Shown in pieces: positions 1 to 64,000 of a stretch of DNA of 64,000 nt. Positions within the stretch are counted from its first letter, which is position 1. Each line of letters opens with the position of its first letter. A program made the position numbers and the translations under genes. The notes under the pieces were generated by a model. The model was not told where the DNA came from, searched no databases, and was given only the letters and a program-made list of their open reading frames with translations. The DNA is from Serratia entomophila (GTDB taxonomy: Bacteria; Pseudomonadota; Gammaproteobacteria; Enterobacterales; Enterobacteriaceae), in NCBI RefSeq assembly GCF_021462285.1, contig NZ_CP082787.1, positions 3,038,001 through 3,102,000 of the forward strand, given 5' to 3'.

Positions 1-669
1 GGCAAGGCGCACGGCTGGAAACCGGGGCACAAGCAGGCTGCCGTCGACCCCATCGAGCCGCCGCAGCCGGTAATCCCCGCCGCCGTGGACGTCACCTCGC
101 CGCTGGCCGATCCTGCGCCGGCCCAGCGTTTCGACCTGCCGCAGGGCTGCCATTTCCGCACCTATTGGAACGGCGAAGCTAATGGCAGCGCGCTGTTTAT
201 CCCGAGTGGCGCGGCGCTGCGCTGCGGCGACGACGGCTGGTTGAACGGCAGCAGCAGCGCCCAGCTGCAGCAAAATGGCCAAACCGCAACGCCGGCGCTG
301 TGGTTCCATCAGGGTTATCCGCTGATGAACCTCAGCGTCGGCGATCGCCCGCTGAAGGTGGCCAGCGCCAATGCCCAACGGCTGGTGCTGGGCGCCAACC
401 CGCAGGCGCCGGGCAGCTTCCTGCTGTTGCCGTTCGAGCCGCAATTGCACGCCTGGTCGTTCAGCGGCGTAGTGATCGTCGAAATGCCGCGCGTGGACGC
501 CGCCGATGCCGACAAAGTTAAACAGCGCGTGCAGCAGGCGCAGACCGCCTGGCAGCCGCTGCTGGGCGCCTCGGCACCGCTGACCTTCAAACTGGTGGAA
601 AAGTTGGCCGCCGATCGGGCCGATCCCGCCAGCGGCAGCTACCTGGCGGTTAACGGCGCCACTCACTGA
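1..669 (+). CDS. Unidentified T6SS-cluster protein, C-terminal part
   Basis: The reading frame is open from the first base of the window, so this is the last 222 codons of a gene that starts upstream. The visible part begins with a charged, Pro-rich linker and continues as a mostly hydrophilic, beta-looking region without a membrane segment. I do not recognise a family. It ends 16 bp before tagJ, on the same strand and with the same high GC, so it very probably belongs to the T6SS operon, where a core or accessory component is expected. Nothing in the visible residues decides between a TssM-, TssA- or Tag-type role. Confidence 0.6.
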   Translation, partial: GKAHGWKPGHKQAAVDPIEPPQPVIPAAVDVTSPLADPAPAQRFDLPQGCHFRTYWNGEANGSALFIPSGAALRCGDDGWLNGSSSAQLQQNGQTATPALWFHQGYPLMNLSVGDRPLKVASANAQRLVLGANPQAPGSFLLLPFEPQLHAWSFSGVVIVEMPRVDAADADKVKQRVQQAQTAWQPLLGASAPLTFKLVEKLAADRADPASGSYLAVNGATH

Positions 670-685
670 TTATAAGGAAAGGCCT

Positions 686-1507
686 GTGAAATCATTAGCA
701 AGCATGTTGCAAGGCGGCTCGATCAGCGCCGCTGTCGGCGCAGTGGAAAATGAAATCAAAGCGCGGCCGGCGGATGCCGATCTGCGCGCTACCTTGGTGC
801 AACTGCTGTGCCTGAGCGGCAACTGGCAGCGCGCCAACGCGCAGCTGAAGTCCTGGCAGGCGCTGAAGCCTATCGCCCAACCGACCACCCTGCTGCTGAT
901 GCAGTCGGTCAACGCTGAACTGCAGCGACAGGCGGTATTTGCCGGCAACGCCACGCCGGCGCTGCTGCAGCAAAACCAGCCCTGGCTGCAGCAGATGCTT
1001 CAGGCGTTGCGCCTGGATGCGCAAGGCGAAACCGGGCAGGCGCAGGCGCTGCGCGACAGCGCGCTTGAGGCCGCCCCAGCCAGCGCCGGGCAGCTGACGT
1101 TGGCGCAGGGTGAGCAGGAACAGAGCCTGGCCTTCGAGTGGCTGACCGACGGCGACGGCCGCCTTGGCCCGGTGTGCGAACTGGCGCTGAACGGCGCCTA
1201 TTACTGGCTGCCGTTCGCCGATATCGCCGAAATTCAGTTCCAGGCGCCGCAAAGCGCCATCGATCTGGTGTGGAGCCATGCGCTGGTGCGGCTGCGCGAC
1301 GGCCGTGAGCAGGTCTGCCAACTGCCCGCCCGCTACCCGCTGGCGGAAAACAGCGACGACGCCCTGCTGCTCGGCCAACGCACAGCATGGCTGCCGCTGG
1401 GCGACGGCCCGCACTACGCCGGCCTGGGGCTGAAAACCTGGCTGAGCGAGAGCGATGAGTTTCCGCTGCACAGCCTGCGCCAACTGAGCTTTGGCGCGGG
1501 TGCCTGA
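686..1507 (+). CDS. tagJ: T6SS accessory protein TagJ (ImpE/SciE family)
   Basis: A 273-aa protein of the ImpE/SciE type, with an N-terminal helical repeat region (about residues 1-130) and a C-terminal domain with the FEWLTDGDGRLGP and GAYYWLPF segments typical of the family. In related systems TagJ binds the sheath protein TssB and helps recruit the ClpV ATPase, so it should act in the cytoplasm on contracted sheath. The start is GTG at 686, preceded by AAGGAAAGG. It lies 2 bp from tssE, which fits translational coupling. The family is clear; the ClpV-recruitment role is knowledge of homologues. Confidence 0.88.
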   Translation: MKSLASMLQGGSISAAVGAVENEIKARPADADLRATLVQLLCLSGNWQRANAQLKSWQALKPIAQPTTLLLMQSVNAELQRQAVFAGNATPALLQQNQPWLQQMLQALRLDAQGETGQAQALRDSALEAAPASAGQLTLAQGEQEQSLAFEWLTDGDGRLGPVCELALNGAYYWLPFADIAEIQFQAPQSAIDLVWSHALVRLRDGREQVCQLPARYPLAENSDDALLLGQRTAWLPLGDGPHYAGLGLKTWLSESDEFPLHSLRQLSFGAGA

Positions 1508-1509
1508 CG

Positions 1510-2085
1510 ATGAGCAACAAGCGACTCACCCATCATGATGACGGCGATCTGCGCCGTCAGGGCTATCGCTTCCGCCAGGACAGCGAGCGCCTGACGTCGC
1601 GCGACAAAATGCAGCCGGTGCTGCTCGACATGCTGACCGACGACGAGCCGCAAAAAAATCAGGAAGCCCAGCTGCGCAACCTGGTGTCGCACAGCGAGCT
1701 GCGCCGCCGGGTGCTGCGCGATCTGCAGTGGCTGTTCAACTGCGTCAACAGCGAATCCAATCTCGATCTGGGCGACTTCCCGCAGGTGCGGCGCTCGACG
1801 CTGAACTACGGCATCGCCTCGCTGGCCGGCAAACGCATGTCGGACATCGAGTGGCTGGACATCCAGCGCGCCCTGACCGAATCCATTCTCAATTTTGAAC
1901 CGCGCATTCTGCCCGAAGGGCTGCAGGTGCGCTGCATCTCTGACACCGGCTCGCTGGAGCTGCACAACGTGTTGTCGATCGAAATCAAGGGCCGCCTGTG
2001 GTGCGTGCCCTATCCGCTGGAGTTTCTGTTCCGTACCGACGTGGATCTGGAAAACGGCCACTTCGATCTGAAAGACATAGGGTAA
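1510..2085 (+). CDS. tssE: T6SS baseplate protein TssE (gp25-like)
   Basis: A 191-aa member of the GPW/gp25 family, homologous to phage T4 baseplate wedge protein gp25. The conserved gp25 core occupies roughly residues 60-180 and includes the LNYGIASLAG segment and the IEIKGRLWCVPYPLEFLFRT strand pair near the C-terminus. It should sit in the cytoplasmic baseplate that nucleates sheath assembly, with TssF and TssG encoded directly downstream. It starts 2 bp after the tagJ stop and ends 4 bp before tssF, so the genes form one tight operon. Confidence 0.93.
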   Translation: MSNKRLTHHDDGDLRRQGYRFRQDSERLTSRDKMQPVLLDMLTDDEPQKNQEAQLRNLVSHSELRRRVLRDLQWLFNCVNSESNLDLGDFPQVRRSTLNYGIASLAGKRMSDIEWLDIQRALTESILNFEPRILPEGLQVRCISDTGSLELHNVLSIEIKGRLWCVPYPLEFLFRTDVDLENGHFDLKDIG

Positions 2086-2089
2086 GGCG

Positions 2090-3976
2090 ATGGACGGAAA
2101 ACTTTTAGAGTATTACAACCGCGAGTTGGCCTATCTGCGCGAGATGGGCGCAGAGTTCGCCGAGCAATATCCGAAGGTGGCGGGCCGCCTCGGCATGCGC
2201 GGCATCGACGTGGCGGATCCCTACATCGAGCGGCTGATGGAGGGGTTCGCCTTCCTTACCTCGCGCGTGCAGCTGAAGATGGACGCGGAGTTTCCGCGTT
2301 TCTCCCAGCGCCTGCTGGAAATTATCTACCCTAACTACCTGTCGCCGACGCCGTCGATGGCGATCGCCGAACTGCAGCCGGACAGCAGCAAAGGCGACAT
2401 CAGCAGCGGCTTTGTGGTGCCGCGCGGCACCATGATGGACAGCCAGACGCTGAAAAAGAGCGGCATCACCTGCAGCTACACCACCGCGCACGACGTCACC
2501 CTGCAGCCGGTGCGGCTGAAAAGCGTCGAGCTGAGCGGCATTCCGGCGGATATCCCGCTGGCCAGCCTGGGCCTGCAACACAGCGGCTGCGTCAGCGCGC
2601 TGCGCATCCGTCTGGAATGCTACGAGAGCGTGACGCTCAACAACCTGCAGCTGGACCAGCTGATGTTCTACCTCGCCGGCCCGGACCTGCAGGCGCAACA
2701 GTTGCTGGAGTTGCTGATGCAGCACAGCGTCGGGATGGTTTGCCAAACGGTGGAAGCGCAGCCGCAACGGCGCGTGCTGGCGCTGGACGGGCTGCGGCAG
2801 GAAGGCTTCGCCGCCGATCAGGCGCTGCTGCCCAACGATCTGCGCAATTTCGAAGGCTATCGCCTGCTGCAGGAATATTTCGCCTTTCCGGCACGCTTTC
2901 AGTTCTTTAGCGTCAGCGGCATAAAACCGTTGCTGCAGAGCGTACGCGAAGGCAAAAAGGCGCTGCGTCAGTTCGAGATCCTGGTGCTGCTGGATCGGCA
3001 GGATGCGGCGCTGGAGCGCGTGATCGACGTCGCCCATTTGGCGCTGCACTGCACGCCGGTGATCAACCTGTTCCCCAAGGTCGCCGAACGCATCAAGGTC
3101 AGTGAAAAAAGCCATGAATATCACCTGGTGGTCGACAACATTCGGCCGCTGGATTACGAGGTATTCTCGGTGCAGCGGCTCGGCGGCAGCGCCAGCGAAA
3201 AACGCTACGAACAGGAATTCCGGCCGTTCTACAGCACCCTAAGCGCCGACGACGGCAACTACGGCGCCTATTTCTCGCTGCGCCGCGAACAGCGCACGCT
3301 GTCCGAACACGCCCGCCGCTACGGCACCCGCACCGGCTATGTCGGCTCAGAGGTGTTCGTTTCGCTGGTGGACGAACGCCAGTCGCCGTGGCACAGCGAT
3401 CTGAAATACCTGACGGCCGACGTGCTGTGCACCAGCCGTGACCTGCCGCTGATGCTGTTGCAGCAGGATCAGGGCAATTTCGTGATGCCGGATTCGATCC
3501 CGATCAAACAGGTGACGCTGAAAAAGGGCCCCACGCCGCCGCGCCCGGCGCTGGCCGAGGGGATGATCACCTGGCGGTTGATCAGCCAGCTGCAGCTCAA
3601 CTACCTCAGCATGATGGACGGCGATCCGCAACAGGGCGCCGCCAGCCTGCGCCAGCTGCTCGGGCTGTACGGCAATCTGAGCGAGCCGGCGGTGGCCAAG
3701 CAGATCCAGGGCGTGCGCCACTGCAATCTGCGCCCGGTCTATCGCCGGGTGCCGGAGCCCGGGCCTATCGTATTTGCCCGCGGCATCGCCATCGATCTGA
3801 CCGTCGATGAGCAGGCGTTCTCCGGCAGCAGCCCTTACCTGCTCGGCAGCGTGCTGGAACGGCTGTTTTCCCGGCTGGTGGCGATGAACACCTTTACCGA
3901 AGTGACGCTTTCCAGCCAGCAGCGCGGCGAGATCGCCCACTGGCAGGCGCGCATGGGCAAAAGGACGCTGATATGA
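2090..3976 (+). CDS. tssF: T6SS baseplate subunit TssF
   Basis: A 628-aa protein of the VasA/ImpG family, the usual TssF length. It opens with the hallmark LLEYYNRELAYLREMGAEFA and then a segment ending in MEGFAFLTSRVQLKMDAEFPRF, both typical of TssF N-termini. TssF forms the baseplate wedge with TssG, TssE and TssK and connects it to the membrane complex. The stop codon overlaps the tssG start by 4 bp (ATGA), as expected for two subunits made in fixed ratio. No anomaly is seen. Confidence 0.95.
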   Translation: MDGKLLEYYNRELAYLREMGAEFAEQYPKVAGRLGMRGIDVADPYIERLMEGFAFLTSRVQLKMDAEFPRFSQRLLEIIYPNYLSPTPSMAIAELQPDSSKGDISSGFVVPRGTMMDSQTLKKSGITCSYTTAHDVTLQPVRLKSVELSGIPADIPLASLGLQHSGCVSALRIRLECYESVTLNNLQLDQLMFYLAGPDLQAQQLLELLMQHSVGMVCQTVEAQPQRRVLALDGLRQEGFAADQALLPNDLRNFEGYRLLQEYFAFPARFQFFSVSGIKPLLQSVREGKKALRQFEILVLLDRQDAALERVIDVAHLALHCTPVINLFPKVAERIKVSEKSHEYHLVVDNIRPLDYEVFSVQRLGGSASEKRYEQEFRPFYSTLSADDGNYGAYFSLRREQRTLSEHARRYGTRTGYVGSEVFVSLVDERQSPWHSDLKYLTADVLCTSRDLPLMLLQQDQGNFVMPDSIPIKQVTLKKGPTPPRPALAEGMITWRLISQLQLNYLSMMDGDPQQGAASLRQLLGLYGNLSEPAVAKQIQGVRHCNLRPVYRRVPEPGPIVFARGIAIDLTVDEQAFSGSSPYLLGSVLERLFSRLVAMNTFTEVTLSSQQRGEIAHWQARMGKRTLI

Positions 3977-5043
3977 GTGCAGACATCAGCGAAACGGCGC
4001 TGGCGCCGCCGAGGATCACCGCGCTGCACCGTCTGCCGGAAGATTTCTGGCTGCGGCTGAGCCAGGCGCCCTATAAGCACGACCTGTTTCAACTGCTGCG
4101 CCGCCTCGACGCTCAGGGCGGCCAGCCTTATCTGCTGGGGCGCGCCCCGCTGCCGCGCCACGAAATGCTGCGGCTGGGGCAAGAGCCTTCGCTGTCGTTC
4201 GCCCCCTCGACGCTGGCGCAGGTCAGCCCAAGGCCGCAAAGCCCGCTGCACGACGTCTCTATTTTCAGCTTCGGCCTGTTCGGCCCCAACGGGCCACTGC
4301 CGCTGCACCTGACCGAATACGTGCGCGAACGGGTTTACCACCACCAGGACACCACCCTGCTGGCCTTCGCCAACCTGTTCCATCACCGGCTGACGCTGCT
4401 GTTTTACCGCGCCTGGGCCGATGCGCAGCCGACGGTTTCTCTGGATCGCCCGGACAACCGGCGTTTTGACGACTACCTTTCCAGCCTGATCGGCATCGGG
4501 CAGCCGGCACAGCGGGAACGCGACAGCATCAACGCCCACGCTAAACATTTTATGGCCGGTCATCTGATCCGCCACAGCCGCGATCCGGAAGGCCTGAGCA
4601 AAATCTTGCAGCAGTACTTCAAGGTGCCGGTGCGCATAGTGGAAAACGTGCCGCACTGGCTGCGGGTGGAAAAACGCGAACAGGCGCGACTCAAGGCCGG
4701 CCGCGGTGTGCCACGCCTCGGCGAATCTTCGTTCCTCGGCATTGCGGTGCGCGATATCCAGCACAAGTTTCGCATCGAGCTGGGGCCGATGTCGCTGCAC
4801 GACTATACGCGTTTCCTGCCCGGCGCCGAGCTGTGCCGGCAGTTGCGCGACTGGGTGCGCCAATATCTGGGCATCGAATTTGTCTGGGAACTGCGGCTGA
4901 TTCTGGAAAAGGATCAGTTGCAGGGCACGCAACTCGGCGGCGCTCAACGCCTGGGGTTGAGCAGCTGGCTGGCCGACGCCCGCCGCCTGCGCGCGCTCGA
5001 CGATCTGACCTTCAGCCCCGAACCGCTGGAAAAGCCGTTTTGA
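3973..5043 (+). CDS. tssG: T6SS baseplate subunit TssG
   Basis: A 356-aa VasB/ImpH family protein. The segment with PYKHDLFQLLRRLDAQGG, the FGLFGPNGPLPLHLTEY motif and the following HHRLTLLFYRAWADAQP are characteristic of TssG. Two TssG-type foldon regions bind TssF in the baseplate wedge. It overlaps tssF by 4 bp and is followed by a 56-bp gap before tssH that contains only a Shine-Dalgarno region (GAGGAAA). Confidence 0.94.
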   Translation: MSADISETALAPPRITALHRLPEDFWLRLSQAPYKHDLFQLLRRLDAQGGQPYLLGRAPLPRHEMLRLGQEPSLSFAPSTLAQVSPRPQSPLHDVSIFSFGLFGPNGPLPLHLTEYVRERVYHHQDTTLLAFANLFHHRLTLLFYRAWADAQPTVSLDRPDNRRFDDYLSSLIGIGQPAQRERDSINAHAKHFMAGHLIRHSRDPEGLSKILQQYFKVPVRIVENVPHWLRVEKREQARLKAGRGVPRLGESSFLGIAVRDIQHKFRIELGPMSLHDYTRFLPGAELCRQLRDWVRQYLGIEFVWELRLILEKDQLQGTQLGGAQRLGLSSWLADARRLRALDDLTFSPEPLEKPF

Positions 5044-5099
5044 CCTTTATTCTGGCCGGAGCCGCTAGCGCTCCGCCACTCTGAGACCTGAGGAAAACC

Positions 5100-7760
5100 A
5101 TGTCTGAAATCAGCCGCTCGGTATTATTCGGCAAACTGGATAGCCTGTTATTCACCTCTCTGGAAAGTGCGACGGCGTTTTGCAAGCTGCGCGGGAACCC
5201 CTACGTTGAGCTGGCCCACTGGCTGCATCAGCTGATACAATCGCCGGACGGCGATCTGCAACAGGTGATCCGCCACTTCGCGCTGGACGAAGCGCAGCTG
5301 GCACGCGATATCGTCGAGGCGCTCGACCGTCTGCCGCGCGGCGCCAGCGCGATTTCCGATCTCTCCGAGCACATCGACAGCGCGGTGGAACGCGCCTGGG
5401 TGTATGGTTCGCTGAAATTCGGCGCCGCCCGCATCCGCGGCGGCCATCTGCTGCTCGCCATTCTCAAAACCTACAGCCTGCGCCATCTGCTGAAGGCCAT
5501 CTCCGCCCAGTTCGATCGCGTCAACGCCGATCTGCTGATGGACCAGTTTGCCGCCATTACCGCCCAGTCTGCGGAGAACGCACTGGAGCCGACGGCGGAA
5601 AACGGCGCCGAAGGCGAGCCGGGCGCGCCGCGCGCCGGCGGCAGCGTGCTGGCGCAGTATGCTCAGGATCTGACCGCCAAGGCGCGCAACGGCGAGATTG
5701 ACCCGGTCGCCGGGCGTGACGAAGAGATCCGGCAAATTGTCGATATCCTGATGCGTCGCCGCCAAAATAATCCGCTGCTGACCGGCGAAGCCGGGGTCGG
5801 CAAAACCGCGGTGGTAGAGGGCCTGGCGCTGCGCATCGTGGCCGGTGACGTGCCGCCGCAGCTGCGCGACGTGCAGCTGTATCTGCTGGATATCGGCATG
5901 CTGCAGGCCGGCGCCGGGGTCAAAGGCGAGTTTGAAAAACGCCTGCAAACGGTGATCGACGAAGTGCAGTCCAGCCCGACGCCGATCATTTTGTTTATCG
6001 ACGAAATCCATACGCTGATCGGCGCCGGTGGCGCGCAGGGCACCGGCGACGCCGCCAACCTGCTGAAGCCGGCGCTGGCGCGCGGCCAGCTGCGCACCGT
6101 CGGCGCCACCACCTGGTCAGAATACAAAAAATACATTGAGAAAGATCCGGCGCTGACCCGCCGCTTCCAGGTGGTTCAGGTGCATGAGCCGAGCGAGGAC
6201 AAGGCGCTGCTGATGCTGCGCAGCACCGTCAGCCCGCTGGAACAGCACCACCGCATACTGCTGCTGGACGAAGCGGTCGACGCCGCGGTGCGCCTGTCGC
6301 ATCGCTATATTCCGGCGCGCCAACTGCCGGACAAAGCGGTGGCGCTGTTGGATACCGCCTGCGCGCGCGTGGCGGTCAGCCAGCATGCGGAGCCTGCGCA
6401 GGTGGAAGACTGCCGCCACCGCATCGACGCCCTGCAGATCGAGCTGGAGATCGCCCGGCGCGAAGCCAAGGTCGGCATCGGCAATCCACAGCGCCCGCAG
6501 GAAATCGAAACCCAGCTGGCCGCGCTGCAGCAGGAGCTGGAACAGCTCACCGCCCGCTGGCAGGAAGAGCTGGCCCTGATCCGGCAGATTATCGATCTGC
6601 GCGCTCAGCTGCACCGGCAGGAAGCCGAGCCGGCCGACGACGAAACCGAATTACAGCCCGCCCCTTCCGCCGATGAGCTGCGCACGCAGCTGAGTGAACT
6701 GCAGCAGCGGCTGAATGCCCTGCAGGGTGAAGCGCCGCTGATTTTCGCCGCGGTCGACGCCAACATCGTGGCGGCGGTGGTCTCCGACTGGACCGGCATC
6801 CCGCTGGGCCGCATGGTGAAAAACGAAATCGAGGCGGTGCTGCAGCTGTCGGATACGCTGAATCAGCGGGTCATCGGCCAGCGGCATGCGCTGGATCTGA
6901 TCGCCCGCCGGGTGCGCACCGCGCGCGCGCGCCTGGACGATCCGAACAAACCGGTCGGGGTGTTCCTGCTGGCCGGGCCTTCCGGCGTGGGTAAAACCGA
7001 AACCGCGCTGGCGCTGGCGGAAACGCTGTACGGCGGCGAGCAGAACGTCATTACCATCAACATGAGCGAATTCCAGGAATCGCACACCGTCTCGACGCTG
7101 AAAGGCGCGCCCCCTGGCTACGTCGGCTACGGCGAAGGCGGCGTGTTGACCGAAGCGGTGCGCCGCCGGCCGTACAGCGTAGTGCTGCTGGACGAGATCG
7201 AGAAGGCGCATCCGGACGTGCACGAGATCTTCTTCCAGGTGTTCGACAAAGGCTGGATGGAGGACGGCGAAGGCCGCCATATCGATTTTCGCAACACCAT
7301 CATCATTCTCACCTCCAACGTCGGCACCGATCTGATTGCCGGGTTGTGCAGCGATCCGGATCTGATGCCGGAACCGGAGGCGCTGAGCGGCGCCCTGCGC
7401 GAACCGCTGCTGTCGGTATTCCCGGCGGCGCTGCTCGGCCGTCTGCTGGTCGTGCCTTATTACCCGCTGACCGACGCCACGCTGGGCAACATCGTGCGCC
7501 TGCAGCTGGGCCGCGTGCAGCGCCGCCTGGCGGAGAACCACGATATTGCCTGCACCTTCGACGACGCGGTGATCGAGCAGATCGTCAGCCGCTGCACCGA
7601 GGTGGAATCCGGCGGCCGCATGGTCGACGCCATCCTGACCAACACGCTGCTGCCGCAGATCAGCCACACCCTGCTGACCGGCAGCGCCAACGACCAGCGC
7701 TATCGCCAACTGCATATCGCGCTGCAGCAGAACGAGTTTATTTGTCAATTTCAGGCATAA
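5100..7760 (+). CDS. tssH: T6SS AAA+ ATPase TssH (ClpV)
   Basis: An 886-aa ClpB-type unfoldase with two AAA+ modules. The first Walker A motif (GEAGVGKTA) is near residue 230 with Walker B LFIDEIHTL; the second Walker A (GPSGVGKTE) is near residue 626 with VVLLDEIEKAHPDVHE following. A helical insertion resembling the ClpB middle domain lies between them, around residues 430-560. The N-terminal domain (about 1-160) should bind the N-terminal helix of TssC in contracted sheath. The enzyme disassembles spent sheath for re-use. Length and motif order match ClpV rather than the chaperone ClpB, as does the position after tssG. Confidence 0.96.
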   Translation: MSEISRSVLFGKLDSLLFTSLESATAFCKLRGNPYVELAHWLHQLIQSPDGDLQQVIRHFALDEAQLARDIVEALDRLPRGASAISDLSEHIDSAVERAWVYGSLKFGAARIRGGHLLLAILKTYSLRHLLKAISAQFDRVNADLLMDQFAAITAQSAENALEPTAENGAEGEPGAPRAGGSVLAQYAQDLTAKARNGEIDPVAGRDEEIRQIVDILMRRRQNNPLLTGEAGVGKTAVVEGLALRIVAGDVPPQLRDVQLYLLDIGMLQAGAGVKGEFEKRLQTVIDEVQSSPTPIILFIDEIHTLIGAGGAQGTGDAANLLKPALARGQLRTVGATTWSEYKKYIEKDPALTRRFQVVQVHEPSEDKALLMLRSTVSPLEQHHRILLLDEAVDAAVRLSHRYIPARQLPDKAVALLDTACARVAVSQHAEPAQVEDCRHRIDALQIELEIARREAKVGIGNPQRPQEIETQLAALQQELEQLTARWQEELALIRQIIDLRAQLHRQEAEPADDETELQPAPSADELRTQLSELQQRLNALQGEAPLIFAAVDANIVAAVVSDWTGIPLGRMVKNEIEAVLQLSDTLNQRVIGQRHALDLIARRVRTARARLDDPNKPVGVFLLAGPSGVGKTETALALAETLYGGEQNVITINMSEFQESHTVSTLKGAPPGYVGYGEGGVLTEAVRRRPYSVVLLDEIEKAHPDVHEIFFQVFDKGWMEDGEGRHIDFRNTIIILTSNVGTDLIAGLCSDPDLMPEPEALSGALREPLLSVFPAALLGRLLVVPYYPLTDATLGNIVRLQLGRVQRRLAENHDIACTFDDAVIEQIVSRCTEVESGGRMVDAILTNTLLPQISHTLLTGSANDQRYRQLHIALQQNEFICQFQA

Positions 7761-7791
7761 CGCCGCGGCCGCCGATATGGCGGCCATTTGA

Positions 7792-9237
<1,446 letters not shown>

Positions 9238-9251
9238 TCCCGGCGCCCCCT

Positions 9252-9269
9252 GGCCCGCCGCAGCGGGCC
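9252..9269 (+). terminator. GC hairpin between ppkA and vgrG
   Basis: Perfect 7-bp stem GGCCCGC/GCGGGCC with a CGCA loop in the 107-bp gap between ppkA and vgrG. No T-run follows, so it is at most an attenuator or a processing site rather than a full intrinsic terminator. Confidence 0.4.
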
Positions 9270-9344
9270 CTTACCCTATTTCATGAGACTGACGCGTAAA
9301 TGCCCCATCCCAAGGGCGCCACGTCATTCACAGAGGACGTTCTC

Positions 9345-11273
9345 ATGCTGAACCGCATTATTGCGCATACGCCATTGGGCCAAGAGCAATTGCTGTTTTA
9401 TTCACTGGAAGGGACCGAAGCGCTTTCCGCTCTGTTTAACTTCGATATCGAACTGCTGAGCAAAGATGCTCGCCTGGACCGCAAGGCGCTGCTCGGCCAA
9501 CCGCTGACGCTGGAGATCCCGACCCAGGGCTTTCTCAGCGCCCCCCGCTGCCTGAACGGCAAGGTCACCGCGATCGCCGTCAGCAGCGAAGAGATCGGCG
9601 GCACCCGCTATGCGGTGTACAAGCTGCAGGTACAGCCGGACCTGTGGCCGATGACCAAGGACCGCAACTTCCGTATCTTCCAGGAACAGACGGTGCCGCA
9701 GATAGTCAAGACCCTGCTGAGCGAACACCATGTACAAATCGAAGATCGGCTGACCGGCGACTATCGCCTGTGGGGCTACTGCGTGCAGTACAACGAGAGC
9801 AGCTTCAACTTCATCAGCCGGCTGATGGAGCTGGAGGGCATCTATTACTATTTCAAACATGAGATGGGCAAGCACACCCTGGTGTTGGGCGATGCGCCCC
9901 ATCACCACCAGCCTTATCCCGGTTACGAAATAATCCCTTATCATCTGACCCCGTCCGGCGGCAGCACCAGCGAAGAAGGCATCAGCCAGTGGACGCTGTC
10001 CGATCGCGTTACGCCGGGGATCTACAGCCTTGACGACTACGACTTCCGCAAACCCAACGCCTGGCTGTTCCAGGCGCGCCAGAACCCGGTTTCACCGACG
10101 CCGGGCCAGATCGACGTTTATGACTGGCCGGGCCGTTACACCGAGCATCAGCAGGGGGAGTTCTACGCCCGCATCCGCCAGGAAGCCTGGCAGGCCGAAC
10201 ACCAGCAGATTAAAGGCACCGCCACCGCGCTGGGGATCGCTCCCGGCAGCACCTTCACGCTGTATAACGCGCCGCATGCCGACGACAACCGCGAATACCT
10301 GACGCTGCAGGCCAAATACCGGCTGAAAGAGAACCGCTACGCCAGCGGCGACGCCCAGAGCAGCGAGCACCGCATCGACTTCACCGTGCTGCCGGCGGAT
10401 ATTCCCTGGCACCCGGCGCAGCAAGCCCCGTGGCCGAAGACCCACGGCCCGCAAACCGCCCGGGTGGTCGGCCCGGCCGGGGAATCAATCTGGACCGACA
10501 AATACGGCCGCATCAAGGTGAAGTTCCACTGGGACCGTTTCGGGCCGAAGGACGACGGCAGCTCCTGCTGGGTGCGCGTCTCCAGCGCCTGGGCCGGCCA
10601 GGGCTACGGCGGGGTGCAGATCCCGCGCGTCAACGACGAAGTGGTGGTGGACTTTATCAACGGCGATCCGGACCGCCCCATCGTTACCGGCCGGGTGTAT
10701 AACGACGCCAGCATGCCGCCATGGGCGCTGCCGGCCGCCGCCACCCAGATGGGCTTTATGAGCCGTTCCAAGGACGGCACCGCGGACAACGCCAACGCCC
10801 TGCGCTTCGAGGACAAAGCCGGCGCCGAGCAGGTGTGGATCCAGGCGGAACGCAATATGGACACCCAGGTGAAGAACGATGAGAGCCACTCCATCGATAA
10901 CGACCACACGCACCTGGTGGGCGGCAACCAGATCAAACGGGTGGTGCTCAACCAGGCCACCGGCGTGAAAGGCGACGCCTCGGCGCTGACCGGCAAAACG
11001 CGCGCCGACAACGTGGTGGAGGCCTTCACCCTCGGTTCCGGCGAATCGCTGCGGCTGGAGTGTGGCGAAAGCGTGATTGAATTGTTGGCCAACGGCCAAA
11101 TCAACATCACCGGCACCAGCTTTAACATCACGGTGAAAGAGGATGGCGAGGTCAACACCGGCGGCCAGCTGGATCTCAACCCGCCGGGCGGCGCCGCGCG
11201 CACCGCTGCGCCGGGTTCGGGCCACCAGGCGGCCATTCAGAGCGCGGTCGATCGGCTGTTCCCAACCAAGTAG
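9345..11273 (+). CDS. vgrG: T6SS spike protein VgrG (Tssi)
   Basis: A 642-aa VgrG with gp27-like N-terminal region (PLGQEQLLFYSLEGTEALS) and gp5-like OB-fold and beta-helix, including WTDKYGRIKVKFHWDR and the PRVNDEVVVDFINGDPDRPIVTGRVYN block. The protein ends soon after the beta-helix (GGQLDLNPPGGAA), so there is no extra effector domain. The ATG at 9345 follows AGAGGA and is preferred over 9300. Its position directly before an effector-immunity cassette suggests it carries that cargo. Confidence 0.95.
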   Translation: MLNRIIAHTPLGQEQLLFYSLEGTEALSALFNFDIELLSKDARLDRKALLGQPLTLEIPTQGFLSAPRCLNGKVTAIAVSSEEIGGTRYAVYKLQVQPDLWPMTKDRNFRIFQEQTVPQIVKTLLSEHHVQIEDRLTGDYRLWGYCVQYNESSFNFISRLMELEGIYYYFKHEMGKHTLVLGDAPHHHQPYPGYEIIPYHLTPSGGSTSEEGISQWTLSDRVTPGIYSLDDYDFRKPNAWLFQARQNPVSPTPGQIDVYDWPGRYTEHQQGEFYARIRQEAWQAEHQQIKGTATALGIAPGSTFTLYNAPHADDNREYLTLQAKYRLKENRYASGDAQSSEHRIDFTVLPADIPWHPAQQAPWPKTHGPQTARVVGPAGESIWTDKYGRIKVKFHWDRFGPKDDGSSCWVRVSSAWAGQGYGGVQIPRVNDEVVVDFINGDPDRPIVTGRVYNDASMPPWALPAAATQMGFMSRSKDGTADNANALRFEDKAGAEQVWIQAERNMDTQVKNDESHSIDNDHTHLVGGNQIKRVVLNQATGVKGDASALTGKTRADNVVEAFTLGSGESLRLECGESVIELLANGQINITGTSFNITVKEDGEVNTGGQLDLNPPGGAARTAAPGSGHQAAIQSAVDRLFPTK

Positions 11274-11321
11274 GCGAGTGGTACGCCGGGAAAGCCGGTT
11301 AACGCCGCTCCCCGAGCGGCG

Positions 11322-11921
11322 GTGGCATCTATCACGCAAAATACCCAATCGATAACAAAACCCGGGAGGATTGATAATCGGGTTGTCGAGTCGGTCATGG
11401 CCTCTGAAGGGAGTGCTGGAGAACAAGGTGGACGGCGTGAGTTATACGGATTCAGAAAAGGAAATGGCAATGCCTATGACAAAATCCTTGCTGCTCGTAA
11501 CCAATATGGCCAAGGCAGCGCTGAAGAGTTTGAGGAAGTATCTAAAGCAATGAGCGCATCAGCGAAATCTGCAGGTGCACTGAACTTTTCCGATCCTGGA
11601 AAACAAGGGGCAATAACCTCATTGGCGCATATGCGTGGCTCATCTGGCACACAAGCGATCCTGAACTCCATGGAGTCCGGACGAATAGTTAAGGCCGATA
11701 CCTTAACACCAGAGGCAATATCCAAAATTGAAAGCATGTCATCGGAAAACTTCCAGGATAATTTACTTAAAGCCCGGATAGAATACGATAGAGCAATATA
11801 TGGAGATACCATCACGACGCAGGGTGGTAAACAGTACAACTGGTGGGTACGTTATGGTAATGGCCTTCAAAAACGGTATGCCCGGGAAGCAGAAGAATTT
11901 TTAAAATTATCAAACGAGTGA
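11322..11921 (+). CDS. Putative T6SS antibacterial effector, lysozyme-like
   Basis: A protein of up to 199 aa, encoded 48 bp after vgrG in DNA that is clearly more AT-rich than the cluster before it. No signal peptide or membrane helix is visible, as expected for T6SS cargo. The outline recalls GH108-type peptidoglycan hydrolases: an N-terminal helix with a candidate catalytic Glu (VVESVMASEG), a central helix resembling the family (DPGKQGAITSLAHMRGSSGTQ) and a C-terminal YNWWVRYGNGLQKRY. This assignment is by eye and tentative. The neighbouring exported protein fits as immunity to a periplasm-acting toxin. GTG at 11322 is the only canonical in-frame start that keeps the N-terminal helix. Confidence 0.6.
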   Translation: MASITQNTQSITKPGRIDNRVVESVMASEGSAGEQGGRRELYGFRKGNGNAYDKILAARNQYGQGSAEEFEEVSKAMSASAKSAGALNFSDPGKQGAITSLAHMRGSSGTQAILNSMESGRIVKADTLTPEAISKIESMSSENFQDNLLKARIEYDRAIYGDTITTQGGKQYNWWVRYGNGLQKRYAREAEEFLKLSNE

Positions 11922-11924
11922 TTT

Positions 11925-12677
11925 ATGTTCAAAAAAATCTTATTACCAACATTGTTTGCTGCTTCTTTGCTTTGCTCCATTGAATCCACATCAGCGACAG
12001 ACTTGTTACAATATAACAAAATCAACACAGTAAGCGGGCTTGTTAACGATAAAGCAGTCACTGACAATCTTAAAAGCATACTGGGTCAAGACTATGAAAA
12101 GTACATCAGCAACTTTGATGTATTCGGTGAACCTCATTCAATCCCAGGCGGTGGGTTATTTGTTGAAGGCTGGCTGAAGGATCTTTACCTGGAAAATGCC
12201 TCTGCCCTGGTCATCAATCCCGATGGAAAAATTTATGCTGCCTGGGTTGTACCTGACTCTGATGTCATAAATTACAAGTCTTCTGATAAAGATGCCCCCA
12301 TAAATAATGACATCCAGCATTGGGCTGAACGCTTCAAAAACATGCAATTCGCCACAGTCAACGAAAGAAAAAAAGTGAGGACAGAAAAAGAATATTTTGA
12401 TACACAGTCATTCTCTATCAAGCTCACGACGACTTGCACCAGCAAAGGAGACTGTAATGATGCAACTTACTATGGAGAGCGTAAAAAAGATGGCGCAGCT
12501 TTAACTTTACAGGGCAAAGTGACACGGACTGATTGCAATACAGCACCGTGCCCAATAATTAGTTATGAATTTAAAAATTCATCAACAACTTACATGCTCA
12601 GTAAAATTGATAACACACTGACAGTTATAAAGAATGGCAAGATATTAATGAATCAAAAAGGAACGTGGGGAAAATAG
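11925..12677 (+). CDS. Putative periplasmic immunity protein
   Basis: A 250-aa protein starting 3 bp after the effector stop. Residues 1-25 form a Sec signal peptide (KK, then ILLPTLFAASLLCSIE, cleavage near SATS-like residues SAT-D). The mature part is hydrophilic, with paired cysteines in TTCTSKGDC and DCNTAPCP that could form disulphides. I do not recognise the family. Position, tight coupling and predicted periplasmic location all suggest that it protects against the upstream effector. Base composition is AT-rich like the effector and unlike the T6SS genes. Confidence 0.65.
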   Translation: MFKKILLPTLFAASLLCSIESTSATDLLQYNKINTVSGLVNDKAVTDNLKSILGQDYEKYISNFDVFGEPHSIPGGGLFVEGWLKDLYLENASALVINPDGKIYAAWVVPDSDVINYKSSDKDAPINNDIQHWAERFKNMQFATVNERKKVRTEKEYFDTQSFSIKLTTTCTSKGDCNDATYYGERKKDGAALTLQGKVTRTDCNTAPCPIISYEFKNSSTTYMLSKIDNTLTVIKNGKILMNQKGTWGK

Positions 12678-12745
12678 CCATCACCACTGCCACCGAGTAA
12701 TTTCAAGACGATAAGGGGGGACTTGACCTATATCCCCCACATAAT

Positions 12746-12858
12746 TGGAGTTGCGTCGCGGCGACAAGTTTGTAAGCACCCGGGAGCATAGATAACTATG
12801 TGACCGGGCACATAAACGTAGTCAATAAATAGACAGCTTCAAGTATGATGGGTATATG
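12746..12858. repeat. ERIC-like intergenic repeat
   Basis: The core has nested inverted repeats: CCCGG ... CCGGG enclosing CATAG-ATAA-CTATG (12780-12809). This corresponds to the conserved ERIC centre, and the right end (12837-12855, TTCAAGTATGATGGGTATA) closely matches the conserved ERIC/IRU terminus. The left end is degenerate and is joined to a GGGGG/CCCCC hairpin near 12715-12739. It fills most of the 361-bp space between the immunity gene and the next gene. The rest, 12859-13038, holds no gene I can support, only an AT-rich promoter-like tract with TATAAT just before 13039. Confidence 0.7.
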
Positions 12859-13038
12859 TACCACACCGTTATCGAGGTTAGAATTTCGATAACTCAGGGC
12901 AATTTAGCCTCTCTCCTCTGCCCACGATTCCTGAACAGAACGGGAGTGACAATCACAGGGCTGGGGCGTTCCCCCTCATTAATTCGGCCTTGCTTATCAT
13001 CAACCTCTTATTTTTATGAAGATGATATAATAAATAAC

Positions 13039-13551
13039 ATGCCAACTAAGATCCTCACTCTGTTATTAAGCCTCCTTACTCTCTCTTCTCACTCTGCGGC
13101 AGGAACACCCGTGAAAAATACAGAATTATGGCATTTCATCGATGATATGCAGAAAAAAACCAGAACACTAACGACAAGTAGCATAAAGAAACTCGTCCCT
13201 CCCGTCACCATACAGTCAGAAAATGAATACACGACATTTTATTCTGGCGAGGATGTGATTTTAACTGAAAAGATAAAAGTATCACATTTAGATCTTAGAG
13301 TAAGCAAGGGTGAGAAAATGGCCTCTGCATTTCTCTCATTTGAAGTCAGCGGTGACTGCATTACCCTCGACGATATCAAGAAACGCTATAGTAATCTGCA
13401 GCTCACGGATTATCCTCGGGGTAAATCACCTGAAGAAAAGACCTATTACACAACAGAGAACAACCAATACGGTCAACATATTTCATTTGGATTCACGGCG
13501 AAAGAACGGCAATGTTTAAGCCAGGTCGTTCTCGACTCAGATGAAGAGTGA
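13039..13551 (+). CDS. Exported protein, possible orphan immunity (copy 1)
   Basis: A 170-aa protein with a clear signal peptide (PTKILTLLLSLLTLSSHSAAG). The mature part contains the blocks LWHFIDDMQKK, SGDCITLDDIKKRY and DYPRGKS, all shared with the next gene, so the two are paralogues. Two cysteines (SGDC and KERQC) are conserved between them. I cannot name the family. The ATG at 13039 is chosen because it puts the signal peptide at the N-terminus; the open frame extends upstream to 12856 through non-coding-looking sequence. Size, export and location in the AT-rich T6SS cassette suggest an immunity protein without a neighbouring effector. Confidence 0.6.
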   Translation: MPTKILTLLLSLLTLSSHSAAGTPVKNTELWHFIDDMQKKTRTLTTSSIKKLVPPVTIQSENEYTTFYSGEDVILTEKIKVSHLDLRVSKGEKMASAFLSFEVSGDCITLDDIKKRYSNLQLTDYPRGKSPEEKTYYTTENNQYGQHISFGFTAKERQCLSQVVLDSDEE

Positions 13552-13603
13552 AACCATCCACCAACGCGTGGATATAGAAAATAAAACAACCACAGCAAGC
13601 AGC

Positions 13604-14230
13604 ATGATAAAAAATATCATTAAAAGTAGCATCATTACCACGACGCTGCTTACTTCAGGTTTATGCTCCGCTCAAGAGGTGTGTGTAGAAAGTATAAATT
13701 TATGGAGACTTATCGAAAAACTGAATCGCCAACTTTCCCTTCCCCATCCAAAGTTAGACACCCTCATCCCGCAGCCGTTAGATAATTATGATGAAAATGA
13801 ATACGTTAAATTTTTTAGATCTTCCGGATTCTCTATCAGCCCAGATGTAAAAGTCACCCAAGTGACATTTAGAACCCAAAAATCATCAGGCAATAAGATA
13901 GTTTTACTCTCCATGGATCTTTCCGGTCATTGCATCGAGCTAAACACGGTCAAAAAGCGCTACCCAAACCTGACATTCAGTGACTTTCCTCGTGGCCATT
14001 CGCTGGATGAAGTGACCAGCCTGACTACTCCGCCAGATGAACACGGCAAGACGATTACCTTTAGTTTTGCGGAAAGAAACCCAGACTGCCTTAGTAAGGT
14101 CACGTTTAACCTGGAATCGGCTTCCTCAACGGGCCAAGGCGGCCCGTTTGCTCCTCAACATCGCCTCACCACTTCTTCACCGTCTGATAAATATCCAGGT
14201 CATAGTAGCCGTCGGCTTCACAGTCGTTAA
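13604..14230 (+). CDS. Exported protein, possible orphan immunity (copy 2)
   Basis: Paralogue of the preceding gene: LWRLIEKLNRQ, SGHCIELNTVKKRYPNL and DFPRGHS line up with it. A signal peptide (IKNIIKSSIITTTLLTSGLCSAQ) follows the ATG at 13604; the ATG at 13541 overlaps the upstream gene but would put a long charged stretch before the signal. After the region matching the end of copy 1 (near NPDCLSKVTF, about 14108) the frame runs on for about 40 codons, through an intrinsic-terminator-like hairpin and into the 3' end of the convergent sbmC. The C-terminus is therefore probably abnormal, for example through stop loss or a frameshift. Confidence 0.55.
   Translation: MIKNIIKSSIITTTLLTSGLCSAQEVCVESINLWRLIEKLNRQLSLPHPKLDTLIPQPLDNYDENEYVKFFRSSGFSISPDVKVTQVTFRTQKSSGNKIVLLSMDLSGHCIELNTVKKRYPNLTFSDFPRGHSLDEVTSLTTPPDEHGKTITFSFAERNPDCLSKVTFNLESASSTGQGGPFAPQHRLTTSSPSDKYPGHSSRRLHSR
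14129..14150 (+). terminator. Intrinsic-terminator-like hairpin
   Basis: Perfect 7-bp stem ACGGGCC/GGCCCGT with an AAGGC loop, followed by TTT. It lies inside the run-on C-terminal frame of the second paralogue, which supports the view that the original stop codon was upstream of about 14129. Confidence 0.6.
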
Positions 14231-14633
14231 GATAGTGCTCGTAGCTCACGCCTTCTACCGGCTGGTAGCCGCTGGCCGGCAGCGCTTTCTGGTAGAAATC
14301 CCCCCATACCCGTTCGAAATCCCCGTCGCTGACGCGCACGTTGTAAACCGCATATTGCCCGGCGGGCAAGCTCTGCACGCTGAAGCCTTCGCTGCCCGTC
14401 GGCAGGCTGAAGTCGTCCGCCACGGTAAACACCACGTCGGCGCGCAGCCGCTCTGGCGCTACCTCGGCCGGATCGTCCCAGTACAGCACTAACCACTTGC
14501 CGAGCGGCACGCCATGCTGCCGCTGCCAGGCCATCAACCGTTGGCAGCCCTGCGGGATGGTCTGCGGATACGGCCCCACCACCCGCACTCCCACCACTTT
14601 CTCCGCCGCCTTATCGACAATCCTGATGCTCAT
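14166..14633 (-). CDS. sbmC: DNA gyrase inhibitor SbmC/GyrI-like
   Basis: A 155-aa protein of the GyrI/SbmC (AraC effector-binding-like) family, close to the 157-aa E. coli protein in length. Matching segments are VGVRVVGPYPQTIPQG, LVLYWDDPAEVAPERLRADVV, SEGFSVQSLPAGQYAVYNVRV and EADGYYDLDIYQTV. In E. coli the protein protects gyrase from the microcin B17 toxin and is SOS-induced. No perfect LexA box is seen in the 43 bp to the next gene. It may share a transcript with the tryptophan dioxygenase gene upstream on the same strand. It converges on the T6SS cassette, and 65 bp overlap with the run-on frame of copy 2. Confidence 0.85.
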   Translation of the reverse strand: MSIRIVDKAAEKVVGVRVVGPYPQTIPQGCQRLMAWQRQHGVPLGKWLVLYWDDPAEVAPERLRADVVFTVADDFSLPTGSEGFSVQSLPAGQYAVYNVRVSDGDFERVWGDFYQKALPASGYQPVEGVSYEHYLNDCEADGYYDLDIYQTVKKW

Positions 14634-14676
14634 CGCCCTTCCCCTTGCTGTTTAAGGTTCCGTTCCCGGCCGGCCG

Positions 14677-15519
14677 CTAAGCGCCAATTTCGGTGCGCAC
14701 GTCCATCAGCTCCGGGAAAAAGGTCAGCTCCAGCGCCTTTTTCAGGAAGCTGACGCCGCTGGAACCCCCGGTGCCCGTTTTAAAGCCGATAATCCGCTCT
14801 ACCGTTTTCATATGGCGGAAACGCCACAGGTGGAAACTCTCTTCAATGTCCACCAGCTTCTCCGCCATTTCATAGGCTTCCCAATACTTCTGCGGGTTGT
14901 CGTAAATCGCCTTGAACGCCGGCAGCAGGTTCGGGTTGCGCTGATAAGGCTGTGTCCAGTCGCGCTCGATGCACTCCTGCGGGATAGGCAGGCCGTGGCG
15001 CGCCAGATACAGCAAATATTCATCGTACAGGCTGGGAGCTTCAAGGATCGCCTTAAGCGCGGCGTGCTTCTCCGCGTCGTTGCTGAACACCGCCAGCATG
15101 GCGGCGTTCTTGTTGCCGAGTAAAAATTCGATGGAACGGTACTGATGGGACTGGAAGCCGGAAGAGTTGCCCAGCACATCGCGGAACTCCACATACTCCG
15201 ACGGCGTCAGCGTTTCCAGCACCGCCCACTGTTCGAACAGCAACCGCTGGATCTGCTTGACCCGGGCGAGGATCTTGAAGCAGTGGCTGAGCTTGTCCTG
15301 CTGCACCAGCTGCCGCGCCGCCTGCAGCTCGTGCAGCATCAGCTTCATCCACAGCTCGGAGGTTTGATGCTGCACCACAAACAGCATCTCGTCGTGATGC
15401 TGCGGGTTGGAGAGAGGATGTTGGCAGTCCAGCAGTTGGTCCAGGCACAGGTAGTCGCCGTAGCTCATACGCTTGGAAAAATCGGTGACAATCGCGCTTT
15501 CTAATTCCCGTTTGTTCAT
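14677..15519 (-). CDS. kynA: Tryptophan 2,3-dioxygenase
   Basis: A 280-aa haem enzyme that opens the indole ring of L-tryptophan to N-formylkynurenine, the first step of kynurenine breakdown. Family motifs are [20 protein letters not shown], the active-site histidine (residue 51) in [13 protein letters not shown], and the C-terminal [19 protein letters not shown] with the haem-ligand histidine region and TGTGGSSG. No kynureninase or formamidase is in the window, so any further pathway must be elsewhere. The 292-bp space to the divergent LacI gene holds no further ORF I can support. Confidence 0.93.
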
Positions 15520-15811
15520 CTGTTATCTCCGCGGTGCCCAGCGCCGGAAACGGCCTGGAGCGTGCTGCAAAGAGAAAACAATAGTACAGAACCCGCCGCC
15601 CCGAAGGACTATAAACGAGAGTTGCCTCGCAGATCTCGGTCATGCCCACCGCCCCCCTCCGCTGTTTAGTAAACATATCCGCCAGCGCATGACTATTTTC
15701 ACAAAAGCGATATCCGGCCGTCGCTCCCCGCCCGTTGCAGCTTGCTTGCGCCCTGGTTCCCTTATAGATTGCTGACTACCGGCAGCGGCAATGGGCAAGG
15801 GTATCGACACA

Positions 15812-16858
15812 ATGGCAAATATTCGTGATGTCGCCCGGCTGGCCGGCGTATCCATCAGCAGCGTCTCAAATGTTCTGAATAACCGCACCGGCCAAATGAG
15901 CGAAGAAACCCGGCTGCGGATCGAGCGGGCGATGGAGGCGCTGGATTATCGGCCGTTCAGGCCCGCGACGCCGCGCGATAACGAACAGGCGAAAATCATT
16001 GGCCTGCTGGTGCCGTCGATAATTAACCCCAGCTTTTCGGCGCTGGCGCACGCGGTCGATTCATCCGCCCGCGCCTATCGTTATCGGGTGCTGCTCGGCA
16101 ACTCTTACCGGCGGGAAGACGAAGAGTCCGCGTTTATCGAAGATATGTTCGCGCATGGCGTACGCGGCATTATCGTGGCGGCGAGCGATATCCGCAAAAC
16201 GCATTTCGTCCGGGCCGCCGAGCGGGGAATGATGATAGTCAGCTACGATAACCGCTTCTCGGACAGCATGGCTGAAGATACCCGGCTATTCGATAGCGTA
16301 TCGATGGACAACGCGGAGGCCGGCCGCCTGGCCGCGCAGCATTTGATTGAGCGCGGTTGCCAAGACGTCGTTTTTGCGACCGAAGCGACCCTGACCATGA
16401 GCCGCAACCACAAGATAGAGGGTTTTCTGGCGGCGCTGCGCCATCACCGTTTGCCGCTGCGCCAGCGGGTTATCGAAGGCAAAGCCCGCAGCGAATATGG
16501 CGACAGTGAAATGTTCGAGCTGGGGTTGACCCTGGCGGCAAAAATACTCGCCCTGCAGCCGCGGCCGGACGGCATTGTGGCGATTAACGACGCGCTGGGC
16601 ATCGGGTTGATGGCGGGTTTGCGCGCCGCCGGCGTGCGCGTGCCGGCAGAGGTTTCCATCGTCGGCATCGACAATATTTCATTGTCCGGCCTGGCCGACC
16701 CCGGCCTGACGTCGGTAATGCCGCCGCTGGCGGAAATGGCGCAGCTGATGGTTGAGCGCCTGGTCAGCCGCATCAATAACCATGCGCTGCCGCCCGGCGA
16801 GTTTCTCTTTCCGCCGTCCTTTATCAGCCGGCAGTCGGTCAGAAACAAAACCGGCTAG
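15812..16858 (+). CDS. LacI-family transcriptional regulator
   Basis: A 348-aa protein with a textbook LacI N-terminus: helix-turn-helix in IRDVARLAGVSISSVSNVLNNR and the hinge region RPFRPATPR, followed by a periplasmic-binding-protein-like effector domain (KIIGLLVPSIINPSFSALAH; VSIVGIDNISLSGLADPGLT). ATG 15812 is chosen because the HTH begins two residues later; the ATG at 15791 lacks a Shine-Dalgarno. It is followed on the same strand by a permease, an SDR dehydrogenase and an RbsD/FucU-like gene, which it probably controls. The effector is unknown; a sugar or sugar acid would fit the neighbours. Confidence 0.88.
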   Translation: MANIRDVARLAGVSISSVSNVLNNRTGQMSEETRLRIERAMEALDYRPFRPATPRDNEQAKIIGLLVPSIINPSFSALAHAVDSSARAYRYRVLLGNSYRREDEESAFIEDMFAHGVRGIIVAASDIRKTHFVRAAERGMMIVSYDNRFSDSMAEDTRLFDSVSMDNAEAGRLAAQHLIERGCQDVVFATEATLTMSRNHKIEGFLAALRHHRLPLRQRVIEGKARSEYGDSEMFELGLTLAAKILALQPRPDGIVAINDALGIGLMAGLRAAGVRVPAEVSIVGIDNISLSGLADPGLTSVMPPLAEMAQLMVERLVSRINNHALPPGEFLFPPSFISRQSVRNKTG

Positions 16859-16881
16859 CGCCATTTAAACAGCGCGGTATA

Positions 16882-16895
16882 AAACGAACCCGTTT
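16882..16895. promoter_or_regulatory. Possible LacI-type operator
   Basis: Inverted repeat AAACG-N4-CGTTT between the LacI gene and the permease gene. The half-sites resemble those bound by LacI-family proteins, though the spacer is longer than the classic CG-centred form. The assignment rests on position and symmetry only. Confidence 0.35.
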
Positions 16896-16955
16896 CGACG
16901 ATGAGCGATCCCTCATGGTCCGGGCCGGTATTAGCCAAAACCAGAGGAAATAAAT

Positions 16956-16988
16956 ATGAACGCCAATGCTATTTCTGCACGGCAGTAA
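16956..16988 (+). CDS. Possible 10-aa leader ORF before the permease
   Basis: ATG with a good Shine-Dalgarno (AGAGGAAA, 6 bases upstream) followed by nine codons and TAA, encoding MNANAISARQ. It lies 104 bp before the permease start. It could be a translated leader or the remnant of a longer gene. There is no run of regulatory codons, so confidence is low. Confidence 0.3.
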   Translation: MNANAISARQ

Positions 16989-17092
16989 TTAATACATCAG
17001 ACACATCCTTATTAGACGCTTAATTAATTGCTCAGCTCATCGCGGTGAGCCAGAGATTCTATTATTCCGGTCTCTTCATTGGAAAAACGATC

Positions 17093-18400
17093 ATGCAAAA
17101 AAGAACGCCGCAGGAAATTGAGCGCAGCGCCATCAGGAAACTGACGCTGCATATTGTCCCCTTGATGATTCTATTGTATTTCCTGGCCTTTCTTGACCGA
17201 AACAACATGGCCTATGCCGCGATGGCGCTGGAAAGCAGCCTGGGGCTTACCGCCTCGGCCTTCGGGTTCGCCTCCGGCATATTTTTCATCGGTTATTTCA
17301 TGTTTGAAATACCCAGCAATGCGGGCACCATAAAATTCGGGCCACGCATCTGGTTCGCCAGAATTCTAATCTCCTGGGGCGTTTTCGCCACCCTGCTCGG
17401 CTTCGTCCGCACGCCGATGGAGCTGTATATTTGCCGGTTTATGCTGGGCGTATGCGAGGCCGGTTTCTTCCCTTCCGTGGTCTATTATTTTACGGTTTTC
17501 TTTCCGGAAAAGTACCGCACCAAAATCCTCGGCATGTTCATTATCGTCCAGCCGCTGTCCAATGCCGTCGGCTCGCCGATTTCCGGCTTTATCCTCGCTA
17601 TCGATCACGGCTGGTTCGGCCTGGAACCCTGGCAGCTGCTGTTTATCATCGAGGGCCTCCCGCCGGTGATCATCGGCCTGCTGATCCCGTTCATCATTAA
17701 AAACTCGCCTAAGGACGTCGGCTATCTCGACGTCGAAGAAAAGGCCTGGCTGATGAACAGCGCCAGCCGCTCCAAATCCGGCTCCAAAATCACCCTGGCC
17801 GACTTTTTCAACGGCATTAAAAACAAAAAATACCTGCTCTACGCCGTGCTCAACTTCGGCATGGTGTGCGGAATTTATGGTTTCGGCATGTGGTTGCCTT
17901 CCATCCTCACCTCGATTTCCGGCGACAATATTTTCAACGTTAGCCTGCTGGCGCTCATTCCTTATGGCCTGGCTGCGCTGCTGGTTTATCCGTGGAGCCT
18001 GTGGGCCAGCAAAACCAAAAAAATCGGCGTATTCGCCGGCATCAGCATGGTGGTCGCCGCCATCGGCCTGGTGGGCGCAGTGATCTTCTTTAAGTACAAC
18101 CTGTGGGTCTCGCTGTCTTTCCTGTGCATCGCCGCCGTCGGCATCTACACCTCAGTACCGTCATTTTTATCCATGCCCGCCAATATTTCGACCGGGGCCG
18201 CCGCCGCCGCCGGGCTGGCGGTGGTGAGCTGCATCGGCAATATCGGCGGCTTTGTCGCCCCCTATGCGGTGGGATTGCTGAACGATCTGACCCACAGCAG
18301 CACGCCGGGGCTGATTTTCCTGTCTTTATGCCTGCTGGCAACCGGCCTGACCTGCATTTTTTACTGCGCCAAACAGCGTGAAGGCGTCATCAATTCTTAA
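17093..18400 (+). CDS. MFS permease, anion:cation symporter type
   Basis: A 435-aa transporter with about 12 hydrophobic helices. The N-terminal signature ending in LLYFLAFLDRNNMAYAA and the GICEAGFFP-like segment (LGVCEAGFFPSVVYYFT) are typical of the ACS family, which takes up organic acids such as sugar acids, tartrate, 4-hydroxyphenylacetate or phthalate. ATG 17093 follows GGAAAAA; the GTG at 17045 would add an unlikely N-terminal stretch. It is 38 bp before the SDR gene in what looks like one transcription unit after the LacI regulator. The substrate cannot be told from the sequence. Confidence 0.87.
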   Translation: MQKRTPQEIERSAIRKLTLHIVPLMILLYFLAFLDRNNMAYAAMALESSLGLTASAFGFASGIFFIGYFMFEIPSNAGTIKFGPRIWFARILISWGVFATLLGFVRTPMELYICRFMLGVCEAGFFPSVVYYFTVFFPEKYRTKILGMFIIVQPLSNAVGSPISGFILAIDHGWFGLEPWQLLFIIEGLPPVIIGLLIPFIIKNSPKDVGYLDVEEKAWLMNSASRSKSGSKITLADFFNGIKNKKYLLYAVLNFGMVCGIYGFGMWLPSILTSISGDNIFNVSLLALIPYGLAALLVYPWSLWASKTKKIGVFAGISMVVAAIGLVGAVIFFKYNLWVSLSFLCIAAVGIYTSVPSFLSMPANISTGAAAAAGLAVVSCIGNIGGFVAPYAVGLLNDLTHSSTPGLIFLSLCLLATGLTCIFYCAKQREGVINS

Positions 18401-18438
18401 CCCTTTTTCAGACCACATTAACAACGGAGAAATAAACC

Positions 18439-19203
18439 ATGGGCGACCTCGCAGGCAAAAAAGTCTTCATTACCGGAGCCGAACAGGGTATTGGCCGGGC
18501 AACGGCCGAGCGGCTGATTCAGGCCGGCTGCGATATTTATTTCCACTACCATAGCGATGAGGCAGGCCCCAAGGCGTTAGTGGCGCTGGCCCAGACGCGG
18601 GGGCAAAAGGCGGCCTACAGCTACGCCGATTTAACCTCGACCGAAGAAACCGCACGCTGCGTTTTGGCCGGCGCCGAGTTTCTCGGCGGCATCGATATTC
18701 TGATCAATAACGTCGGCGGCATCGTGGGACGCAAATGGCTGGGCGAGATCGACCGCCCGTTCTGGCAAACCGTGATCGATGTGAATTTGACTACCATGCT
18801 GAACGTCACGCAGAGCGCGCTGCCCTTCCTGAAGGCGGCGCAGGACGGCGCCAGCATCGTCAATCTGGCCTCGCTGGCCGGCCGCTCCGGCGGCCACTCC
18901 GGCTCGCTGGTTTACTCCACCACCAAAGGCGCGGTGCTGACCTGGACGCGTTCGCTGGCGGCGGAGCTGGGCGAGCATGGCATTCGGGTCAACGCCGTCG
19001 CCCCGGGGCTAATCCTCGGCACGCGTTTCCATAACCGCCACACCACCCAACAGTCGGCGGAGGAAACCATTCGCGCCATTCCATTGGGCCGGGCCGGCAC
19101 GCCGGACGATGTGGCGCGCGTGATTGCCTTCCTGGCCGCGGAATACGACGGCTTCGTTTCCGGCGCCACCATCGATATCAACGGCGGCATTTTCCGCATG
19201 TAA
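18439..19203 (+). CDS. SDR-family dehydrogenase (FabG-like)
   Basis: A 254-aa classical short-chain dehydrogenase. Visible are the nucleotide-binding TGAEQGIGRA, the NNVGG variant of the NNAG motif, the catalytic Ser in NLASLAGRSG, the YSTTK Tyr-Lys pair and a C-terminal GATIDINGG. The enzyme should oxidise a hydroxyl or reduce a ketone with NAD(P). It is preceded by a Shine-Dalgarno (ACGGAGAAA) and lies between the permease and the RbsD/FucU-like gene, suggesting a role in breakdown of the imported compound. Confidence 0.9.
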   Translation: MGDLAGKKVFITGAEQGIGRATAERLIQAGCDIYFHYHSDEAGPKALVALAQTRGQKAAYSYADLTSTEETARCVLAGAEFLGGIDILINNVGGIVGRKWLGEIDRPFWQTVIDVNLTTMLNVTQSALPFLKAAQDGASIVNLASLAGRSGGHSGSLVYSTTKGAVLTWTRSLAAELGEHGIRVNAVAPGLILGTRFHNRHTTQQSAEETIRAIPLGRAGTPDDVARVIAFLAAEYDGFVSGATIDINGGIFRM

Positions 19204-19248
19204 CCCACCCGCAGGCGGCCCGTGCGGCTGCCTGCTCAGAGAACCGTT

Positions 19249-19665
19249 ATGATTAAATCAGATCTCATTCATCCACAGCTGCTATGCGCGCTGGCGCAAT
19301 GCGGGCACAAATCCCAGCTGTTAATCGCCGACGGCAACTACGCCTGCGTAAACAACGCGCCCAAAGATGCGGCCCGCGTTTACCTGAACCTGTCGCCCGG
19401 CACGCTCGCGGCCCCGCTGATCCTGGAAAAAATCCTCACCTGCATCAACGTGGAAAGCGCCGCGCTGATGGCCTGCCCGCCGGACTTTATCAACGGCGCC
19501 GAAGCCGAGTATCGGCAATTGCTGCCTGCCGGCTGCACCATCGAGCACCTGCCGCGCGAGGATTTTTATGCGGCGGTCAAATCGGATCGCACGCTACTGG
19601 TGATCGCCTCCGGCGAGCAGCGCCGCTTCGCCAATCTGCTGCTGACGGTGGCGCCGGTGGTCTGA
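19249..19665 (+). CDS. RbsD/FucU-family protein (sugar mutarotase-like)
   Basis: A 138-aa protein of the RbsD/FucU fold. The diagnostic block is LAQCGHKSQLLIADGNY near residues 15-31, with the conserved His and Asp that act on the sugar ring in ribose pyranase and fucose mutarotase. The ATG at 19249 is preferred to 19222 because it puts this motif at the usual distance from the N-terminus. It is the last gene of the LacI-linked unit and supports a sugar-related substrate. Its last 72 bp overlap the 3' end of the convergent umuC frame. Confidence 0.82.
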   Translation: MIKSDLIHPQLLCALAQCGHKSQLLIADGNYACVNNAPKDAARVYLNLSPGTLAAPLILEKILTCINVESAALMACPPDFINGAEAEYRQLLPAGCTIEHLPREDFYAAVKSDRTLLVIASGEQRRFANLLLTVAPVV

Positions 19666-20940
19666 GGCCCCGCCCTCCAGCCGCGCCTGCGGAATGTCCG
19701 CCAGCCGGGTGGTGTAGGCCGGCGACAGCATGTCGCGCTTCATCTGCCAGGGCTTGACGATGCCCTGGCCGGCGAACCAGACGCGGCCGCGCCCTTCCCG
19801 GTTCAGCTTGTCCAGGGTGGCCATCAGCTGCCCGCTGTTGCGCCGCGGCGGGCAATCGTCGAACAGGTCGATCTGCGCCATGGCGCCGGCGCTGAAATCC
19901 CCCAGCATCACGCCGCCCTTCAGGTAACGCCGCCCCTCCTGCCAGATGCTCTCCAGCGCACGCACCGCCATGGCGATGATGTCGCGGCTGTCGTTGCTCG
20001 GCGTACGCAGCCGGGCGGTGCCCACATTGCTGTAATACCCTTCGCCCGCCGAATGCGGGCTGGTTTTGATAAACACCGACACGTTGCGGCAGTAGCGCTC
20101 GTCCTGGCGCAGCTTCTCCGCCGCGCGTTCCGCGTAGCTGCAGATCGCCTCGCGCATATGCGGGTAGTGCGTCAGGCGCTGGCCGAACGAGCGGGAGCAA
20201 ATAATTTGCTCTCTGGCCGCCGCCTCGTCCTCCAGCTGCAGACAGGATTCGCCGCGCAGTTCTCGCACCGTACGCTCCAGCACCACGCTGAAGGTTTTGC
20301 GCGCCAGCCGGGTATCGCAGTCCGCCAGCTGCAGCGCGGTGTGAATGCCCATCGCCTGCAGCTGGCGGGTCAGCCGGCGGCCAACTCCCCACACCTCTTC
20401 CACCGGGATCAGCGCCAGCAGTTTACGCTGGCGGACCGGTTCAGACAGATCCACCACCCCGCCGGTTTTGCGCCATTTTTTGGCGGCGTGGTTGGCCAAT
20501 TTCGCCAGCGTCTTGCTCGGCGCGATGCCCACGCCAACCGTCAAGTGCAGCTCCTGCCGGATCCTGTCGCGCACCTGGTGGCCAAACCGCTCCAGCGCCA
20601 CGCAGCGGTCTATTCCGTCCAGCCGCAGAAAGGCTTCGTCCAGAGAGTAGATCTCCACCGCCGGCGCCATTTCCTCCAGGGTGTCCATCACCCGGCGGGA
20701 CATATCGGCGTACAGCGCATAATTGGAGGAAAACACCGCCACATTCTGCCGGCGCATCTCATCCTTAATCTTGAAGAATGGCGCCCCCATCGGCACGCCG
20801 AGCGCTTTGGCCTCGGCGCTGCGGGCAATCACGCAGCCGTCATTATTGGACAAGACGATCACCGGCCGCCCTTTCAGATCCGGCCGGAAAATGGTCTCGC
20901 AGGAGGCGTAGAAACTGTTCACATCCACCAGGGCAAACAT
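19594..20940 (-). CDS. umuC: DNA polymerase V catalytic subunit UmuC
   Basis: A Y-family translesion polymerase of 448 codons. Catalytic residues are at the positions known from E. coli: Asp6 in LVDVNSFYASCE and Asp101-Glu102 in YSLDEAFLRL. A beta-clamp-binding-like segment (IDLFDD) is near residue 372. The last part matching E. coli UmuC is MKRDMLSPAYTTRLADIPQAR. The frame then runs about 25 further codons across the 3' end of the RbsD/FucU-like gene, longer than the usual 422 aa. It starts 2 bp after umuD, with which it forms the SOS-controlled operon. Confidence 0.94.
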   Translation of the reverse strand: MFALVDVNSFYASCETIFRPDLKGRPVIVLSNNDGCVIARSAEAKALGVPMGAPFFKIKDEMRRQNVAVFSSNYALYADMSRRVMDTLEEMAPAVEIYSLDEAFLRLDGIDRCVALERFGHQVRDRIRQELHLTVGVGIAPSKTLAKLANHAAKKWRKTGGVVDLSEPVRQRKLLALIPVEEVWGVGRRLTRQLQAMGIHTALQLADCDTRLARKTFSVVLERTVRELRGESCLQLEDEAAAREQIICSRSFGQRLTHYPHMREAICSYAERAAEKLRQDERYCRNVSVFIKTSPHSAGEGYYSNVGTARLRTPSNDSRDIIAMAVRALESIWQEGRRYLKGGVMLGDFSAGAMAQIDLFDDCPPRRNSGQLMATLDKLNREGRGRVWFAGQGIVKPWQMKRDMLSPAYTTRLADIPQARLEGGASDHRRHRQQQIGEAALLAGGDHQ

Positions 20941-20942
20941 GG

Positions 20943-21377
20943 TTACACCGCGGCATACACAATGAAGGTCACCACGCCGAAAATCTCCAGCTGCGTTTCG
21001 TCGCCGAAAACAATCGGCGCATAGGCCGGGTTCATCGGCAGCAGCCGCAGGTCCGGGTGGCGCTGCAGTTTTTTGACCGTGAATTCTCCGTCGACGGCGG
21101 CGATGACGATATTGCCATGCTCCGGCGTCAGTGCGCTGTCGACGATCAGCAGGTCGCCGTCTTTGATATTGCCGTCGACCATCGAATCGCCGCTGGCGCG
21201 CACAAAGTAAGTGGCGTTGGGGTGGCGCACCAACAGCTTGCCGATATCCAGCCGGCTTTCGACGTAGTCCTGCGCCGGGGAAGGAAAACCGCAGGCCACC
21301 GGTTCGGCAAACAGCGGCAGCGTTACCGGCTCGCCTGGTGAAAATGCGTACAGATTAGGTGTCTTCATCATAATCAT
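20943..21377 (-). CDS. umuD: DNA polymerase V protease subunit UmuD
   Basis: A protein of up to 144 aa, peptidase S24 family. Counting from 21377, RecA-stimulated self-cleavage should occur at Cys29-Gly30 (VACGFPSP), with Ser65 (ASGDSMVDG) and Lys102 (EFTVKKL) as the catalytic dyad. The first ATG lies only 7 bases after the LexA box. ATG 21371 or 21368 is therefore likely the true start; 21368 would place these residues within two positions of the E. coli numbering. The cleaved form UmuD' with UmuC makes polymerase V. Confidence 0.94.
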
Positions 21378-21384
21378 AACTTTA

Positions 21385-21400
21385 CTGTATATACATACAG
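21385..21400 (-). promoter_or_regulatory. LexA (SOS) box of umuDC
   Basis: The 16-bp sequence CTGTATATACATACAG is a perfect CTGT-N8-ACAG LexA site, just upstream of umuD. It makes SOS induction of umuDC almost certain. Confidence 0.95.
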
Positions 21401-21531
21401 TTAATCATAAACGAAACGCCAAGACGTGCAACCCTCAACCTCGCACCAGAGCAGGCTTTATCTCGTAATATAATAATTTTCTGAGTGATTTTTTTTAAAG
21501 CTTCCGCCGATTTCAGCGGGCATTACGCACA

Positions 21532-21593
21532 CGTTATCCACCAAAACTGTGGATAACCTGCAGCAGAAACCGGCGCGATCCGCTGGCCCGCGC
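21532..21593. repeat. 62-bp direct repeat, left copy
   Basis: Matches 24521-24582 at 60 of 62 positions in the same orientation. It contains the inverted pair GTTATCCAC/GTGGATAAC separated by 7 bases, and the right arm reads as a perfect DnaA-box-like TTATCCACA on the minus strand. The two copies are 2989 bp apart and flank the CoA-transferase/LysR pair. Confidence 0.9.
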
Positions 21594-21598
21594 CCAGG

Positions 21599-21635
21599 TT
21601 TATCCTCAATAAGCCCGACAACGCGACGATCTGGC
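21599..21635 (+). pseudogene. Possible fdhD 5' remnant
   Basis: This stretch matches the start of fdhD (24872-24949): the first 25 bases align at about 22 positions with one gap, and the last 17 bases (CAACGCGACGATCTGGC) are identical. An internal deletion of about 40 bases lies between them, at short repeats. It follows the left 62-bp repeat almost directly, so it may be the relic of a duplicated fdhD upstream region. It is too short to be coding. Confidence 0.5.
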
Positions 21636-21850
21636 GCAGCGGCTTAATACTTTTCATCTCATGCATCCTCAGGCCGCTCGTTAATGGATATGCTTAAAAA
21701 GCCTGGAAATACATCTCATTAGGGGGCTGTCGCATGAACCGAATTCACCTTCGCCGAAGGTGAATATCCGCCCCTCAAGGGCAGGAAATACCGCGCGGAT
21801 AAGAGGGCACAGCAATTTTCGGCATGGCAGTTATCCTGCGGGTGAAAATG

Positions 21851-23347
21851 TCAAAGTTCCTGATGCCCACGCCAATGTGCAATATCTTGACGGAAGATTC
21901 GAGTTGTCGAGTGCGTAACCTGCAGTATTTTTTCCGGCTCACTATCCCATGCCGCATTCAATGAAGCGGTACCCGGATAGCTTGCAGGGCAGCGCGCGTA
22001 GGGCGGCGTTTGATCCATTTGGGCTACGGGCGCTACCCGTGTCAGAAGGCCATGGGGCGATTCCTGATCCACCAGATAGCGCTCAAGATCTTCTGCACCA
22101 ATTGGCTGCCCGACCTCACTATTTTCATCGTATTCCAAGCCAAGCATCGCAGTACGCGCGAGTGAAACACGCACTCGGCAGCCTTGCCCTACGGTGAATT
22201 GCTGCTCAAGCGCAGCCAGTACACCGATGGCCCCCAGGCAACCCGTGCCGTAATCGCTGAAATAGGCGGGTATCAAGGCAGGATCGGCCCTACCCGCGCT
22301 GTGCTGATAGGCAAGCCCTGTCACGGATTGAGCGAGTTGCTCCCAACCGCGACGGCCAGCCCATGGCCCATTAAATCCGTAACAGTTGGCTTCGACCGCG
22401 ATCAGGCCTGGATTTCGTTCCCATAGCGCTTCGGCGACGAAACCGTGTTTTTCAAGCGCGCCGTGACGAAAGCCATCAATGAAAACATCGGCCTGGTCGG
22501 CCAGTTCAAGGAGCCGCTGGCGATCGCGAGGGTCGTTGAAATCCAGATAAACGCATTTCTTGCCAAAGGAGGTTTCTAAATCGAACCCCAAGATGGAGTC
22601 GTGATAGGGGTATTGGACATGAATGACATCGGCGCCCTGCTCCGCCAGCAAGCGGCCGATAGTCGGGCCCGCGATGACGTGCGTGCAATCGAGCACCTTA
22701 ACCCCTTGCAAGGGACGCACTGCCCCCTTTGAGAGCTGGCGCCGGGTTGGCCTGCCGTTAAATTCAAGTTGAATCGGCGGCACGGCAGCCAATGCCTGGC
22801 CCTGAGGATGCGCCATCCACTCCTCGCGGCTACGTAGCATCCCAGCACACAGATTCAGCGATCCGAGCTCATCCTCAAGCGCTTGAGCATCCCATTGCGC
22901 GACGGCCCTGGCGATGGCGCCCCTGTCGTCGGTTGAATTCAGGAAGCGCAGTAAGCCTGCTCTTAAATGTGGATAGGCGCCGTTGAAAAAGATCCATCGA
23001 TTATCCCGTGTGCGAAAGAAGTTATTAACTGGGGTATGCACAGCACTAATATCTACCTGCCAACCCGCGCGGAAAAAATAGGCGATACTGTTAAACATCA
23101 TGCAGGCATGCCGTCTGTCAATGCTGATTTGCTGTTGCGGCAATCCACGCAACTGCCCTAATTGGTTGACCAACACGCCCATTGCAGCAAAGATGGCTGT
23201 CGCAAAATCGGCGAACTCAATGCGGGATGTGGTACTGAGGGATGACGGAGTCTGGCCGATCTCGACTCCCTGATAAGCATCGGGATCAATTTGAATCCCC
23301 TCTAAAATCGCTCGGTAGATACCGAGCTGACGTTCACTTAATGACAT
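21851..23347 (-). CDS. Class III CoA-transferase (CaiB/BaiF family)
   Basis: A 498-aa protein. The family core is in the C-terminal half: GVKVLDCTHVIAGPTIGRLLAEQGADVIHVQ, KKCVYLDFNDPRDR, DVFIDGFRHGALEKHGF and VEANCYGFNGPWAGRRGWEQLAQSVTG. The Asp in AYFSDYGTGCLGA corresponds to the Asp that carries CoA in formyl-CoA transferase. About 220 residues precede the core, longer than simple family members, as in the homologue at 53950. ATG 23347 follows GGAGAGG. The substrate is unknown. The gene is divergent from a LysR regulator inside 62-bp repeats, and its lower GC suggests acquisition. Confidence 0.85.
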   Translation of the reverse strand: MSLSERQLGIYRAILEGIQIDPDAYQGVEIGQTPSSLSTTSRIEFADFATAIFAAMGVLVNQLGQLRGLPQQQISIDRRHACMMFNSIAYFFRAGWQVDISAVHTPVNNFFRTRDNRWIFFNGAYPHLRAGLLRFLNSTDDRGAIARAVAQWDAQALEDELGSLNLCAGMLRSREEWMAHPQGQALAAVPPIQLEFNGRPTRRQLSKGAVRPLQGVKVLDCTHVIAGPTIGRLLAEQGADVIHVQYPYHDSILGFDLETSFGKKCVYLDFNDPRDRQRLLELADQADVFIDGFRHGALEKHGFVAEALWERNPGLIAVEANCYGFNGPWAGRRGWEQLAQSVTGLAYQHSAGRADPALIPAYFSDYGTGCLGAIGVLAALEQQFTVGQGCRVRVSLARTAMLGLEYDENSEVGQPIGAEDLERYLVDQESPHGLLTRVAPVAQMDQTPPYARCPASYPGTASLNAAWDSEPEKILQVTHSTTRIFRQDIAHWRGHQEL

Positions 23348-23469
23348 AATTCCTCTCCTCACTATTTATGGATTTCCGGCTAAGCTTTTCGCGTTAGCGC
23401 AGTATAGGTATTGGATTAACCATCAACCTATATCGTGTCCGATATAAGCGAAATACCAAGGAGATGAGC

Positions 23470-24495
23470 ATGAATACACGGCAATCGCTTGAAACCGCCC
23501 CCTTAACAAGCGCATCGGTATCAGGCGGTTTAATGCAGTGGATCAGCGTTGCGAGGAGTCATGAACTGAATGCCGTCGCTACGCTCCGACTCCTGTTAGA
23601 AACTTGTAACCTGAGCGAAACGGCGCGGCAGCTGAACACATCGCAATCTGCGGTTAGCCGTACCCTGGAGCGGATGAGGCGAGAGCTTGGCGATCCGCTG
23701 TTGATCAAGAGTGCTAATCGCATGCTGCGCAGCAAACGGGCGGATACGTTGCTATCTGTTTTGGATGAGATCCTTTCCGCAAACTACCGTCTATACCGAG
23801 AAAGCATAATGTTCGATCCAGCTCGGGAAGTGCGGTCCTTCGTTATTGGTATGAGCGATTCGACGCAATCGATTATTGCCAACGATCTCTTCAGCACGAT
23901 ACGCGCAGAAGCGCCTCAGTTTATGATCCGCATGGAACCGGCTTTGGTGGAAAATGCTTCGTCATTGCTTACCCATGGCCGTTTAGACCTGGTTGTGGGG
24001 TTTTGGCCAACCGATTTTGGCGACTTTCGAACCGAGACTTTTGCACAAGGGGATCTGGTATGTTTAGCATCGAAAGATAATCCACTGATCCGCAGATCAA
24101 TGAGCCTCACGCAACTTGCGCAGCAAGCCTTTGTAGAAGTGAATCCCGGAGGGATCGGCTTTATCGGCGGGCAGATCGATGACCTATTTACACAACAGGG
24201 TCTGGTTCGCCATAAGGTTGCCATATTATCCAGCTATTTGGCGGTTCCCTGGGCCATTGCCGCAACGGATCTTTTCTGTTTTGTGCCGCGCCTGCTCTTG
24301 CCCCAAATATTGCAGCATGACCGAGTCGCCGTTGTTGAGCTCGGCTTTACCAGCCCTCGTTATGCAATGACGATGTGTTGGCATAACATCGCCCACACCG
24401 ACCCGGGCCAAGTATGGCTGCGGCAAAAAATTGGCCAGGCATTACGTGCTGCGGCAAGCAGGGCAAACATGGCTGCATCTCGGCATACGGGCTAA
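23470..24495 (+). CDS. LysR-type regulator beside the CoA-transferase gene
   Basis: A 341-aa LysR-type regulator. After about 35 unusual N-terminal residues comes the HTH (LRLLLETCNLSETARQLNTSQSAVSRTLERMRRELGD), then an effector domain with RSFVIGMSDSTQSII. ATG 23470 is 6 bases after AAGGAG, which rules out the overlapping ATG at 23464. It diverges from the CoA-transferase gene with a 122-bp spacer, the usual arrangement for a LysR protein and its target. Codon use is less GC-rich than the neighbourhood. The inducer is unknown. Confidence 0.85.
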   Translation: MNTRQSLETAPLTSASVSGGLMQWISVARSHELNAVATLRLLLETCNLSETARQLNTSQSAVSRTLERMRRELGDPLLIKSANRMLRSKRADTLLSVLDEILSANYRLYRESIMFDPAREVRSFVIGMSDSTQSIIANDLFSTIRAEAPQFMIRMEPALVENASSLLTHGRLDLVVGFWPTDFGDFRTETFAQGDLVCLASKDNPLIRRSMSLTQLAQQAFVEVNPGGIGFIGGQIDDLFTQQGLVRHKVAILSSYLAVPWAIAATDLFCFVPRLLLPQILQHDRVAVVELGFTSPRYAMTMCWHNIAHTDPGQVWLRQKIGQALRAAASRANMAASRHTG

Positions 24496-24860
24496 TCGTA
24501 ATTTGCCGGGGTTGCTCACCCGTTATCCACCAAAACTGTGGATAACCTGCAGCAGAAACCGGGACGATCCGCTGGCCCGCGCGGGCAACGTCGTTAACCT
24601 TTCACTTAAAGTGGATATATGCCCCGCTTATTCTTTACCGCAGGCTATTTTTTGCGGCCTGCACCGTATTGAAATGCTTTGCAACAATAATCCGTTCAGA
24701 TAACCCATAAATAAAAACCCTATTCTTTTCCGCCTGAAAATTAGCATTTCTATTTTATTCGCTGCGCTATTTTAATAAGAGTCATGTATAATAATCGCCA
24801 TCAGCATTCACCCGAAATTGACCTGCGCCGGTATTTAAATCCGACGCTCAAGAGAACATG
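24496..24860. other. fdhD upstream region with right-hand repeat
   Basis: A 365-bp region holding the right 62-bp repeat and then AT-rich promoter-like DNA (TATTTTATTC and TATAATAATC around 24751-24794) before fdhD. No ORF is supportable. Confidence 0.6.
24521..24582. repeat. 62-bp direct repeat, right copy
   Basis: Second copy of the repeat at 21532-21593, with two mismatches. It begins 25 bp after the LysR stop. The internal 9-bp inverted pair with the DnaA-box-like sequence is unchanged. Confidence 0.9.
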
Positions 24861-25691
24861 ATGAATAAGAATTTAATCCTCAATGAGCCCGGCGACGCTG
24901 AACAACAGTGCCTGTCACAACACCCGGTCTGGCAACGCGACGATCTGGCCCAGGCGCAGCAGGACTGGCTGGCCGAAGAGGTGCCGGTGGCCCTGGTGTA
25001 TAACGGCATTTCGCACGTGGTGATGATGGCGACCCCGAAAGATCTGGCGGCGTTCGCCATTGGTTTCTCGCTTTCCGAAGGCATTATCGCCTCTCCCGAC
25101 GATATCTACGACATCCGCCAGCAGCCCGCCTGCAACGGCATCGAGGTGCATGTCGAGCTGTCCAGCCGCCGCTTTATGCAACTGAAAGAGAAGCGGCGCA
25201 GCCTGGCCGGCCGCACCGGTTGCGGCGTCTGCGGCGTGGAGCAACTGCAGGAAATCACCCGCCCTATCCCGCCGCTGCCTTTTACCCAACGCTTTGATTT
25301 AAAAATGCTTGATCGGGGTTTGGCACAGCTGAAGGCGGTGCAGACCGTTGGGCAACTGACCGGCTGCACCCACGCGGCGGCCTGGCTGCAGCCCGATGGC
25401 GCACTGAGCGGCGGCTGCGAGGACGTCGGCCGGCACGTCGCGCTCGACAAGCTGCTGGGTTATCGCAGCCAGCAAGACTGGCGGCAAGGGGCGGTGCTGG
25501 TTTCCAGCCGCGCCAGCTATGAAATGGTGCAAAAAACCGCCATGTGCGGCGTCGAGATCCTGTTCGCCGTATCCGCCGCCACCAGCCTGGCGGTAGACGT
25601 GGCCGAACGCAGCAACCTGACGCTGGTCGGCTTCAGCAAGCCGGGCCGCGCCACCATTTACACCCATCCGCAGCGGCTGATGGCCGAATAA
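24861..25691 (+). CDS. fdhD: Formate dehydrogenase accessory sulfurtransferase FdhD
   Basis: A 276-aa FdhD, which passes sulfur from IscS to the bis-MGD molybdenum cofactor of formate dehydrogenases. The motif GCGVCG has the two reactive cysteines. With the second ATG (24861) they are residues 121 and 124, as in E. coli FdhD, and the AAGAGA element then has better spacing, so 24861 is chosen over 24858. Other signatures are [15 protein letters not shown] and [17 protein letters not shown]. It is upstream of molybdenum-cofactor and molybdo-oxidoreductase genes, probably its clients. Confidence 0.94.
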
Positions 25692-25760
25692 TACCCGCGT
25701 TTCAGCAAAGCACCGGCAATAGACTAATATCAAAGCAAGACACCAGGAAGTATTAACATC

Positions 25761-26678
25761 ATGATTATTCGCCCAAACCAAAATTGGTTTTTCCGCCTGT
25801 TTGCCTGGCACGGTTCGGTCCTGTCAAAGATCACCTTTCGTTTATCGTTAAATATTCTCATGTCTGTCGTGGCGATTATCAGCTACCAATGGTATGAACA
25901 ACTCGGCATTCATTTAACCGTCGCCCCTTTCAGCCTGTTGGGGATCGCCATCGCCATATTTCTCGGTTTCCGAAATAGCGCCGGCTATGGCCGTTTTGTC
26001 GAAGCGAGGAATTTATGGGGATCGCTGTTAATTACCGTTCGCACCCTGCTGCGCCAGATAAAAAGCCTGCTGCCGGACGATCGGGCGGTTCACCAAAAAA
26101 TCGCCCACTTGCTTATCGCATTCAGCTGGAGCCTGAAGCATCAGCTGCGCAACACCGACCCCACGGCGGATCTGTATCATAATCTGTCCTTGAAAGAGCT
26201 GACCGAAGTCACCACCAGCCCGATGCCGACCAACAGGATCCTGCTGCTGCTCGGCCAGGAAATCGGCAAGCTGCGCCAACAGGGGTTATTGAGCGACATC
26301 ACCTTTGAGATGATCGATAACAAGCTGAGCGAACTTTCGCACGTGTTGGGCGGCTGCGAACGGCTGTCGAACACGCCGGTGCCTTTCGCCTACACCCTGA
26401 TTTTGCAGCGCACGGTGTACCTGTTCTGTTCGCTGTTGCCTTTTGCGCTGGTTGCCGATCTGCACTACATGACGCCGTTCGTCTCGGTGTTCATTTCCTA
26501 CACCTTCTTATCCTGGGACTCGCTGGCCGAAGAGCTGGAAGACCCCTTCGGCACCTCGGCCAACGATCTGCCGCTGAACGCCATCTGCAACACCATCGAG
26601 CGCAGCCTGCTGGAGATGAACGATCAAACTCCGCTGCCGCCGCCGTTGAAACCCGACGCGCACTTTAATCTGATCTGA
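25761..26678 (+). CDS. Bestrophin-like channel (YneE family)
   Basis: A 305-aa membrane protein of the bestrophin/UPF0187 family. It has hydrophobic helices at about residues 25-45 and 48-65 and a second pair near 215-255. Conserved pieces are LGFRNSAGYGRFVEARNLWGSL, VPFAYTLILQRTVYLFC and LEDPFGTSANDLPLNAIC, which contain the bacterial bestrophin pore and cytosolic regions. Bacterial members form pentameric ion channels. It stands 69 bp after fdhD; there is no evident functional link with it. Confidence 0.85.
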   Translation: MIIRPNQNWFFRLFAWHGSVLSKITFRLSLNILMSVVAIISYQWYEQLGIHLTVAPFSLLGIAIAIFLGFRNSAGYGRFVEARNLWGSLLITVRTLLRQIKSLLPDDRAVHQKIAHLLIAFSWSLKHQLRNTDPTADLYHNLSLKELTEVTTSPMPTNRILLLLGQEIGKLRQQGLLSDITFEMIDNKLSELSHVLGGCERLSNTPVPFAYTLILQRTVYLFCSLLPFALVADLHYMTPFVSVFISYTFLSWDSLAEELEDPFGTSANDLPLNAICNTIERSLLEMNDQTPLPPPLKPDAHFNLI

Positions 26679-26683
26679 ACATT

Positions 26684-26713
26684 CAGGCCCCGAGCGCAAT
26701 GCGCCGGGGCCTG
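26684..26713. terminator. Bidirectional hairpin between yneE-like and moaD-like genes
   Basis: A near-perfect 13-bp stem with arms CAGGCCCCG/CGGGGCCTG extended by GCGC/GCGC around an AAT loop and one bulged A. It sits between two convergent genes and can serve both, although the flanking T-tracts are weak. Confidence 0.65.
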
Positions 26714-26751
26714 AGCGTAGGTATAAAGCCGGTCTATTCGCTGCACGCGTT

Positions 26752-26997
26752 TTATCCCCCGGTCACCGGCGGATAAAACGCCACCTCGTCGCCGGCCCGC
26801 AGCGCATGGTCCATCGGCACCAGCGTTTGGTTCACCGCCGCCAGCAGGCGATCGGACTCCAGCGCCAGCTGCCAGCGGCTGCCGCGGCTCAGCAAGGCCA
26901 GCCGCAGCGTTTCCACCGTGGCGAACTCGGCGGGCAGTTGCAAACGGCTGCAGCCGACCAGTTCACGCACCTGCGCGAAGAACAGAATATCAAGCAT
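26752..26997 (-). CDS. moaD: MoaD-like molybdopterin synthase small subunit
   Basis: An 81-aa ubiquitin-fold sulfur carrier (MLDILFFAQVRELVG ... DEVAFYPPVTGG) ending in the Gly-Gly tail that is adenylated and thiocarboxylated. It lies 60 bp downstream of a MoaA-like gene on the same strand and lacks an adjacent moaE, moaB or moaC. It is probably a second, cluster-specific copy that supports the molybdo-enzymes nearby. An alternative is a MoaD-related sulfur carrier with a different partner. Confidence 0.82.
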   Translation of the reverse strand: MLDILFFAQVRELVGCSRLQLPAEFATVETLRLALLSRGSRWQLALESDRLLAAVNQTLVPMDHALRAGDEVAFYPPVTGG

Positions 26998-27057
26998 GAT
27001 GGGGTCCTTATTCCGCTCAATGCGGTAAAAATCAGCAAAAGTTGGCGGTATCCGCAG

Positions 27058-28044
27058 TTATCCGCCGATAAACGACAGGTTCTGCGTAATGCCGGTATTG
27101 CCCTGGTGCAGGAAGTGAGTTTGCTTTTTCTGCAGCAGACTGTGCGCAATGCGTTCCTGCAGCGCCTGCTGCTGTTCGTCCGACTGCAACAGGTCGCGCA
27201 GCGAAACGCCGCCGTCGCCGAACAGGCACAGGTGCAGCTTGCCCATCGCGGAAACCCGCAGGCGGTTACAGCTGGCGCAGAAGTTTTTCTCATACGGCAT
27301 GATCAGGCCAATCTCCCCCAGATAATCGGGGTGAGCGAACACCTGCGCCGGCCCGGCGCTGCGTTCCTGCGCCTGGCGCTGCCAGCCGGCGGCGGTCAGC
27401 CGTTCGCGAATGGTTTCACCGGAAATATGGTGCCGTTTGAACAGCTCATGCCCTTCGCCGGTTTCCATCAGCTCGATAAAGCGCAGCTGTATCGGCCGAT
27501 GTTTAATCCAGTCAAGAAAGCTGCGCAGGCTGTGATGGTTGACGTCGCGCATCAGCACCGTGTTGACCTTCACCTTGGCAAAGCCGGCGTTGAAGGCGGC
27601 GTCGATGCCGGCCATCACCTGGTGAAATTTGTCCTGCCCGGTGATGGCATGGAATTGATTGGCGTCGAGGCTGTCGATGCTGACATTCAGCGAGGTCAGC
27701 CCGGCTTCTCGCCAGCGCGCCACGTCGCGTTCCAGCCGGTAGCCGTTGGTGGTCATGGCGAGGTGCTTTATCGCGGCGTTTTCCCGCACCGCCGCCAGGA
27801 TCTCGACGAAATCGCGGCGCAGCGACGGCTCGCCGCCGGTCAGCCGAACCTTTTCGGTACCGGCGGCGGCAAAGGCGCGCGTTACCCGCCGGATTTCGTC
27901 CAGCGTCAAAAAGCTTTTATTGTTGCCCGCCGCCGGGCGATAGCCGTTGGGCAGGCAGTAGCTGCAGCGGAAGTTGCACACGTCGGTGACGGAAAGCCGC
28001 AAATAATAAAATTTACGCTCCCAGGGATCGGTAAATTGCGTCAT
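27058..28044 (-). CDS. moaA: MoaA-like GTP 3',8-cyclase
   Basis: A 328-aa radical SAM enzyme. The SAM cluster cysteines are Cys23, Cys27 and Cys30 (VCNFRCSYC). A C-terminal second cluster motif ([20 protein letters not shown]) and a terminal Gly-Gly are diagnostic of MoaA, which converts GTP to the first molybdopterin intermediate. ATG 28044 is 5 bases after GGTGGAG. It is not in a moaABCDE operon but with moaD only, next to cytochrome bd-type oxidase and YdeP-type genes, so it is likely a paralogue raising cofactor supply for this cluster. Confidence 0.9.
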
Positions 28045-28108
28045 TGGCTCCACCTTCCACAATGAACAAGCGCCGGACCGAGGGGTCTCGGTCCGGCCGG
28101 TTGCCGTA

Positions 28109-28255
28109 TTAATGCGATTTCATGCCGGCCGCCGCCATCAGCAGCTTAAACGCCGAGGCGACTACGCCGAGCGCCAGCACGCTCGCCGCCCAGATGGCGA
28201 CCATCCACATCACCCGCCGCCATAGGGCCGGCGCAGTATCGGCTGCGGTTTTCAT
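28109..28255 (-). CDS. DUF2474 small membrane protein (CydX-like role)
   Basis: A 48-aa protein read directly from the DNA. It has one hydrophobic helix ([20 protein letters not shown]) followed by [12 protein letters not shown]. The size, the single helix and the place directly after cioB (15 bp) match DUF2474 proteins, found with CIO-type bd oxidases. By analogy with CydX it may be a small oxidase subunit stabilising the haems. It is preceded by an AGGGGAG Shine-Dalgarno. The CydX-like role is inferred. Confidence 0.8.
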
Positions 28256-28270
28256 CAGCTTACTCCCCTG

Positions 28271-29278
28271 TCAGTGGTAGCCTTCATTCGGTTTGATTTT
28301 TCCGCGGAACACGTAATAGCTCCAGCAGGTGTAAACCAGGATCACCGGGATGATCAGCAGGCCGCCAACCAGCATAAAGCCCTGGCTCTGCGGCGGTGAG
28401 GCCGCCTGCCAGATGGAAATGGACGGCGGTATGATGTTCGGCCAGATGCTGATGCCCAGCCCGCTGAAGCCGAGGAAGACCAGCCCCAGCGTCAGCAGGA
28501 AGGGGCCACAGCCGGCGTGGTTGTAGGCCGCCCGCACAATCCCCCAGGAACAGGCCAGCACCAGCAGCGGCACCGGCAGGAACCAGAACAGGTTCGGGGT
28601 GGTGAACCAGCGGCGGGCGATGTCCTGATGCGCCAGCGGCGTCCAGATGCTGACGATGGCGATGATGGCCAGCAGGACCAGCGTCAGGGGAATGGCCAGG
28701 TCAGACATCTTGCGATGCAGCGCGCCTTCGGTTTTCATGATAAGCCAGGTGCAGCCCAGCAGCGCGTAGGCCACCACCAGGCCCAGGCCGCAAAACAGCG
28801 GGAACGGCGCCAGCCAGCTCAGCGCAGAGCCGCCGTAGGCACGGCCGGTCACCTCAAAGCCGTTCAGCACCGTGCCAACAGAGACCCCCTGGCTGAAAGC
28901 GGCGACGATCGAACCGCCGATAAACGCCTTGTCCCAGAACGGCCGGTGTTCCGGCGTGGCCTTGAAACGAAACTCGAAGGCCACGCCGCGGAAAATCAGG
29001 CCGATCAGCATGACGGTCAGGGGGATCGACAGCGCATCGGCGATCACCGCATAGGCCAGTGGAAAGGCGCCGTACAGCGCCGCGCCGCCCAGCACCAGCC
29101 AGGTTTCGTTGCCGTCCCAGACCGGCGCCACGGTATTGACCATCATGTCGCGCTCGGTGGCGTTCTTATTGAACGGGAACAGGATGCCGATGCCGAGATC
29201 GAAACCGTCCATCACGATATACATCAGCGTGGCGAACACGATGATGGTGAACCAAATAATCGAAAGATCGATGCCCAT
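28271..29278 (-). CDS. cioB: Cytochrome bd-type quinol oxidase subunit II (CioB)
   Basis: A 335-aa subunit II of a bd-family quinol oxidase, with about eight membrane helices. The N-terminal IVMDGFDLGIGIL and VWDGNETWLVLGG segments are conserved. It starts 1 bp after cioA (stop-start nearly fused), so the subunits are translationally coupled. The whole CIO-type complex oxidises quinol and reduces O2 at the cytoplasmic membrane with low proton yield and often high cyanide tolerance. CIO-type is preferred over CydB because of the partner's short Q-loop and the DUF2474 gene. Confidence 0.9.
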   Translation of the reverse strand: MGIDLSIIWFTIIVFATLMYIVMDGFDLGIGILFPFNKNATERDMMVNTVAPVWDGNETWLVLGGAALYGAFPLAYAVIADALSIPLTVMLIGLIFRGVAFEFRFKATPEHRPFWDKAFIGGSIVAAFSQGVSVGTVLNGFEVTGRAYGGSALSWLAPFPLFCGLGLVVAYALLGCTWLIMKTEGALHRKMSDLAIPLTLVLLAIIAIVSIWTPLAHQDIARRWFTTPNLFWFLPVPLLVLACSWGIVRAAYNHAGCGPFLLTLGLVFLGFSGLGISIWPNIIPPSISIWQAASPPQSQGFMLVGGLLIIPVILVYTCWSYYVFRGKIKPNEGYH

Positions 29279-29279
29279 A

Positions 29280-30689
29280 TCAGCGTTTTCCTTCTGGCGG
29301 GGTCAGGGATCCCTGCACCGCCGACAGCGGACGCGCAGGGGTGCCTTCAGCGGCGGGTTCGTGCATATCGCCCGGCTGCGGGCCCTTTTTGATCAGGCGC
29401 ATCATGTAGACGTAGCCCACGCCGAACACCGAGGAATAGACCAGGATGAAGGCCAACAGGCTGAAGCTCATGTGCATTTCGCCGTGCGCCGATACCGCGT
29501 CGCGCGTTCGTTGCAGGCCGTAGACCACCCACGGCTGCCGGCCTATCTCGGTGGTGAACCACCCCGCCAGAATGGCTACCAGGCCGGACGGCCCCATCAG
29601 CAGGGCGAACCACAGGAACGGGCGCGATTGGTACAGGCGGCCGCGCCAGCGCAGCCAGGCGCTGACGACGCCGAGCAGCACCATCAACATGCCCAGCCCG
29701 GCCATCACGCGGAACGACCAGAAGATGATGCTCGAATTCGGGCGATCTTCTGTCGGGAAGCTTTTCAGCGCCGGCACCTGCTTATCGAGGCTGTGCGTCA
29801 GGATCAGGCTGCCCAGATACGGGATTTCCAGCCGGTAGCGGGTAACTTCGCCGTCCATGTCCGGCATGCCGAACAGCACCAGCGGCGTCGGCTCACCGGG
29901 TTTGTTTTCCCAGTGTCCTTCAATGGCGGCGATTTTCGCCGGCTGATACTTCAGGGTGTTCAAACCATGCGCATCGCCGATCATCGCCTGAACGGGCGCC
30001 ACGATCAGCGCCATCCACAGCGCCATGGAAAACATCTTGCGGATAGCCGGGGTGTCGTTGCCGCGCAACAGATGCCAGGCCGCCGAAGCGCCGACAAAGA
30101 AGGCGCTGGCCAGGAAGGCCGCCGTCGACATGTGCAGCAGGCGATACGGGAACGACGGGTTAAAGACGATCTTCAGCCAGTCCATCGGCACCACGATGCC
30201 GTTTTCGATGGCGTACCCCTGCGGCGTCTGCATCCAGCTGTTGGACGACAGGATCCAGAAGGTCGAGATAATGGTGCCGAGGGCCACCATGCAGGTGGCG
30301 AAGAAGTGCAGCCCGCGCCCGACCTTGTGCCAGCCGAACAGCATCACGCCGAGGAAGCCGGCCTCCAGGAAGAAGGCGGTCAACACTTCATAGGTCAGCA
30401 GCGGCCCGGTAATGCTGCCGGCAAACTGCGAGAAGCCGCTCCAGTTGGTGCCGAATTGGTAGGCCATCACCAACCCGGACACCACCCCCATGCCGAAGTT
30501 GACGGCAAAAATCTTCGACCAGAAATGATAGAGCTCGCGGTAAGTGTCGTTGCGCGTTTTGAGCCACAGCCCTTCCAGCACCGCCAGAAAGCTGGCGAGG
30601 CCGATGGTGATGGCCGGAAAAATAATATGGAAGGAGACAGTAAAAGCGAACTGTATCCTCGCCAGGTGAAAGGCATCTAATCCCAACAT
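29280..30689 (-). CDS. cioA: Cytochrome bd-type quinol oxidase subunit I (CioA)
   Basis: A 469-aa subunit I, about 50 residues shorter than E. coli CydA, consistent with a short Q-loop. His21 (FTVSFHIIFPAITIG) is the expected haem ligand of the N-terminal helix; RLLHMSTAAFLASAFFVG holds a second conserved His. GRQPW marks the C-terminal conserved region. The subunit binds quinol and carries haems b558, b595 and d in homologues. It follows the ydeP-like gene on the same strand after 135 bp, which may place oxidase and molybdo-enzyme under one control. Confidence 0.92.
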   Translation of the reverse strand: MLGLDAFHLARIQFAFTVSFHIIFPAITIGLASFLAVLEGLWLKTRNDTYRELYHFWSKIFAVNFGMGVVSGLVMAYQFGTNWSGFSQFAGSITGPLLTYEVLTAFFLEAGFLGVMLFGWHKVGRGLHFFATCMVALGTIISTFWILSSNSWMQTPQGYAIENGIVVPMDWLKIVFNPSFPYRLLHMSTAAFLASAFFVGASAAWHLLRGNDTPAIRKMFSMALWMALIVAPVQAMIGDAHGLNTLKYQPAKIAAIEGHWENKPGEPTPLVLFGMPDMDGEVTRYRLEIPYLGSLILTHSLDKQVPALKSFPTEDRPNSSIIFWSFRVMAGLGMLMVLLGVVSAWLRWRGRLYQSRPFLWFALLMGPSGLVAILAGWFTTEIGRQPWVVYGLQRTRDAVSAHGEMHMSFSLLAFILVYSSVFGVGYVYMMRLIKKGPQPGDMHEPAAEGTPARPLSAVQGSLTPPEGKR

Positions 30690-30824
30690 TGTTCACCCCG
30701 GTATAACAGGACAGATAAGCCCACCGCCGAAAGCGTATTTTCGGCGGCGAGGTAGGTTCCATTTGCAAAATGGCCGGCTAGTTTCGATGAAAATAGCGGC
30801 CGGATAAAACGCCGCGCCTGATTC

Positions 30825-33137
30825 TCAGGCAATCCTTAGCGTTTCTTTTATCTCCGCCCGGCTGATTTTGACCGGTACGGATTTCGAGGTTGGCGTACCC
30901 GTGCCGTCGCCGATGCTGTTCATTGGCACCAGCGGATTGGTTTCCGGGTAATAGGCGGCCAGGTTGCCGCGCGGGATGGCATAAGCCACCAGCTTGAAGC
31001 CGGACACCCGGCGTTTGACGCCGTCGTTCCACAGCGTCTCGATATCCACCAGCTCGCCGGGCTGGTAACCCGCCGCGGCGATATCTTCCGGGTTCATGAA
31101 CAACACTTCCCGTTGACCGTACACGCCGCGATAGCGGTCATCCAGCCCGTAGATGGTGGTGTTGTACTGATCGTGCGAGCGCAGGGTTTGCAGCACGAAG
31201 GGGACCTCCTCCCCCTGCAACTGCGGGAATAACGATACCGGCAGCGGCGCATCGCTGAACTGCGCCTTGCCGCTCGGCGTAGCGAAGCGCAGCTCCGCCG
31301 CCGCATTGCCGAGATAAAAACCGCCCGGGTGCTCGCACTTGCGGTTGAAGTCGGCAAAGCCGGGAATGGTGGCGGCGATATGGTCGCGGATTTTGTTGTA
31401 ATCCGCCGCCAGCGCCAGCCAGTCGATGGTCGGGGTATTGCCCACCGCCGCATCGGCAATGCCCGCCACAATGGCCGTTTCCGAACGTTGGGTGTCAGAC
31501 AAGGGTTTGCCGATGCCCTCTGAGGCGTGGACCATGCTGAAGGAGTCTTCCACCGTGACGAACTGCGGGCCGCCGGCCTGAATGTCCTGCTCGGTGCGCC
31601 CCAGCGCCGGCAAGATCAGCGCGTCCTGCTTGCCGGTCACCAGATGGCTGCGGTTAAGCTTGGTGCTGATGTGCACGGTCAGGTCGCAGCGCCGCAGCGC
31701 GTCTTCGGTACGGCGGCTGTCCGGCGCGGCGGCGGCCAGATTGCCGCCGAGCGCAATCAGCACCTTCACTTCGTCACGCAGCATGGCGCCGAGCGCGTCC
31801 ACCGTGTTGTGCCCGTGGGCGCGCGGCGGCGCAAAATCAAAGTGCTCGCCCAGGCGGTCGAGAAACGTCTGCGAGGGCTGCTCATCGATACCCATGGTGC
31901 GGTTGCCCTGCACGTTGCTGTGCCCGCGCACCGGGCACAGGCCGGCGCCCGGTTTGCCCAACTGGCCGAACAGCAGCTGCAGGTTGACGATTTCGCGCAC
32001 CGTCGCCAGCGAATGCTTATGCTGGGTGATGCCCATCGCCCAGGTGCAAATCACCTTGTCGGCATGCTGATAGATATGCGCCGCTTCGCGGATCTGCGCC
32101 TCGCTCAGGCCGGACTGGCGTTCGATGAACGCCCAGGAGGTGGCGTCCACCTCCGCCAGATAGCCGGCAACGCCCTGGGTGAAGCTGTCGATAAACGGCT
32201 GGTCGAAAATACCCGCCTCACCCGCAGCCAGACGCGCGTTGTGGGTTTCCTGCAGCGCCTTGACCATGCCGCGCACCGCCGCCATGTCGCCGCCGAGGTT
32301 CGGCTGGTAGTAGCGATGGCTGATGGCGCCGGCCAGCGGCGTCACCACCTCCAGCGGCTTTTGCGGATCGGCGAAGCGCTCCAGCCCGCGTTCACGCAGG
32401 GTGTTGAACGAGACGATGCGCGCGCCCTTTTCCGCCGCATGCCGCAGGCTGTGCAGCATGCGCGGATGGTTGGTGCCCGGATTCTGGCCGAAGACGAAAA
32501 TGGCGTCCGCCTTTTCGAAGTCGTCCAGATGAATGGTGCCCTTGCCGACACCCAGGCTTTGCAACATGCCGAAGCCGCTGGCCTCGTGACACATATTGGA
32601 ACAATCGGGGAAATTATTGGTGCCCAGCACCCGGCCGAACAGTTGATACAGCCACGAGGCTTCATTGCTCGCCCGGCCGGAAGTATATAATTCCAGCTGG
32701 TTAGGGTTGGTCATTTTTTTAATATGGCTGCCGATTAACGCAAAGGCGTCGTCCCAGCCAATCGGCTCGTAATGGTCGGTTTCGCGGTTATAACGCATCG
32801 GCTCAATCACCCGGCCCTGGTATTCCAGAAAATAATCGCTTTCCAGATAAAGCCGGCTGACGCTGTGAGCGGCAAAGAAATCCCGATCGACGTGCCTGCG
32901 CGTCGCTTCCCAGGTAACGGCCTTGGCGCCGTTCTCGCAAAAGCTGAAGGTGCTTTTGTTGTCGTCGCCCCATGCGCACCCCGGGCAGTCGAAGCCCTTC
33001 GCTTTGTTCATGCGCATCAGGTTGACCATATTCTTCAAAACCTGTTTGCTATCAAAAACAAACCGCGTCGTGGCTTCAAGAGAGCCCCAACCGCCCGCGG
33101 CCGCTGAATACGGCTTTATTTTTGATTTGAATTTCAT
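30825..33137 (-). CDS. YdeP-type molybdopterin oxidoreductase (copy 1)
   Basis: A 770-aa member of the FdhF/YdeP alpha family. Cys51, Cys54 and Cys67 (FDCPGCAW ... FCENGAKA) are in the place of the N-terminal cluster region. Cys183-His184 (CSNMCHE) occupies the position of the Mo-binding SeCys-His of FdhF. TLRSHDQYNTTIYGLDDRYRG is a strong YdeP signature. No Tat signal is present, so it should be cytoplasmic. The reaction of YdeP proteins is not firmly known; E. coli YdeP is linked to acid resistance. It neighbours cioAB, moaA/moaD and fdhD, and a second paralogue lies at 34764. Confidence 0.88.
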   Translation of the reverse strand: MKFKSKIKPYSAAAGGWGSLEATTRFVFDSKQVLKNMVNLMRMNKAKGFDCPGCAWGDDNKSTFSFCENGAKAVTWEATRRHVDRDFFAAHSVSRLYLESDYFLEYQGRVIEPMRYNRETDHYEPIGWDDAFALIGSHIKKMTNPNQLELYTSGRASNEASWLYQLFGRVLGTNNFPDCSNMCHEASGFGMLQSLGVGKGTIHLDDFEKADAIFVFGQNPGTNHPRMLHSLRHAAEKGARIVSFNTLRERGLERFADPQKPLEVVTPLAGAISHRYYQPNLGGDMAAVRGMVKALQETHNARLAAGEAGIFDQPFIDSFTQGVAGYLAEVDATSWAFIERQSGLSEAQIREAAHIYQHADKVICTWAMGITQHKHSLATVREIVNLQLLFGQLGKPGAGLCPVRGHSNVQGNRTMGIDEQPSQTFLDRLGEHFDFAPPRAHGHNTVDALGAMLRDEVKVLIALGGNLAAAAPDSRRTEDALRRCDLTVHISTKLNRSHLVTGKQDALILPALGRTEQDIQAGGPQFVTVEDSFSMVHASEGIGKPLSDTQRSETAIVAGIADAAVGNTPTIDWLALAADYNKIRDHIAATIPGFADFNRKCEHPGGFYLGNAAAELRFATPSGKAQFSDAPLPVSLFPQLQGEEVPFVLQTLRSHDQYNTTIYGLDDRYRGVYGQREVLFMNPEDIAAAGYQPGELVDIETLWNDGVKRRVSGFKLVAYAIPRGNLAAYYPETNPLVPMNSIGDGTGTPTSKSVPVKISRAEIKETLRIA

Positions 33138-33475
33138 AATTGTCTCGATGTCTTATTTTTTTGGAATAGGCCTCACCGCGCTTAATATAAATATAAGCGT
33201 AATAATGAAAGTCATATTCCTGCGATGTGAGACTATTTTACCAACCGCTAACATCTGGTCAAATTGGTTAATCTGATAGCGCAATAGATACAATCTATCG
33301 CGCACTTTGTTAATGCCCGGTATTTTATTTATATGAAATGTGTCTATATTGACAAGGCAAAGTAAACCCTGTAGCTCTGTATATAGACCGACAATGTTCA
33401 ACGCAGTCCTATTGTTGCTTTTAAGATGTTTCTTTAGCGAATGATTTTCACTCTCAAATACTGGAAACGGACTCA
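33138..33475. other. Divergent promoter region, ydeP copy 1 / Dyp gene
   Basis: 338 bp of AT-rich DNA between two divergent genes with no ORF I can support. It contains a 25-bp near-perfect palindrome at 33279-33303, listed separately, and several TATA-like hexamers (for example TATATT near 33350). Confidence 0.6.
33279..33303. promoter_or_regulatory. 25-bp palindrome, candidate operator
   Basis: Arms GCGCAATAGAT and ATCTATCGCGC around ACA, with one mismatch in 11. It lies 166 bp before ydeP copy 1 and 173 bp before the Dyp peroxidase gene, centred in their shared spacer. The regulator is unknown. Confidence 0.5.
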
Positions 33476-34420
33476 ATGAATACCAACACTAACCAACCGC
33501 AAGCCGTCTTCAGCCCAGTGACGCGCCATGCGATCTTCATTGTCGCCACCCTCTCTCGGGACCCGGCGCACCTCAATGCGGTGCGCGGCTGGTGCGGCGA
33601 TGTCGCCGCGGTGGTGCGTTCGGTGGGCAAGCGGGATCTCACCGGCCAGCTGTCCTGCGTATGCGGCTTCGGTTCCGCCGCCTGGGACTCGCTGTTCGGC
33701 GCGCCGCGCCCTCAGCAGCTGCACCCGTTCAGCGCCATCGGCACCGGCGAACGCATCGCCGTCTCCACCCCCGGCGATATCCTGTTGCATATCCGCGCCA
33801 ACGAGATGGATCTGTGCTTTGAACTGGCGACACAGCTGCTGGCCAAGCTCGGCGAGGCCGTCACCGTGATCGACGAAGTGCACGGTTTCCGCTATTTCGA
33901 CCAGCGCGCCATGATCGGCTTCGTTGACGGCACCGAGAACCCGGAAGGACACGAAGCCTTCGGCTATACGGTGATCGGCGAAGAAGATGCGGCGTTCAGC
34001 GGCGGCAGCTATGTGCTGGTGCAAAAGTATCTGCATGATATGAAAGGCTGGAATTCGCTCAGCGTCGAAACGCAAGAGCACATCATCGGCCGCCACAAGC
34101 AGTCCAATATCGAGCTGGATGCGGACGTGAAACCCTCGTCATCGCACAGCTCGCTGACCACCATCACCGATGAACAAGGCAATGAAGTGAAGATCCTGCG
34201 CGACAACATGCCGTTCGGCAAACCCGGCATGCGCGAGTTCGGCACCTACTTCATCGGCTATGCGCGCTCGCCGCAGCCTATCGAGCAAATGCTGGAGAAC
34301 ATGTTCATTGGCCGCCCGGCCGGCAATTACGATCGCCTGCTCGATTTCAGCCAGGCGGTGACCGGCAGCCTGTTCTTCGTGCCTTCGGCCCCGCTGCTGG
34401 AGGCGCTGGCTGACCGCTGA
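33476..34420 (+). CDS. Dyp-type haem peroxidase (YfeX-like)
   Basis: A 314-aa Dyp peroxidase. The hallmark GxxDG is Gly148-Phe-Val-Asp151-Gly152 in IGFVDGTENPEG; the Asp helps split H2O2. His224 (KPSSSHSSL) is in the position of the proximal haem ligand, and MREFGTYFIGYARSP holds the distal Arg region. No export signal is present, so it is a cytoplasmic, YfeX-like enzyme. Genes of this type are sometimes linked with oxidative stress or haem metabolism. Its place between two YdeP paralogues suggests protection or co-regulation with that system. Confidence 0.92.
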   Translation: MNTNTNQPQAVFSPVTRHAIFIVATLSRDPAHLNAVRGWCGDVAAVVRSVGKRDLTGQLSCVCGFGSAAWDSLFGAPRPQQLHPFSAIGTGERIAVSTPGDILLHIRANEMDLCFELATQLLAKLGEAVTVIDEVHGFRYFDQRAMIGFVDGTENPEGHEAFGYTVIGEEDAAFSGGSYVLVQKYLHDMKGWNSLSVETQEHIIGRHKQSNIELDADVKPSSSHSSLTTITDEQGNEVKILRDNMPFGKPGMREFGTYFIGYARSPQPIEQMLENMFIGRPAGNYDRLLDFSQAVTGSLFFVPSAPLLEALADR

Positions 34421-34432
34421 CGCCAAAGAAAA

Positions 34433-34460
34433 CCCCGGTGGTAAATAAACGCGGCCGGGG
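34433..34460 (+). terminator. Terminator-like hairpin after the Dyp gene
   Basis: Arms CCCCGG/CCGGGG with a 16-base loop, followed by a T7 run at 34471-34477, a little downstream of the stem. Confidence 0.5.
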
Positions 34461-34645
34461 AAATCAACCGTTTTTTTAATAAAGGGCTTTCAATAGCTTA
34501 TATCCGCCGCATCTGAAAAACGCCATTTATATTTGCGCTAACCCGGTATCGCTTAAATATTATTAATCAGGGAATAAATATCCATGCCGAGATTTAACCC
34601 CTTCGGGTTAATTAAGCGTGTTGATAATCAAACTGAGCACACCCG

Positions 34646-34721
34646 TTATTGCGACCTGAACTGTTTCCATCGGCAGCAAAGTGGCCGGCGTTAAAAGAAA
34701 GCCATTGTCAGGTCGCAATAA
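34646..34721. promoter_or_regulatory. Perfect 14-bp inverted repeat before ydeP copy 2
   Basis: TTATTGCGACCTGA at 34646-34659 and its exact reverse complement at 34708-34721, 48 bases apart. The right arm ends 42 bp before the start codon. It could be a pair of operator sites or a long-stem 5' UTR structure around the ribosome binding region (TTGAGGAG). Confidence 0.6.
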
Positions 34722-34763
34722 GTTGCATTCACCTATCGCAAAACAGGCAGTTGAGGAGTTCCC

Positions 34764-37043
34764 ATGAACAAAAAAAGACGCGCAGTTCCCGGCATTCGCC
34801 CCTATGACGGGCCGGCAGGCGGCTGGGGCGCACTGAAGGCGACGGCCATCGCCGTGCGCACGCAAATGGACACCTTCGAGGCACCGGTCACCCTGCTGCG
34901 CACCAACCAACCCGACGGCTTTGACTGTCCGGGCTGCGCCTGGCCGGACAAAGAACACCACTCCACCTTCCAGTTCTGCGAGAACGGCGCCAAGGCCGTT
35001 ACCTGGGAAGCCACCAGCAAGCGCGTAACCCCGGAGTTTCTGGCGCAAAACACCGTCACTTCCCTGCTGAAAAAGACCGATTTTGAGTTGGAAGGCTACG
35101 GCCGGCTGACCCATCCATTGGCCTACGACCGCGCCAGCGACACCCTGCGCCCGGTCGAATGGGACGAAGCGTTCGCCCGCATCGGCGAGATCCTGCGCGG
35201 CATGGCGTCGCCGGACCAGGTGGAGTTCTATACCTCCGGCCGCGCCTCCAACGAGGCGGCTTACCTGTTCCAGCTGTTTGCCCGCGAGTACGGCACCAAC
35301 AACTTCCCCGACTGCTCCAACATGTGCCACGAACCTACCAGCGTGGGGCTGCCGCAGTCGATCGGCATCGGCAAAGGCACCGTATCGCTGGAAGACTTCG
35401 ATGATGCGGAGCTTATCATTTCCATCGGCCACAACCCGGGCACCAACCACCCGCGCATGATGGGCACCCTGCACGAACTGGCGCGCAAGAATGTGCCGAT
35501 CATCGTGCTGAACCCGCTGCGCGAGCGCGCTCTGGAGCGCTTTACCGACCCGCAGAGCGTAATAGAAATGGCGACCTACAGCTCGACCAATATCGCCTCG
35601 ACCTACTTCCAGGTAAAAGCCGGCGGCGACGCCGCGGCGCTGAAGGGCATCATGAAAGCGCTGCTGGCGATGGACGCCGAACAGGGCAATGTGCTCGACC
35701 ACGCGTTCATCGCCGCACACACCCAGGGCTTTGAGGCTTTTGCCGCCGACTTGGCCGCCACCGCCTGGGCAGACATTGAAAAAGAGAGTGGGCTGACGCG
35801 CGCCGATGTAGAACAGGTAGCGGTCGCCTATGCCAGGTCCAACGCCACCATCGTGACTTACGGCATGGGGATCACCCAGCATAACAAGGGCACCGCCAAC
35901 GTACGCCTGATAGCCGATCTGCTGCTGATGCGCGGCAACATCGGCAAGCCGGGCGCGGGGATTTGCCCGCTGCGCGGCCACTCCAACGTGCAGGGCAACC
36001 GAACCGTCGGCATTACCGAGAAGCCGTCGGAAAGCTTCCTGAAGAACCTGGAAGAGGTGTTTGGCTTCACCGCGCCGAAGGCCCATGGGCATGACGCGGT
36101 CAAGGCGATGCAGGCCATGGTGGAGGGCAGCGCCAAGGCGCTGATCTGCCTGGGCGGCAACTTTGCGGTGGCGCTGCCGGATCCGGAACAGTGCTTCCCG
36201 GCCATGCAGGCGCTCGATCTGAGCGTGCATCTCGGCACCAAGCTGAACCGCACCCATTTGCTGGTCGCCAAAGAGACCTTTATTTTGCCGTGCCTCGGCC
36301 GCACCGAGCTCGATATCCAGGCCAGCGGCCGCCAGTCGGTCACGGTCGAGGACTCGATGTCGATGGTGCACGCCTCGTCCGGCAAGCTGAAGCCCGCCTC
36401 CGAGTTTCTGCGCTCGGAGCCGGCCATCGTCGCCGGCATGGCCAGAGCGGTGATGCCGGGCAGCAAGGTGCCCTGGCCACAGCTGGTGGCGGATTACAGC
36501 ATCATTCGCGATCTGATCGAAAAAACCATCCCGGGTTTTGACCGCTACAACGAACGCATCGCCGTGCCCGGCGGTTTTCGCATGCCGCTGCCGCCCACCG
36601 AGCGCCAGTGGCCGACGCCGACCGGCAAAGCCATGTTCTCGGTGTTCAGCGGCGTACATGAAGACGCGCAGGTACAAAGCGACGACGTCCTGCGCTTGAT
36701 CACCCTGCGCAGCCATGACCAGTACAACACCACCATCTATGCGCTGGATGACCGCTATCGCGGCGTGTTTGGCCGACGCGACGTGCTGTTCATGAGCGAT
36801 GCCGATCTCGACGCGCGCGGGCTGGAGCACGGCGATCTGGTGGACATTGAAACGGTGGTGGCCGGCAGCAGGCTGCGTTTGCCGAACATCACGGTGATTG
36901 CCTACAACATCGCGCAGGGCTCGGTCGGCGCTTATTACCCGGAGGCCAACGTGCTGGTGCCGCTGGATTACATTGATGAGGAGAGCGGCACGCCTTCCTA
37001 TAAATCCGTGCCGGTGCGCGTTACGCCGGCGACCGCCGGCTGA
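34764..37043 (+). CDS. ydeP: YdeP-type molybdopterin oxidoreductase (copy 2)
   Basis: A 759-aa protein with the same length as E. coli YdeP and closer to it than copy 1 (GFDCPGCAWPDKEHHSTF, NFPDCSNMCHEPTSVGL, GMGITQHNKGTANV, GHSNVQGNRTVGITEKPS). Cys55, Cys58 and Cys72 form the N-terminal Cys set, and Cys188-His189 is at the molybdenum site. It should carry bis-MGD molybdenum in the cytoplasm and may depend on FdhD for activation. The function is unproven. A TTGAGGAG Shine-Dalgarno precedes the start. It is monocistronic, ending at a strong terminator. Confidence 0.9.
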   Translation: MNKKRRAVPGIRPYDGPAGGWGALKATAIAVRTQMDTFEAPVTLLRTNQPDGFDCPGCAWPDKEHHSTFQFCENGAKAVTWEATSKRVTPEFLAQNTVTSLLKKTDFELEGYGRLTHPLAYDRASDTLRPVEWDEAFARIGEILRGMASPDQVEFYTSGRASNEAAYLFQLFAREYGTNNFPDCSNMCHEPTSVGLPQSIGIGKGTVSLEDFDDAELIISIGHNPGTNHPRMMGTLHELARKNVPIIVLNPLRERALERFTDPQSVIEMATYSSTNIASTYFQVKAGGDAAALKGIMKALLAMDAEQGNVLDHAFIAAHTQGFEAFAADLAATAWADIEKESGLTRADVEQVAVAYARSNATIVTYGMGITQHNKGTANVRLIADLLLMRGNIGKPGAGICPLRGHSNVQGNRTVGITEKPSESFLKNLEEVFGFTAPKAHGHDAVKAMQAMVEGSAKALICLGGNFAVALPDPEQCFPAMQALDLSVHLGTKLNRTHLLVAKETFILPCLGRTELDIQASGRQSVTVEDSMSMVHASSGKLKPASEFLRSEPAIVAGMARAVMPGSKVPWPQLVADYSIIRDLIEKTIPGFDRYNERIAVPGGFRMPLPPTERQWPTPTGKAMFSVFSGVHEDAQVQSDDVLRLITLRSHDQYNTTIYALDDRYRGVFGRRDVLFMSDADLDARGLEHGDLVDIETVVAGSRLRLPNITVIAYNIAQGSVGAYYPEANVLVPLDYIDEESGTPSYKSVPVRVTPATAG

Positions 37044-37067
37044 TAGCCAGGCGCAAGCCGTATAAAC

Positions 37068-37098
37068 CGGGGGCCGGGATCGTTTCGGCCCCCGTTTT
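37068..37098 (+). terminator. Intrinsic terminator after ydeP copy 2
   Basis: Perfect 9-bp stem CGGGGGCCG/CGGCCCCCG with a 9-base loop, followed by TTTT and further T-rich sequence. Confidence 0.88.
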
Positions 37099-37142
37099 AT
37101 TTCGCGCATCCCATCGCCGGGAAGCGCGGCATGCAACAAGCC

Positions 37143-37976
37143 TCACAGCAGCAGCGCCAACTCCATCGCCGCACGCTGCAGCTGCGGCAGCACCCGTTCG
37201 CGCAGTTCCGCCGACGACATCTGCGAGGCGTTGACGCCCACGTTCATCGCCGCCACCACCCCGCCCTTGCGCGAGTGCATCGGCACCGCGATCGAGCGCA
37301 GGCCGATCTCCAGCTGCTGATCGTTGATGGCGTATCCCTGTCTGCGCACTCTGGCCAACTGCTCGCGCAGTTGCGCCTCGCTGGTGACGGTGAACTCGGT
37401 CAGCGGTTCGAACGTGACCCGCGACAGGTAATCCTCCAGCTGTTCCTCATCCAGCGCGCTAAGCAACACCAACCCCATCGAGGTGGCGTAGGCCGGCAGG
37501 CGGCTGCCGCGCCCCAGATCGATGGTCATGATGCGCTTCACCGAGGCGCGGGCGATATACAGAATATTGTCGCCGTCCAGCGTCGCCACCGAGCAGGATT
37601 CGTTGAGCAGCCTGCTGAGATAATCCAGCGAGTTCTGCGCCGCCTTAGCCAACTCAGAGGAAGAAAGGTAAGCGTGGCCGATGGTCAACACCCGCGGCAG
37701 CAGGCGATAGTGGCGGCCATCGGGGCAATGCACGAAGCCCAGCGCCCGCAGGGTATACAGGCAGCGCCGCACCGCCGCGCGCGGGATGCCGGTGAGCTGG
37801 CTTATCTCGGATACCGACATCTGCGAATACTGCGGCTTGAACGCCTGCAGCACCTCCAGCCCCCGGGCCAGCGAGGCCATAAAGTTGGGGTCGCCCTTAT
37901 ATTGATCGTTGCTTAAGTCACCGATCTCCTGCAACCGACGCAGCTCTTCAGTGCCAAATTCAGGAACTTCACTCAT
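37143..37976 (-). CDS. pcaR: IclR-family regulator, PcaR/PcaU type
   Basis: A 277-aa IclR protein with winged HTH (VSEISQLTGIPRAAVRRCLYTLRALGF) and effector domain (ASVKRIMTIDLGRGSRLPAYATSMGLVLLSAL). This pattern belongs to the PcaR/PcaU/PobR branch, which controls beta-ketoadipate pathway genes and responds to aromatic intermediates such as beta-ketoadipate. ATG 37976 follows GGGAGG. The gene diverges from pcaI, and the spacer carries two sites like the known PcaR sequence. It is likely the activator of the downstream operon; the inducer is inferred. Confidence 0.85.
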   Translation of the reverse strand: MSEVPEFGTEELRRLQEIGDLSNDQYKGDPNFMASLARGLEVLQAFKPQYSQMSVSEISQLTGIPRAAVRRCLYTLRALGFVHCPDGRHYRLLPRVLTIGHAYLSSSELAKAAQNSLDYLSRLLNESCSVATLDGDNILYIARASVKRIMTIDLGRGSRLPAYATSMGLVLLSALDEEQLEDYLSRVTFEPLTEFTVTSEAQLREQLARVRRQGYAINDQQLEIGLRSIAVPMHSRKGGVVAAMNVGVNASQMSSAELRERVLPQLQRAAMELALLL

Positions 37977-38098
37977 CCAGGCCTCCCATTCGATAAACCC
38001 TCTCATTATACGCGCACGGCACCGCGATGAACTCCACTCGCCGGACAGATGCCGATTTAGCTACCTGCATCACAAAATGCATCGCCAAAGCCTCAATG

Positions 38099-38113
38099 TT
38101 TCGATAATCGCAC
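38099..38113. promoter_or_regulatory. PcaR-like operator 1
   Basis: TTTCGATAATCGCAC matches the 15-bp PcaR-binding sequence I recall from Pseudomonas putida (GTTCGATAATCGCAC) at 14 of 15 positions. It lies about 104 bp upstream of pcaI in the divergent spacer. Confidence 0.7.
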
Positions 38114-38117
38114 AATG

Positions 38118-38132
38118 ATCTGATATTCGCAC
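38118..38132. promoter_or_regulatory. PcaR-like operator 2 (degenerate)
   Basis: ATCTGATATTCGCAC matches the same 15-mer at 11 positions and begins 19 bp after the first site. Paired sites over the -35 and -10 regions are described for PcaR in Pseudomonas putida. Confidence 0.5.
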
Positions 38133-38216
38133 TTGCTGCTGAATTTTTCATCCCCTAAGTTAATTTCAGACCCGCAAGTTTGGCGCTGGCTCATTCACAG
38201 CGTACGAGGAGAACAA

Positions 38217-38918
38217 ATGATCGATAAAAGCGTGGCGTCCGCAGACGCCGCCGTCGCCGATATCCCGGACGGCGCAACCATCATGGTCGGCGGTTTTGGC
38301 CCGGCCGGCCAGCCCTATGCGCTGCTGGACGCCCTGACTCGCCACCGGCCGCGCGAGTTGACGCTGATCAGCAACAACGCCGGCAACGGCGATACCGGCC
38401 TGGCGGCGCTGCTGAAGGCCGGCTGCGTGCGCAAGGTGGTGTGTTCTTTCCCGCGCCAGACCGACTCCTGGATCTTCGACGAGCTGTACCGTCGCGGCGA
38501 ACTGGAGCTGGAGCTTATCCCGCAGGGCAACCTGGCGGCGCGCATTCAGGCCGCCGGCGCCGGGATCGGCGGTTTTTATACCCCAACCGGCTATGGCACC
38601 CAGCTGGCGGCAGGCAAGGAAACCCGCCAGATCGACGGGCGCCAGTATGTATTCGAGCTGCCGCTGAAGGCCGACTTCGCGCTGATCAAGGCCGATAAGG
38701 GCGACCGCTGGGGCAACCTGCTGTATGACAAAACCGGGCGCAACTTCGGGCCGATCATGGCGATGGCCGCCGGCTGCACCCTCGCCGAAGTCAACCGCAT
38801 GGTGCCGCTGGGCGAGCTGGATCCGGAAAACATCATCACGCCGGGCATTTTCGTGCAGCGCCTGGTGACCACACCTGACCGCCCGGCGCCCCCCCTCGGC
38901 TTAAGGAACGCATCATGA
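38217..38918 (+). CDS. pcaI: 3-oxoadipate CoA-transferase subunit A
   Basis: A 233-aa class I CoA-transferase alpha subunit (GATIMVGGFGPAGQPYALLDAL; SNNAGNGDTGLAALLKAG; GGFYTPTGYGTQLA). With PcaJ it moves CoA from succinyl-CoA to 3-oxoadipate. ATG 38217 has a perfect-looking GAGGAGAAC Shine-Dalgarno; the longer frame from 38133 is upstream promoter DNA. It is the first gene of the large aromatic-degradation operon and overlaps pcaJ by 4 bp. Confidence 0.95.
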   Translation: MIDKSVASADAAVADIPDGATIMVGGFGPAGQPYALLDALTRHRPRELTLISNNAGNGDTGLAALLKAGCVRKVVCSFPRQTDSWIFDELYRRGELELELIPQGNLAARIQAAGAGIGGFYTPTGYGTQLAAGKETRQIDGRQYVFELPLKADFALIKADKGDRWGNLLYDKTGRNFGPIMAMAAGCTLAEVNRMVPLGELDPENIITPGIFVQRLVTTPDRPAPPLGLRNAS

Positions 38919-39595
38919 GCAAACTGACCCATCAACAGCTGGCCGAACGCATCGCGCGCGATATTCCGGAAGGCGCCTACGTCAACCTGGGTATCGGCAT
39001 CCCGACCCAGATCGCCAACTACCTGCCGGCGGATAAAGAAATCTTCCTGCACAGCGAGAACGGCATACTCGGCATGGGGCCCGCGCCGGCGCCGGGCGAA
39101 GAAGACTCGCAGCTGATCAACGCCGGCAAACAACCGGTGACGCTGCTGCAGGGCGGCTGCTTTTTCCACCACGGCGACTCGTTCGCCATGATGCGCGGCG
39201 GCCACCTGGATATCTGCGTGCTCGGCGCCTATCAGGTTTCCGAACGCGGCGATCTGGCCAACTGGAGCACCGGGGCGCCGGGGGCGATCCCGGCGGTCGG
39301 CGGCGCGATGGATCTGGCGATCGGCGCGCGGCAGGTATTTGTGATGACCGAGCACCTGACCAAAAAAGGCGAGTGCAAGATTGTCCGCCAGTGCAGCTAT
39401 CCGCTGACCGGCGTCGGCTGCATCGACCGCATCTACAGCGATCTGGCGGTGATGGACGTCACCCTGCAGGGCCTGGTGGTGCGCGAAATTTTCGGCGGCC
39501 TGACCCCGCAGCAGCTTCAGGAAGTGACCCCGGTCGAACTGACCTTTGCCCTACAGCATGGAGAACAGCAGCATGAATCCAGCCTATCTGTGTGA
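38915..39595 (+). CDS. pcaJ: 3-oxoadipate CoA-transferase subunit B
   Basis: A 226-aa beta subunit. The catalytic Glu is in the SENGILGMGP motif near residue 49. Other family signatures are YVNLGIGIPTQIANYLP and GCFFHHGDSFAMMRGGHLD. It forms the heteromeric transferase with PcaI. It overlaps pcaI by 4 bp, and its 3' end overlaps the pcaF start by 23 bp, so the three are translationally coupled. Confidence 0.95.
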   Translation: MSKLTHQQLAERIARDIPEGAYVNLGIGIPTQIANYLPADKEIFLHSENGILGMGPAPAPGEEDSQLINAGKQPVTLLQGGCFFHHGDSFAMMRGGHLDICVLGAYQVSERGDLANWSTGAPGAIPAVGGAMDLAIGARQVFVMTEHLTKKGECKIVRQCSYPLTGVGCIDRIYSDLAVMDVTLQGLVVREIFGGLTPQQLQEVTPVELTFALQHGEQQHESSLSV

Positions 39596-40775
39596 CGCCG
39601 TTCGTACGCCCTTTGGCCGCCTCAACGGCAGCCTGGCCGCCCTGCGCACCGACGATCTGGCCGCGCTGCCGCTGAAGGCGCTGCAGGCCCGCCACCCGCA
39701 GCTCGACTGGCGCGCGCTGGACGACGTGCTGTTCGGCTGCGCCAACCAGGCGGGCGAAGACAACCGCAACGTGGCGCGCATGGCGCTGTTGCTGGCCGGA
39801 CTGCCGGTGCAGGTGCCCGGCTGCACCCTCAACCGCCTGTGCGGCTCCAGCCTGGATGCGGTGGCCAGCGCGGCGCGCGCCATCAAAACCGGCGAAAGCG
39901 AGCTGATGATCGCCGGCGGCGTAGAAAGCATGTCGCGCGCCCCCTTCGTGATGGGCAAGGCGGAAAGCGCCTTCAGCCGGGCGATGAAGATTGAAGACAC
40001 CACCATGGGCTGGCGCTTTATCAACCCGCAGATGCAGGCGCTGTACGGCGTGGAATCCATGCCGCAAACCGCCGAAAACGTAGCGCTGCGGTTCGGCATC
40101 AGCCGCCGGGATCAGGACGCCTTCGCCCTGCGCAGCCAGCAGCGCACCGCCGCCGCGCAGGAGAGCGGTTTTTTCGCCGACCAGCTGATCGAGGTGTGCG
40201 TTCCGCAGAAGAAAGGTGAGCCGCTGAGATTCACGCAGGATGAACATCCGCGCGCCACCACCTTAGCGGCGCTGGAAAAATTGAAGCCGGTGGTCAATCC
40301 GCAGGGCAGCGTCACCGCCGGCAACGCCTCGGGATTAAACGACGGCGCCTGTGCGCTGCTGCTGGCCGGTGAACGCGGGCTCGCCCTGCACGGCCTGCAG
40401 CCGATGGCGCGCATCGTCGCCAGCGCCGTGACCGGCATCGAACCGACGATCATGGGCTTTGCGCCGGCGGCGGCGGTGCGCAAAGTATTGAATATCGCCG
40501 GCCTGACCCTCGACCAGATGGACGTGATTGAGCTGAACGAAGCCTTCGCCGCACAGGCGCTGGCGGTCACCCGCGAACTGGGGCTGAACGACGATGCGCC
40601 GCAGATTAACCCGAACGGCGGCGCTATCGCCCTCGGCCATCCGCTGGGCGCCTCCGGTGGCCGGCTGGTGATGAACGCCGCTTACCAGTTGCGGAACACC
40701 CGCGGGCGCTATGGGCTGTGCACCATGTGCATCGGCGTCGGCCAGGGCATCGCGCTGATTATTGAACGGGTATGA
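39573..40775 (+). CDS. pcaF: 3-oxoadipyl-CoA thiolase
   Basis: A 400-aa thiolase that splits 3-oxoadipyl-CoA with CoA into acetyl-CoA and succinyl-CoA, the last step of the pathway. The nucleophilic Cys is in TLNRLCGSSLDAV near residue 90; the C-terminal active-site segments NPNGGAIALGHPLGASGG and LCTMCIGVGQG are present. ATG 39573 follows GGAGAA within the pcaJ end. Length and motifs match PcaF/PaaJ; the operon makes PcaF the better name. Confidence 0.95.
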   Translation: MNPAYLCDAVRTPFGRLNGSLAALRTDDLAALPLKALQARHPQLDWRALDDVLFGCANQAGEDNRNVARMALLLAGLPVQVPGCTLNRLCGSSLDAVASAARAIKTGESELMIAGGVESMSRAPFVMGKAESAFSRAMKIEDTTMGWRFINPQMQALYGVESMPQTAENVALRFGISRRDQDAFALRSQQRTAAAQESGFFADQLIEVCVPQKKGEPLRFTQDEHPRATTLAALEKLKPVVNPQGSVTAGNASGLNDGACALLLAGERGLALHGLQPMARIVASAVTGIEPTIMGFAPAAAVRKVLNIAGLTLDQMDVIELNEAFAAQALAVTRELGLNDDAPQINPNGGAIALGHPLGASGGRLVMNAAYQLRNTRGRYGLCTMCIGVGQGIALIIERV

Positions 40776-40783
40776 GGTGACGC

Positions 40784-41545
40784 ATGGACATTGAATATCG
40801 CCTCGACGGGCCGGCCGCAGCGCCGCTGCTGGTGCTGTCCAACTCGCTGGGCACCACCTTTGCCATGTGGCAGCCGCAGCTGCCGGCGCTGACCGAACGT
40901 TTTCGCGTGCTGCGCTATAACCCGCGCGGCCACGGCGCCACCCCGCTGCCGACGGCGCCGCTGCGCCTGCAGCAACTGGGGGAAGACGTTCTCGCCCTGC
41001 TCGATCGTTTGGATGCGCCGGTCGCCCATTTTTGCGGCATCTCAATGGGCGGCCTGACCGGGCTGTGGCTCAACCGCTATCACCCGCAGCGGATCGGGAG
41101 GCTGGTGGTGGCCAATACCGCCGCGCGCATCGGCAGCGCCGAAGGCTGGCGACAGCGCGCGCAGCAGGTGCGCGACGACGGGCTGGCGCCGATCGCCGCC
41201 GCCTCTCCCGCTCGCTGGTTCAGCCCTGGCTTTTTGCAACAACACCCCGGGCGGGTCGCGCCGCTGGTGGCCGGGCTGGCGGCCGGCAATCCGCAGGGGT
41301 ACGCCGCCTGTTGCGACGCGCTGGCGCAGGCCGACCTGCGCGCCGAAGTCGCCGCCATGGCGCGGCCGATGCTGGCGATCGCCGGGGAAGAAGATGCGGT
41401 GACGACGGTGGCGGATGCCGAATTTCTGGTAGCCAATGCGCCGCACGCCAGGCTGCTGCGGCTGCCGGCTTCGCATATCTCCAATATCGCCTGCCCGGAC
41501 CTCTTCAACCGCAGCGTTGTCGAGTTTCTCACCGAAAAGGAATAA
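40784..41545 (+). CDS. pcaD: 3-oxoadipate enol-lactonase
   Basis: A 253-aa alpha/beta hydrolase that hydrolyses 3-oxoadipate enol-lactone to 3-oxoadipate. The nucleophile Ser is in FCGISMGGLTGLWL, the family's SMGG elbow; LSNSLGTTFAMW forms the oxyanion loop, and the catalytic His is in LPASHISNIACPDLF. It stands alone and is not fused to a PcaC decarboxylase. It is followed after 3 bp by catB, and it links the catechol branch to pcaIJF. Confidence 0.94.
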   Translation: MDIEYRLDGPAAAPLLVLSNSLGTTFAMWQPQLPALTERFRVLRYNPRGHGATPLPTAPLRLQQLGEDVLALLDRLDAPVAHFCGISMGGLTGLWLNRYHPQRIGRLVVANTAARIGSAEGWRQRAQQVRDDGLAPIAAASPARWFSPGFLQQHPGRVAPLVAGLAAGNPQGYAACCDALAQADLRAEVAAMARPMLAIAGEEDAVTTVADAEFLVANAPHARLLRLPASHISNIACPDLFNRSVVEFLTEKE

Positions 41546-41548
41546 CGC

Positions 41549-42664
41549 ATGGAACTGAGTATTGAACGCATCGAGAGCTGGCTGGTGGATATCCCGACCA
41601 TTCGTCCGCACAGGCTGTCGATGGCGACCATGGGCTGCCAGACGCTGACGCTGGTGCGCCTGACCTGCGCCGACGGCCTGACCGGCTGGGGCGAAGCCAC
41701 CACCATCGGCGGGCTGAGCTACGGCCCGGAAAGCCCGGAAGGCATCAAATCGGCGATCGACGCTTATCTGGCGCCGCTGCTGAGCGGCAAAAGTTTTAAC
41801 GGATTGGCGCCGCTGACGGCGCTGATGAACGCCCACGTCAAAGGCAACACCTTCGCCAAATCGGCGCTGGAAACCGCCTTTCTCGATGCCCAGGGCAAAC
41901 GCCTCGGCCTGCCGGTCAGCAGCCTGCTCGGCGGCGCGCTGAGCGACACCCTGCCGGTGCTGTGGACGCTGGCCAGCGGCGATACGCAAAAAGACATCGC
42001 CGAGGGGCAGAAACTGCTGGCGGAAGGGCGGCACAACGCCTTCAAGCTGAAGATCGGCGCCCGGCCGCTGGCGGACGATCTGCGGCATACCCAGGCGATT
42101 AAGCGGGCGCTGGGGCCGGATGTCAGCATCCGCGTCGATGTCAACCAGGCCTGGGATGCCGGCACTGCGGTGCGCGGCATGGCGGCGCTGCAGGAAATCG
42201 GCATCGATCTGGTTGAGCAACCGGTGGCGCTGTGGGACCGTGCCGCGCTGATCCAGCTCAGCCGGCGTTTTACCCTGCCGATCCTTGCCGACGAGGCGGT
42301 GGCCGACGCGCACGACGGCTATGCGCTGGCGGCGAGCGGTTTTACCGGCGCCTACGCGCTGAAAATCGCCAAGGCGGGCGGGCCGGCGCAGGCGCTGAAG
42401 CTGGCGCAGGTAGCGCAGGCCGCCGGCGTGGCGCTGTACGGCGGCACCATGCTGGAGGGCACGCTGGGCACCCTCGCCTCGCTACACGCCTGGTCGACGC
42501 TGAAGCTGGACTGGGGCAGCGAGATGTTTGGCCCGCTGCTGCTGAAGGACGACGTGGTCGCCACGCCTCTGGCCTTCGCCAACGGCCAGGTCAGGCTGCC
42601 GCCCGGCCCCGGCCTGGGCGTTGAGATCGACGAAGACAAACTGCGCTTCTATCAGCGCAAATAA
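41549..42664 (+). CDS. catB: Muconate cycloisomerase
   Basis: A 371-aa enolase-superfamily enzyme that closes cis,cis-muconate to (+)-muconolactone. The Lys-X-Lys of the family is in NAFKLKIGARPL near residue 167, and metal ligands are expected in the VDVNQAWD, EQPV and ADEAVADAHDGY segments. VDIPTIRPHRLSMATMG is the typical N-terminal capping region. Its gene lies between pcaD and catC in the operon. Confidence 0.95.
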   Translation: MELSIERIESWLVDIPTIRPHRLSMATMGCQTLTLVRLTCADGLTGWGEATTIGGLSYGPESPEGIKSAIDAYLAPLLSGKSFNGLAPLTALMNAHVKGNTFAKSALETAFLDAQGKRLGLPVSSLLGGALSDTLPVLWTLASGDTQKDIAEGQKLLAEGRHNAFKLKIGARPLADDLRHTQAIKRALGPDVSIRVDVNQAWDAGTAVRGMAALQEIGIDLVEQPVALWDRAALIQLSRRFTLPILADEAVADAHDGYALAASGFTGAYALKIAKAGGPAQALKLAQVAQAAGVALYGGTMLEGTLGTLASLHAWSTLKLDWGSEMFGPLLLKDDVVATPLAFANGQVRLPPGPGLGVEIDEDKLRFYQRK

Positions 42665-42680
42665 TAACGGGAGTATCGCC

Positions 42681-42971
42681 ATGCTGTTTAAAGTTGAAAT
42701 GACCGTGAAGCTGCCGGTCGATATGCCACAAGAGATTGCCGACGACGTCAAGCGGCGTGAGAAAGCCTACTCGCAGGAGCTGCAGTCTGCGGGGAAATGG
42801 CGGCATCTTTGGCGCATCGCGGGCAGTTACGCCAACGTCAGCATTTTCGATGTGGAAAGCAACGCCGAACTGCACGATATATTATTCGCGCTGCCGCTCT
42901 ATCCTTATATGGATATTCGCGTTGACGCCTTATGCCGACATCCCTCCTCCATCCATAACGACGACAAATAA
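42681..42971 (+). CDS. catC: Muconolactone delta-isomerase
   Basis: A 96-aa protein of normal CatC length (MLFKVEMTVKLPVDMP at the start; ANVSIFDVESNAELHDILFALPLYPYMDI). It moves the double bond of muconolactone to give the enol-lactone used by PcaD. The ATG at 42681 follows ACGGGAG, and the open frame extending upstream to 42621 is catB sequence in another frame. Confidence 0.95.
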   Translation: MLFKVEMTVKLPVDMPQEIADDVKRREKAYSQELQSAGKWRHLWRIAGSYANVSIFDVESNAELHDILFALPLYPYMDIRVDALCRHPSSIHNDDK

Positions 42972-43024
42972 AATAACCGGGATAACTCCCTCCACCCTAT
43001 ATAATAAGCCATGAGGAATTCGCA

Positions 43025-43954
43025 ATGTCTATTTCCTTCGACCAACATCAAGACGTCATTAAATTACTGGAAATCAGCAGCGGCTTTACCAGCGAAGGCG
43101 GCGACCTGCGCTTCAAAAAAATCATGCATCAGTTGCTGAGCGATATTTGTCTGCTGATCGAGAGGCACGACGTCACCCCCGAAGAATTTTGGCAGGCGGT
43201 GAACTACCTGCATACGCTGGGTGGGCGCCAGGAAGCGGCGCTGCTGGCTGCCGGTCTGGGGCTGGAGCACTACCTCGATCTGCGCGACGACGAGCGCGAA
43301 CGCGCCCAGGGCCTGGCGGGTGGCACGCCGCGTACTATCGAAGGGCCGCTGTACGTCGCCAATGCGCCGCTGAGCGAAGGCTTCGCGCGCATGGATGACG
43401 GCGCCGACGCCGGTGAGCCGATGTGGCTGCACGGCCAGGTGAAAGACGCCGACGGCCGGCCGCTGGCGGGTGCGGTAGTGGATATCTGGCACGCCAACAC
43501 GCTGGGCAACTATTCGTTCTTCGACAAATCGCAAAGCGATTTCAACCTGCGCCGCCGGGTGAAGACCGACGTCAATGGGCGCTATGCGGTGCGCAGCATT
43601 TTGCCTTCCGGCTATGGTTGCCCGCCGGACGGGCCGACGCAGGCGCTGCTCAACCGGTTGGGCCGCCACGGCAACCGGCCGGCGCACATTCACTTCTTCG
43701 TCTCCGCGCCGGGGCACAAGCATCTGACCACCCAGATTAACCTTAGCGGCGATCGCTACCTGTGGGACGATTTCGCCTTCGCCACCCGCGACGAACTGAT
43801 TGCCGACCCGGTAAAAGTGACAGATCCGGCCATTGCGGCCCAGCGCGATCTGCCCGGCGCCCATACCGAAGTCACCTTCGATTTCAGCCTGTACCCCGCC
43901 GCCGATAGCGAAGAACAAAATAGAATTAAACGCGCCCGGGCGCTGCAGAACTGA
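43025..43954 (+). CDS. catA: Catechol 1,2-dioxygenase
   Basis: A 309-aa intradiol dioxygenase that cleaves catechol to cis,cis-muconate. The four Fe(III) ligands are visible: Tyr163 (LGNYSFF), Tyr197 (PSGYGCPPDGP), His221 and His223 (RPAHIHFFV). The N-terminal 100 residues form the helical dimerisation domain of CatA. A TATATAAT tract 30 bp before the ATG (42998-43005) could be an internal promoter. It lies between catC and benA. Confidence 0.96.
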   Translation: MSISFDQHQDVIKLLEISSGFTSEGGDLRFKKIMHQLLSDICLLIERHDVTPEEFWQAVNYLHTLGGRQEAALLAAGLGLEHYLDLRDDERERAQGLAGGTPRTIEGPLYVANAPLSEGFARMDDGADAGEPMWLHGQVKDADGRPLAGAVVDIWHANTLGNYSFFDKSQSDFNLRRRVKTDVNGRYAVRSILPSGYGCPPDGPTQALLNRLGRHGNRPAHIHFFVSAPGHKHLTTQINLSGDRYLWDDFAFATRDELIADPVKVTDPAIAAQRDLPGAHTEVTFDFSLYPAADSEEQNRIKRARALQN

Positions 43955-43992
43955 TTACCTGCAACGGAAGCACGAATAACGATATCAGCAAT

Positions 43993-44015
43993 GGGTAATT
44001 GAATATTCATTACCC
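43993..44015. promoter_or_regulatory. Inverted repeat before benA
   Basis: Arms GGGTAAT/ATTACCC around TGAATATTC, in the 98-bp catA-benA spacer, which is the longest gap inside the operon. It could be a regulator site for a separate ben promoter or an RNA structure that shifts expression between cat and ben. Confidence 0.45.
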
Positions 44016-44052
44016 GCTCATTAACCCTGTCTCTTTATACGAGGTCATTACT

Positions 44053-45429
44053 ATGAACTCATTAGTGAACAATGCATCCGCCGAATTAAAAAAGAAAATA
44101 AATAATGCTTTAATTATTGATAAAGAAAATGGAATTTATCAATGCAATCGCGGCATTTTTACCGACGAGGCGTTATTTGAACTGGAAATGAAAGCAATTT
44201 TTGAAGGCAACTGGGTATATCTGGCGCATGAAAGCCAAATCGCCGCGCCCGGCGATTATTACACGCTCACCCTTGGCCGCCAGCCGGTCATTATCACCCG
44301 CGATAAAGACATGGGGCTGCACGCCATGATCAACAGCTGCTCGCACCGTGGCGCAATGTTGGCCAGCCGCAAGTCCGGCAATAAAAGCACCTTTACCTGC
44401 CCGTTCCACGGCTGGACCTTCAACAACGCCGGCAACCTGTTGAAGGCCAAGGATGAAAAGACCGGCGCCTACCCGCCGTGTTTCAAACAGGCCGGCTCGC
44501 ACGATCTCAAACAGCTGCCACGTTTTGAATCTTACCGCGGTTTTCTGTTCGGCAGCCTGAGCGACGAGGTGCTGCCGCTGACGGACTATCTGGGCGAGAC
44601 GCGGCATATTCTCGATCTGATTGTCGATCAGGCCGAAGACGGGCTGGAGGTGCTGCGCGGCTCATCGTCCTACACCTTCGACGGCAACTGGAAACTGCAG
44701 ATAGAGAACGGCGCGGACGGTTATCACGTCAGCGTGGTGCACTGGAACTACGTCTCGACTATGGCGCATCGGGATGCCCAGACCGGCACCCAAACCATGG
44801 ACGCCAACTGCTGGTCATCAAAAAACGATGGCGGCGCCTACGGCTTCAAGAATGGCCATCTGCTGCTGTGGACCCGCGTGCTGAACCCGGAGTCTCGCCC
44901 TATTTACCGCCACTTCAGCCGCCTGAACGACGCCTTCGGCCCGCAGCGCGCCGATCTGATGGTTAACCAGACTCGCAACCTGTGCCTCTACCCTAATCTG
45001 TACATTATGGATCAGCTTTCCAGCCAGCTGCGCGTCGTTCGCCCCCTTTCCGTCAATAAAACCGAAGTCACGGTGTTCTGCTTTGCGCCGAAGGGCGAAA
45101 GCGCCGCCGATCGCGCCTTGCGCATTCGCCAGTATGAAGATTTCTTCAACGTCAGCGGCATGGGAACGCCGGACGATCTGGAAGAGTTTCGCGCCTGCCA
45201 GCTGGGCTTCAACGCGGGCAACATGCCCTGGAGCGATCTCAGCCGCGGCGCCACCCGCTGGCTCGAGGGACAGGCGGACGACAACGCCAAAGCGCTGGGG
45301 ATCTTGCCCGAAATGACCGGCCCGCGCCCGGAAGACGAAGCCTTGTATTTCAGCCAGCATCATCACTGGCAAACCCTCCTGCTGCGCAAGCTGGATCTTC
45401 AACAACGCAACGATGAGGTGGCGCAATGA
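44053..45429 (+). CDS. benA: Benzoate 1,2-dioxygenase large subunit
   Basis: A 458-aa Rieske oxygenase alpha subunit. The Rieske ligands are Cys96, His98, Cys116 and His119 (CSHRG ... CPFHGW), and the mononuclear iron site lies in ENGADGYHVSVVHW. With BenB it dihydroxylates benzoate to the cis-diol acid, using electrons from BenC. ATG 44053 has a GAGG Shine-Dalgarno; the frame from 43999 is spacer. The last codons overlap the benB start (ATGA). Confidence 0.95.
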   Translation: MNSLVNNASAELKKKINNALIIDKENGIYQCNRGIFTDEALFELEMKAIFEGNWVYLAHESQIAAPGDYYTLTLGRQPVIITRDKDMGLHAMINSCSHRGAMLASRKSGNKSTFTCPFHGWTFNNAGNLLKAKDEKTGAYPPCFKQAGSHDLKQLPRFESYRGFLFGSLSDEVLPLTDYLGETRHILDLIVDQAEDGLEVLRGSSSYTFDGNWKLQIENGADGYHVSVVHWNYVSTMAHRDAQTGTQTMDANCWSSKNDGGAYGFKNGHLLLWTRVLNPESRPIYRHFSRLNDAFGPQRADLMVNQTRNLCLYPNLYIMDQLSSQLRVVRPLSVNKTEVTVFCFAPKGESAADRALRIRQYEDFFNVSGMGTPDDLEEFRACQLGFNAGNMPWSDLSRGATRWLEGQADDNAKALGILPEMTGPRPEDEALYFSQHHHWQTLLLRKLDLQQRNDEVAQ

Positions 45430-45923
45430 ACAGGCTCAACCTGCAACAGCAAGTGGAACAATTCCTGTATCGCGAAGCGCGCCTGCTGGATGACCGGCAA
45501 TGGGATGAATGGCTCGCCTGCTATCACCCGCAGGTCGAATACTGGATGCCTGCCTGGGCCGACGACGATCGGCAGACCACGGATCCCCACAGCGAGATTT
45601 CGCTGATTTATTACGCCAATCGCGAAGGGCTGGAGGACCGCGTTTACCGCATCAAAACCGAACGTTCGGCCGCCAGCAGCATGCCGGAACCGCGCACCGT
45701 CCATCTGGTCAGCAACGTGGAAATCCTGTCGGCCACGGAGGGCCAGGCCGAGGTGAACTACCACTGGGCCACCTTCTATCACCGCTATAACCACACGGAT
45801 ACCTACTTCGGCTCGACCCGCCTGCTGCTGGAACACGCGGGCGATGAACTGCGAATTAAGCGCAAGAAAATTCGTCTGGATAATGACTACATCAATCATG
45901 TTATTGATATTTATCATCTTTAA
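45426..45923 (+). CDS. benB: Benzoate 1,2-dioxygenase small subunit
   Basis: A 165-aa ring-hydroxylating dioxygenase beta subunit (FLYREARLLDDRQWDEWLACYHPQVEYWMP; hydrophobic beta-sheet C-terminus ending with IRLDNDYINHVIDIYHL). It is structural in the alpha3beta3 enzyme. It overlaps benA by 4 bp and precedes benC by 14 bp. Confidence 0.94.
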   Translation: MNRLNLQQQVEQFLYREARLLDDRQWDEWLACYHPQVEYWMPAWADDDRQTTDPHSEISLIYYANREGLEDRVYRIKTERSAASSMPEPRTVHLVSNVEILSATEGQAEVNYHWATFYHRYNHTDTYFGSTRLLLEHAGDELRIKRKKIRLDNDYINHVIDIYHL

Positions 45924-45937
45924 ATCGTGAGGTGAGC

Positions 45938-46954
45938 ATGTCTTTTACCGTCGCTCTTAATTTTGAAGACGGCGTCAGCCGCTTTATTCAGTGTAACCCG
46001 AATGAAAAGGTGCTCGACGCCGCCTACCGGCAAAGGATCAACCTGCCGATGGACTGTTCGGACGGCGTGTGCGGCACCTGCAAATGCCGCTGCGAACAGG
46101 GGGAATATCAGCTGGGTGAGGACTATCTGGACGAAGCGCTGTCCGAACAGGAAGCGGCGCAGCGGCTGGTGTTGACCTGCCAGATGGTGCCGTCTTCGGA
46201 CTGCGTCATCGAGGTGCCCATCGCCTCGACGCTATGTAAAACCGGCAGCGAGGAGTTTGCCGCCACCGTCACGTCGGCCACCACGCTGTCGGACAGCGCC
46301 ATCGAGTTCTGTCTGACGCTGGACGACGAACGCGGCATCGCCTTCCTGCCTGGCCAGTACGTCAATATCGCGGTGCCCGGCAGCGATGCCAGCCGCGCCT
46401 ATTCCTTCAGTTCGCTGCCCGGCAGCCGGCAAATCTCTTTTCTGCTGCGCAACGTGCCCGGCGGCATGATGAGCGGCTATCTGACCGATCGGGCCCGGCC
46501 GGGCGATGCCATCCGCCTGCGTGGCCCGCAGGGCAGCTTCTACCTGCGCACGCCGGTGCGGCCGATGCTGTTCCTGGCCGGCGGCACCGGGCTGGCGCCG
46601 TTCCTTTCCATGCTGGAACAGCTGGCCGCCGACGCCAGCCCGCAGCCGGTGCACCTGATTTACGGCGTCACCCATGACCACGATCTGGTCAAGCTGGAAC
46701 AGCTGGAAAGCTATCGCCGGCGCCTGCCGCACTTCAGTTACCTGACCTGCGTGGCCAGCGAAGCGTCGCAGTCGCCGCACAAGGGCTACGTCACGCAGCA
46801 CCTCGACGAAAGTTTGCTCAACGGCGGCGATCTGGACGTGTACCTGTGCGGGCCGCCGCCGATGGTGGAAGCGGTGCTCGGCGATTTCCAGCGCCGCGCC
46901 TTTACCCCCGCCAGCTTCCACTACGAGAAGTTCGCCCCCAGCCAGGCCAGTTAA
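45938..46954 (+). CDS. benC: Benzoate dioxygenase electron-transfer reductase
   Basis: A 338-aa fusion of plant-type ferredoxin and ferredoxin-NADP-reductase-like domains. The [2Fe-2S] ligands are Cys40, Cys45, Cys48 and Cys81. FAD binding is shown by RAYSFSS and NAD binding by LAGGTGLAPFLSM and CGPPPMVEAV. It passes electrons from NADH to BenAB. ATG 45938, 6 bp after the possible GTG start, is best placed relative to GAGGTGAG. Confidence 0.95.
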   Translation: MSFTVALNFEDGVSRFIQCNPNEKVLDAAYRQRINLPMDCSDGVCGTCKCRCEQGEYQLGEDYLDEALSEQEAAQRLVLTCQMVPSSDCVIEVPIASTLCKTGSEEFAATVTSATTLSDSAIEFCLTLDDERGIAFLPGQYVNIAVPGSDASRAYSFSSLPGSRQISFLLRNVPGGMMSGYLTDRARPGDAIRLRGPQGSFYLRTPVRPMLFLAGGTGLAPFLSMLEQLAADASPQPVHLIYGVTHDHDLVKLEQLESYRRRLPHFSYLTCVASEASQSPHKGYVTQHLDESLLNGGDLDVYLCGPPPMVEAVLGDFQRRAFTPASFHYEKFAPSQAS

Positions 46955-46965
46955 AGGAGACAACC

Positions 46966-47748
46966 ATGGATAAACCCCGTTTCAGCGGCAAGGTGATGGC
47001 GATCACCGGCGCCGCTCAGGGCATCGGCAAAGCCGTCGCCGAGCGCGCGGCGCGGGAAGGCGCCAGATTGGCGCTGCTCGACCGCGCGCCCTACCTCACC
47101 GAGGTGGCGGCGGCGCTAAAAGAACGCGGCGTTGAGGTCATCGCGCTGCAGGCGGACCTGGAAAACTGGGAAGCGACCCGCGACGCGCTGAACCAGGTGC
47201 AACAACACTTCGGCCGGCTGGATATTTTGGTGAACAACGTTGGCGGCACCATCTGGGCCCGGCCATTTGCCGAGTACGACGCACAGCAGATTGAAGCGGA
47301 AATTCGACGCTCGCTGTTCCCGACGCTGTGGGGTTGCCGCGCGGCGCTGCCGCATATGCTGGCGCAGGGGAACGGAGTGATTGTCAACGTCTCTTCCGTC
47401 GCCACCCGCGGCGTGAACCGCGTGCCCTATTCGGCAGCCAAGGGCGGCGTCAACGCCCTGACCCAATCGCTGGCGTTTGAGTACGCCGGCGCCGGCATCC
47501 GCATCAACGCCACCGCGCCGGGGGGCACCGAGGCGCCGCCGCGTCTGACGCCGCGCAACAACGCAACGCCAACGCCGCAGGAAGAGAGATGGTATCAGCA
47601 GGTGGTCAATCAAACCCTGGACAGTAGCCTGATGCACCGCTACGGCAGCGTCGGCGAACAGGCGGACGCCATCTTGTTCCTCGCCAGCGACCAGGCCAGC
47701 TACATCAACGGCACCGTGCTGCCGGTAGCCGGCGGCGATCTGGGATAA
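46966..47748 (+). CDS. benD: Benzoate cis-diol dehydrogenase
   Basis: A 260-aa SDR enzyme that oxidises the benzoate cis-dihydrodiol and releases CO2 to give catechol. Visible are TGAAQGIGKA, NNVGGTIW, the NVSSVATRG Ser and the YSAAK Tyr-Lys pair. ATG 46966 follows AGGAGACAACC. It is the last gene of the operon, ending at a strong hairpin. No benzoate transporter (BenK/BenE) follows. Confidence 0.94.
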   Translation: MDKPRFSGKVMAITGAAQGIGKAVAERAAREGARLALLDRAPYLTEVAAALKERGVEVIALQADLENWEATRDALNQVQQHFGRLDILVNNVGGTIWARPFAEYDAQQIEAEIRRSLFPTLWGCRAALPHMLAQGNGVIVNVSSVATRGVNRVPYSAAKGGVNALTQSLAFEYAGAGIRINATAPGGTEAPPRLTPRNNATPTPQEERWYQQVVNQTLDSSLMHRYGSVGEQADAILFLASDQASYINGTVLPVAGGDLG

Positions 47749-47754
47749 ACGGCC

Positions 47755-47781
47755 ATGGGGGCCAATGAAGCCGGCCCCCAT
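47755..47781 (+). terminator. Hairpin at the end of the ben operon
   Basis: Perfect 9-bp stem ATGGGGGCC/GGCCCCCAT with a 9-base loop directly after benD. There is no T-run, so it may protect the transcript end or act with Rho. Confidence 0.6.
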
Positions 47782-47912
47782 TGTCCCGTCGATACGGCCC
47801 GTCCTCGTCAGAACATCAGTTTCAGCTATCGATTCCATACGCCAAAGCCACTGTTCATTATGTGCTCTTTCGTTACAATCGTTGCATTGAAAACCCCCGT
47901 TGCGAGGACACT

Positions 47913-48092
47913 ATGTACAACTTCTCACGCTATCAGGCAAAAGAACTGGCGCTGGCTTACATGAGCGGCAAAAAACACGATCTGTCGCCGCAGGAATTTC
48001 TGCAGCAGTTGAAAAGTAGCGAAAGATCCTTCGACCATCTGCTGAAACACGGCAGCGAGCTGCCGCGCGAAGTGCTGGTGAAAAGCTTCTAA
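47913..48092 (+). CDS. Small conserved-looking protein, 59 aa
   Basis: A charged protein without membrane helix (MYNFSRYQAKELALAYMSGK at the start, then SPQEFLQQLKSSERSFDHLLKHG). It has a GAGGA Shine-Dalgarno and a plausible promoter (TACAAT near 47873). The longer frame from 47781 reads through the terminator region and is unlikely. I do not recognise the family; a short helical protein is expected. Confidence 0.7.
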   Translation: MYNFSRYQAKELALAYMSGKKHDLSPQEFLQQLKSSERSFDHLLKHGSELPREVLVKSF

Positions 48093-48295
48093 TCCCGCCA
48101 TTCTCCGCCGGTGGCGAGCCGCAGGGCGCGCGTATTCCCGGCCGGAAGGCATCGGAACGTCTCAATAGGGCTTTCGCCGCCAAACTGCACCGGCAGAAAA
48201 TTAACAAACGCCCGCACCTTGGCCGACAGGTGCCTGCCCACCAGATCCTGAATCGACGATAAAGCCGGTCTCTGGCTGCAGGGATCTGCAATCAC
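48089..48295 (-). pseudogene. LysR-type regulator remnant (C-terminal end)
   Basis: A short minus-strand frame contains GRHLSAKVRAFVNFLPVQFG, which is the typical C-terminal end of LysR-type regulators (HLSAKVRAFVDF...). Upstream of it there are only about 25 residues, which do not look like a LysR effector domain, so most of the gene has been lost. It may mark deletion of a regulator that once sat beside the ben/cat operon or the SatD-like gene. Confidence 0.65.
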
Positions 48296-48311
48296 GCCTC
48301 CCCCCCTTCAT

Positions 48312-48389
48312 TTTCGCCCCCAGAGGCGAAATTGCTAAAAATTCGCATCATGAGGCGAATATTTGACTTATTCGCTCTTAGGTGCGAAT
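48312..48389. promoter_or_regulatory. Three tandem palindromes, 29-bp spacing
   Basis: Three copies of a palindrome with arms TTCGC-N8-GCGAA, extended by one A/T base on each side, at 48312-48331, 48341-48360 and 48370-48389. Starts are exactly 29 bp apart, near three helical turns, so a bound protein would be on nearly the same face each time. A possible -35 (TTGACT, 48363) lies between copies two and three. They precede the SatD-like gene by 36 bp and are probably its operators. Confidence 0.8.
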
Positions 48390-48424
48390 TTATCCTTCTC
48401 CTTTCCGACAAAACAGGCAAACGC

Positions 48425-49021
48425 ATGCGGACGCACATCAGCGTAATCAGCGGCGATCTGGTCAATTCTCGCCGTCTCGATACGGCTAATTACATCAGCG
48501 GGCTGCAGGGCCTGCTGAAACGGCTGCAACAGACCAACCAGATACAGCGCTTCGAGATTTTTCGCGGCGACGCCTTTCAAGCGGAGACCAAACAGGAAGA
48601 CGGCCTGCTGCTGGCGGTATATATCCGCATCGCGCTGAAAGCCATGGATGCGGCAGCGTGGGACGCGCGCATCGCCGTTGGCTTGGGCAGCAAGCAAACC
48701 CAGGCCGCCGGCTATGGCAGCGCCTTCGTCAACTCCGGCGCCGCGCTGGACGCCATGACGAAAAACTGCAGGCTGGCTCTGAAAACCGACAACGATCGGA
48801 CAAACGCCATTGTCAGCGATTTGCTGCCAATGTTAGATCATGTCATCGGCCGCCTGTCTCAGGCTGAGGCGCGCATCGTGCAGGCGCGAATATTCGCCGG
48901 CAGCAACGCGGAGGTCGCGCTGCGGTTGCAAAAAGCCGCCTCCACCGTATCCGCCACGCTAAAGCGTGCGGCCTACGAGGAAATGATGCGGTTCATTCAT
49001 GCGATTAACGGGATCACCTGA
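48425..49021 (+). CDS. SatD-like protein with C-terminal HTH
   Basis: A 198-aa protein. The N-terminal part resembles the SatD family (HISVISGDLVNSRRLD; FEIFRGDAFQAE). The C-terminal part (about residues 140-190, LSQAEARIVQARIFAGSNAEVALRLQKAASTVSATLKRA) looks like a sigma-region-4-type helix-turn-helix. The ATG at 48425 begins at the conserved domain; the frame upstream covers the operator array. It is 2 bp before a DUF3307 membrane-protein gene, a pairing seen for SatD genes in other bacteria. I infer an autoregulated DNA-binding protein; the biological role is unknown. Confidence 0.6.
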   Translation: MRTHISVISGDLVNSRRLDTANYISGLQGLLKRLQQTNQIQRFEIFRGDAFQAETKQEDGLLLAVYIRIALKAMDAAAWDARIAVGLGSKQTQAAGYGSAFVNSGAALDAMTKNCRLALKTDNDRTNAIVSDLLPMLDHVIGRLSQAEARIVQARIFAGSNAEVALRLQKAASTVSATLKRAAYEEMMRFIHAINGIT

Positions 49022-49023
49022 AT

Positions 49024-49797
49024 ATGGATTTGACCTATGCGCCACTGCTGACCTGGCTGCTGCTCGTGCATTTGCTGGCGGATTTCCCGCTGCAGCCTCT
49101 CAGTTGGGTGGTTGATAAAGCCCAGCATCGCGCGCGCTCGCGCTTTTTGCTGCTGCACGCCCTGTTGCACGGCGTGCTGGCCGCCTGGGTGGTGGCCGGT
49201 TTCGGGCTTCTGCACGGCGGGCTATCCTCCGCGGACGTGTTGATCAGCCTGCTGACAATCGCAGTCAGCCATTACCTGATTGACCTGCTGAAGGTTACGT
49301 TGATGACCGGCCTCAGCCAGGCCGGCAGCTTCCTGCTCGATCAGGGCCTGCACCTGGCGGTCATTATCCTGCTGTGGCTGTACCTTACGCCTAACGCCGG
49401 CGCCCTGCTCGCCGCGCTGTGGCGGCAACTGGGCAGCCTGCAAACCGGCCTGGTGCTGACGGCCTACAGCCTGATTTATCTGCCGATGGGTATTTTGATT
49501 GGCCAACTGCTGGCGCGCTGGACGCCGCAAATGCCGGCTTCGGCCAAAGCCGATAACGACTCGCTGCTGCGCGCGGGCAAACAGATTGGCTACCTGGAAA
49601 GAACGCTGATCCTGACCTTTGTGCTGACCGGCCAGATACCGGCAATTGGCTTCTTGCTGGCCGCCAAGTCGATTTTCCGCTTCGGCGATCTGCGGCAGAG
49701 TGATGACAAGATGCGTACCGAGTACGTGCTGCTCGGTACGCTGTTTTCCTTTACGTTGACCATCATGCTCGGTCTGCTGGTCAAAAAACTGTTATAA
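49024..49797 (+). CDS. DUF3307 membrane protein
   Basis: A 257-aa membrane protein with about six hydrophobic helices. The N-terminal half has the DUF3307 pattern (LLLVHLLADFPLQP ... LLHALLHGVLAAWV ... SHYLIDLLKV, and LLDQGLHLAVI), with conserved His and Asp residues inside the membrane region. It is co-transcribed with the SatD-like gene. No function can be assigned; the conserved polar residues suggest metal binding or transport. Confidence 0.75.
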   Translation: MDLTYAPLLTWLLLVHLLADFPLQPLSWVVDKAQHRARSRFLLLHALLHGVLAAWVVAGFGLLHGGLSSADVLISLLTIAVSHYLIDLLKVTLMTGLSQAGSFLLDQGLHLAVIILLWLYLTPNAGALLAALWRQLGSLQTGLVLTAYSLIYLPMGILIGQLLARWTPQMPASAKADNDSLLRAGKQIGYLERTLILTFVLTGQIPAIGFLLAAKSIFRFGDLRQSDDKMRTEYVLLGTLFSFTLTIMLGLLVKKLL

Positions 49798-49826
49798 CCG
49801 CCGGGCGTTGCACCCGGCGGCGGCGA

Positions 49827-52526
49827 TCACAGCCACTCGCCGAAGCGGCGGATATAAAAGCGCTTCATCATTTGCGCCACGACGCAGTAGCTGATCAGCG
49901 TGCCGGCCAACCACGGGAAGTATTCCCACGGCAGCGGCTGCAACCCCACCAACGCGCCGAGCGGCGAGAACGGAATATAAATACCCAACGCCATCACCAA
50001 CCCGGTGGTCAGCAGCACCGGAAGCGCCGCCGTGCTTTGAATGAACGGGATTTTCTGGGTGCGCAGCATATGCACCACCAGCGTTTGCGACAATAGCCCT
50101 TCAATAAACCAGCCGGACTGGAACAGCGCCTGATGCTCAACGCTGTTGGCGGCGAAAACAAACCACATCAGCGCATAGGTGGTGATGTCGAATATCGACG
50201 AGGTTGGGCCGATCCACAGCATAAAGCGGCCGATGTTTTTCGAATCCCACTTGCGCGGCTTGCGCAGGAACTCTTTGTCCATCTTGTCCCACGGCAGCGA
50301 AAGCTGGGAGATGTCGTACATCAGGTTCTGGATCAACAGATGGATAGCCAACATCGGCAGAAACGGAATGAATGCGCTGGCCACCAGCACCGAGAACACG
50401 TTGCCGAAGTTGGAGCTGGCGGTCATGTTCAGGTACTTGATGATATTGCCGAAGGTTTCACGCCCTTTAATCACCCCCTCTTCCAACACCATCAGGTTCT
50501 TTTCCAACAGGATGATATCCGCCGATTCCTTGGCGATATCGGTACCGGTATCCACCGAGATGCCGACGTCGGCGTCGCGCAACGCCGGCGCATCGTTGAT
50601 GCCGTCGCCGAGGAACCCCACCGTATGGCCGTTGGCCTGCAGCATTTTCAGCACCCGCGATTTCTGCAGCGGCGTCAGCTTGGTGAATACCGTGCGTTGC
50701 TCCACCTCGCGCGCCAGCTCTTCATCACTCATCCGCTCAATCTGCAGGCCGGAAAGCGGCTCCCCCGGCTCCAACCCGACATCGCGACAAATCTTGCAGG
50801 TGATCACCGGGTTGTCGCCGGTCAGCACTTTCACCGCGACGCCGTTTTCCTGCAGCGCGGCGATCGCCTGCTGCGCGCTTTCCTTCGGCGGATCAAGGAA
50901 GGTCAATAACCCTTGAACCACCATATCGCGCTCGTCGGCGACGCTCAGCGGCGCTGCCTGCTGCTGCTCGCCCAGTTCGCGGGTGGCCAGCACCAACACG
51001 CGGAAACCGTCCTCGTTATACTCGCGCGCCAGCGCCTGCAACGCCGCGCGCCGCGCATCATCCAACGGCAACGTTTGCTGCCCTTCACGCACGTGGGTGG
51101 CGATTTCCAGCATCTCTTCGACCGCCCCCTTGCAGATCAGCAGCTGTTGGCGGCTCTCGTCCGCCACCACGATCGACAAGCGGCGGCGCACGAAGTCGAA
51201 CGGCAGCTCGTCCACCTTGCTGTAACGCCCCAGCGCCTCGACGCCCGGCTTGCCGCGCCCGAAGCGGATCACCGCCTGGTCCATCAGGTTCTTCATGCCG
51301 CTCTGGTGGAAACTGTTCAGCCAGGCCAGGTGCAGCACTTCGCTATCCTTAACGCCGCTGACGTTGATGTGATGCTCGAGAATGATGCGATCCTGGGTCA
51401 GGGTGCCGGTTTTATCCGTGCAAAGTACATCCATGGCGCCGAAGTTCTGAATGGCGTTCAACCGCTTGACCACCACTTTGCGGCGCGACATGGCGATAGC
51501 GCCCTTCGCCAGGTTGGAGCTGACAATCATCGGCAGCATTTCGGGCGTCAGGCCGACCGCGACGGCCAGCGCGAACAGCGCCGCCTCGCTCCAGTCGCCC
51601 TTGGTGAAGCCGTTGATCAACAGCACCACCGGCACCATCACCAGCATAAAGCGGATCAGCAACCAGCTGACGCTGTTCACCCCGCGATCGAAGGCGGTTT
51701 GCGCCCGGGAACCGACGATGGATTTGGCCAGCGAACCGAAATAGGTGCGCCCGCCGGTGGCCACGACCACCGCCGTGGCGGTGCCGCTGGCGACGTTGGT
51801 GCCCATCAGGCAGATATTCGACAGCTCCAACAGCGCGCTCTCGCTGGAAACGCTGTCGTCGCTCGACTTTTGGGCGACGTTGCCCATCGCATCGTACTTC
51901 TCGATGGGAATGGCTTCGCCGGTTAAAATCGCCTGGCTGATAAACAGATCGCGCGAGGCGATCAGCCGGATGTCTGCCGGCACCATGTCGCCGGCGGAGA
52001 GCTGAATGATGTCCCCCGGCACCAGCTCGCGGATGGGCACCTCCAGCGTCAGCGGATGTGCGCTGTAGCTGCTGCGGCGCAAAACCGTGGCGGTGGTGCG
52101 CACCATGGATTTCAACGCTTCGGCCGCTTTGTTGGTGCGATACTCCTGCCAGAAACGCAGCAGGCCGCTCAACGACACCATAATCATGATAATGACGACG
52201 CCGGTGAGTTCAGTTTCTTCACCGCGCTGGGCCGGCAGCCAGTAGTCGGTAAAGAAACTGATCGCAGCCAGCACCATCAGTACGAAGATAAATGGGTTGT
52301 TGAACGCTTTGATTAACTGGATCAACGCATGCGGCGCCTTGTCATGGGCCACCTGGTTGGCGCCGAACTGCTCCAGCCTTTCGCCGGCATCGTCCTGGGT
52401 TAATCCGTTGCGATTGCATTTTAAATTCGCCAGCGTTTGAGCGATGCTGTTTTTCGCCTCTTCCGCGATGGCGTAAGGTGCCTCGCCTTTATCACGGCGG
52501 CGTACTTTTTCATTAATTTGAGTCAT
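49827..52526 (-). CDS. mgtA: Mg2+-importing P-type ATPase MgtA
   Basis: An 899-aa P3-type ATPase, almost the length of E. coli MgtA (898). Visible are the phosphorylation site DKTGTLT, LTGE in the actuator domain, the GDGINDAPALRDADVGISVDTGTDIAKESADIILLEKNL hinge (two blocks), and about ten membrane helices. It pumps Mg2+ into the cell when Mg2+ is scarce. On the minus strand it follows mgtC after 209 bp, with a leader ORF in the gap. The cytoplasmic N-terminus is KR-rich (EKVRRRDKGEAPYA). Confidence 0.95.
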   Translation of the reverse strand: MTQINEKVRRRDKGEAPYAIAEEAKNSIAQTLANLKCNRNGLTQDDAGERLEQFGANQVAHDKAPHALIQLIKAFNNPFIFVLMVLAAISFFTDYWLPAQRGEETELTGVVIIMIMVSLSGLLRFWQEYRTNKAAEALKSMVRTTATVLRRSSYSAHPLTLEVPIRELVPGDIIQLSAGDMVPADIRLIASRDLFISQAILTGEAIPIEKYDAMGNVAQKSSDDSVSSESALLELSNICLMGTNVASGTATAVVVATGGRTYFGSLAKSIVGSRAQTAFDRGVNSVSWLLIRFMLVMVPVVLLINGFTKGDWSEAALFALAVAVGLTPEMLPMIVSSNLAKGAIAMSRRKVVVKRLNAIQNFGAMDVLCTDKTGTLTQDRIILEHHINVSGVKDSEVLHLAWLNSFHQSGMKNLMDQAVIRFGRGKPGVEALGRYSKVDELPFDFVRRRLSIVVADESRQQLLICKGAVEEMLEIATHVREGQQTLPLDDARRAALQALAREYNEDGFRVLVLATRELGEQQQAAPLSVADERDMVVQGLLTFLDPPKESAQQAIAALQENGVAVKVLTGDNPVITCKICRDVGLEPGEPLSGLQIERMSDEELAREVEQRTVFTKLTPLQKSRVLKMLQANGHTVGFLGDGINDAPALRDADVGISVDTGTDIAKESADIILLEKNLMVLEEGVIKGRETFGNIIKYLNMTASSNFGNVFSVLVASAFIPFLPMLAIHLLIQNLMYDISQLSLPWDKMDKEFLRKPRKWDSKNIGRFMLWIGPTSSIFDITTYALMWFVFAANSVEHQALFQSGWFIEGLLSQTLVVHMLRTQKIPFIQSTAALPVLLTTGLVMALGIYIPFSPLGALVGLQPLPWEYFPWLAGTLISYCVVAQMMKRFYIRRFGEWL

Positions 52527-52610
52527 AACGCTATTCTCTTATTTTATTTCACGCACAGGGATACCCCGCCCGATTAACGGGTGAATATGCATAAAATGGA
52601 ATTTATTTAA

Positions 52611-52682
52611 TTAGCGCAGCCAAACTGAATGGTTATCCTGTCGGCTACGCAGAAATAATCGCCCCCTGGGGTCGTCGTCCAT
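52611..52682 (-). CDS. Leader peptide before mgtA (MgtL-like)
   Basis: A 23-aa ORF with a near-perfect Shine-Dalgarno (TAAGGAGG, 4 bases before ATG). The peptide begins MDDDPRGRLFLRSR and ends with HSVWLR. An acidic and proline-containing N-terminus followed by basic residues is the plan of MgtL, whose EPDP sequence destabilises translating ribosomes when Mg2+ is low. It lies 84 bases before mgtA. A role in Mg2+-sensing control of mgtA is inferred from this likeness and position. Confidence 0.7.
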   Translation of the reverse strand: MDDDPRGRLFLRSRQDNHSVWLR

Positions 52683-52735
52683 AACGCCTCCTTAATATCT
52701 TATGTATTTCACATTATTCAGGTTGATGTATTTAA

Positions 52736-53434
52736 TCAGACCGGCAATTCAGATGCGACGCGCCAACGCACGGCACTCACGCTTTTTTCCAGGCTGACGC
52801 GACAGACAATACCTTCTATTTCTTTTTGCGCAGCCGGCGTCGCGGTTATTTCCGCACAAACCTCCAGCTGACCGGGGCTGGCGATATCGGCGCTGCGCAG
52901 CGATTGCAAACGCAGCGCCACGCCGTTCAGCGCCTGTAATATCAAGGTGCGCACCAATATTTCGTCCTGTTCGCCGCAGGTAACCTGAATGCGGTAACAC
53001 AACTCCAGATCGGTCGCCTGCTGCTGCGGCTGCAGGTTGATACGCTGAGCGGCTTCACGCAGCAGAATATTGGCGCACAGGATCACCAGCGTAGCGATTA
53101 CCGCGTCCCAATACTGCCCCAGCCCGCACAACACGCCGATCGCCGCAGAGCACCACAGCGTGGCGGCAGTGTTCAAGCCGCGGATATTCAACCCCTCACG
53201 CATGATAACCCCGGCGCCGAGAAAACCGATGCCGGAAACAATCTGGGCGGCCACCCGCCCGGCGCTGGAAGGATCGGTGGACATCGAGCTGAGAATAAAT
53301 ACCGCCGCGCCGGTCGCCACCAGGGCATTGGTGCGCAGACCGGCCATACGCTGACGCCATTGCCGCTCGGCGCCAATAACCGCGCCCAGGCTCATCGCCA
53401 GTAATAAATTTAAAACAAAAGGAGTCATAGCCAT
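52736..53434 (-). CDS. mgtC: MgtC-family membrane protein
   Basis: A 232-aa MgtC/SapB protein: four to five N-terminal helices with MSLGAVIGAERQWRQRMAGLRTNALVATGAA and GIGFLGAGVIMREGLNIRGLNTAATLWCSAAIGVLCG, then a C-terminal ACT-like cytoplasmic domain from about residue 145. In Salmonella MgtC inhibits the F1Fo ATP synthase and supports growth at low Mg2+. ATG 53434 is used because GGGGAAAG precedes it closely. It is upstream of mgtA on the same strand, so both may belong to one Mg2+-starvation unit. Confidence 0.93.
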   Translation of the reverse strand: MAMTPFVLNLLLAMSLGAVIGAERQWRQRMAGLRTNALVATGAAVFILSSMSTDPSSAGRVAAQIVSGIGFLGAGVIMREGLNIRGLNTAATLWCSAAIGVLCGLGQYWDAVIATLVILCANILLREAAQRINLQPQQQATDLELCYRIQVTCGEQDEILVRTLILQALNGVALRLQSLRSADIASPGQLEVCAEITATPAAQKEIEGIVCRVSLEKSVSAVRWRVASELPV

Positions 53435-53509
53435 GACTTTCCCCTTAATTAACCGCAGGAGATAAGTTCATGTGCTGTTTAGCACACGCGAAATCGCGCC
53501 GATAATAAA

Positions 53510-53566
53510 TCAGCGAATTGGCGTATGAGTGCCGGGAGGAAAGAGGCTGTGGCTGCAAAATACCAT
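53510..53566 (-). CDS. Possible 18-aa leader ORF before mgtC
   Basis: ATG to TGA on the minus strand encodes MVFCSHSLFPPGTHTPIR. It has a weak GGA Shine-Dalgarno and two adjacent proline codons plus a third near the end. Salmonella mgtC has a proline-codon leader ORF (mgtP) in a long 5' UTR, so this may be the counterpart. The peptide sequences themselves do not look alike. Confidence 0.4.
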   Translation of the reverse strand: MVFCSHSLFPPGTHTPIR

Positions 53567-53814
53567 AATAACGTCCAACTTAATTCACCTGAGACCACAG
53601 GGCATCAGGTAACGCGGTTATATTCGGGTATGCACAGCTCGGAATAACAAGAGAGGGGTGCCGCCCGCCGATTTTCGGCAAGCAACAAATCAGAAGAGGA
53701 TTGGTCAGCTTGCCTTATTTATATCGCTACAACTAAAACTGTCCAATTGGGTTTCTCCACCGAAATTTTGGCTGAGTATAGTGACCTGAGGTTATGATGT
53801 AAAGGTCAATTTAT

Positions 53815-53831
53815 TAAACGAAAAATAAACC
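53815..53831 (-). promoter_or_regulatory. PhoP-box-like direct repeat upstream of mgtC
   Basis: On the minus strand GGTTTA-TTTTT-CGTTTA, which fits the PhoP box (two GTTTA-type hexamers with 5-bp spacing) at 11 of 12 key positions. It lies 380 bp before the mgtC start, implying a leader transcript of over 300 nt. Confidence 0.6.
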
Positions 53832-53949
53832 TTAATTAGGCGTTTATTTCCGGCGGCCAAATTATAACGCGCCGAACATGGCCCTTAGCAACCCCGCCAG
53901 TCGTGAACTACGCTAGGCAATGTCCCGTCATCGTCTTGAGGAACCGCGC

Positions 53950-55335
53950 ATGAATACCCTCACCCACACCCTGCTCGACGAAATTTGGCAAAGTATGGGG
54001 TACACCGCAACCCCGGTGGAGCAGATAACTGTCCTGGGCACAGGCGAGCTGGCCTCGGCGTTTCCGGTCACCGAGCTGGCAACCGCCGCCTGGGGAGCAG
54101 CCGGGTTGGCCTGCGCCGAACTGTTCGATAGGCCCGGCGGCGACGCCCGCCAGATCCGGGTCGATCAACGGCTGGCTTCGCTATGGTTCGGCTGGACGCT
54201 AAGACCGCTGGGCTGGAGCCTGCCGGCCGCCTGGGATGCACTGGCCGGAGACTACGCCGCGGCGGATGGTTGGATACGGCTGCACACCAACGCCCCGCAT
54301 CACCGCCAGGCGGTGGAAAAGGTCTTAGGGCCGGCGGCGGATAAAGGCGCGTTGGCGGGAAGAGTACAGGGCTGGCAGAAAAGCGCATTAGAGCAGGCGG
54401 TGATCGAAGCCGGCGGCTGCGCGGCGGAAATGCGCTCCGTCGAAGCCTGGCAGCAGCATATTCAGGGCAAAAGCGTGGCGTTAGAGCCGCTGATCCACGC
54501 CTCGCTGCAGCCGGCGACGGCGCCGCCGAGTTGGCCGCTGCCCCCCGCCCGACCGCTGCATGGCGTCCGGGTGTTGGATCTGACGCGCATCATCGCCGGA
54601 CCGATCGCTACCCGTTTTCTCGCCGGCTTAGGTGCCGACGTGCTGCGCATCGATCCGTACGGCTGGGATGAACCCGCCGTCGAACATGAGGTGATATTAG
54701 GCAAACGCTGCGCACGCCTGAACCTGACCAATGCGCAAGATCGTCAAACCTTTGAACAACTGTTGAAAACCGCCGACATCCTCGTTCACGGCTACCGCGC
54801 CGGGGCGCTGGAGAAATTGGGCTATGGCGTAGAGGAAAGGCGCGCGCTGTCGCCGGGCCTGATCGACATTTGCCTCAATGCCTACGGCTGGACCGGCCCA
54901 TGGCGCGGCCGGCGCGGCTTCGACAGCCTGGTGCAGATGAGCTGCGGCCTGGCAGCAGGAGGCATGACATGGCGCCAGGCGAGCCTGCCGGTGCCGTTGC
55001 CGGTGCAGGCGCTGGATCACGCCACCGGTTATCTGATGGCGGCTGCTGCGTTAACGGGCATGAAACAGCGCCTGGCCCGTGGAACCGGCTACGTCGCCCG
55101 GCTATCGCTGGCGCGCACTGCGCAGCTGTTGCTGGCGCACCCTTACCCGCAGGATCATCGGCAGGAAGCACTGGCGCCGGCAACGGCGGCGGATGAAAAC
55201 CCGCAGTCTGAGCTGACGCACTGGGGCCCGGCGCAACGCCTGCGCGCGCCGTTGAGCCTGACGGGCACCGCACTGCAATGGGCTCTGCCTTCGACGGCGT
55301 TAGGAACCTCACGGCCGGCGTGGCTGCGGCGCTAA
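53950..55335 (+). CDS. Class III CoA-transferase (CaiB/BaiF family)
   Basis: A 461-aa protein of the same extended type as the one at 21851. Its core is in the C-terminal half: GVRVLDLTRIIAGPIATRFLAGLGADVLRID, KRCARLNLTNAQDRQ, DILVHGYRAGALEKLGYG and NAYGWTGPWRGRRGFDSLVQMSCG. The CoA-binding Asp is expected in ALDHATGYL. ATG 53950 follows GAGGAA. The gene is high-GC and looks native, unlike the other copy. It converges on a LysR gene, overlapping it by 4 bp. The substrate is unknown. Confidence 0.85.
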   Translation: MNTLTHTLLDEIWQSMGYTATPVEQITVLGTGELASAFPVTELATAAWGAAGLACAELFDRPGGDARQIRVDQRLASLWFGWTLRPLGWSLPAAWDALAGDYAAADGWIRLHTNAPHHRQAVEKVLGPAADKGALAGRVQGWQKSALEQAVIEAGGCAAEMRSVEAWQQHIQGKSVALEPLIHASLQPATAPPSWPLPPARPLHGVRVLDLTRIIAGPIATRFLAGLGADVLRIDPYGWDEPAVEHEVILGKRCARLNLTNAQDRQTFEQLLKTADILVHGYRAGALEKLGYGVEERRALSPGLIDICLNAYGWTGPWRGRRGFDSLVQMSCGLAAGGMTWRQASLPVPLPVQALDHATGYLMAAAALTGMKQRLARGTGYVARLSLARTAQLLLAHPYPQDHRQEALAPATAADENPQSELTHWGPAQRLRAPLSLTGTALQWALPSTALGTSRPAWLRR

Positions 55336-56210
55336 GCTTCGCTCAACTGCCGCCGCAACCAGGCCAATAATTGTTCCACCGCCGGCGTCAATCCGGCGGC
55401 CTGGGGCCAAACCAGATAAAAATCGCCATCGCCCAGCCGCCGCGCCGCGGCCATCTCCACCAGGCGACCGTCGCCGACGGCGTCGTGCGCCAGAAGGCGC
55501 TTCACCAGCGCAATGCCGAAGCTCTGTTCCGCCGCGCGAATCAATAGCCCGGCGTCGTTGAATAACGCCAGTTGGCGGCCGTAATCCACCTGCTGGTGCG
55601 CCTGGAACCAGACCCGCCAGGGGGTCGCGTCGTGTTCCAACAAGGGCACGTCCGATGCAGCGCTGTCGAACGCCTTCTGCTCGCGCTGCGCCAGCGCCGG
55701 AGAAGCCACCGGCACCACCTCTCCCGACGCGATGCGCTCCGCATACAGCCCCGGCCAACGGCCGCTGCCGATACGGATCGCCGCATCAAACCCTCCCTGC
55801 GCCAAATCCTGCACCGCCAGCGAGGCGTCGATGTCCAGCGCGATATCGGCGCAGGCATCGCGAAAGGCCGGCAGCCGAGGCAACAGCCAATAATGGGCGA
55901 AAGAAGGCAACACGCTAATGCGTAACGAATGGCTTGCCGCAATGCGCCTGACGCGGCCAACCCCCCTCTGCAGCGCCAGCAGCGCCGGTTCAGCCACCGC
56001 CAACAGTTCACGCCCCGCCGCATTCAGCCTCAACCCGCGCCCGCGGCGTTCGAACAGCGGGCAGCCGATCGCCTGTTCAAGCTGCTGAATTTGTTGGCTG
56101 ACCGCCCCGTGGGTCAGATGCACCTGCTGGGCCGTGGCGCGCAGGTTTTCCAACCGCGCGGCAATCACGAAGGTCGGCAGGATGTGCAAGGGTATGCGGT
56201 CATTCAACAT
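55332..56210 (-). CDS. LysR-type regulator (GcvA-like)
   Basis: A 292-aa LysR protein of the GcvA branch: LHILPTFVIAARLENLRATAQQVHLTHGAVSQQIQQLE forms the HTH, and RISVLPSFAHYWLLPRLPAF opens the effector domain. It is divergent from the PLP-dependent decarboxylase gene (98-bp spacer), its most likely target, and convergent with the CoA-transferase gene. The ligand is unknown; an amino acid would fit. Confidence 0.9.
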   Translation of the reverse strand: MLNDRIPLHILPTFVIAARLENLRATAQQVHLTHGAVSQQIQQLEQAIGCPLFERRGRGLRLNAAGRELLAVAEPALLALQRGVGRVRRIAASHSLRISVLPSFAHYWLLPRLPAFRDACADIALDIDASLAVQDLAQGGFDAAIRIGSGRWPGLYAERIASGEVVPVASPALAQREQKAFDSAASDVPLLEHDATPWRVWFQAHQQVDYGRQLALFNDAGLLIRAAEQSFGIALVKRLLAHDAVGDGRLVEMAAARRLGDGDFYLVWPQAAGLTPAVEQLLAWLRRQLSEA

Positions 56211-56308
56211 TGGTTAGCCTGACTATCCAAAAGAGTCATTTTTTATCGATTTCGACGCCAATGCAAATGAACTATGGTTAGGCATCGCCTTTTTCTTTCG
56301 GAGTCATT

Positions 56309-57724
56309 ATGCACCCAGGTTTGCAGCAGGATCTTGAGCAGTTCCCACAGATACTCGAACGCACTCGTCAAATCGCGGAAAATTTTCTGGCCGGGCTAAA
56401 ACAGCGGCCGGTCTGTCCACCGCTGGAACGGCAGCAGCTGCAGCCGGGTGACGAGCAGTTGGCGCAGAGCGGCACCGGCGCCCTGGCCGCGCTGGACGAT
56501 TTTTGGCGGCACTATGAAGCCGGCATCTCCGCCAGCGCCGGGCCACGCTATTTCGGCTTCGTCACCGGCGGCGCCACTCCGGCGGCGGTAGCGGCGGACT
56601 GGCTGGTTAGCATTATCGACCAAAATAGCCAATTGAGCCACGATACCATCGCCGCGGCGATAGAGTTGGCGACCATCGAGCAATTGAAATCGCTGCTTGG
56701 GCTGCCGGAAACGCACAGCGGCAGCTTTGTCAGCGGCGCGACCATGGCCAACTTCGCCGGTCTGGCTATCGGCAGGCAGTGGCTGGGCCAGCAACGCGGC
56801 ATTGATGTGGCTCAGCAAGGCCTGGCGGCGCTGGGGGAGATCCAGGTGCTGGCCGCCAATCCGCACGCCAGCAGCATAAAGGCGCTCAGCATGTTGGGCA
56901 TCGGCCGCCACGCGCTGAAGACCATCGCCAGCCTGCCGCATTCCGAGGCGATAGATACCCAGGCGTTAGAACGCCATCTGGCCGCCAGCGCGGGCGTACC
57001 CACGTTGGTGCTGGCCAGCGCCGGCACGGTCAATACCGTTACCTTTGACGATTTGCCGCGTCTGCTGGCGCTGCGTGAGCGCTATCCTTTTTGGCTGCAC
57101 GTTGATGCGGCATTTGGCGGCGTAGCCGCCTGCTCGCCACGGTACGCTCCCCTGCTGGCCGGCTGGCAACAGGCGGACTCCATCACCGTCGATGCGCATA
57201 AATGGTTGAACGTGCCCTATGACAGCGCAATCCAGTTCACCCGCCATCTGGCGCTGCAGATGCAGGTGTTTCAAAACCACTCGGCCTACCTGGAAGCGCC
57301 AACCTTGCGGCCGGACAACTATTTGCACCTGACGCCGGAAAATTCGCGGCGCTTCCGCGCCCTGCCGCTGTGGCTGGCGTTAAAGGCCTACGGCCGCGAC
57401 GGCATGCGGGACATCGTCGAGCGCAACGTCAGACTGGCGCGCCTGCTAGGGGCAGAACTTGCCGCCAGCGACGATTTCCGCCTGCTGGCGCCGGTTAATC
57501 TGAACGTGGTGTGTTTCGCCCTGAACCAGGCCGCAGGCGATGCCGCTGCGGCGCGTGACCGCTTTATCGCCCGGCTGGACGCTCACGGCGTGGTGCGCTG
57601 TACGCCAACCCTGTATAACGGCCAGCCGGGCATTCGCGCAGCCTTGGTCAACTGGATGACGGAGGAAGAAGATATTCGGCAAACGCTGGCCTCACTGCAC
57701 CACTGTCTGCCGGAACAAATATGA
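56309..57724 (+). CDS. PLP-dependent group II decarboxylase-like enzyme
   Basis: A 471-aa member of the pyridoxal-dependent decarboxylase family (glutamate/aromatic amino acid decarboxylase superfamily). The PLP lysine is in TVDAHKWLNVPYD, the cofactor Asp in WLHVDAAFGG, and GSFVSGATMANFAGL is the usual substrate-side motif. Members act on amino acids such as aspartate, DOPA, glutamate or 2,4-diaminobutyrate. Which one applies here cannot be read from the sequence. It is next to a divergent LysR regulator. Confidence 0.88.
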   Translation: MHPGLQQDLEQFPQILERTRQIAENFLAGLKQRPVCPPLERQQLQPGDEQLAQSGTGALAALDDFWRHYEAGISASAGPRYFGFVTGGATPAAVAADWLVSIIDQNSQLSHDTIAAAIELATIEQLKSLLGLPETHSGSFVSGATMANFAGLAIGRQWLGQQRGIDVAQQGLAALGEIQVLAANPHASSIKALSMLGIGRHALKTIASLPHSEAIDTQALERHLAASAGVPTLVLASAGTVNTVTFDDLPRLLALRERYPFWLHVDAAFGGVAACSPRYAPLLAGWQQADSITVDAHKWLNVPYDSAIQFTRHLALQMQVFQNHSAYLEAPTLRPDNYLHLTPENSRRFRALPLWLALKAYGRDGMRDIVERNVRLARLLGAELAASDDFRLLAPVNLNVVCFALNQAAGDAAAARDRFIARLDAHGVVRCTPTLYNGQPGIRAALVNWMTEEEDIRQTLASLHHCLPEQI

Positions 57725-57735
57725 AGCTTACCGGC

Positions 57736-58440
57736 TCATTGCGCCTGAAATGCCTGCAGGCGCTGCTTTTGCAGCCCGCTGTCGCTGATATTATCCGCAG
57801 ACAGCCAACGGCCAAACGCCTCGCGCACCGCCGGCCACTCGCCGTCGATGATCGACAGCCAGTCGGTGTCGCGGTTACGCCCCTTGACGACGATCGCCTG
57901 GCGGAAGGTTCCCTCATAGCGGAAACCGAACCGCTCGGCGGCCTGGCGCGAAGGCAAATTGCGGCTGTCGCATTTCCATTCGCAGCGGCGGTAGCCAAGA
58001 TCGTCAAACACGTGCTTCAGCATCAGGAAGATGGCTTCACTGCCGACCACTCGGCGTTTCATCAGCGGGGACCAGTTGATGGAGCCCAGTTCGATCACGC
58101 CGTTGCCCGAGTCGATACGCAAGAAGGCGCAGGTGCCAATCGCTTTGCCGCTGGCCTGATCGATGACGGCCATGGTTTTTCTGTCGGGGCCGTTGGCCTG
58201 CGTCTGCAGGTACTGATCGAACGCCGCCGGCGTCTCCGGCCGTTCGCAAAAGAGATAGGTCCAGTCGCGGCCATCCTCCGCCAGCTGGTAAGCCCGGTAG
58301 AGTTCGGCGGCCCGGCGTTCCGCCGACAGCGGCTCCAGGCGACAAAAGCGCCCCTGCAATACGTCGTTTCCGGGGTCACCCGCCGGCTGCCAGTTGTCTA
58401 AAGCGTCGCCTACCGGCTGCCCATATTGGTTATGTCTCAC
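57736..58440 (-). CDS. GNAT N-acetyltransferase (RimJ/RimL type)
   Basis: A 234-aa acetyltransferase. The start is GTG at 58440, giving RHNQYGQPVGDALDNW as N-terminus, a beginning shared by many proteins of this subfamily; GGGAG precedes it by 5 bases. Core motifs are GRFCRLEPLSAERRAAELYRA, SGKAIGTCAFLRIDSGNGVIELG and RRCEWKCDSRNLPSRQAAERFGFRYEG, with the acetyl-CoA binding region near the last. A longer frame from 58527 is unlikely. The acceptor substrate is unknown. Confidence 0.85.
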   Translation of the reverse strand: MRHNQYGQPVGDALDNWQPAGDPGNDVLQGRFCRLEPLSAERRAAELYRAYQLAEDGRDWTYLFCERPETPAAFDQYLQTQANGPDRKTMAVIDQASGKAIGTCAFLRIDSGNGVIELGSINWSPLMKRRVVGSEAIFLMLKHVFDDLGYRRCEWKCDSRNLPSRQAAERFGFRYEGTFRQAIVVKGRNRDTDWLSIIDGEWPAVREAFGRWLSADNISDSGLQKQRLQAFQAQ

Positions 58441-59175
58441 TGCCGCTCCCGTTGTGATGCCCGCAGCAGGCAAATTAAGGTCATACCCGAGCAGAAACAA
58501 CTCCGACCTGCCGCCGCTTTTCGCCATTGACGCCGCAGGCCACGATAGTTCAGAGAAATAAATTAATCACCCGATAAAATCAGTCCCATCACCTTATAAT
58601 GTTAAAAACATTACTATAACCCATTGTTATATAGCGACTTACCTTAACAAACCAACGGCGTTATGTTAACGAATTGTAATGTATCAATTGATTTTCTGAT
58701 AAAAATGGAAAAGATTATCATTACAAATAGCAGCAAAAATAATCATAACAAATTGATTATAAAAGGAAATAAATAGACATAAGCAGCCCAAACCAAGAGC
58801 GCACCGCTTACAAAACGGGCGAGAAAACGTTAAAAAAACAACACATGAATTTTTTTTAAGATTTTTCCTAACAATCTAAAATTTCATTTCGTGACATGAT
58901 GAACAGAATCACCACGAAAGTTACCCACAGGTACAGGGTTCAAGTGCCGGTTAGGGTTCTCGGGCAGCGGGCTCGGTGCCGGAACATTACTCTGACTTAA
59001 GCTAAACTTATAGATTCACGCGGTTAATAAGTTTAGCATGAAAATATCATTGAGCGCCGTTGCGTTTATTGATAGAACACTCTTTATTAAGTGAAATATT
59101 GAACCATTTTTGCCTTTCGGCTTTAGGCTTTTTCTCATATTACCGCGGTAAAACGGATTTAAGTGGGGGTGCGAT
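58441..59175. other. Long AT-rich region upstream of rcsA
   Basis: 735 bp without a gene I can support. Distinct elements are the inverted repeat TTTCGTG/CACGAAA (58887-58919), a GC-rich patch at 58945-58985 and the 11-bp inverted repeat at 59001-59037. The region 58560-58860 is strongly AT-rich, as often seen for DNA silenced by H-NS. Confidence 0.6.
59001..59037. promoter_or_regulatory. 11-bp perfect inverted repeat upstream of rcsA
   Basis: GCTAAACTTAT and ATAAGTTTAGC separated by 15 bases, ending about 139 bp before the rcsA start. It overlaps a TAAG-N5-CTTA element that could be part of an autoregulatory site. Confidence 0.5.
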
Positions 59176-59805
59176 ATGCCAACAATTATCATGGATTCAT
59201 GTAGCTATACCAGGTTAGGTTTAACAGACTATCTTACGGCGCATGGTGTGAAAAAACGCCATATTAACGCCATCAACGATATTGACGGCTTGCACGAGAA
59301 ATGCAGTAAACTTAAGCCCAGTCTGGTGTTTATTAACGAAGATTGCTTCATACACGAAGCTAATGCCACCGAACGAATAAAACGGGTGATCTCTCTGCAC
59401 CCCGATACGTTATTCTTCATTTTCATGGCGATCACCAACGTACATTTTGACGATTACTTATATGTTCGTAAAAATGTCATTATCTCGTCAAAATCCATCA
59501 AGCCAGAGACTATGAATCAGTTACTTAGTCACTATCTTGAGAAAAAAGCGCCCCGTGCGGAAAAGCTTTCTTTGGATAAAACGCCGGTGACGTTGAGCCA
59601 GACGGAGTCCAACATGCTGCGCATGTGGATGTCCGGTCAGGGAACCATCCAGATATCCGACCAGATGCAGATAAAGGCAAAAACCGTTTCTTCCCACAAA
59701 GGAAACATCAAACGGAAAATAAAAACGCACAACAAGCAGATCATTTATCATGTTGTTCGTTTAACCGATACGTTGACCAGTGGAATATTTGTTAATAGCC
59801 GCTGA
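59176..59805 (+). CDS. rcsA: Capsule transcription activator RcsA
   Basis: A 209-aa LuxR-type protein very close to E. coli RcsA ([45 protein letters not shown]). The C-terminal HTH ([40 protein letters not shown]) is nearly identical. RcsA pairs with phosphorylated RcsB to activate capsule or exopolysaccharide genes and to modulate motility. The receiver-like N-terminal region has no phosphorylatable Asp pattern, as in E. coli. It lies beside dsrB, as in other enterobacteria. Confidence 0.96.
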
Positions 59806-59890
59806 TTGCCTGCGGCCTCAAGAGATTACATTCGGCCTGATTCTTACGCCAACGACGGCGATTTAAGACCTTGGGAAAACCAGCATAGCG

Positions 59891-59921
59891 ACTCGCGACG
59901 ATATTCTCTATCGCCGCGAGT
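59891..59921. other. 12-bp stem hairpin between rcsA and dsrB
   Basis: Arms ACTCGCGACGAT/ATCGCCGCGAGT with one mismatch and a 7-base loop (ATTCTCT). There is no T-run. It could stabilise the rcsA transcript end. It is not recognisable as DsrA, the sRNA found here in E. coli. Confidence 0.5.
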
Positions 59922-60028
59922 ATTGCTGTGGGCACGAATAAAAATTCCTATTCGGCAGAGATAATTACATTATGGACGATCACCCAAGGAAACCAATTGG
60001 CGAGACCGCCCTTCTCGCGCCGCCGAGG

Positions 60029-60229
60029 TTATTTTGTTGACGTATGGCGCGGCTCGACAAAAGTGCCGTCGCGGCTGTCGATCTCATTGAAGAACCAGAC
60101 CCCCGCAGGATAGTCCTCCAGCGCAACCAGGTACATCGTTCCCTCGTTGAACTCCTCTACCGCCAGAATCACCCCTTCGCGCCGTGGGCCGCCATCTGTC
60201 TTCACCGTCACCCGATCCTGCACTTTCAT
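60029..60229 (-). CDS. dsrB: DsrB protein
   Basis: A 66-aa protein closely matching E. coli DsrB ([45 protein letters not shown]). The ATG at 60229 has GGGGA at good spacing; upstream in-frame ATGs at 60241 and 60244 lack one. Function is unknown even in E. coli. Its position opposite rcsA is conserved. The last residues (EPRHTSTK) differ from the E. coli end. Confidence 0.93.
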
Positions 60230-60407
60230 GTCATTCCCCATCATTTGTCATTGATGTCAGTGTATTACAAAATGAATCGAGAAAAACACCCTGCGGCTGC
60301 AATCAGCCCACAGTCCTGAGCGTCTCTAAAGCGTAGCAGCCGAGTGGATTTTCACTTTCTTAACGCTTTGCCCGCAGAATCTTAAGCGGCCGGCGGGTAG
60401 TCTGTAT

Positions 60408-60490
60408 CCAGGTGCTTCCCCCCCAGAGAGGCGCCTGCAAATGAAGAAGTAACAAGGAACTTTTGCCCGCTGACTTGCGGGCTTTTTTTT
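60408..60490 (+). ncRNA. Candidate small RNA before cspC (opposite strand)
   Basis: A potential 80-90-nt RNA: a 5' stem CAGGTGC/GCGCCTG (60409-60437) with a C-rich loop, a single-stranded A-rich part with AAGAAG, then a strong intrinsic terminator. No ORF of more than a few codons lies between. The promoter is not clear, so the 5' end is a guess. It is convergent with cspC and is separated from the cspC terminator by about 24 bp. Confidence 0.45.
60465..60490 (+). terminator. Intrinsic terminator
   Basis: Perfect stem GCCCGC-TGACTT-GCGGGC followed by T8. No protein gene on this strand ends here, which is the main argument for a small RNA upstream. Confidence 0.85.
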
Positions 60491-60513
60491 GGCCGCAGCC
60501 AAATTGCAGGCAC

Positions 60514-60540
60514 AAAAAAACCCGCCTTGGCGGGTTTTTA
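60514..60540 (-). terminator. Terminator of cspC
   Basis: Stem CCCGCC/GGCGGG flanked by A7 on one side and TTTTT on the other, so it can work in both directions. It lies about 20 bp after the cspC stop. Confidence 0.9.
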
Positions 60541-60559
60541 TTAATCAGCAGAGAGCCGA

Positions 60560-60772
60560 TTAGATAGCGGTAACGTTAGCCGCTGATGGACCTTTAGCAC
60601 CGTTCTCGATAGAGAACTGTACGTTCTGGCCTTCTGCCAGGGTCTTGAAGCCTTGATCCTGGATTGCAGAGAAGTGTACGAACACGTCTTTGCTGCCGTC
60701 TGCTGGAGTGATGAAACCGAAACCTTTAGACTCGTTGAACCACTTCACTTGACCTTTGATCATGTTAGACAT
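60560..60772 (-). CDS. cspC: Cold-shock-domain protein, CspC/CspE type
   Basis: A 70-aa single cold-shock domain with RNP1 (KGFGFI) and RNP2 (VFVHF). The stretch [20 protein letters not shown] and [12 protein letters not shown] match CspC of E. coli, while the end ([14 protein letters not shown]) also resembles CspE. The proximity to rcsA and small size favour CspC. It binds single-stranded RNA and DNA and melts weak structure. The Shine-Dalgarno AAGGAAA is 8 bases before ATG. No cspA-like long cold-box leader is recognised. Confidence 0.92.
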
Positions 60773-61157
60773 GTCTAATTTCCTTCAATAATAAATGTAA
60801 GCCACCATGGGCATGTTATAGCCGGTCATCAGTTACTTATGGAGGCACTAGAAAGGAAATTCGTCAGAGAAGAGCTATCTAGGATAACGCTTTAAATTTG
60901 AACTACTTTACTCAAAATGTCGTGCATAAATAGGTCTGTACCACAGGCCGGGAATCATTAACTCATGACCGGGCTTTAATAGCAACTCTTTTTGTCGCCC
61001 CCGGGCGGAAAGCGGCGTTAAACGCGCAGGATTTGAACCTGTTAGCTGCTTTTTTCAGCGTTGCTTCAACCGGTTAGCCAACGCCGGCGGCGTGCGGCCA
61101 TACCGATTTAAGAGTTATCCCTATTTCTGCCGCCGCAGGCGTTGCTTACAATATGCC
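60773..61157. other. Region between cspC and the 61158 sRNA candidate
   Basis: 385 bp without a supportable gene. The minus strand is the cspC leader side; an 11-codon frame (60892-60927, MHDILSKVVQI) starts vaguely like E. coli YobF but has no Shine-Dalgarno. The plus strand is promoter-side DNA of the next candidate RNA. Confidence 0.5.
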
Positions 61158-61238
61158 TTGTTCACCACTCCTCCTGGTGCTGGACAATACAAGCTGTGTT
61201 GCAAATTTTTATGCGCCTCCCTATAGGCGCTTTTTTTT
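61158..61238 (+). ncRNA. Candidate small RNA with CU-rich loop
   Basis: A predicted RNA of about 80 nt. A -10-like TACAAT (61147-61152) suggests a start near 61158. The first hairpin is CACCA-CTCCTCC-TGGTG (61163-61179); its CU-rich loop is complementary to Shine-Dalgarno sequence. An unstructured A/U-rich part follows, suited to Hfq, and then a strong intrinsic terminator. The -35 is weak. An ORF from 61153 runs through the terminator and is not credible as a gene. Confidence 0.55.
61213..61238 (+). terminator. Intrinsic terminator
   Basis: Perfect stem GCGCCT-CCCTAT-AGGCGC followed by T8; no protein gene ends before it. Confidence 0.88.
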
Positions 61239-61343
61239 GCCTGCAACTTCAATAATGCGGCGTTACGGAATGCTCTCATTGTCTCCCCATATGATGCCTG
61301 TCACAACTATGCCCTCATGCCATTCTTATTGGAGGTAGTACAG

Positions 61344-61469
61344 ATGGAGATAGAATCGATGGCACTCCTGGCCGTTCTGGCCGGGCTGATTGGCGTTGCG
61401 GGCTATGCGCTGTATCGGTATTTCAAAGCGCATCAGAAGAAGACCCTGCTGCGCCCACCCGGCCGGTAA
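61344..61469 (+). CDS. Small single-helix membrane protein, 41 aa
   Basis: An ORF read directly from the DNA, with a clear GGAGG Shine-Dalgarno 8 bases before ATG. The protein is MEIESM, then a hydrophobic helix (ALLAVLAGLIGVAGYALYRYF), then a basic tail (KAHQKKTLLRPPGR). This would place the N-terminus outside and the tail in the cytoplasm. I do not recognise it. It is between a terminator and the next unknown gene. Confidence 0.7.
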   Translation: MEIESMALLAVLAGLIGVAGYALYRYFKAHQKKTLLRPPGR

Positions 61470-61609
61470 CCCACCGTTTTAACGAAAGCGTGCGGCCGGT
61501 CTCAGGCCGCACATTTGCTGACTGTCATGCGTTTATCACAAAATTGTAACAATACGGCCATATGATATCCGCGATTATCCGCACTGGCTCAACACCAAGG
61601 ATTTCGCTT

Positions 61610-61819
61610 ATGACCACTATTAAAGCTGCAAATCACCAGGAAGCAGAAACGCTGATCCGTTCAGGAACGGCAAAGAAAATCGAATTGGCTTATGACATCG
61701 ACAGCGACGACTTTTTCCAGCTCGCCAGCCTGTGGTGTGATAAAGGTGCCAAAATCTCTAAAGGGAAAGAGCACTTTATCGTCTCGTTGAAAGGTTTTCG
61801 CATTCCGCCAAACGACTGA
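61610..61819 (+). CDS. Unknown small protein, 69 aa
   Basis: A soluble, mixed-charge protein (TTIKAANHQEAETLIRSGTA; FFQLASLWCDKGAKISKGKE; SLKGFRIPPND) without signal or helix. ATG 61610 follows AAGGA; the longer frame from 61562 is less likely. The alternating alpha/beta look and short length suggest a small single-domain protein. I do not know the family. Confidence 0.7.
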   Translation: MTTIKAANHQEAETLIRSGTAKKIELAYDIDSDDFFQLASLWCDKGAKISKGKEHFIVSLKGFRIPPND

Positions 61820-61983
61820 TGCTCAGCCGCCCTCTGCGGCGGCGTCTTCTTTCCTCCGAGAAAAATCGCCCTATCTGCTACATTCTCCAGATCGCCTTTC
61901 ACTAAGATAACGGTTGGTTTTTTTACGGCTGGCGCGTATCTAGAAGGTAAGCGCGCCTGCATACTCTGCGAGGAGAAACGGCA

Positions 61984-62991
61984 ATGTCAGCAACCCCATC
62001 CCTGCCCGAAAGCATGAAAGCGATTGAGATCGACCACCCCGGCGAACCCGAGGTATTGGTGCTCACCGACCACCCCCTGCCAGCCCCGCAACAAGGTGAA
62101 ATTCTGGTCAAGGTCGCCGCCGCCGGCGTCAACCGCCCTGACGTTTTGCAGCGCCGCGGGCAATACGCGCCGCCGCCCGGCGCCTCGGATATTCCCGGCC
62201 TGGAGATCGCCGGCGAGGTCGTCGCCCTTGGCGAGGGAGCAACAAAGTATGCGATTGGCGATCGGGTGTGCGCACTGATTGCCGGCGGCGGCTACGCGGA
62301 ATACTGCAAGGTGCACGAGAGCAATGCGTTGCCGGTGCCCGCCGGGTTCAGCATGGCGGAAGCCGCCGCCATCCCGGAAACCTTCTTTACCGTGTGGGTC
62401 AACCTGTTCCAGCGCGGCCATCTCAAGGCCGGTGAAACCGTCTTGATCCACGGCGGCACCTCGGGCATCGGCACTGTCGCTACGCTGCTCGCGAAGGCCT
62501 TTTGCGCCCACGTGATCACCACCGTCGGCTCGGAAGAGAAACGCCAGGCCAGCCTGGCGCTGGGGGCCGACGTCGCGATAAACTATCGCAGCGAAGACTT
62601 CGTCGAACGCACCCATAGCGCAACCGGCGGCAGAGGCGCAGACGTCATTGTCGATTTAATCGCCGGCGACTACCTGGCCAAGAACTACCAGGCGGCGGCG
62701 ATGGAAGGCCGCATCGTGCAAATCGGCACCCAAAATGGCGTGGTAAAAGAGCTGAACCTCATGCCGCTGCTGCTAAAACGCCTGACCCACACCGGCTCCA
62801 CCCTGCGTTCGCGCAGCGTCGAGGATAAAGCGCAGATCGCCGCCGAACTGCGGGAAAAGGTCTGGCCGTTGCTGGAGCGCGGCGTGCTGAAGCCGCAGAT
62901 CTTCAAAACCTTCGCGTTGGAACAGGCGGCACAGGCGCACGCGCTGATGGAGTCCAGCGTGCACATCGGCAAGATCGTATTGACGCTCTGA
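61984..62991 (+). CDS. NAD(P)H quinone oxidoreductase (Qor/PIG3 type)
   Basis: A 335-aa medium-chain dehydrogenase without the zinc ligands, so quinone-oxidoreductase-like. Motifs are AAGVNRPDVLQRRGQYAPPPGASDIPGLEIAGEVVALG, the nucleotide-binding LIHGGTSGIGTVATLLAK, and TVGSEEKRQASLALGAD. The PPPGASDIPG pattern is typical of PIG3-type enzymes. It reduces quinones or similar carbonyls with NADPH. ATG 61984 follows GAGGAGAAACGGCA. It ends 14 bp before a convergent SDR gene. Confidence 0.9.
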   Translation: MSATPSLPESMKAIEIDHPGEPEVLVLTDHPLPAPQQGEILVKVAAAGVNRPDVLQRRGQYAPPPGASDIPGLEIAGEVVALGEGATKYAIGDRVCALIAGGGYAEYCKVHESNALPVPAGFSMAEAAAIPETFFTVWVNLFQRGHLKAGETVLIHGGTSGIGTVATLLAKAFCAHVITTVGSEEKRQASLALGADVAINYRSEDFVERTHSATGGRGADVIVDLIAGDYLAKNYQAAAMEGRIVQIGTQNGVVKELNLMPLLLKRLTHTGSTLRSRSVEDKAQIAAELREKVWPLLERGVLKPQIFKTFALEQAAQAHALMESSVHIGKIVLTL

Positions 62992-63005
62992 TCCCCCGCC
63001 GCCGC

Positions 63006-64000
63006 TCAGGGAATAATCCGGCGGCGGCGAAACTCGTCAAACAGCGCAAAGAACATGGCTTCGGTCTCGGCGTACTGGTGAAAACCGAAACGCCGGGCCT
63101 TGCTGCCGTCGGCGAACATGTCGTAATCCCATGAAAAGACGAAGTCAGCGAAGCGCCAACCCGCTACCGCGCCATAATCCGTTTCACTCAGTTGGTACTG
63201 CTGCGCCAGCTCTCGCCACAACCCGGCCTTATCCGCCATCATCAGCTCCAACGACATCGGCAACGGCGGCGCGGTTTCCATCGCGAAGTAAGCGGCGATT
63301 TTCGGCCACATCTCGCTCCAGCGAAAAAGATCGCCATTATTGATGTTGAACGCCTGATCGGCGGCGGCGGGATCGGTCGCCGCCCACAGCGTCGCGCGCG
63401 CCAGCAGCCCGGCATCGGTCATCTCCAGCAGGCTGTGGTAAGCCCCGGCCTTGCCGGGAAAACGCAGCGGCAGCCCCAGCGCTTTGCTGATAGAGGCATA
63501 AACCGCAATGCTCAGCGCCAGGTTCATCGGGTTGCCGAGCGAAAAGCCCCCCACCACGCTGGGGCGAATGGCGCTCCAGCGCCAGTTCTTTCCTCGCCGA
63601 CGATGCTCCAGATAGTTTTGCTGGTCGACATTAAACTCTGGCGGCATATGCCCGGCATCGCTTTCGCGCGCCGGCGTCTTGAACGGCCCAAGGTGTGCGC
63701 CATAGACCTTGTAGCCCTGCATCAGGCTGATGTGCTGCAACGCCGGCGCTACCGGTTCGATCGCCTCGACCAGATTTTGCAGCATCCGCATATTAGGCGC
63801 CACCAGCCCCGCCCAGTCCGGCGCATCCTGATAGGCGGTGTAGAACACATGGCTAATTCCCGTCAACGGCCGTAGCGCAGCGCGCGTCGCCTGCTCGTCC
63901 AGCAGGTCAACGGCCAGATAGCGTACCCGCGGCCGCGCCTGCCCCCCGCGTCGCGACAGCCCCGTTACCGCCCAGCCCTGCCGCTCCAGCTCGGCTATCA
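63006..64000 (-). CDS. SDR/PRISE-like NAD(P)-binding protein, N-terminus cut off
   Basis: The frame is open to the window end, so the start and the glycine-rich cofactor motif lie outside. The visible 330 codons begin with the end of a Rossmann unit (AELERQGWAVTGLSRR) and continue with GISHVFYTAYQ, PNMRMLQNLVEAIEP, QGYKVYGAHLGP and RPSVVGGFSLGNPMNLA. These match the atypical SDR group of progesterone 5-beta-reductase-like enzymes, which reduce enones; YKVYG holds their catalytic Tyr. The bacterial substrate is unknown. Confidence 0.82.
   Translation of the reverse strand, partial: IAELERQGWAVTGLSRRGGQARPRVRYLAVDLLDEQATRAALRPLTGISHVFYTAYQDAPDWAGLVAPNMRMLQNLVEAIEPVAPALQHISLMQGYKVYGAHLGPFKTPARESDAGHMPPEFNVDQQNYLEHRRRGKNWRWSAIRPSVVGGFSLGNPMNLALSIAVYASISKALGLPLRFPGKAGAYHSLLEMTDAGLLARATLWAATDPAAADQAFNINNGDLFRWSEMWPKIAAYFAMETAPPLPMSLELMMADKAGLWRELAQQYQLSETDYGAVAGWRFADFVFSWDYDMFADGSKARRFGFHQYAETEAMFFALFDEFRRRRIIP

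Follow-up and report, generated by a model that had tools for sequence, protein, structure and literature searches.

We found that a two-gene operon in a genome related to Serratia is preceded by an array of three evenly spaced palindromes, and sequence comparison makes it very likely (probability about 0.85) that the SatD-like protein encoded by the first gene binds to these sites and controls the operon it belongs to. Autoregulation by this protein had been proposed in a first-pass annotation and is strongly supported by the comparison: the spacing of the sites recurs in 101 of 106 loci, their letters track the recognition helix, and paired sites and gene co-occur strictly within the genus. 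SatD was named as the binder mainly because the half-site letters track its residues 172–174. The best reading of the data is that SatD is a dedicated one-component autoregulator of its two-gene operon, probably responsive to a nucleotide.

Operator array and predicted promoter

The window, that is, the whole 64 kb stretch of DNA analysed (64,000 nucleotides; G000 C1:3038001-3102000), comes from a 5.15 Mb genome whose closest named relatives are Serratia. The features discussed below are as follows.

48313..48330, no strand: operator 1, TTCGCCCCCAGAGGCGAA, an exact TTCGC-N8-GCGAA palindrome
48342..48359, no strand: operator 2, TTCGCATCATGAGGCGAA, an exact palindrome 29 bp from operator 1
48371..48388, no strand: operator 3, TTCGCTCTTAGGTGCGAA, an exact palindrome that fills the predicted −35/−10 spacer
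48363..48368, + strand: predicted −35 element TTGACT, between operators 2 and 3, read from the sequence
48386..48391, + strand: predicted weak −10 element GAATTT, 17-bp spacing from the −35, a putative assignment read from the sequence
48425..49021, + strand: SatD-like gene, 198 aa, with a cyclase-like palm (about 1–120), a linker helix and a C-terminal helix-turn-helix (HTH; recognition helix about 172–181)
49024..49797, + strand: DUF3307 gene, 257 aa, predicted polytopic membrane protein (PF11750, E 4.6e-25)

Three TTCGC-N8-GCGAA palindromes placed exactly 29 bp apart had been noted in the first-pass annotation, and all three were exact, with starts at 48313, 48342 and 48371 and thus start-to-start spacings of 29 and 29 bp. 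They are the only exact matches to this pattern in the 64 kb window. The motif is real but was drawn slightly too narrowly, as position 5 can be C or T in relatives. The overlap of the array with the promoter also held, with site 3 lying within the predicted −35/−10 spacer and sites 2 and 3 flanking the −35-like TTGACT. Genome-wide (5.15 Mb), the exact 18-bp pattern occurred at 28 places, compared with 14 for a backward control pattern, and the flank-extended form ATTCGY-N8-RCGAAT was found without mismatch only at sites 2 and 3. When two copies of the relaxed motif TTCG-N10-CGAA were required with a gap of 8–14 bases, this genome gave matches only at the array (sites 1+2 and 2+3); a backward version of the pair, run as a control, also gave 2 matches in the genome.

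The ATG at 48425 was chosen as the start of the SatD-like gene to agree with the length of 197–199 aa seen in 30 of the 36 best relatives. One database entry (P0001) has 229 aa, a length that matches a TTG start at 48332, within the array. In one further locus, L033, the satD-like frame is interrupted by a break close to the start of the gene, and the operator array is intact.

The SatD-like protein

Against the SatD family model PF16264 the window protein scored 18.9 bits (E 0.0012), under the gathering cut-off of 29 bits, and it is therefore called SatD-like here; its relative P0089 passes the cut-off at 31.2 bits. The C-terminal HTH described in the first-pass annotation is backed by the structure model, which places helices at residues 146–156, 161–168 and 172–181, and by the best Pfam HTH match of the protein, a sub-threshold hit to sigma-70 region 4 (E 0.0033). 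A PucR-type HTH gave no Pfam match in the window protein at E up to 1.

The N-domain is nucleotide-cyclase-like by both structure model and profile. Two aspartates were near invariant (D11 in 105 of 106 loci and D49 in all 106) and align with those of the cyclase Ma1120; we take them to be metal-binding. The conserved Asn/Arg pair of class III cyclases was not found at positions 103 (N in 41 of 106) and 107 (Arg in 1 of 106), which we infer to correspond to the transition-state Asn/Arg of the fourth helix. The GG(D/E)EF motif of diguanylate cyclases is absent from SatD, where the motif reads RGD-x-FQ, and GGDEF_2 was weakly matched by 3 of 18 N-domains (best E 0.013). Taken from the model, the cyclase-like fold and the retained, presumably metal-binding aspartates suggest a nucleotide ligand or product. 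The first-pass annotation had called the system one of unknown purpose, a description that this fold and its presumed metal aspartates help to narrow.

The DUF3307 partner and neighbouring genes

The partner gene had likewise been assigned to DUF3307 at the outset, and the match proved clear, at 88.5 bits with PF11750 (gathering cut-off 23 bits), and 2 bp separate the gene from the satD-like stop codon. A DUF3307-like gene followed satD in 107 of 108 loci, the exception being L090, where the available stretch ends. The structure model of the protein was all helical (pLDDT 91.7), and it is probably a polytopic membrane protein. Across 63 sequences H16, D20, H45, H83, D87, D106 and H110 were invariant and the C-terminal half was conserved; the invariant His/Asp set resembles a metal site and may be one, judging from the residues. 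Structure and sequence comparison of DUF3307 gave no match to solved folds or known sequences. A Serratia protein, P0170, fuses DUF3307 to an MFS transporter domain (PF07690).

Beyond the pair, on the opposite strand, lie genes for an MgtA-like P-type ATPase and an MgtC-family protein (window 49827-53434). All 37 near loci, from 30 distinct genomes, have mgtA beside the pair, and none was found in 20 distant loci. Upstream of the array, a small gene of 59 aa with weak similarity to YdiH (window 47913-48092; E 0.074) recurs in 24 of the 37 near loci with 79–96% identity and is not seen in the stretch available for the others. Further upstream, an aromatic ring-hydroxylating dioxygenase-like operon (window 43999-47748; large and small subunits, reductase and SDR dehydrogenase) was recognized on visual reading of the translated sequences.

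Conservation in the near clade and genus

The near-clade comparison covered 33 loci, namely 31 near loci, the window's own copy included, and the distant L034 and L035. TTCG-N10-CGAA recurred at exactly 29 bp in all 31 near loci, with three sites in 30 of them and two in L031; the first site carries one mismatch in L036 and L037. The relaxed motif was absent from L034 and L035. The hexamer 8 bp ahead of the last site was TTGACA in 29 and TTGACT in 2 of the 31 near loci, and site 3 lay within the predicted −35/−10 spacer in all 31. Promoter placement varied between lineages.

Thirty genomes of the genus were then compared with the gap left free at 8–14 bases. Paired sites were found in 26 of 26 genomes with satD and in 0 of 4 without it, and every match lay directly ahead of satD, its two sites separated by an 11-base gap. 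Of the 30 genomes, only the window's (2 matches) and G321 (1 match) contained the backward control pair pattern. Because the pair occurs only before satD in these genomes, the array seems dedicated to this operon.

Family-wide spacing

Loci were gathered from overlapping genome sets at the level of family (392 genomes, 12 of them with a match), class (369, 5; Pfam model only), order (394, 60) and phylum (398, 22), to which two plasmid records and three contigs from a collection of viral sequences were added. Four of the 60 order matches were weak or broken (G853, G991, G1018 and G1053) and were left out of the loci. Repeats of counted genomes were dropped (L016-L022, L024, L060, L076, L078, L122, L125, L126, L128, L131 and L137; L060 and L137 still stand among the 108 loci of the DUF3307 count), as were the pattern loci of the window's own genome (L001-L015) and the weak, HTH-only match L138. 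This left 108 usable loci, of which 106 are distinct; loci of one genus are not independent. The 200 bp upstream of each gene were scanned for two similar palindromes of width 16–20 at any period from 19 to 45 bp, and significance was judged against 60 dinucleotide-preserving shuffles per locus, or 40 for control stretches.

The best period was 28 or 29 bp in 101 of the 106 loci (28 in 48 and 29 in 53), so that conservation of the spacing, the check that the first-pass annotation had named, did not refute its proposal. In 81 loci the array exceeded all 60 shuffles, always at 28 (35 loci) or 29 (46 loci). Control stretches had widely spread periods, 28–29 being the best period in 7 of 104 stretches taken upstream and in 6 of 105 taken downstream; 3 of 104 and 4 of 105 exceeded all 40 shuffles, two of these at 29. 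When the 31 near loci were removed, a period of 28–29 was still found in 70 of 75 loci, and 50 exceeded all shuffles. The 25 loci that fail to exceed all 60 shuffles include L056, L057, L058, L063, L119, L133 and L136, which are no better than shuffled sequence (35–60 of 60 shuffles reach them).

The loci carrying the gene pair span at least two phyla and three bacterial classes. Among 7 loci from another class of the phylum, four arrays exceeded all shuffles, and so did the Bacteroidota plasmid copy L094, one of whose two sites is imperfect. Plasmids carry the pair in Segatella copri (L094) and Vibrio lentus (L095); in each, the roughly 1 kb upstream of the pair includes a gene for an AAA family ATPase.

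Half-site letters and the recognition helix

The period is near constant and the letters are not: half-sites by lineage include TTCGY, ATACGC, GTAACY, TTAGCC, ATAGCC, GCAAGC, GCAAAC, TCAAGC, ACAGCC and ACAACC, among others. Among 87 registered loci, arrays held three sites in 57, two in 25 and four in 5. In the TTAGCC lineages (8 genomes), pairs were present in 7 and only before satD, some with extra copies. The array of L097 was seemingly expanded by duplication of a two-site unit, with two site types alternating in four copies.

Registration was achieved for 87 of the 106 loci, the other 19 being without a 28/29 array that no more than 1 of 60 shuffles could reach. Removal of the odd-length L035 and L062 gave 85 loci and 27 representatives below 60% identity (median pairwise 27%), in which we calculated the information that each of 185 SatD columns holds on the five outer half-site letters. 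The three strongest columns were 172, 174 and 173 (z 7.4, 6.6 and 5.8), neighbouring residues that open the predicted recognition helix (172–181); in 300 permutations the largest null maximum was 4.8 and the null 95% point 4.0, values to be read with the columns having been chosen after the scan and with common ancestry able to inflate covariation. Correlation was also seen for columns elsewhere in the protein (148, z 4.8; 136, z 4.7; N-domain column 69, z 4.2), and a whole-region distance test did not separate the HTH from the linker, which does equally well.

Specific residues went with specific bases. At residue 172, R occurred with G in 15 of 17 representatives, Q with A in 6 of 6 and other residues with T in 4 of 4; at residue 173, Q occurred with C in 11 of 11 and non-Q with T in 15 of 16. 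Arg–G and Gln–A are familiar protein–DNA contacts. The rule was weaker yet kept among 13 representatives below 38% identity (Fisher p 0.0047 each), and it was broken by 2 of the 27, L083 and L094, the site register of L094 being uncertain.

Proposed mechanism and alternatives

In the mechanism that we propose, SatD dimers, a predicted state, would occupy all three 18-bp palindromes through the C-terminal HTH. As site 3 fills the core promoter spacer, SatD binding should repress satD and DUF3307, its occupancy blocking the spacer. A nucleotide signal, either bound or made by SatD as its fold would allow, could then alter the grip of the protein on the array; the palm fold with both presumed metal aspartates kept makes a nucleotide the probable controlling signal. 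Expression of the operon would rise, and DUF3307, as its pairing with satD suggests, would act at the membrane as the output. The fixed spacing suggests that neighbouring dimers may touch. Adjacent sites 28–29 bp apart are separated by about 2.7 helical turns and face different sides of the DNA, so contact between dimers is not obvious; SatD dimers would spiral round the DNA, and cooperativity, proposed in the first-pass annotation along with tight control, is a guess from the fixed spacing.

A variant of autoregulation, which we consider unlikely, is that SatD activates the operon, the upstream sites recruiting polymerase and the promoter-proximal site being used only at high protein level in an on/off loop. 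It draws on the position of two of the three sites upstream of the predicted −35 and on the weak likeness of the SatD HTH to sigma-70 region 4. The placement of site 3 inside the predicted spacer of the 31 near loci argues against it, as do L065 and L068 (ATACG half-sites), whose TTGACA promoters have their spacer filled by a site.

Proteins from other loci commonly bind operators, and the HTH of SatD, whose matches to Pfam HTH models all fall under the cut-offs in the window protein, might serve a different job. Such an outside regulator is improbable, however, given that in the genus the paired sites occur only with satD (26 of 26 genomes compared with 0 of 4) and that the half-site letters follow SatD residues 172–174 above every other column. 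Even less probable is a role of the repeats as RNA hairpins in the leader, in attenuation or mRNA stability. The palindromes could fold, and the array ends 2–4 bases ahead of the start codon in L127, L132 and L134; in the near loci, however, the predicted −35 comes after sites 1 and 2, which should not be transcribed from it, and the letters follow the residues of a helix that binds DNA. A chance or low-complexity repeat, to which the 28 single exact sites and the 2 backward pair matches in the genome might point, is refuted by the paired sites with the same 11-base gap between them before satD in 26 of 26 gene-bearing genus genomes and by the family-wide period of 28–29.

Autoregulation by SatD, as the preferred reading, turns an obscure gene pair into a testable unit with predicted operators, a predicted recognition code (residues 172–174) and a predicted ligand class. 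The near-invariant 28–29-bp period combined with changing letters offers an unusually clean natural experiment on the co-change of regulator and site. More tentatively, and with the odds against it, SatD could be both an enzyme and its own repressor, in which a nucleotide messenger, made or sensed, sets the grip on the array and the messenger or the freed protein controls DUF3307; the pair would then form a widespread, undescribed two-gene nucleotide signalling unit. If the cyclase-like site were active, this would be a new nucleotide signalling pair.

Comparison with known systems

Relatives of the same gene pair are named 'SatD family protein' (PF16264) and 'DUF3307 domain-containing protein' (PF11750) by NCBI; the name SatD presumably derives from a streptococcal operon. 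A shallow look at part of the open-access literature gave no description of the molecular function of SatD and only a phage gene table entry for DUF3307. The available part of one annotation paper ascribes acid resistance to the SatD family (PMC10326533). Within the same scope, no paper was found that joins SatD with a nucleotide cyclase, or SatD/DUF3307 with operator palindromes.

Class III nucleotidyl cyclases such as Ma1120 have in common with SatD the palm fold and two GD-type aspartate motifs; SatD differs from them in being fused directly to a small HTH and in that the Asn/Arg pair is not conserved at the expected positions. Mycobacterial cyclase–HTH proteins such as Rv0386 are longer multidomain proteins. 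No HTH passage was found in the available part of PMC2447327. CdaR/PucR-type regulators with a GGDEF-like domain resemble SatD in carrying a palm-type domain beside a DNA-binding domain, whereas SatD is without a PucR-type HTH in the Pfam search and keeps the two aspartates. The top Foldseek row for SatD was Rv2242 (E 7.1e-4), which we take to belong to the CdaR/PucR-type group; the TM score of 0.29 and rmsd of 14.5 indicate a poor superposition.

OptS of the Panoptes system (9pd0) was also among the Foldseek matches of SatD (E 7.0e-3), a resemblance of fold only. According to the available part of PMC12657218, its partner OptE is an effector that spans the membrane and binds the nucleotide through a soluble domain. 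A search for a defence role in PADLOC-DB of 2023, a release that predates the 2025 Panoptes papers, gave no relevant match. The satD–DUF3307 pair differs from Panoptes in that DUF3307 is without a known fold match and SatD carries an HTH; what it has in common with optSE (mCpol plus membrane effector) is the pairing, in a unit of two genes, of a palm-fold protein with a membrane protein.
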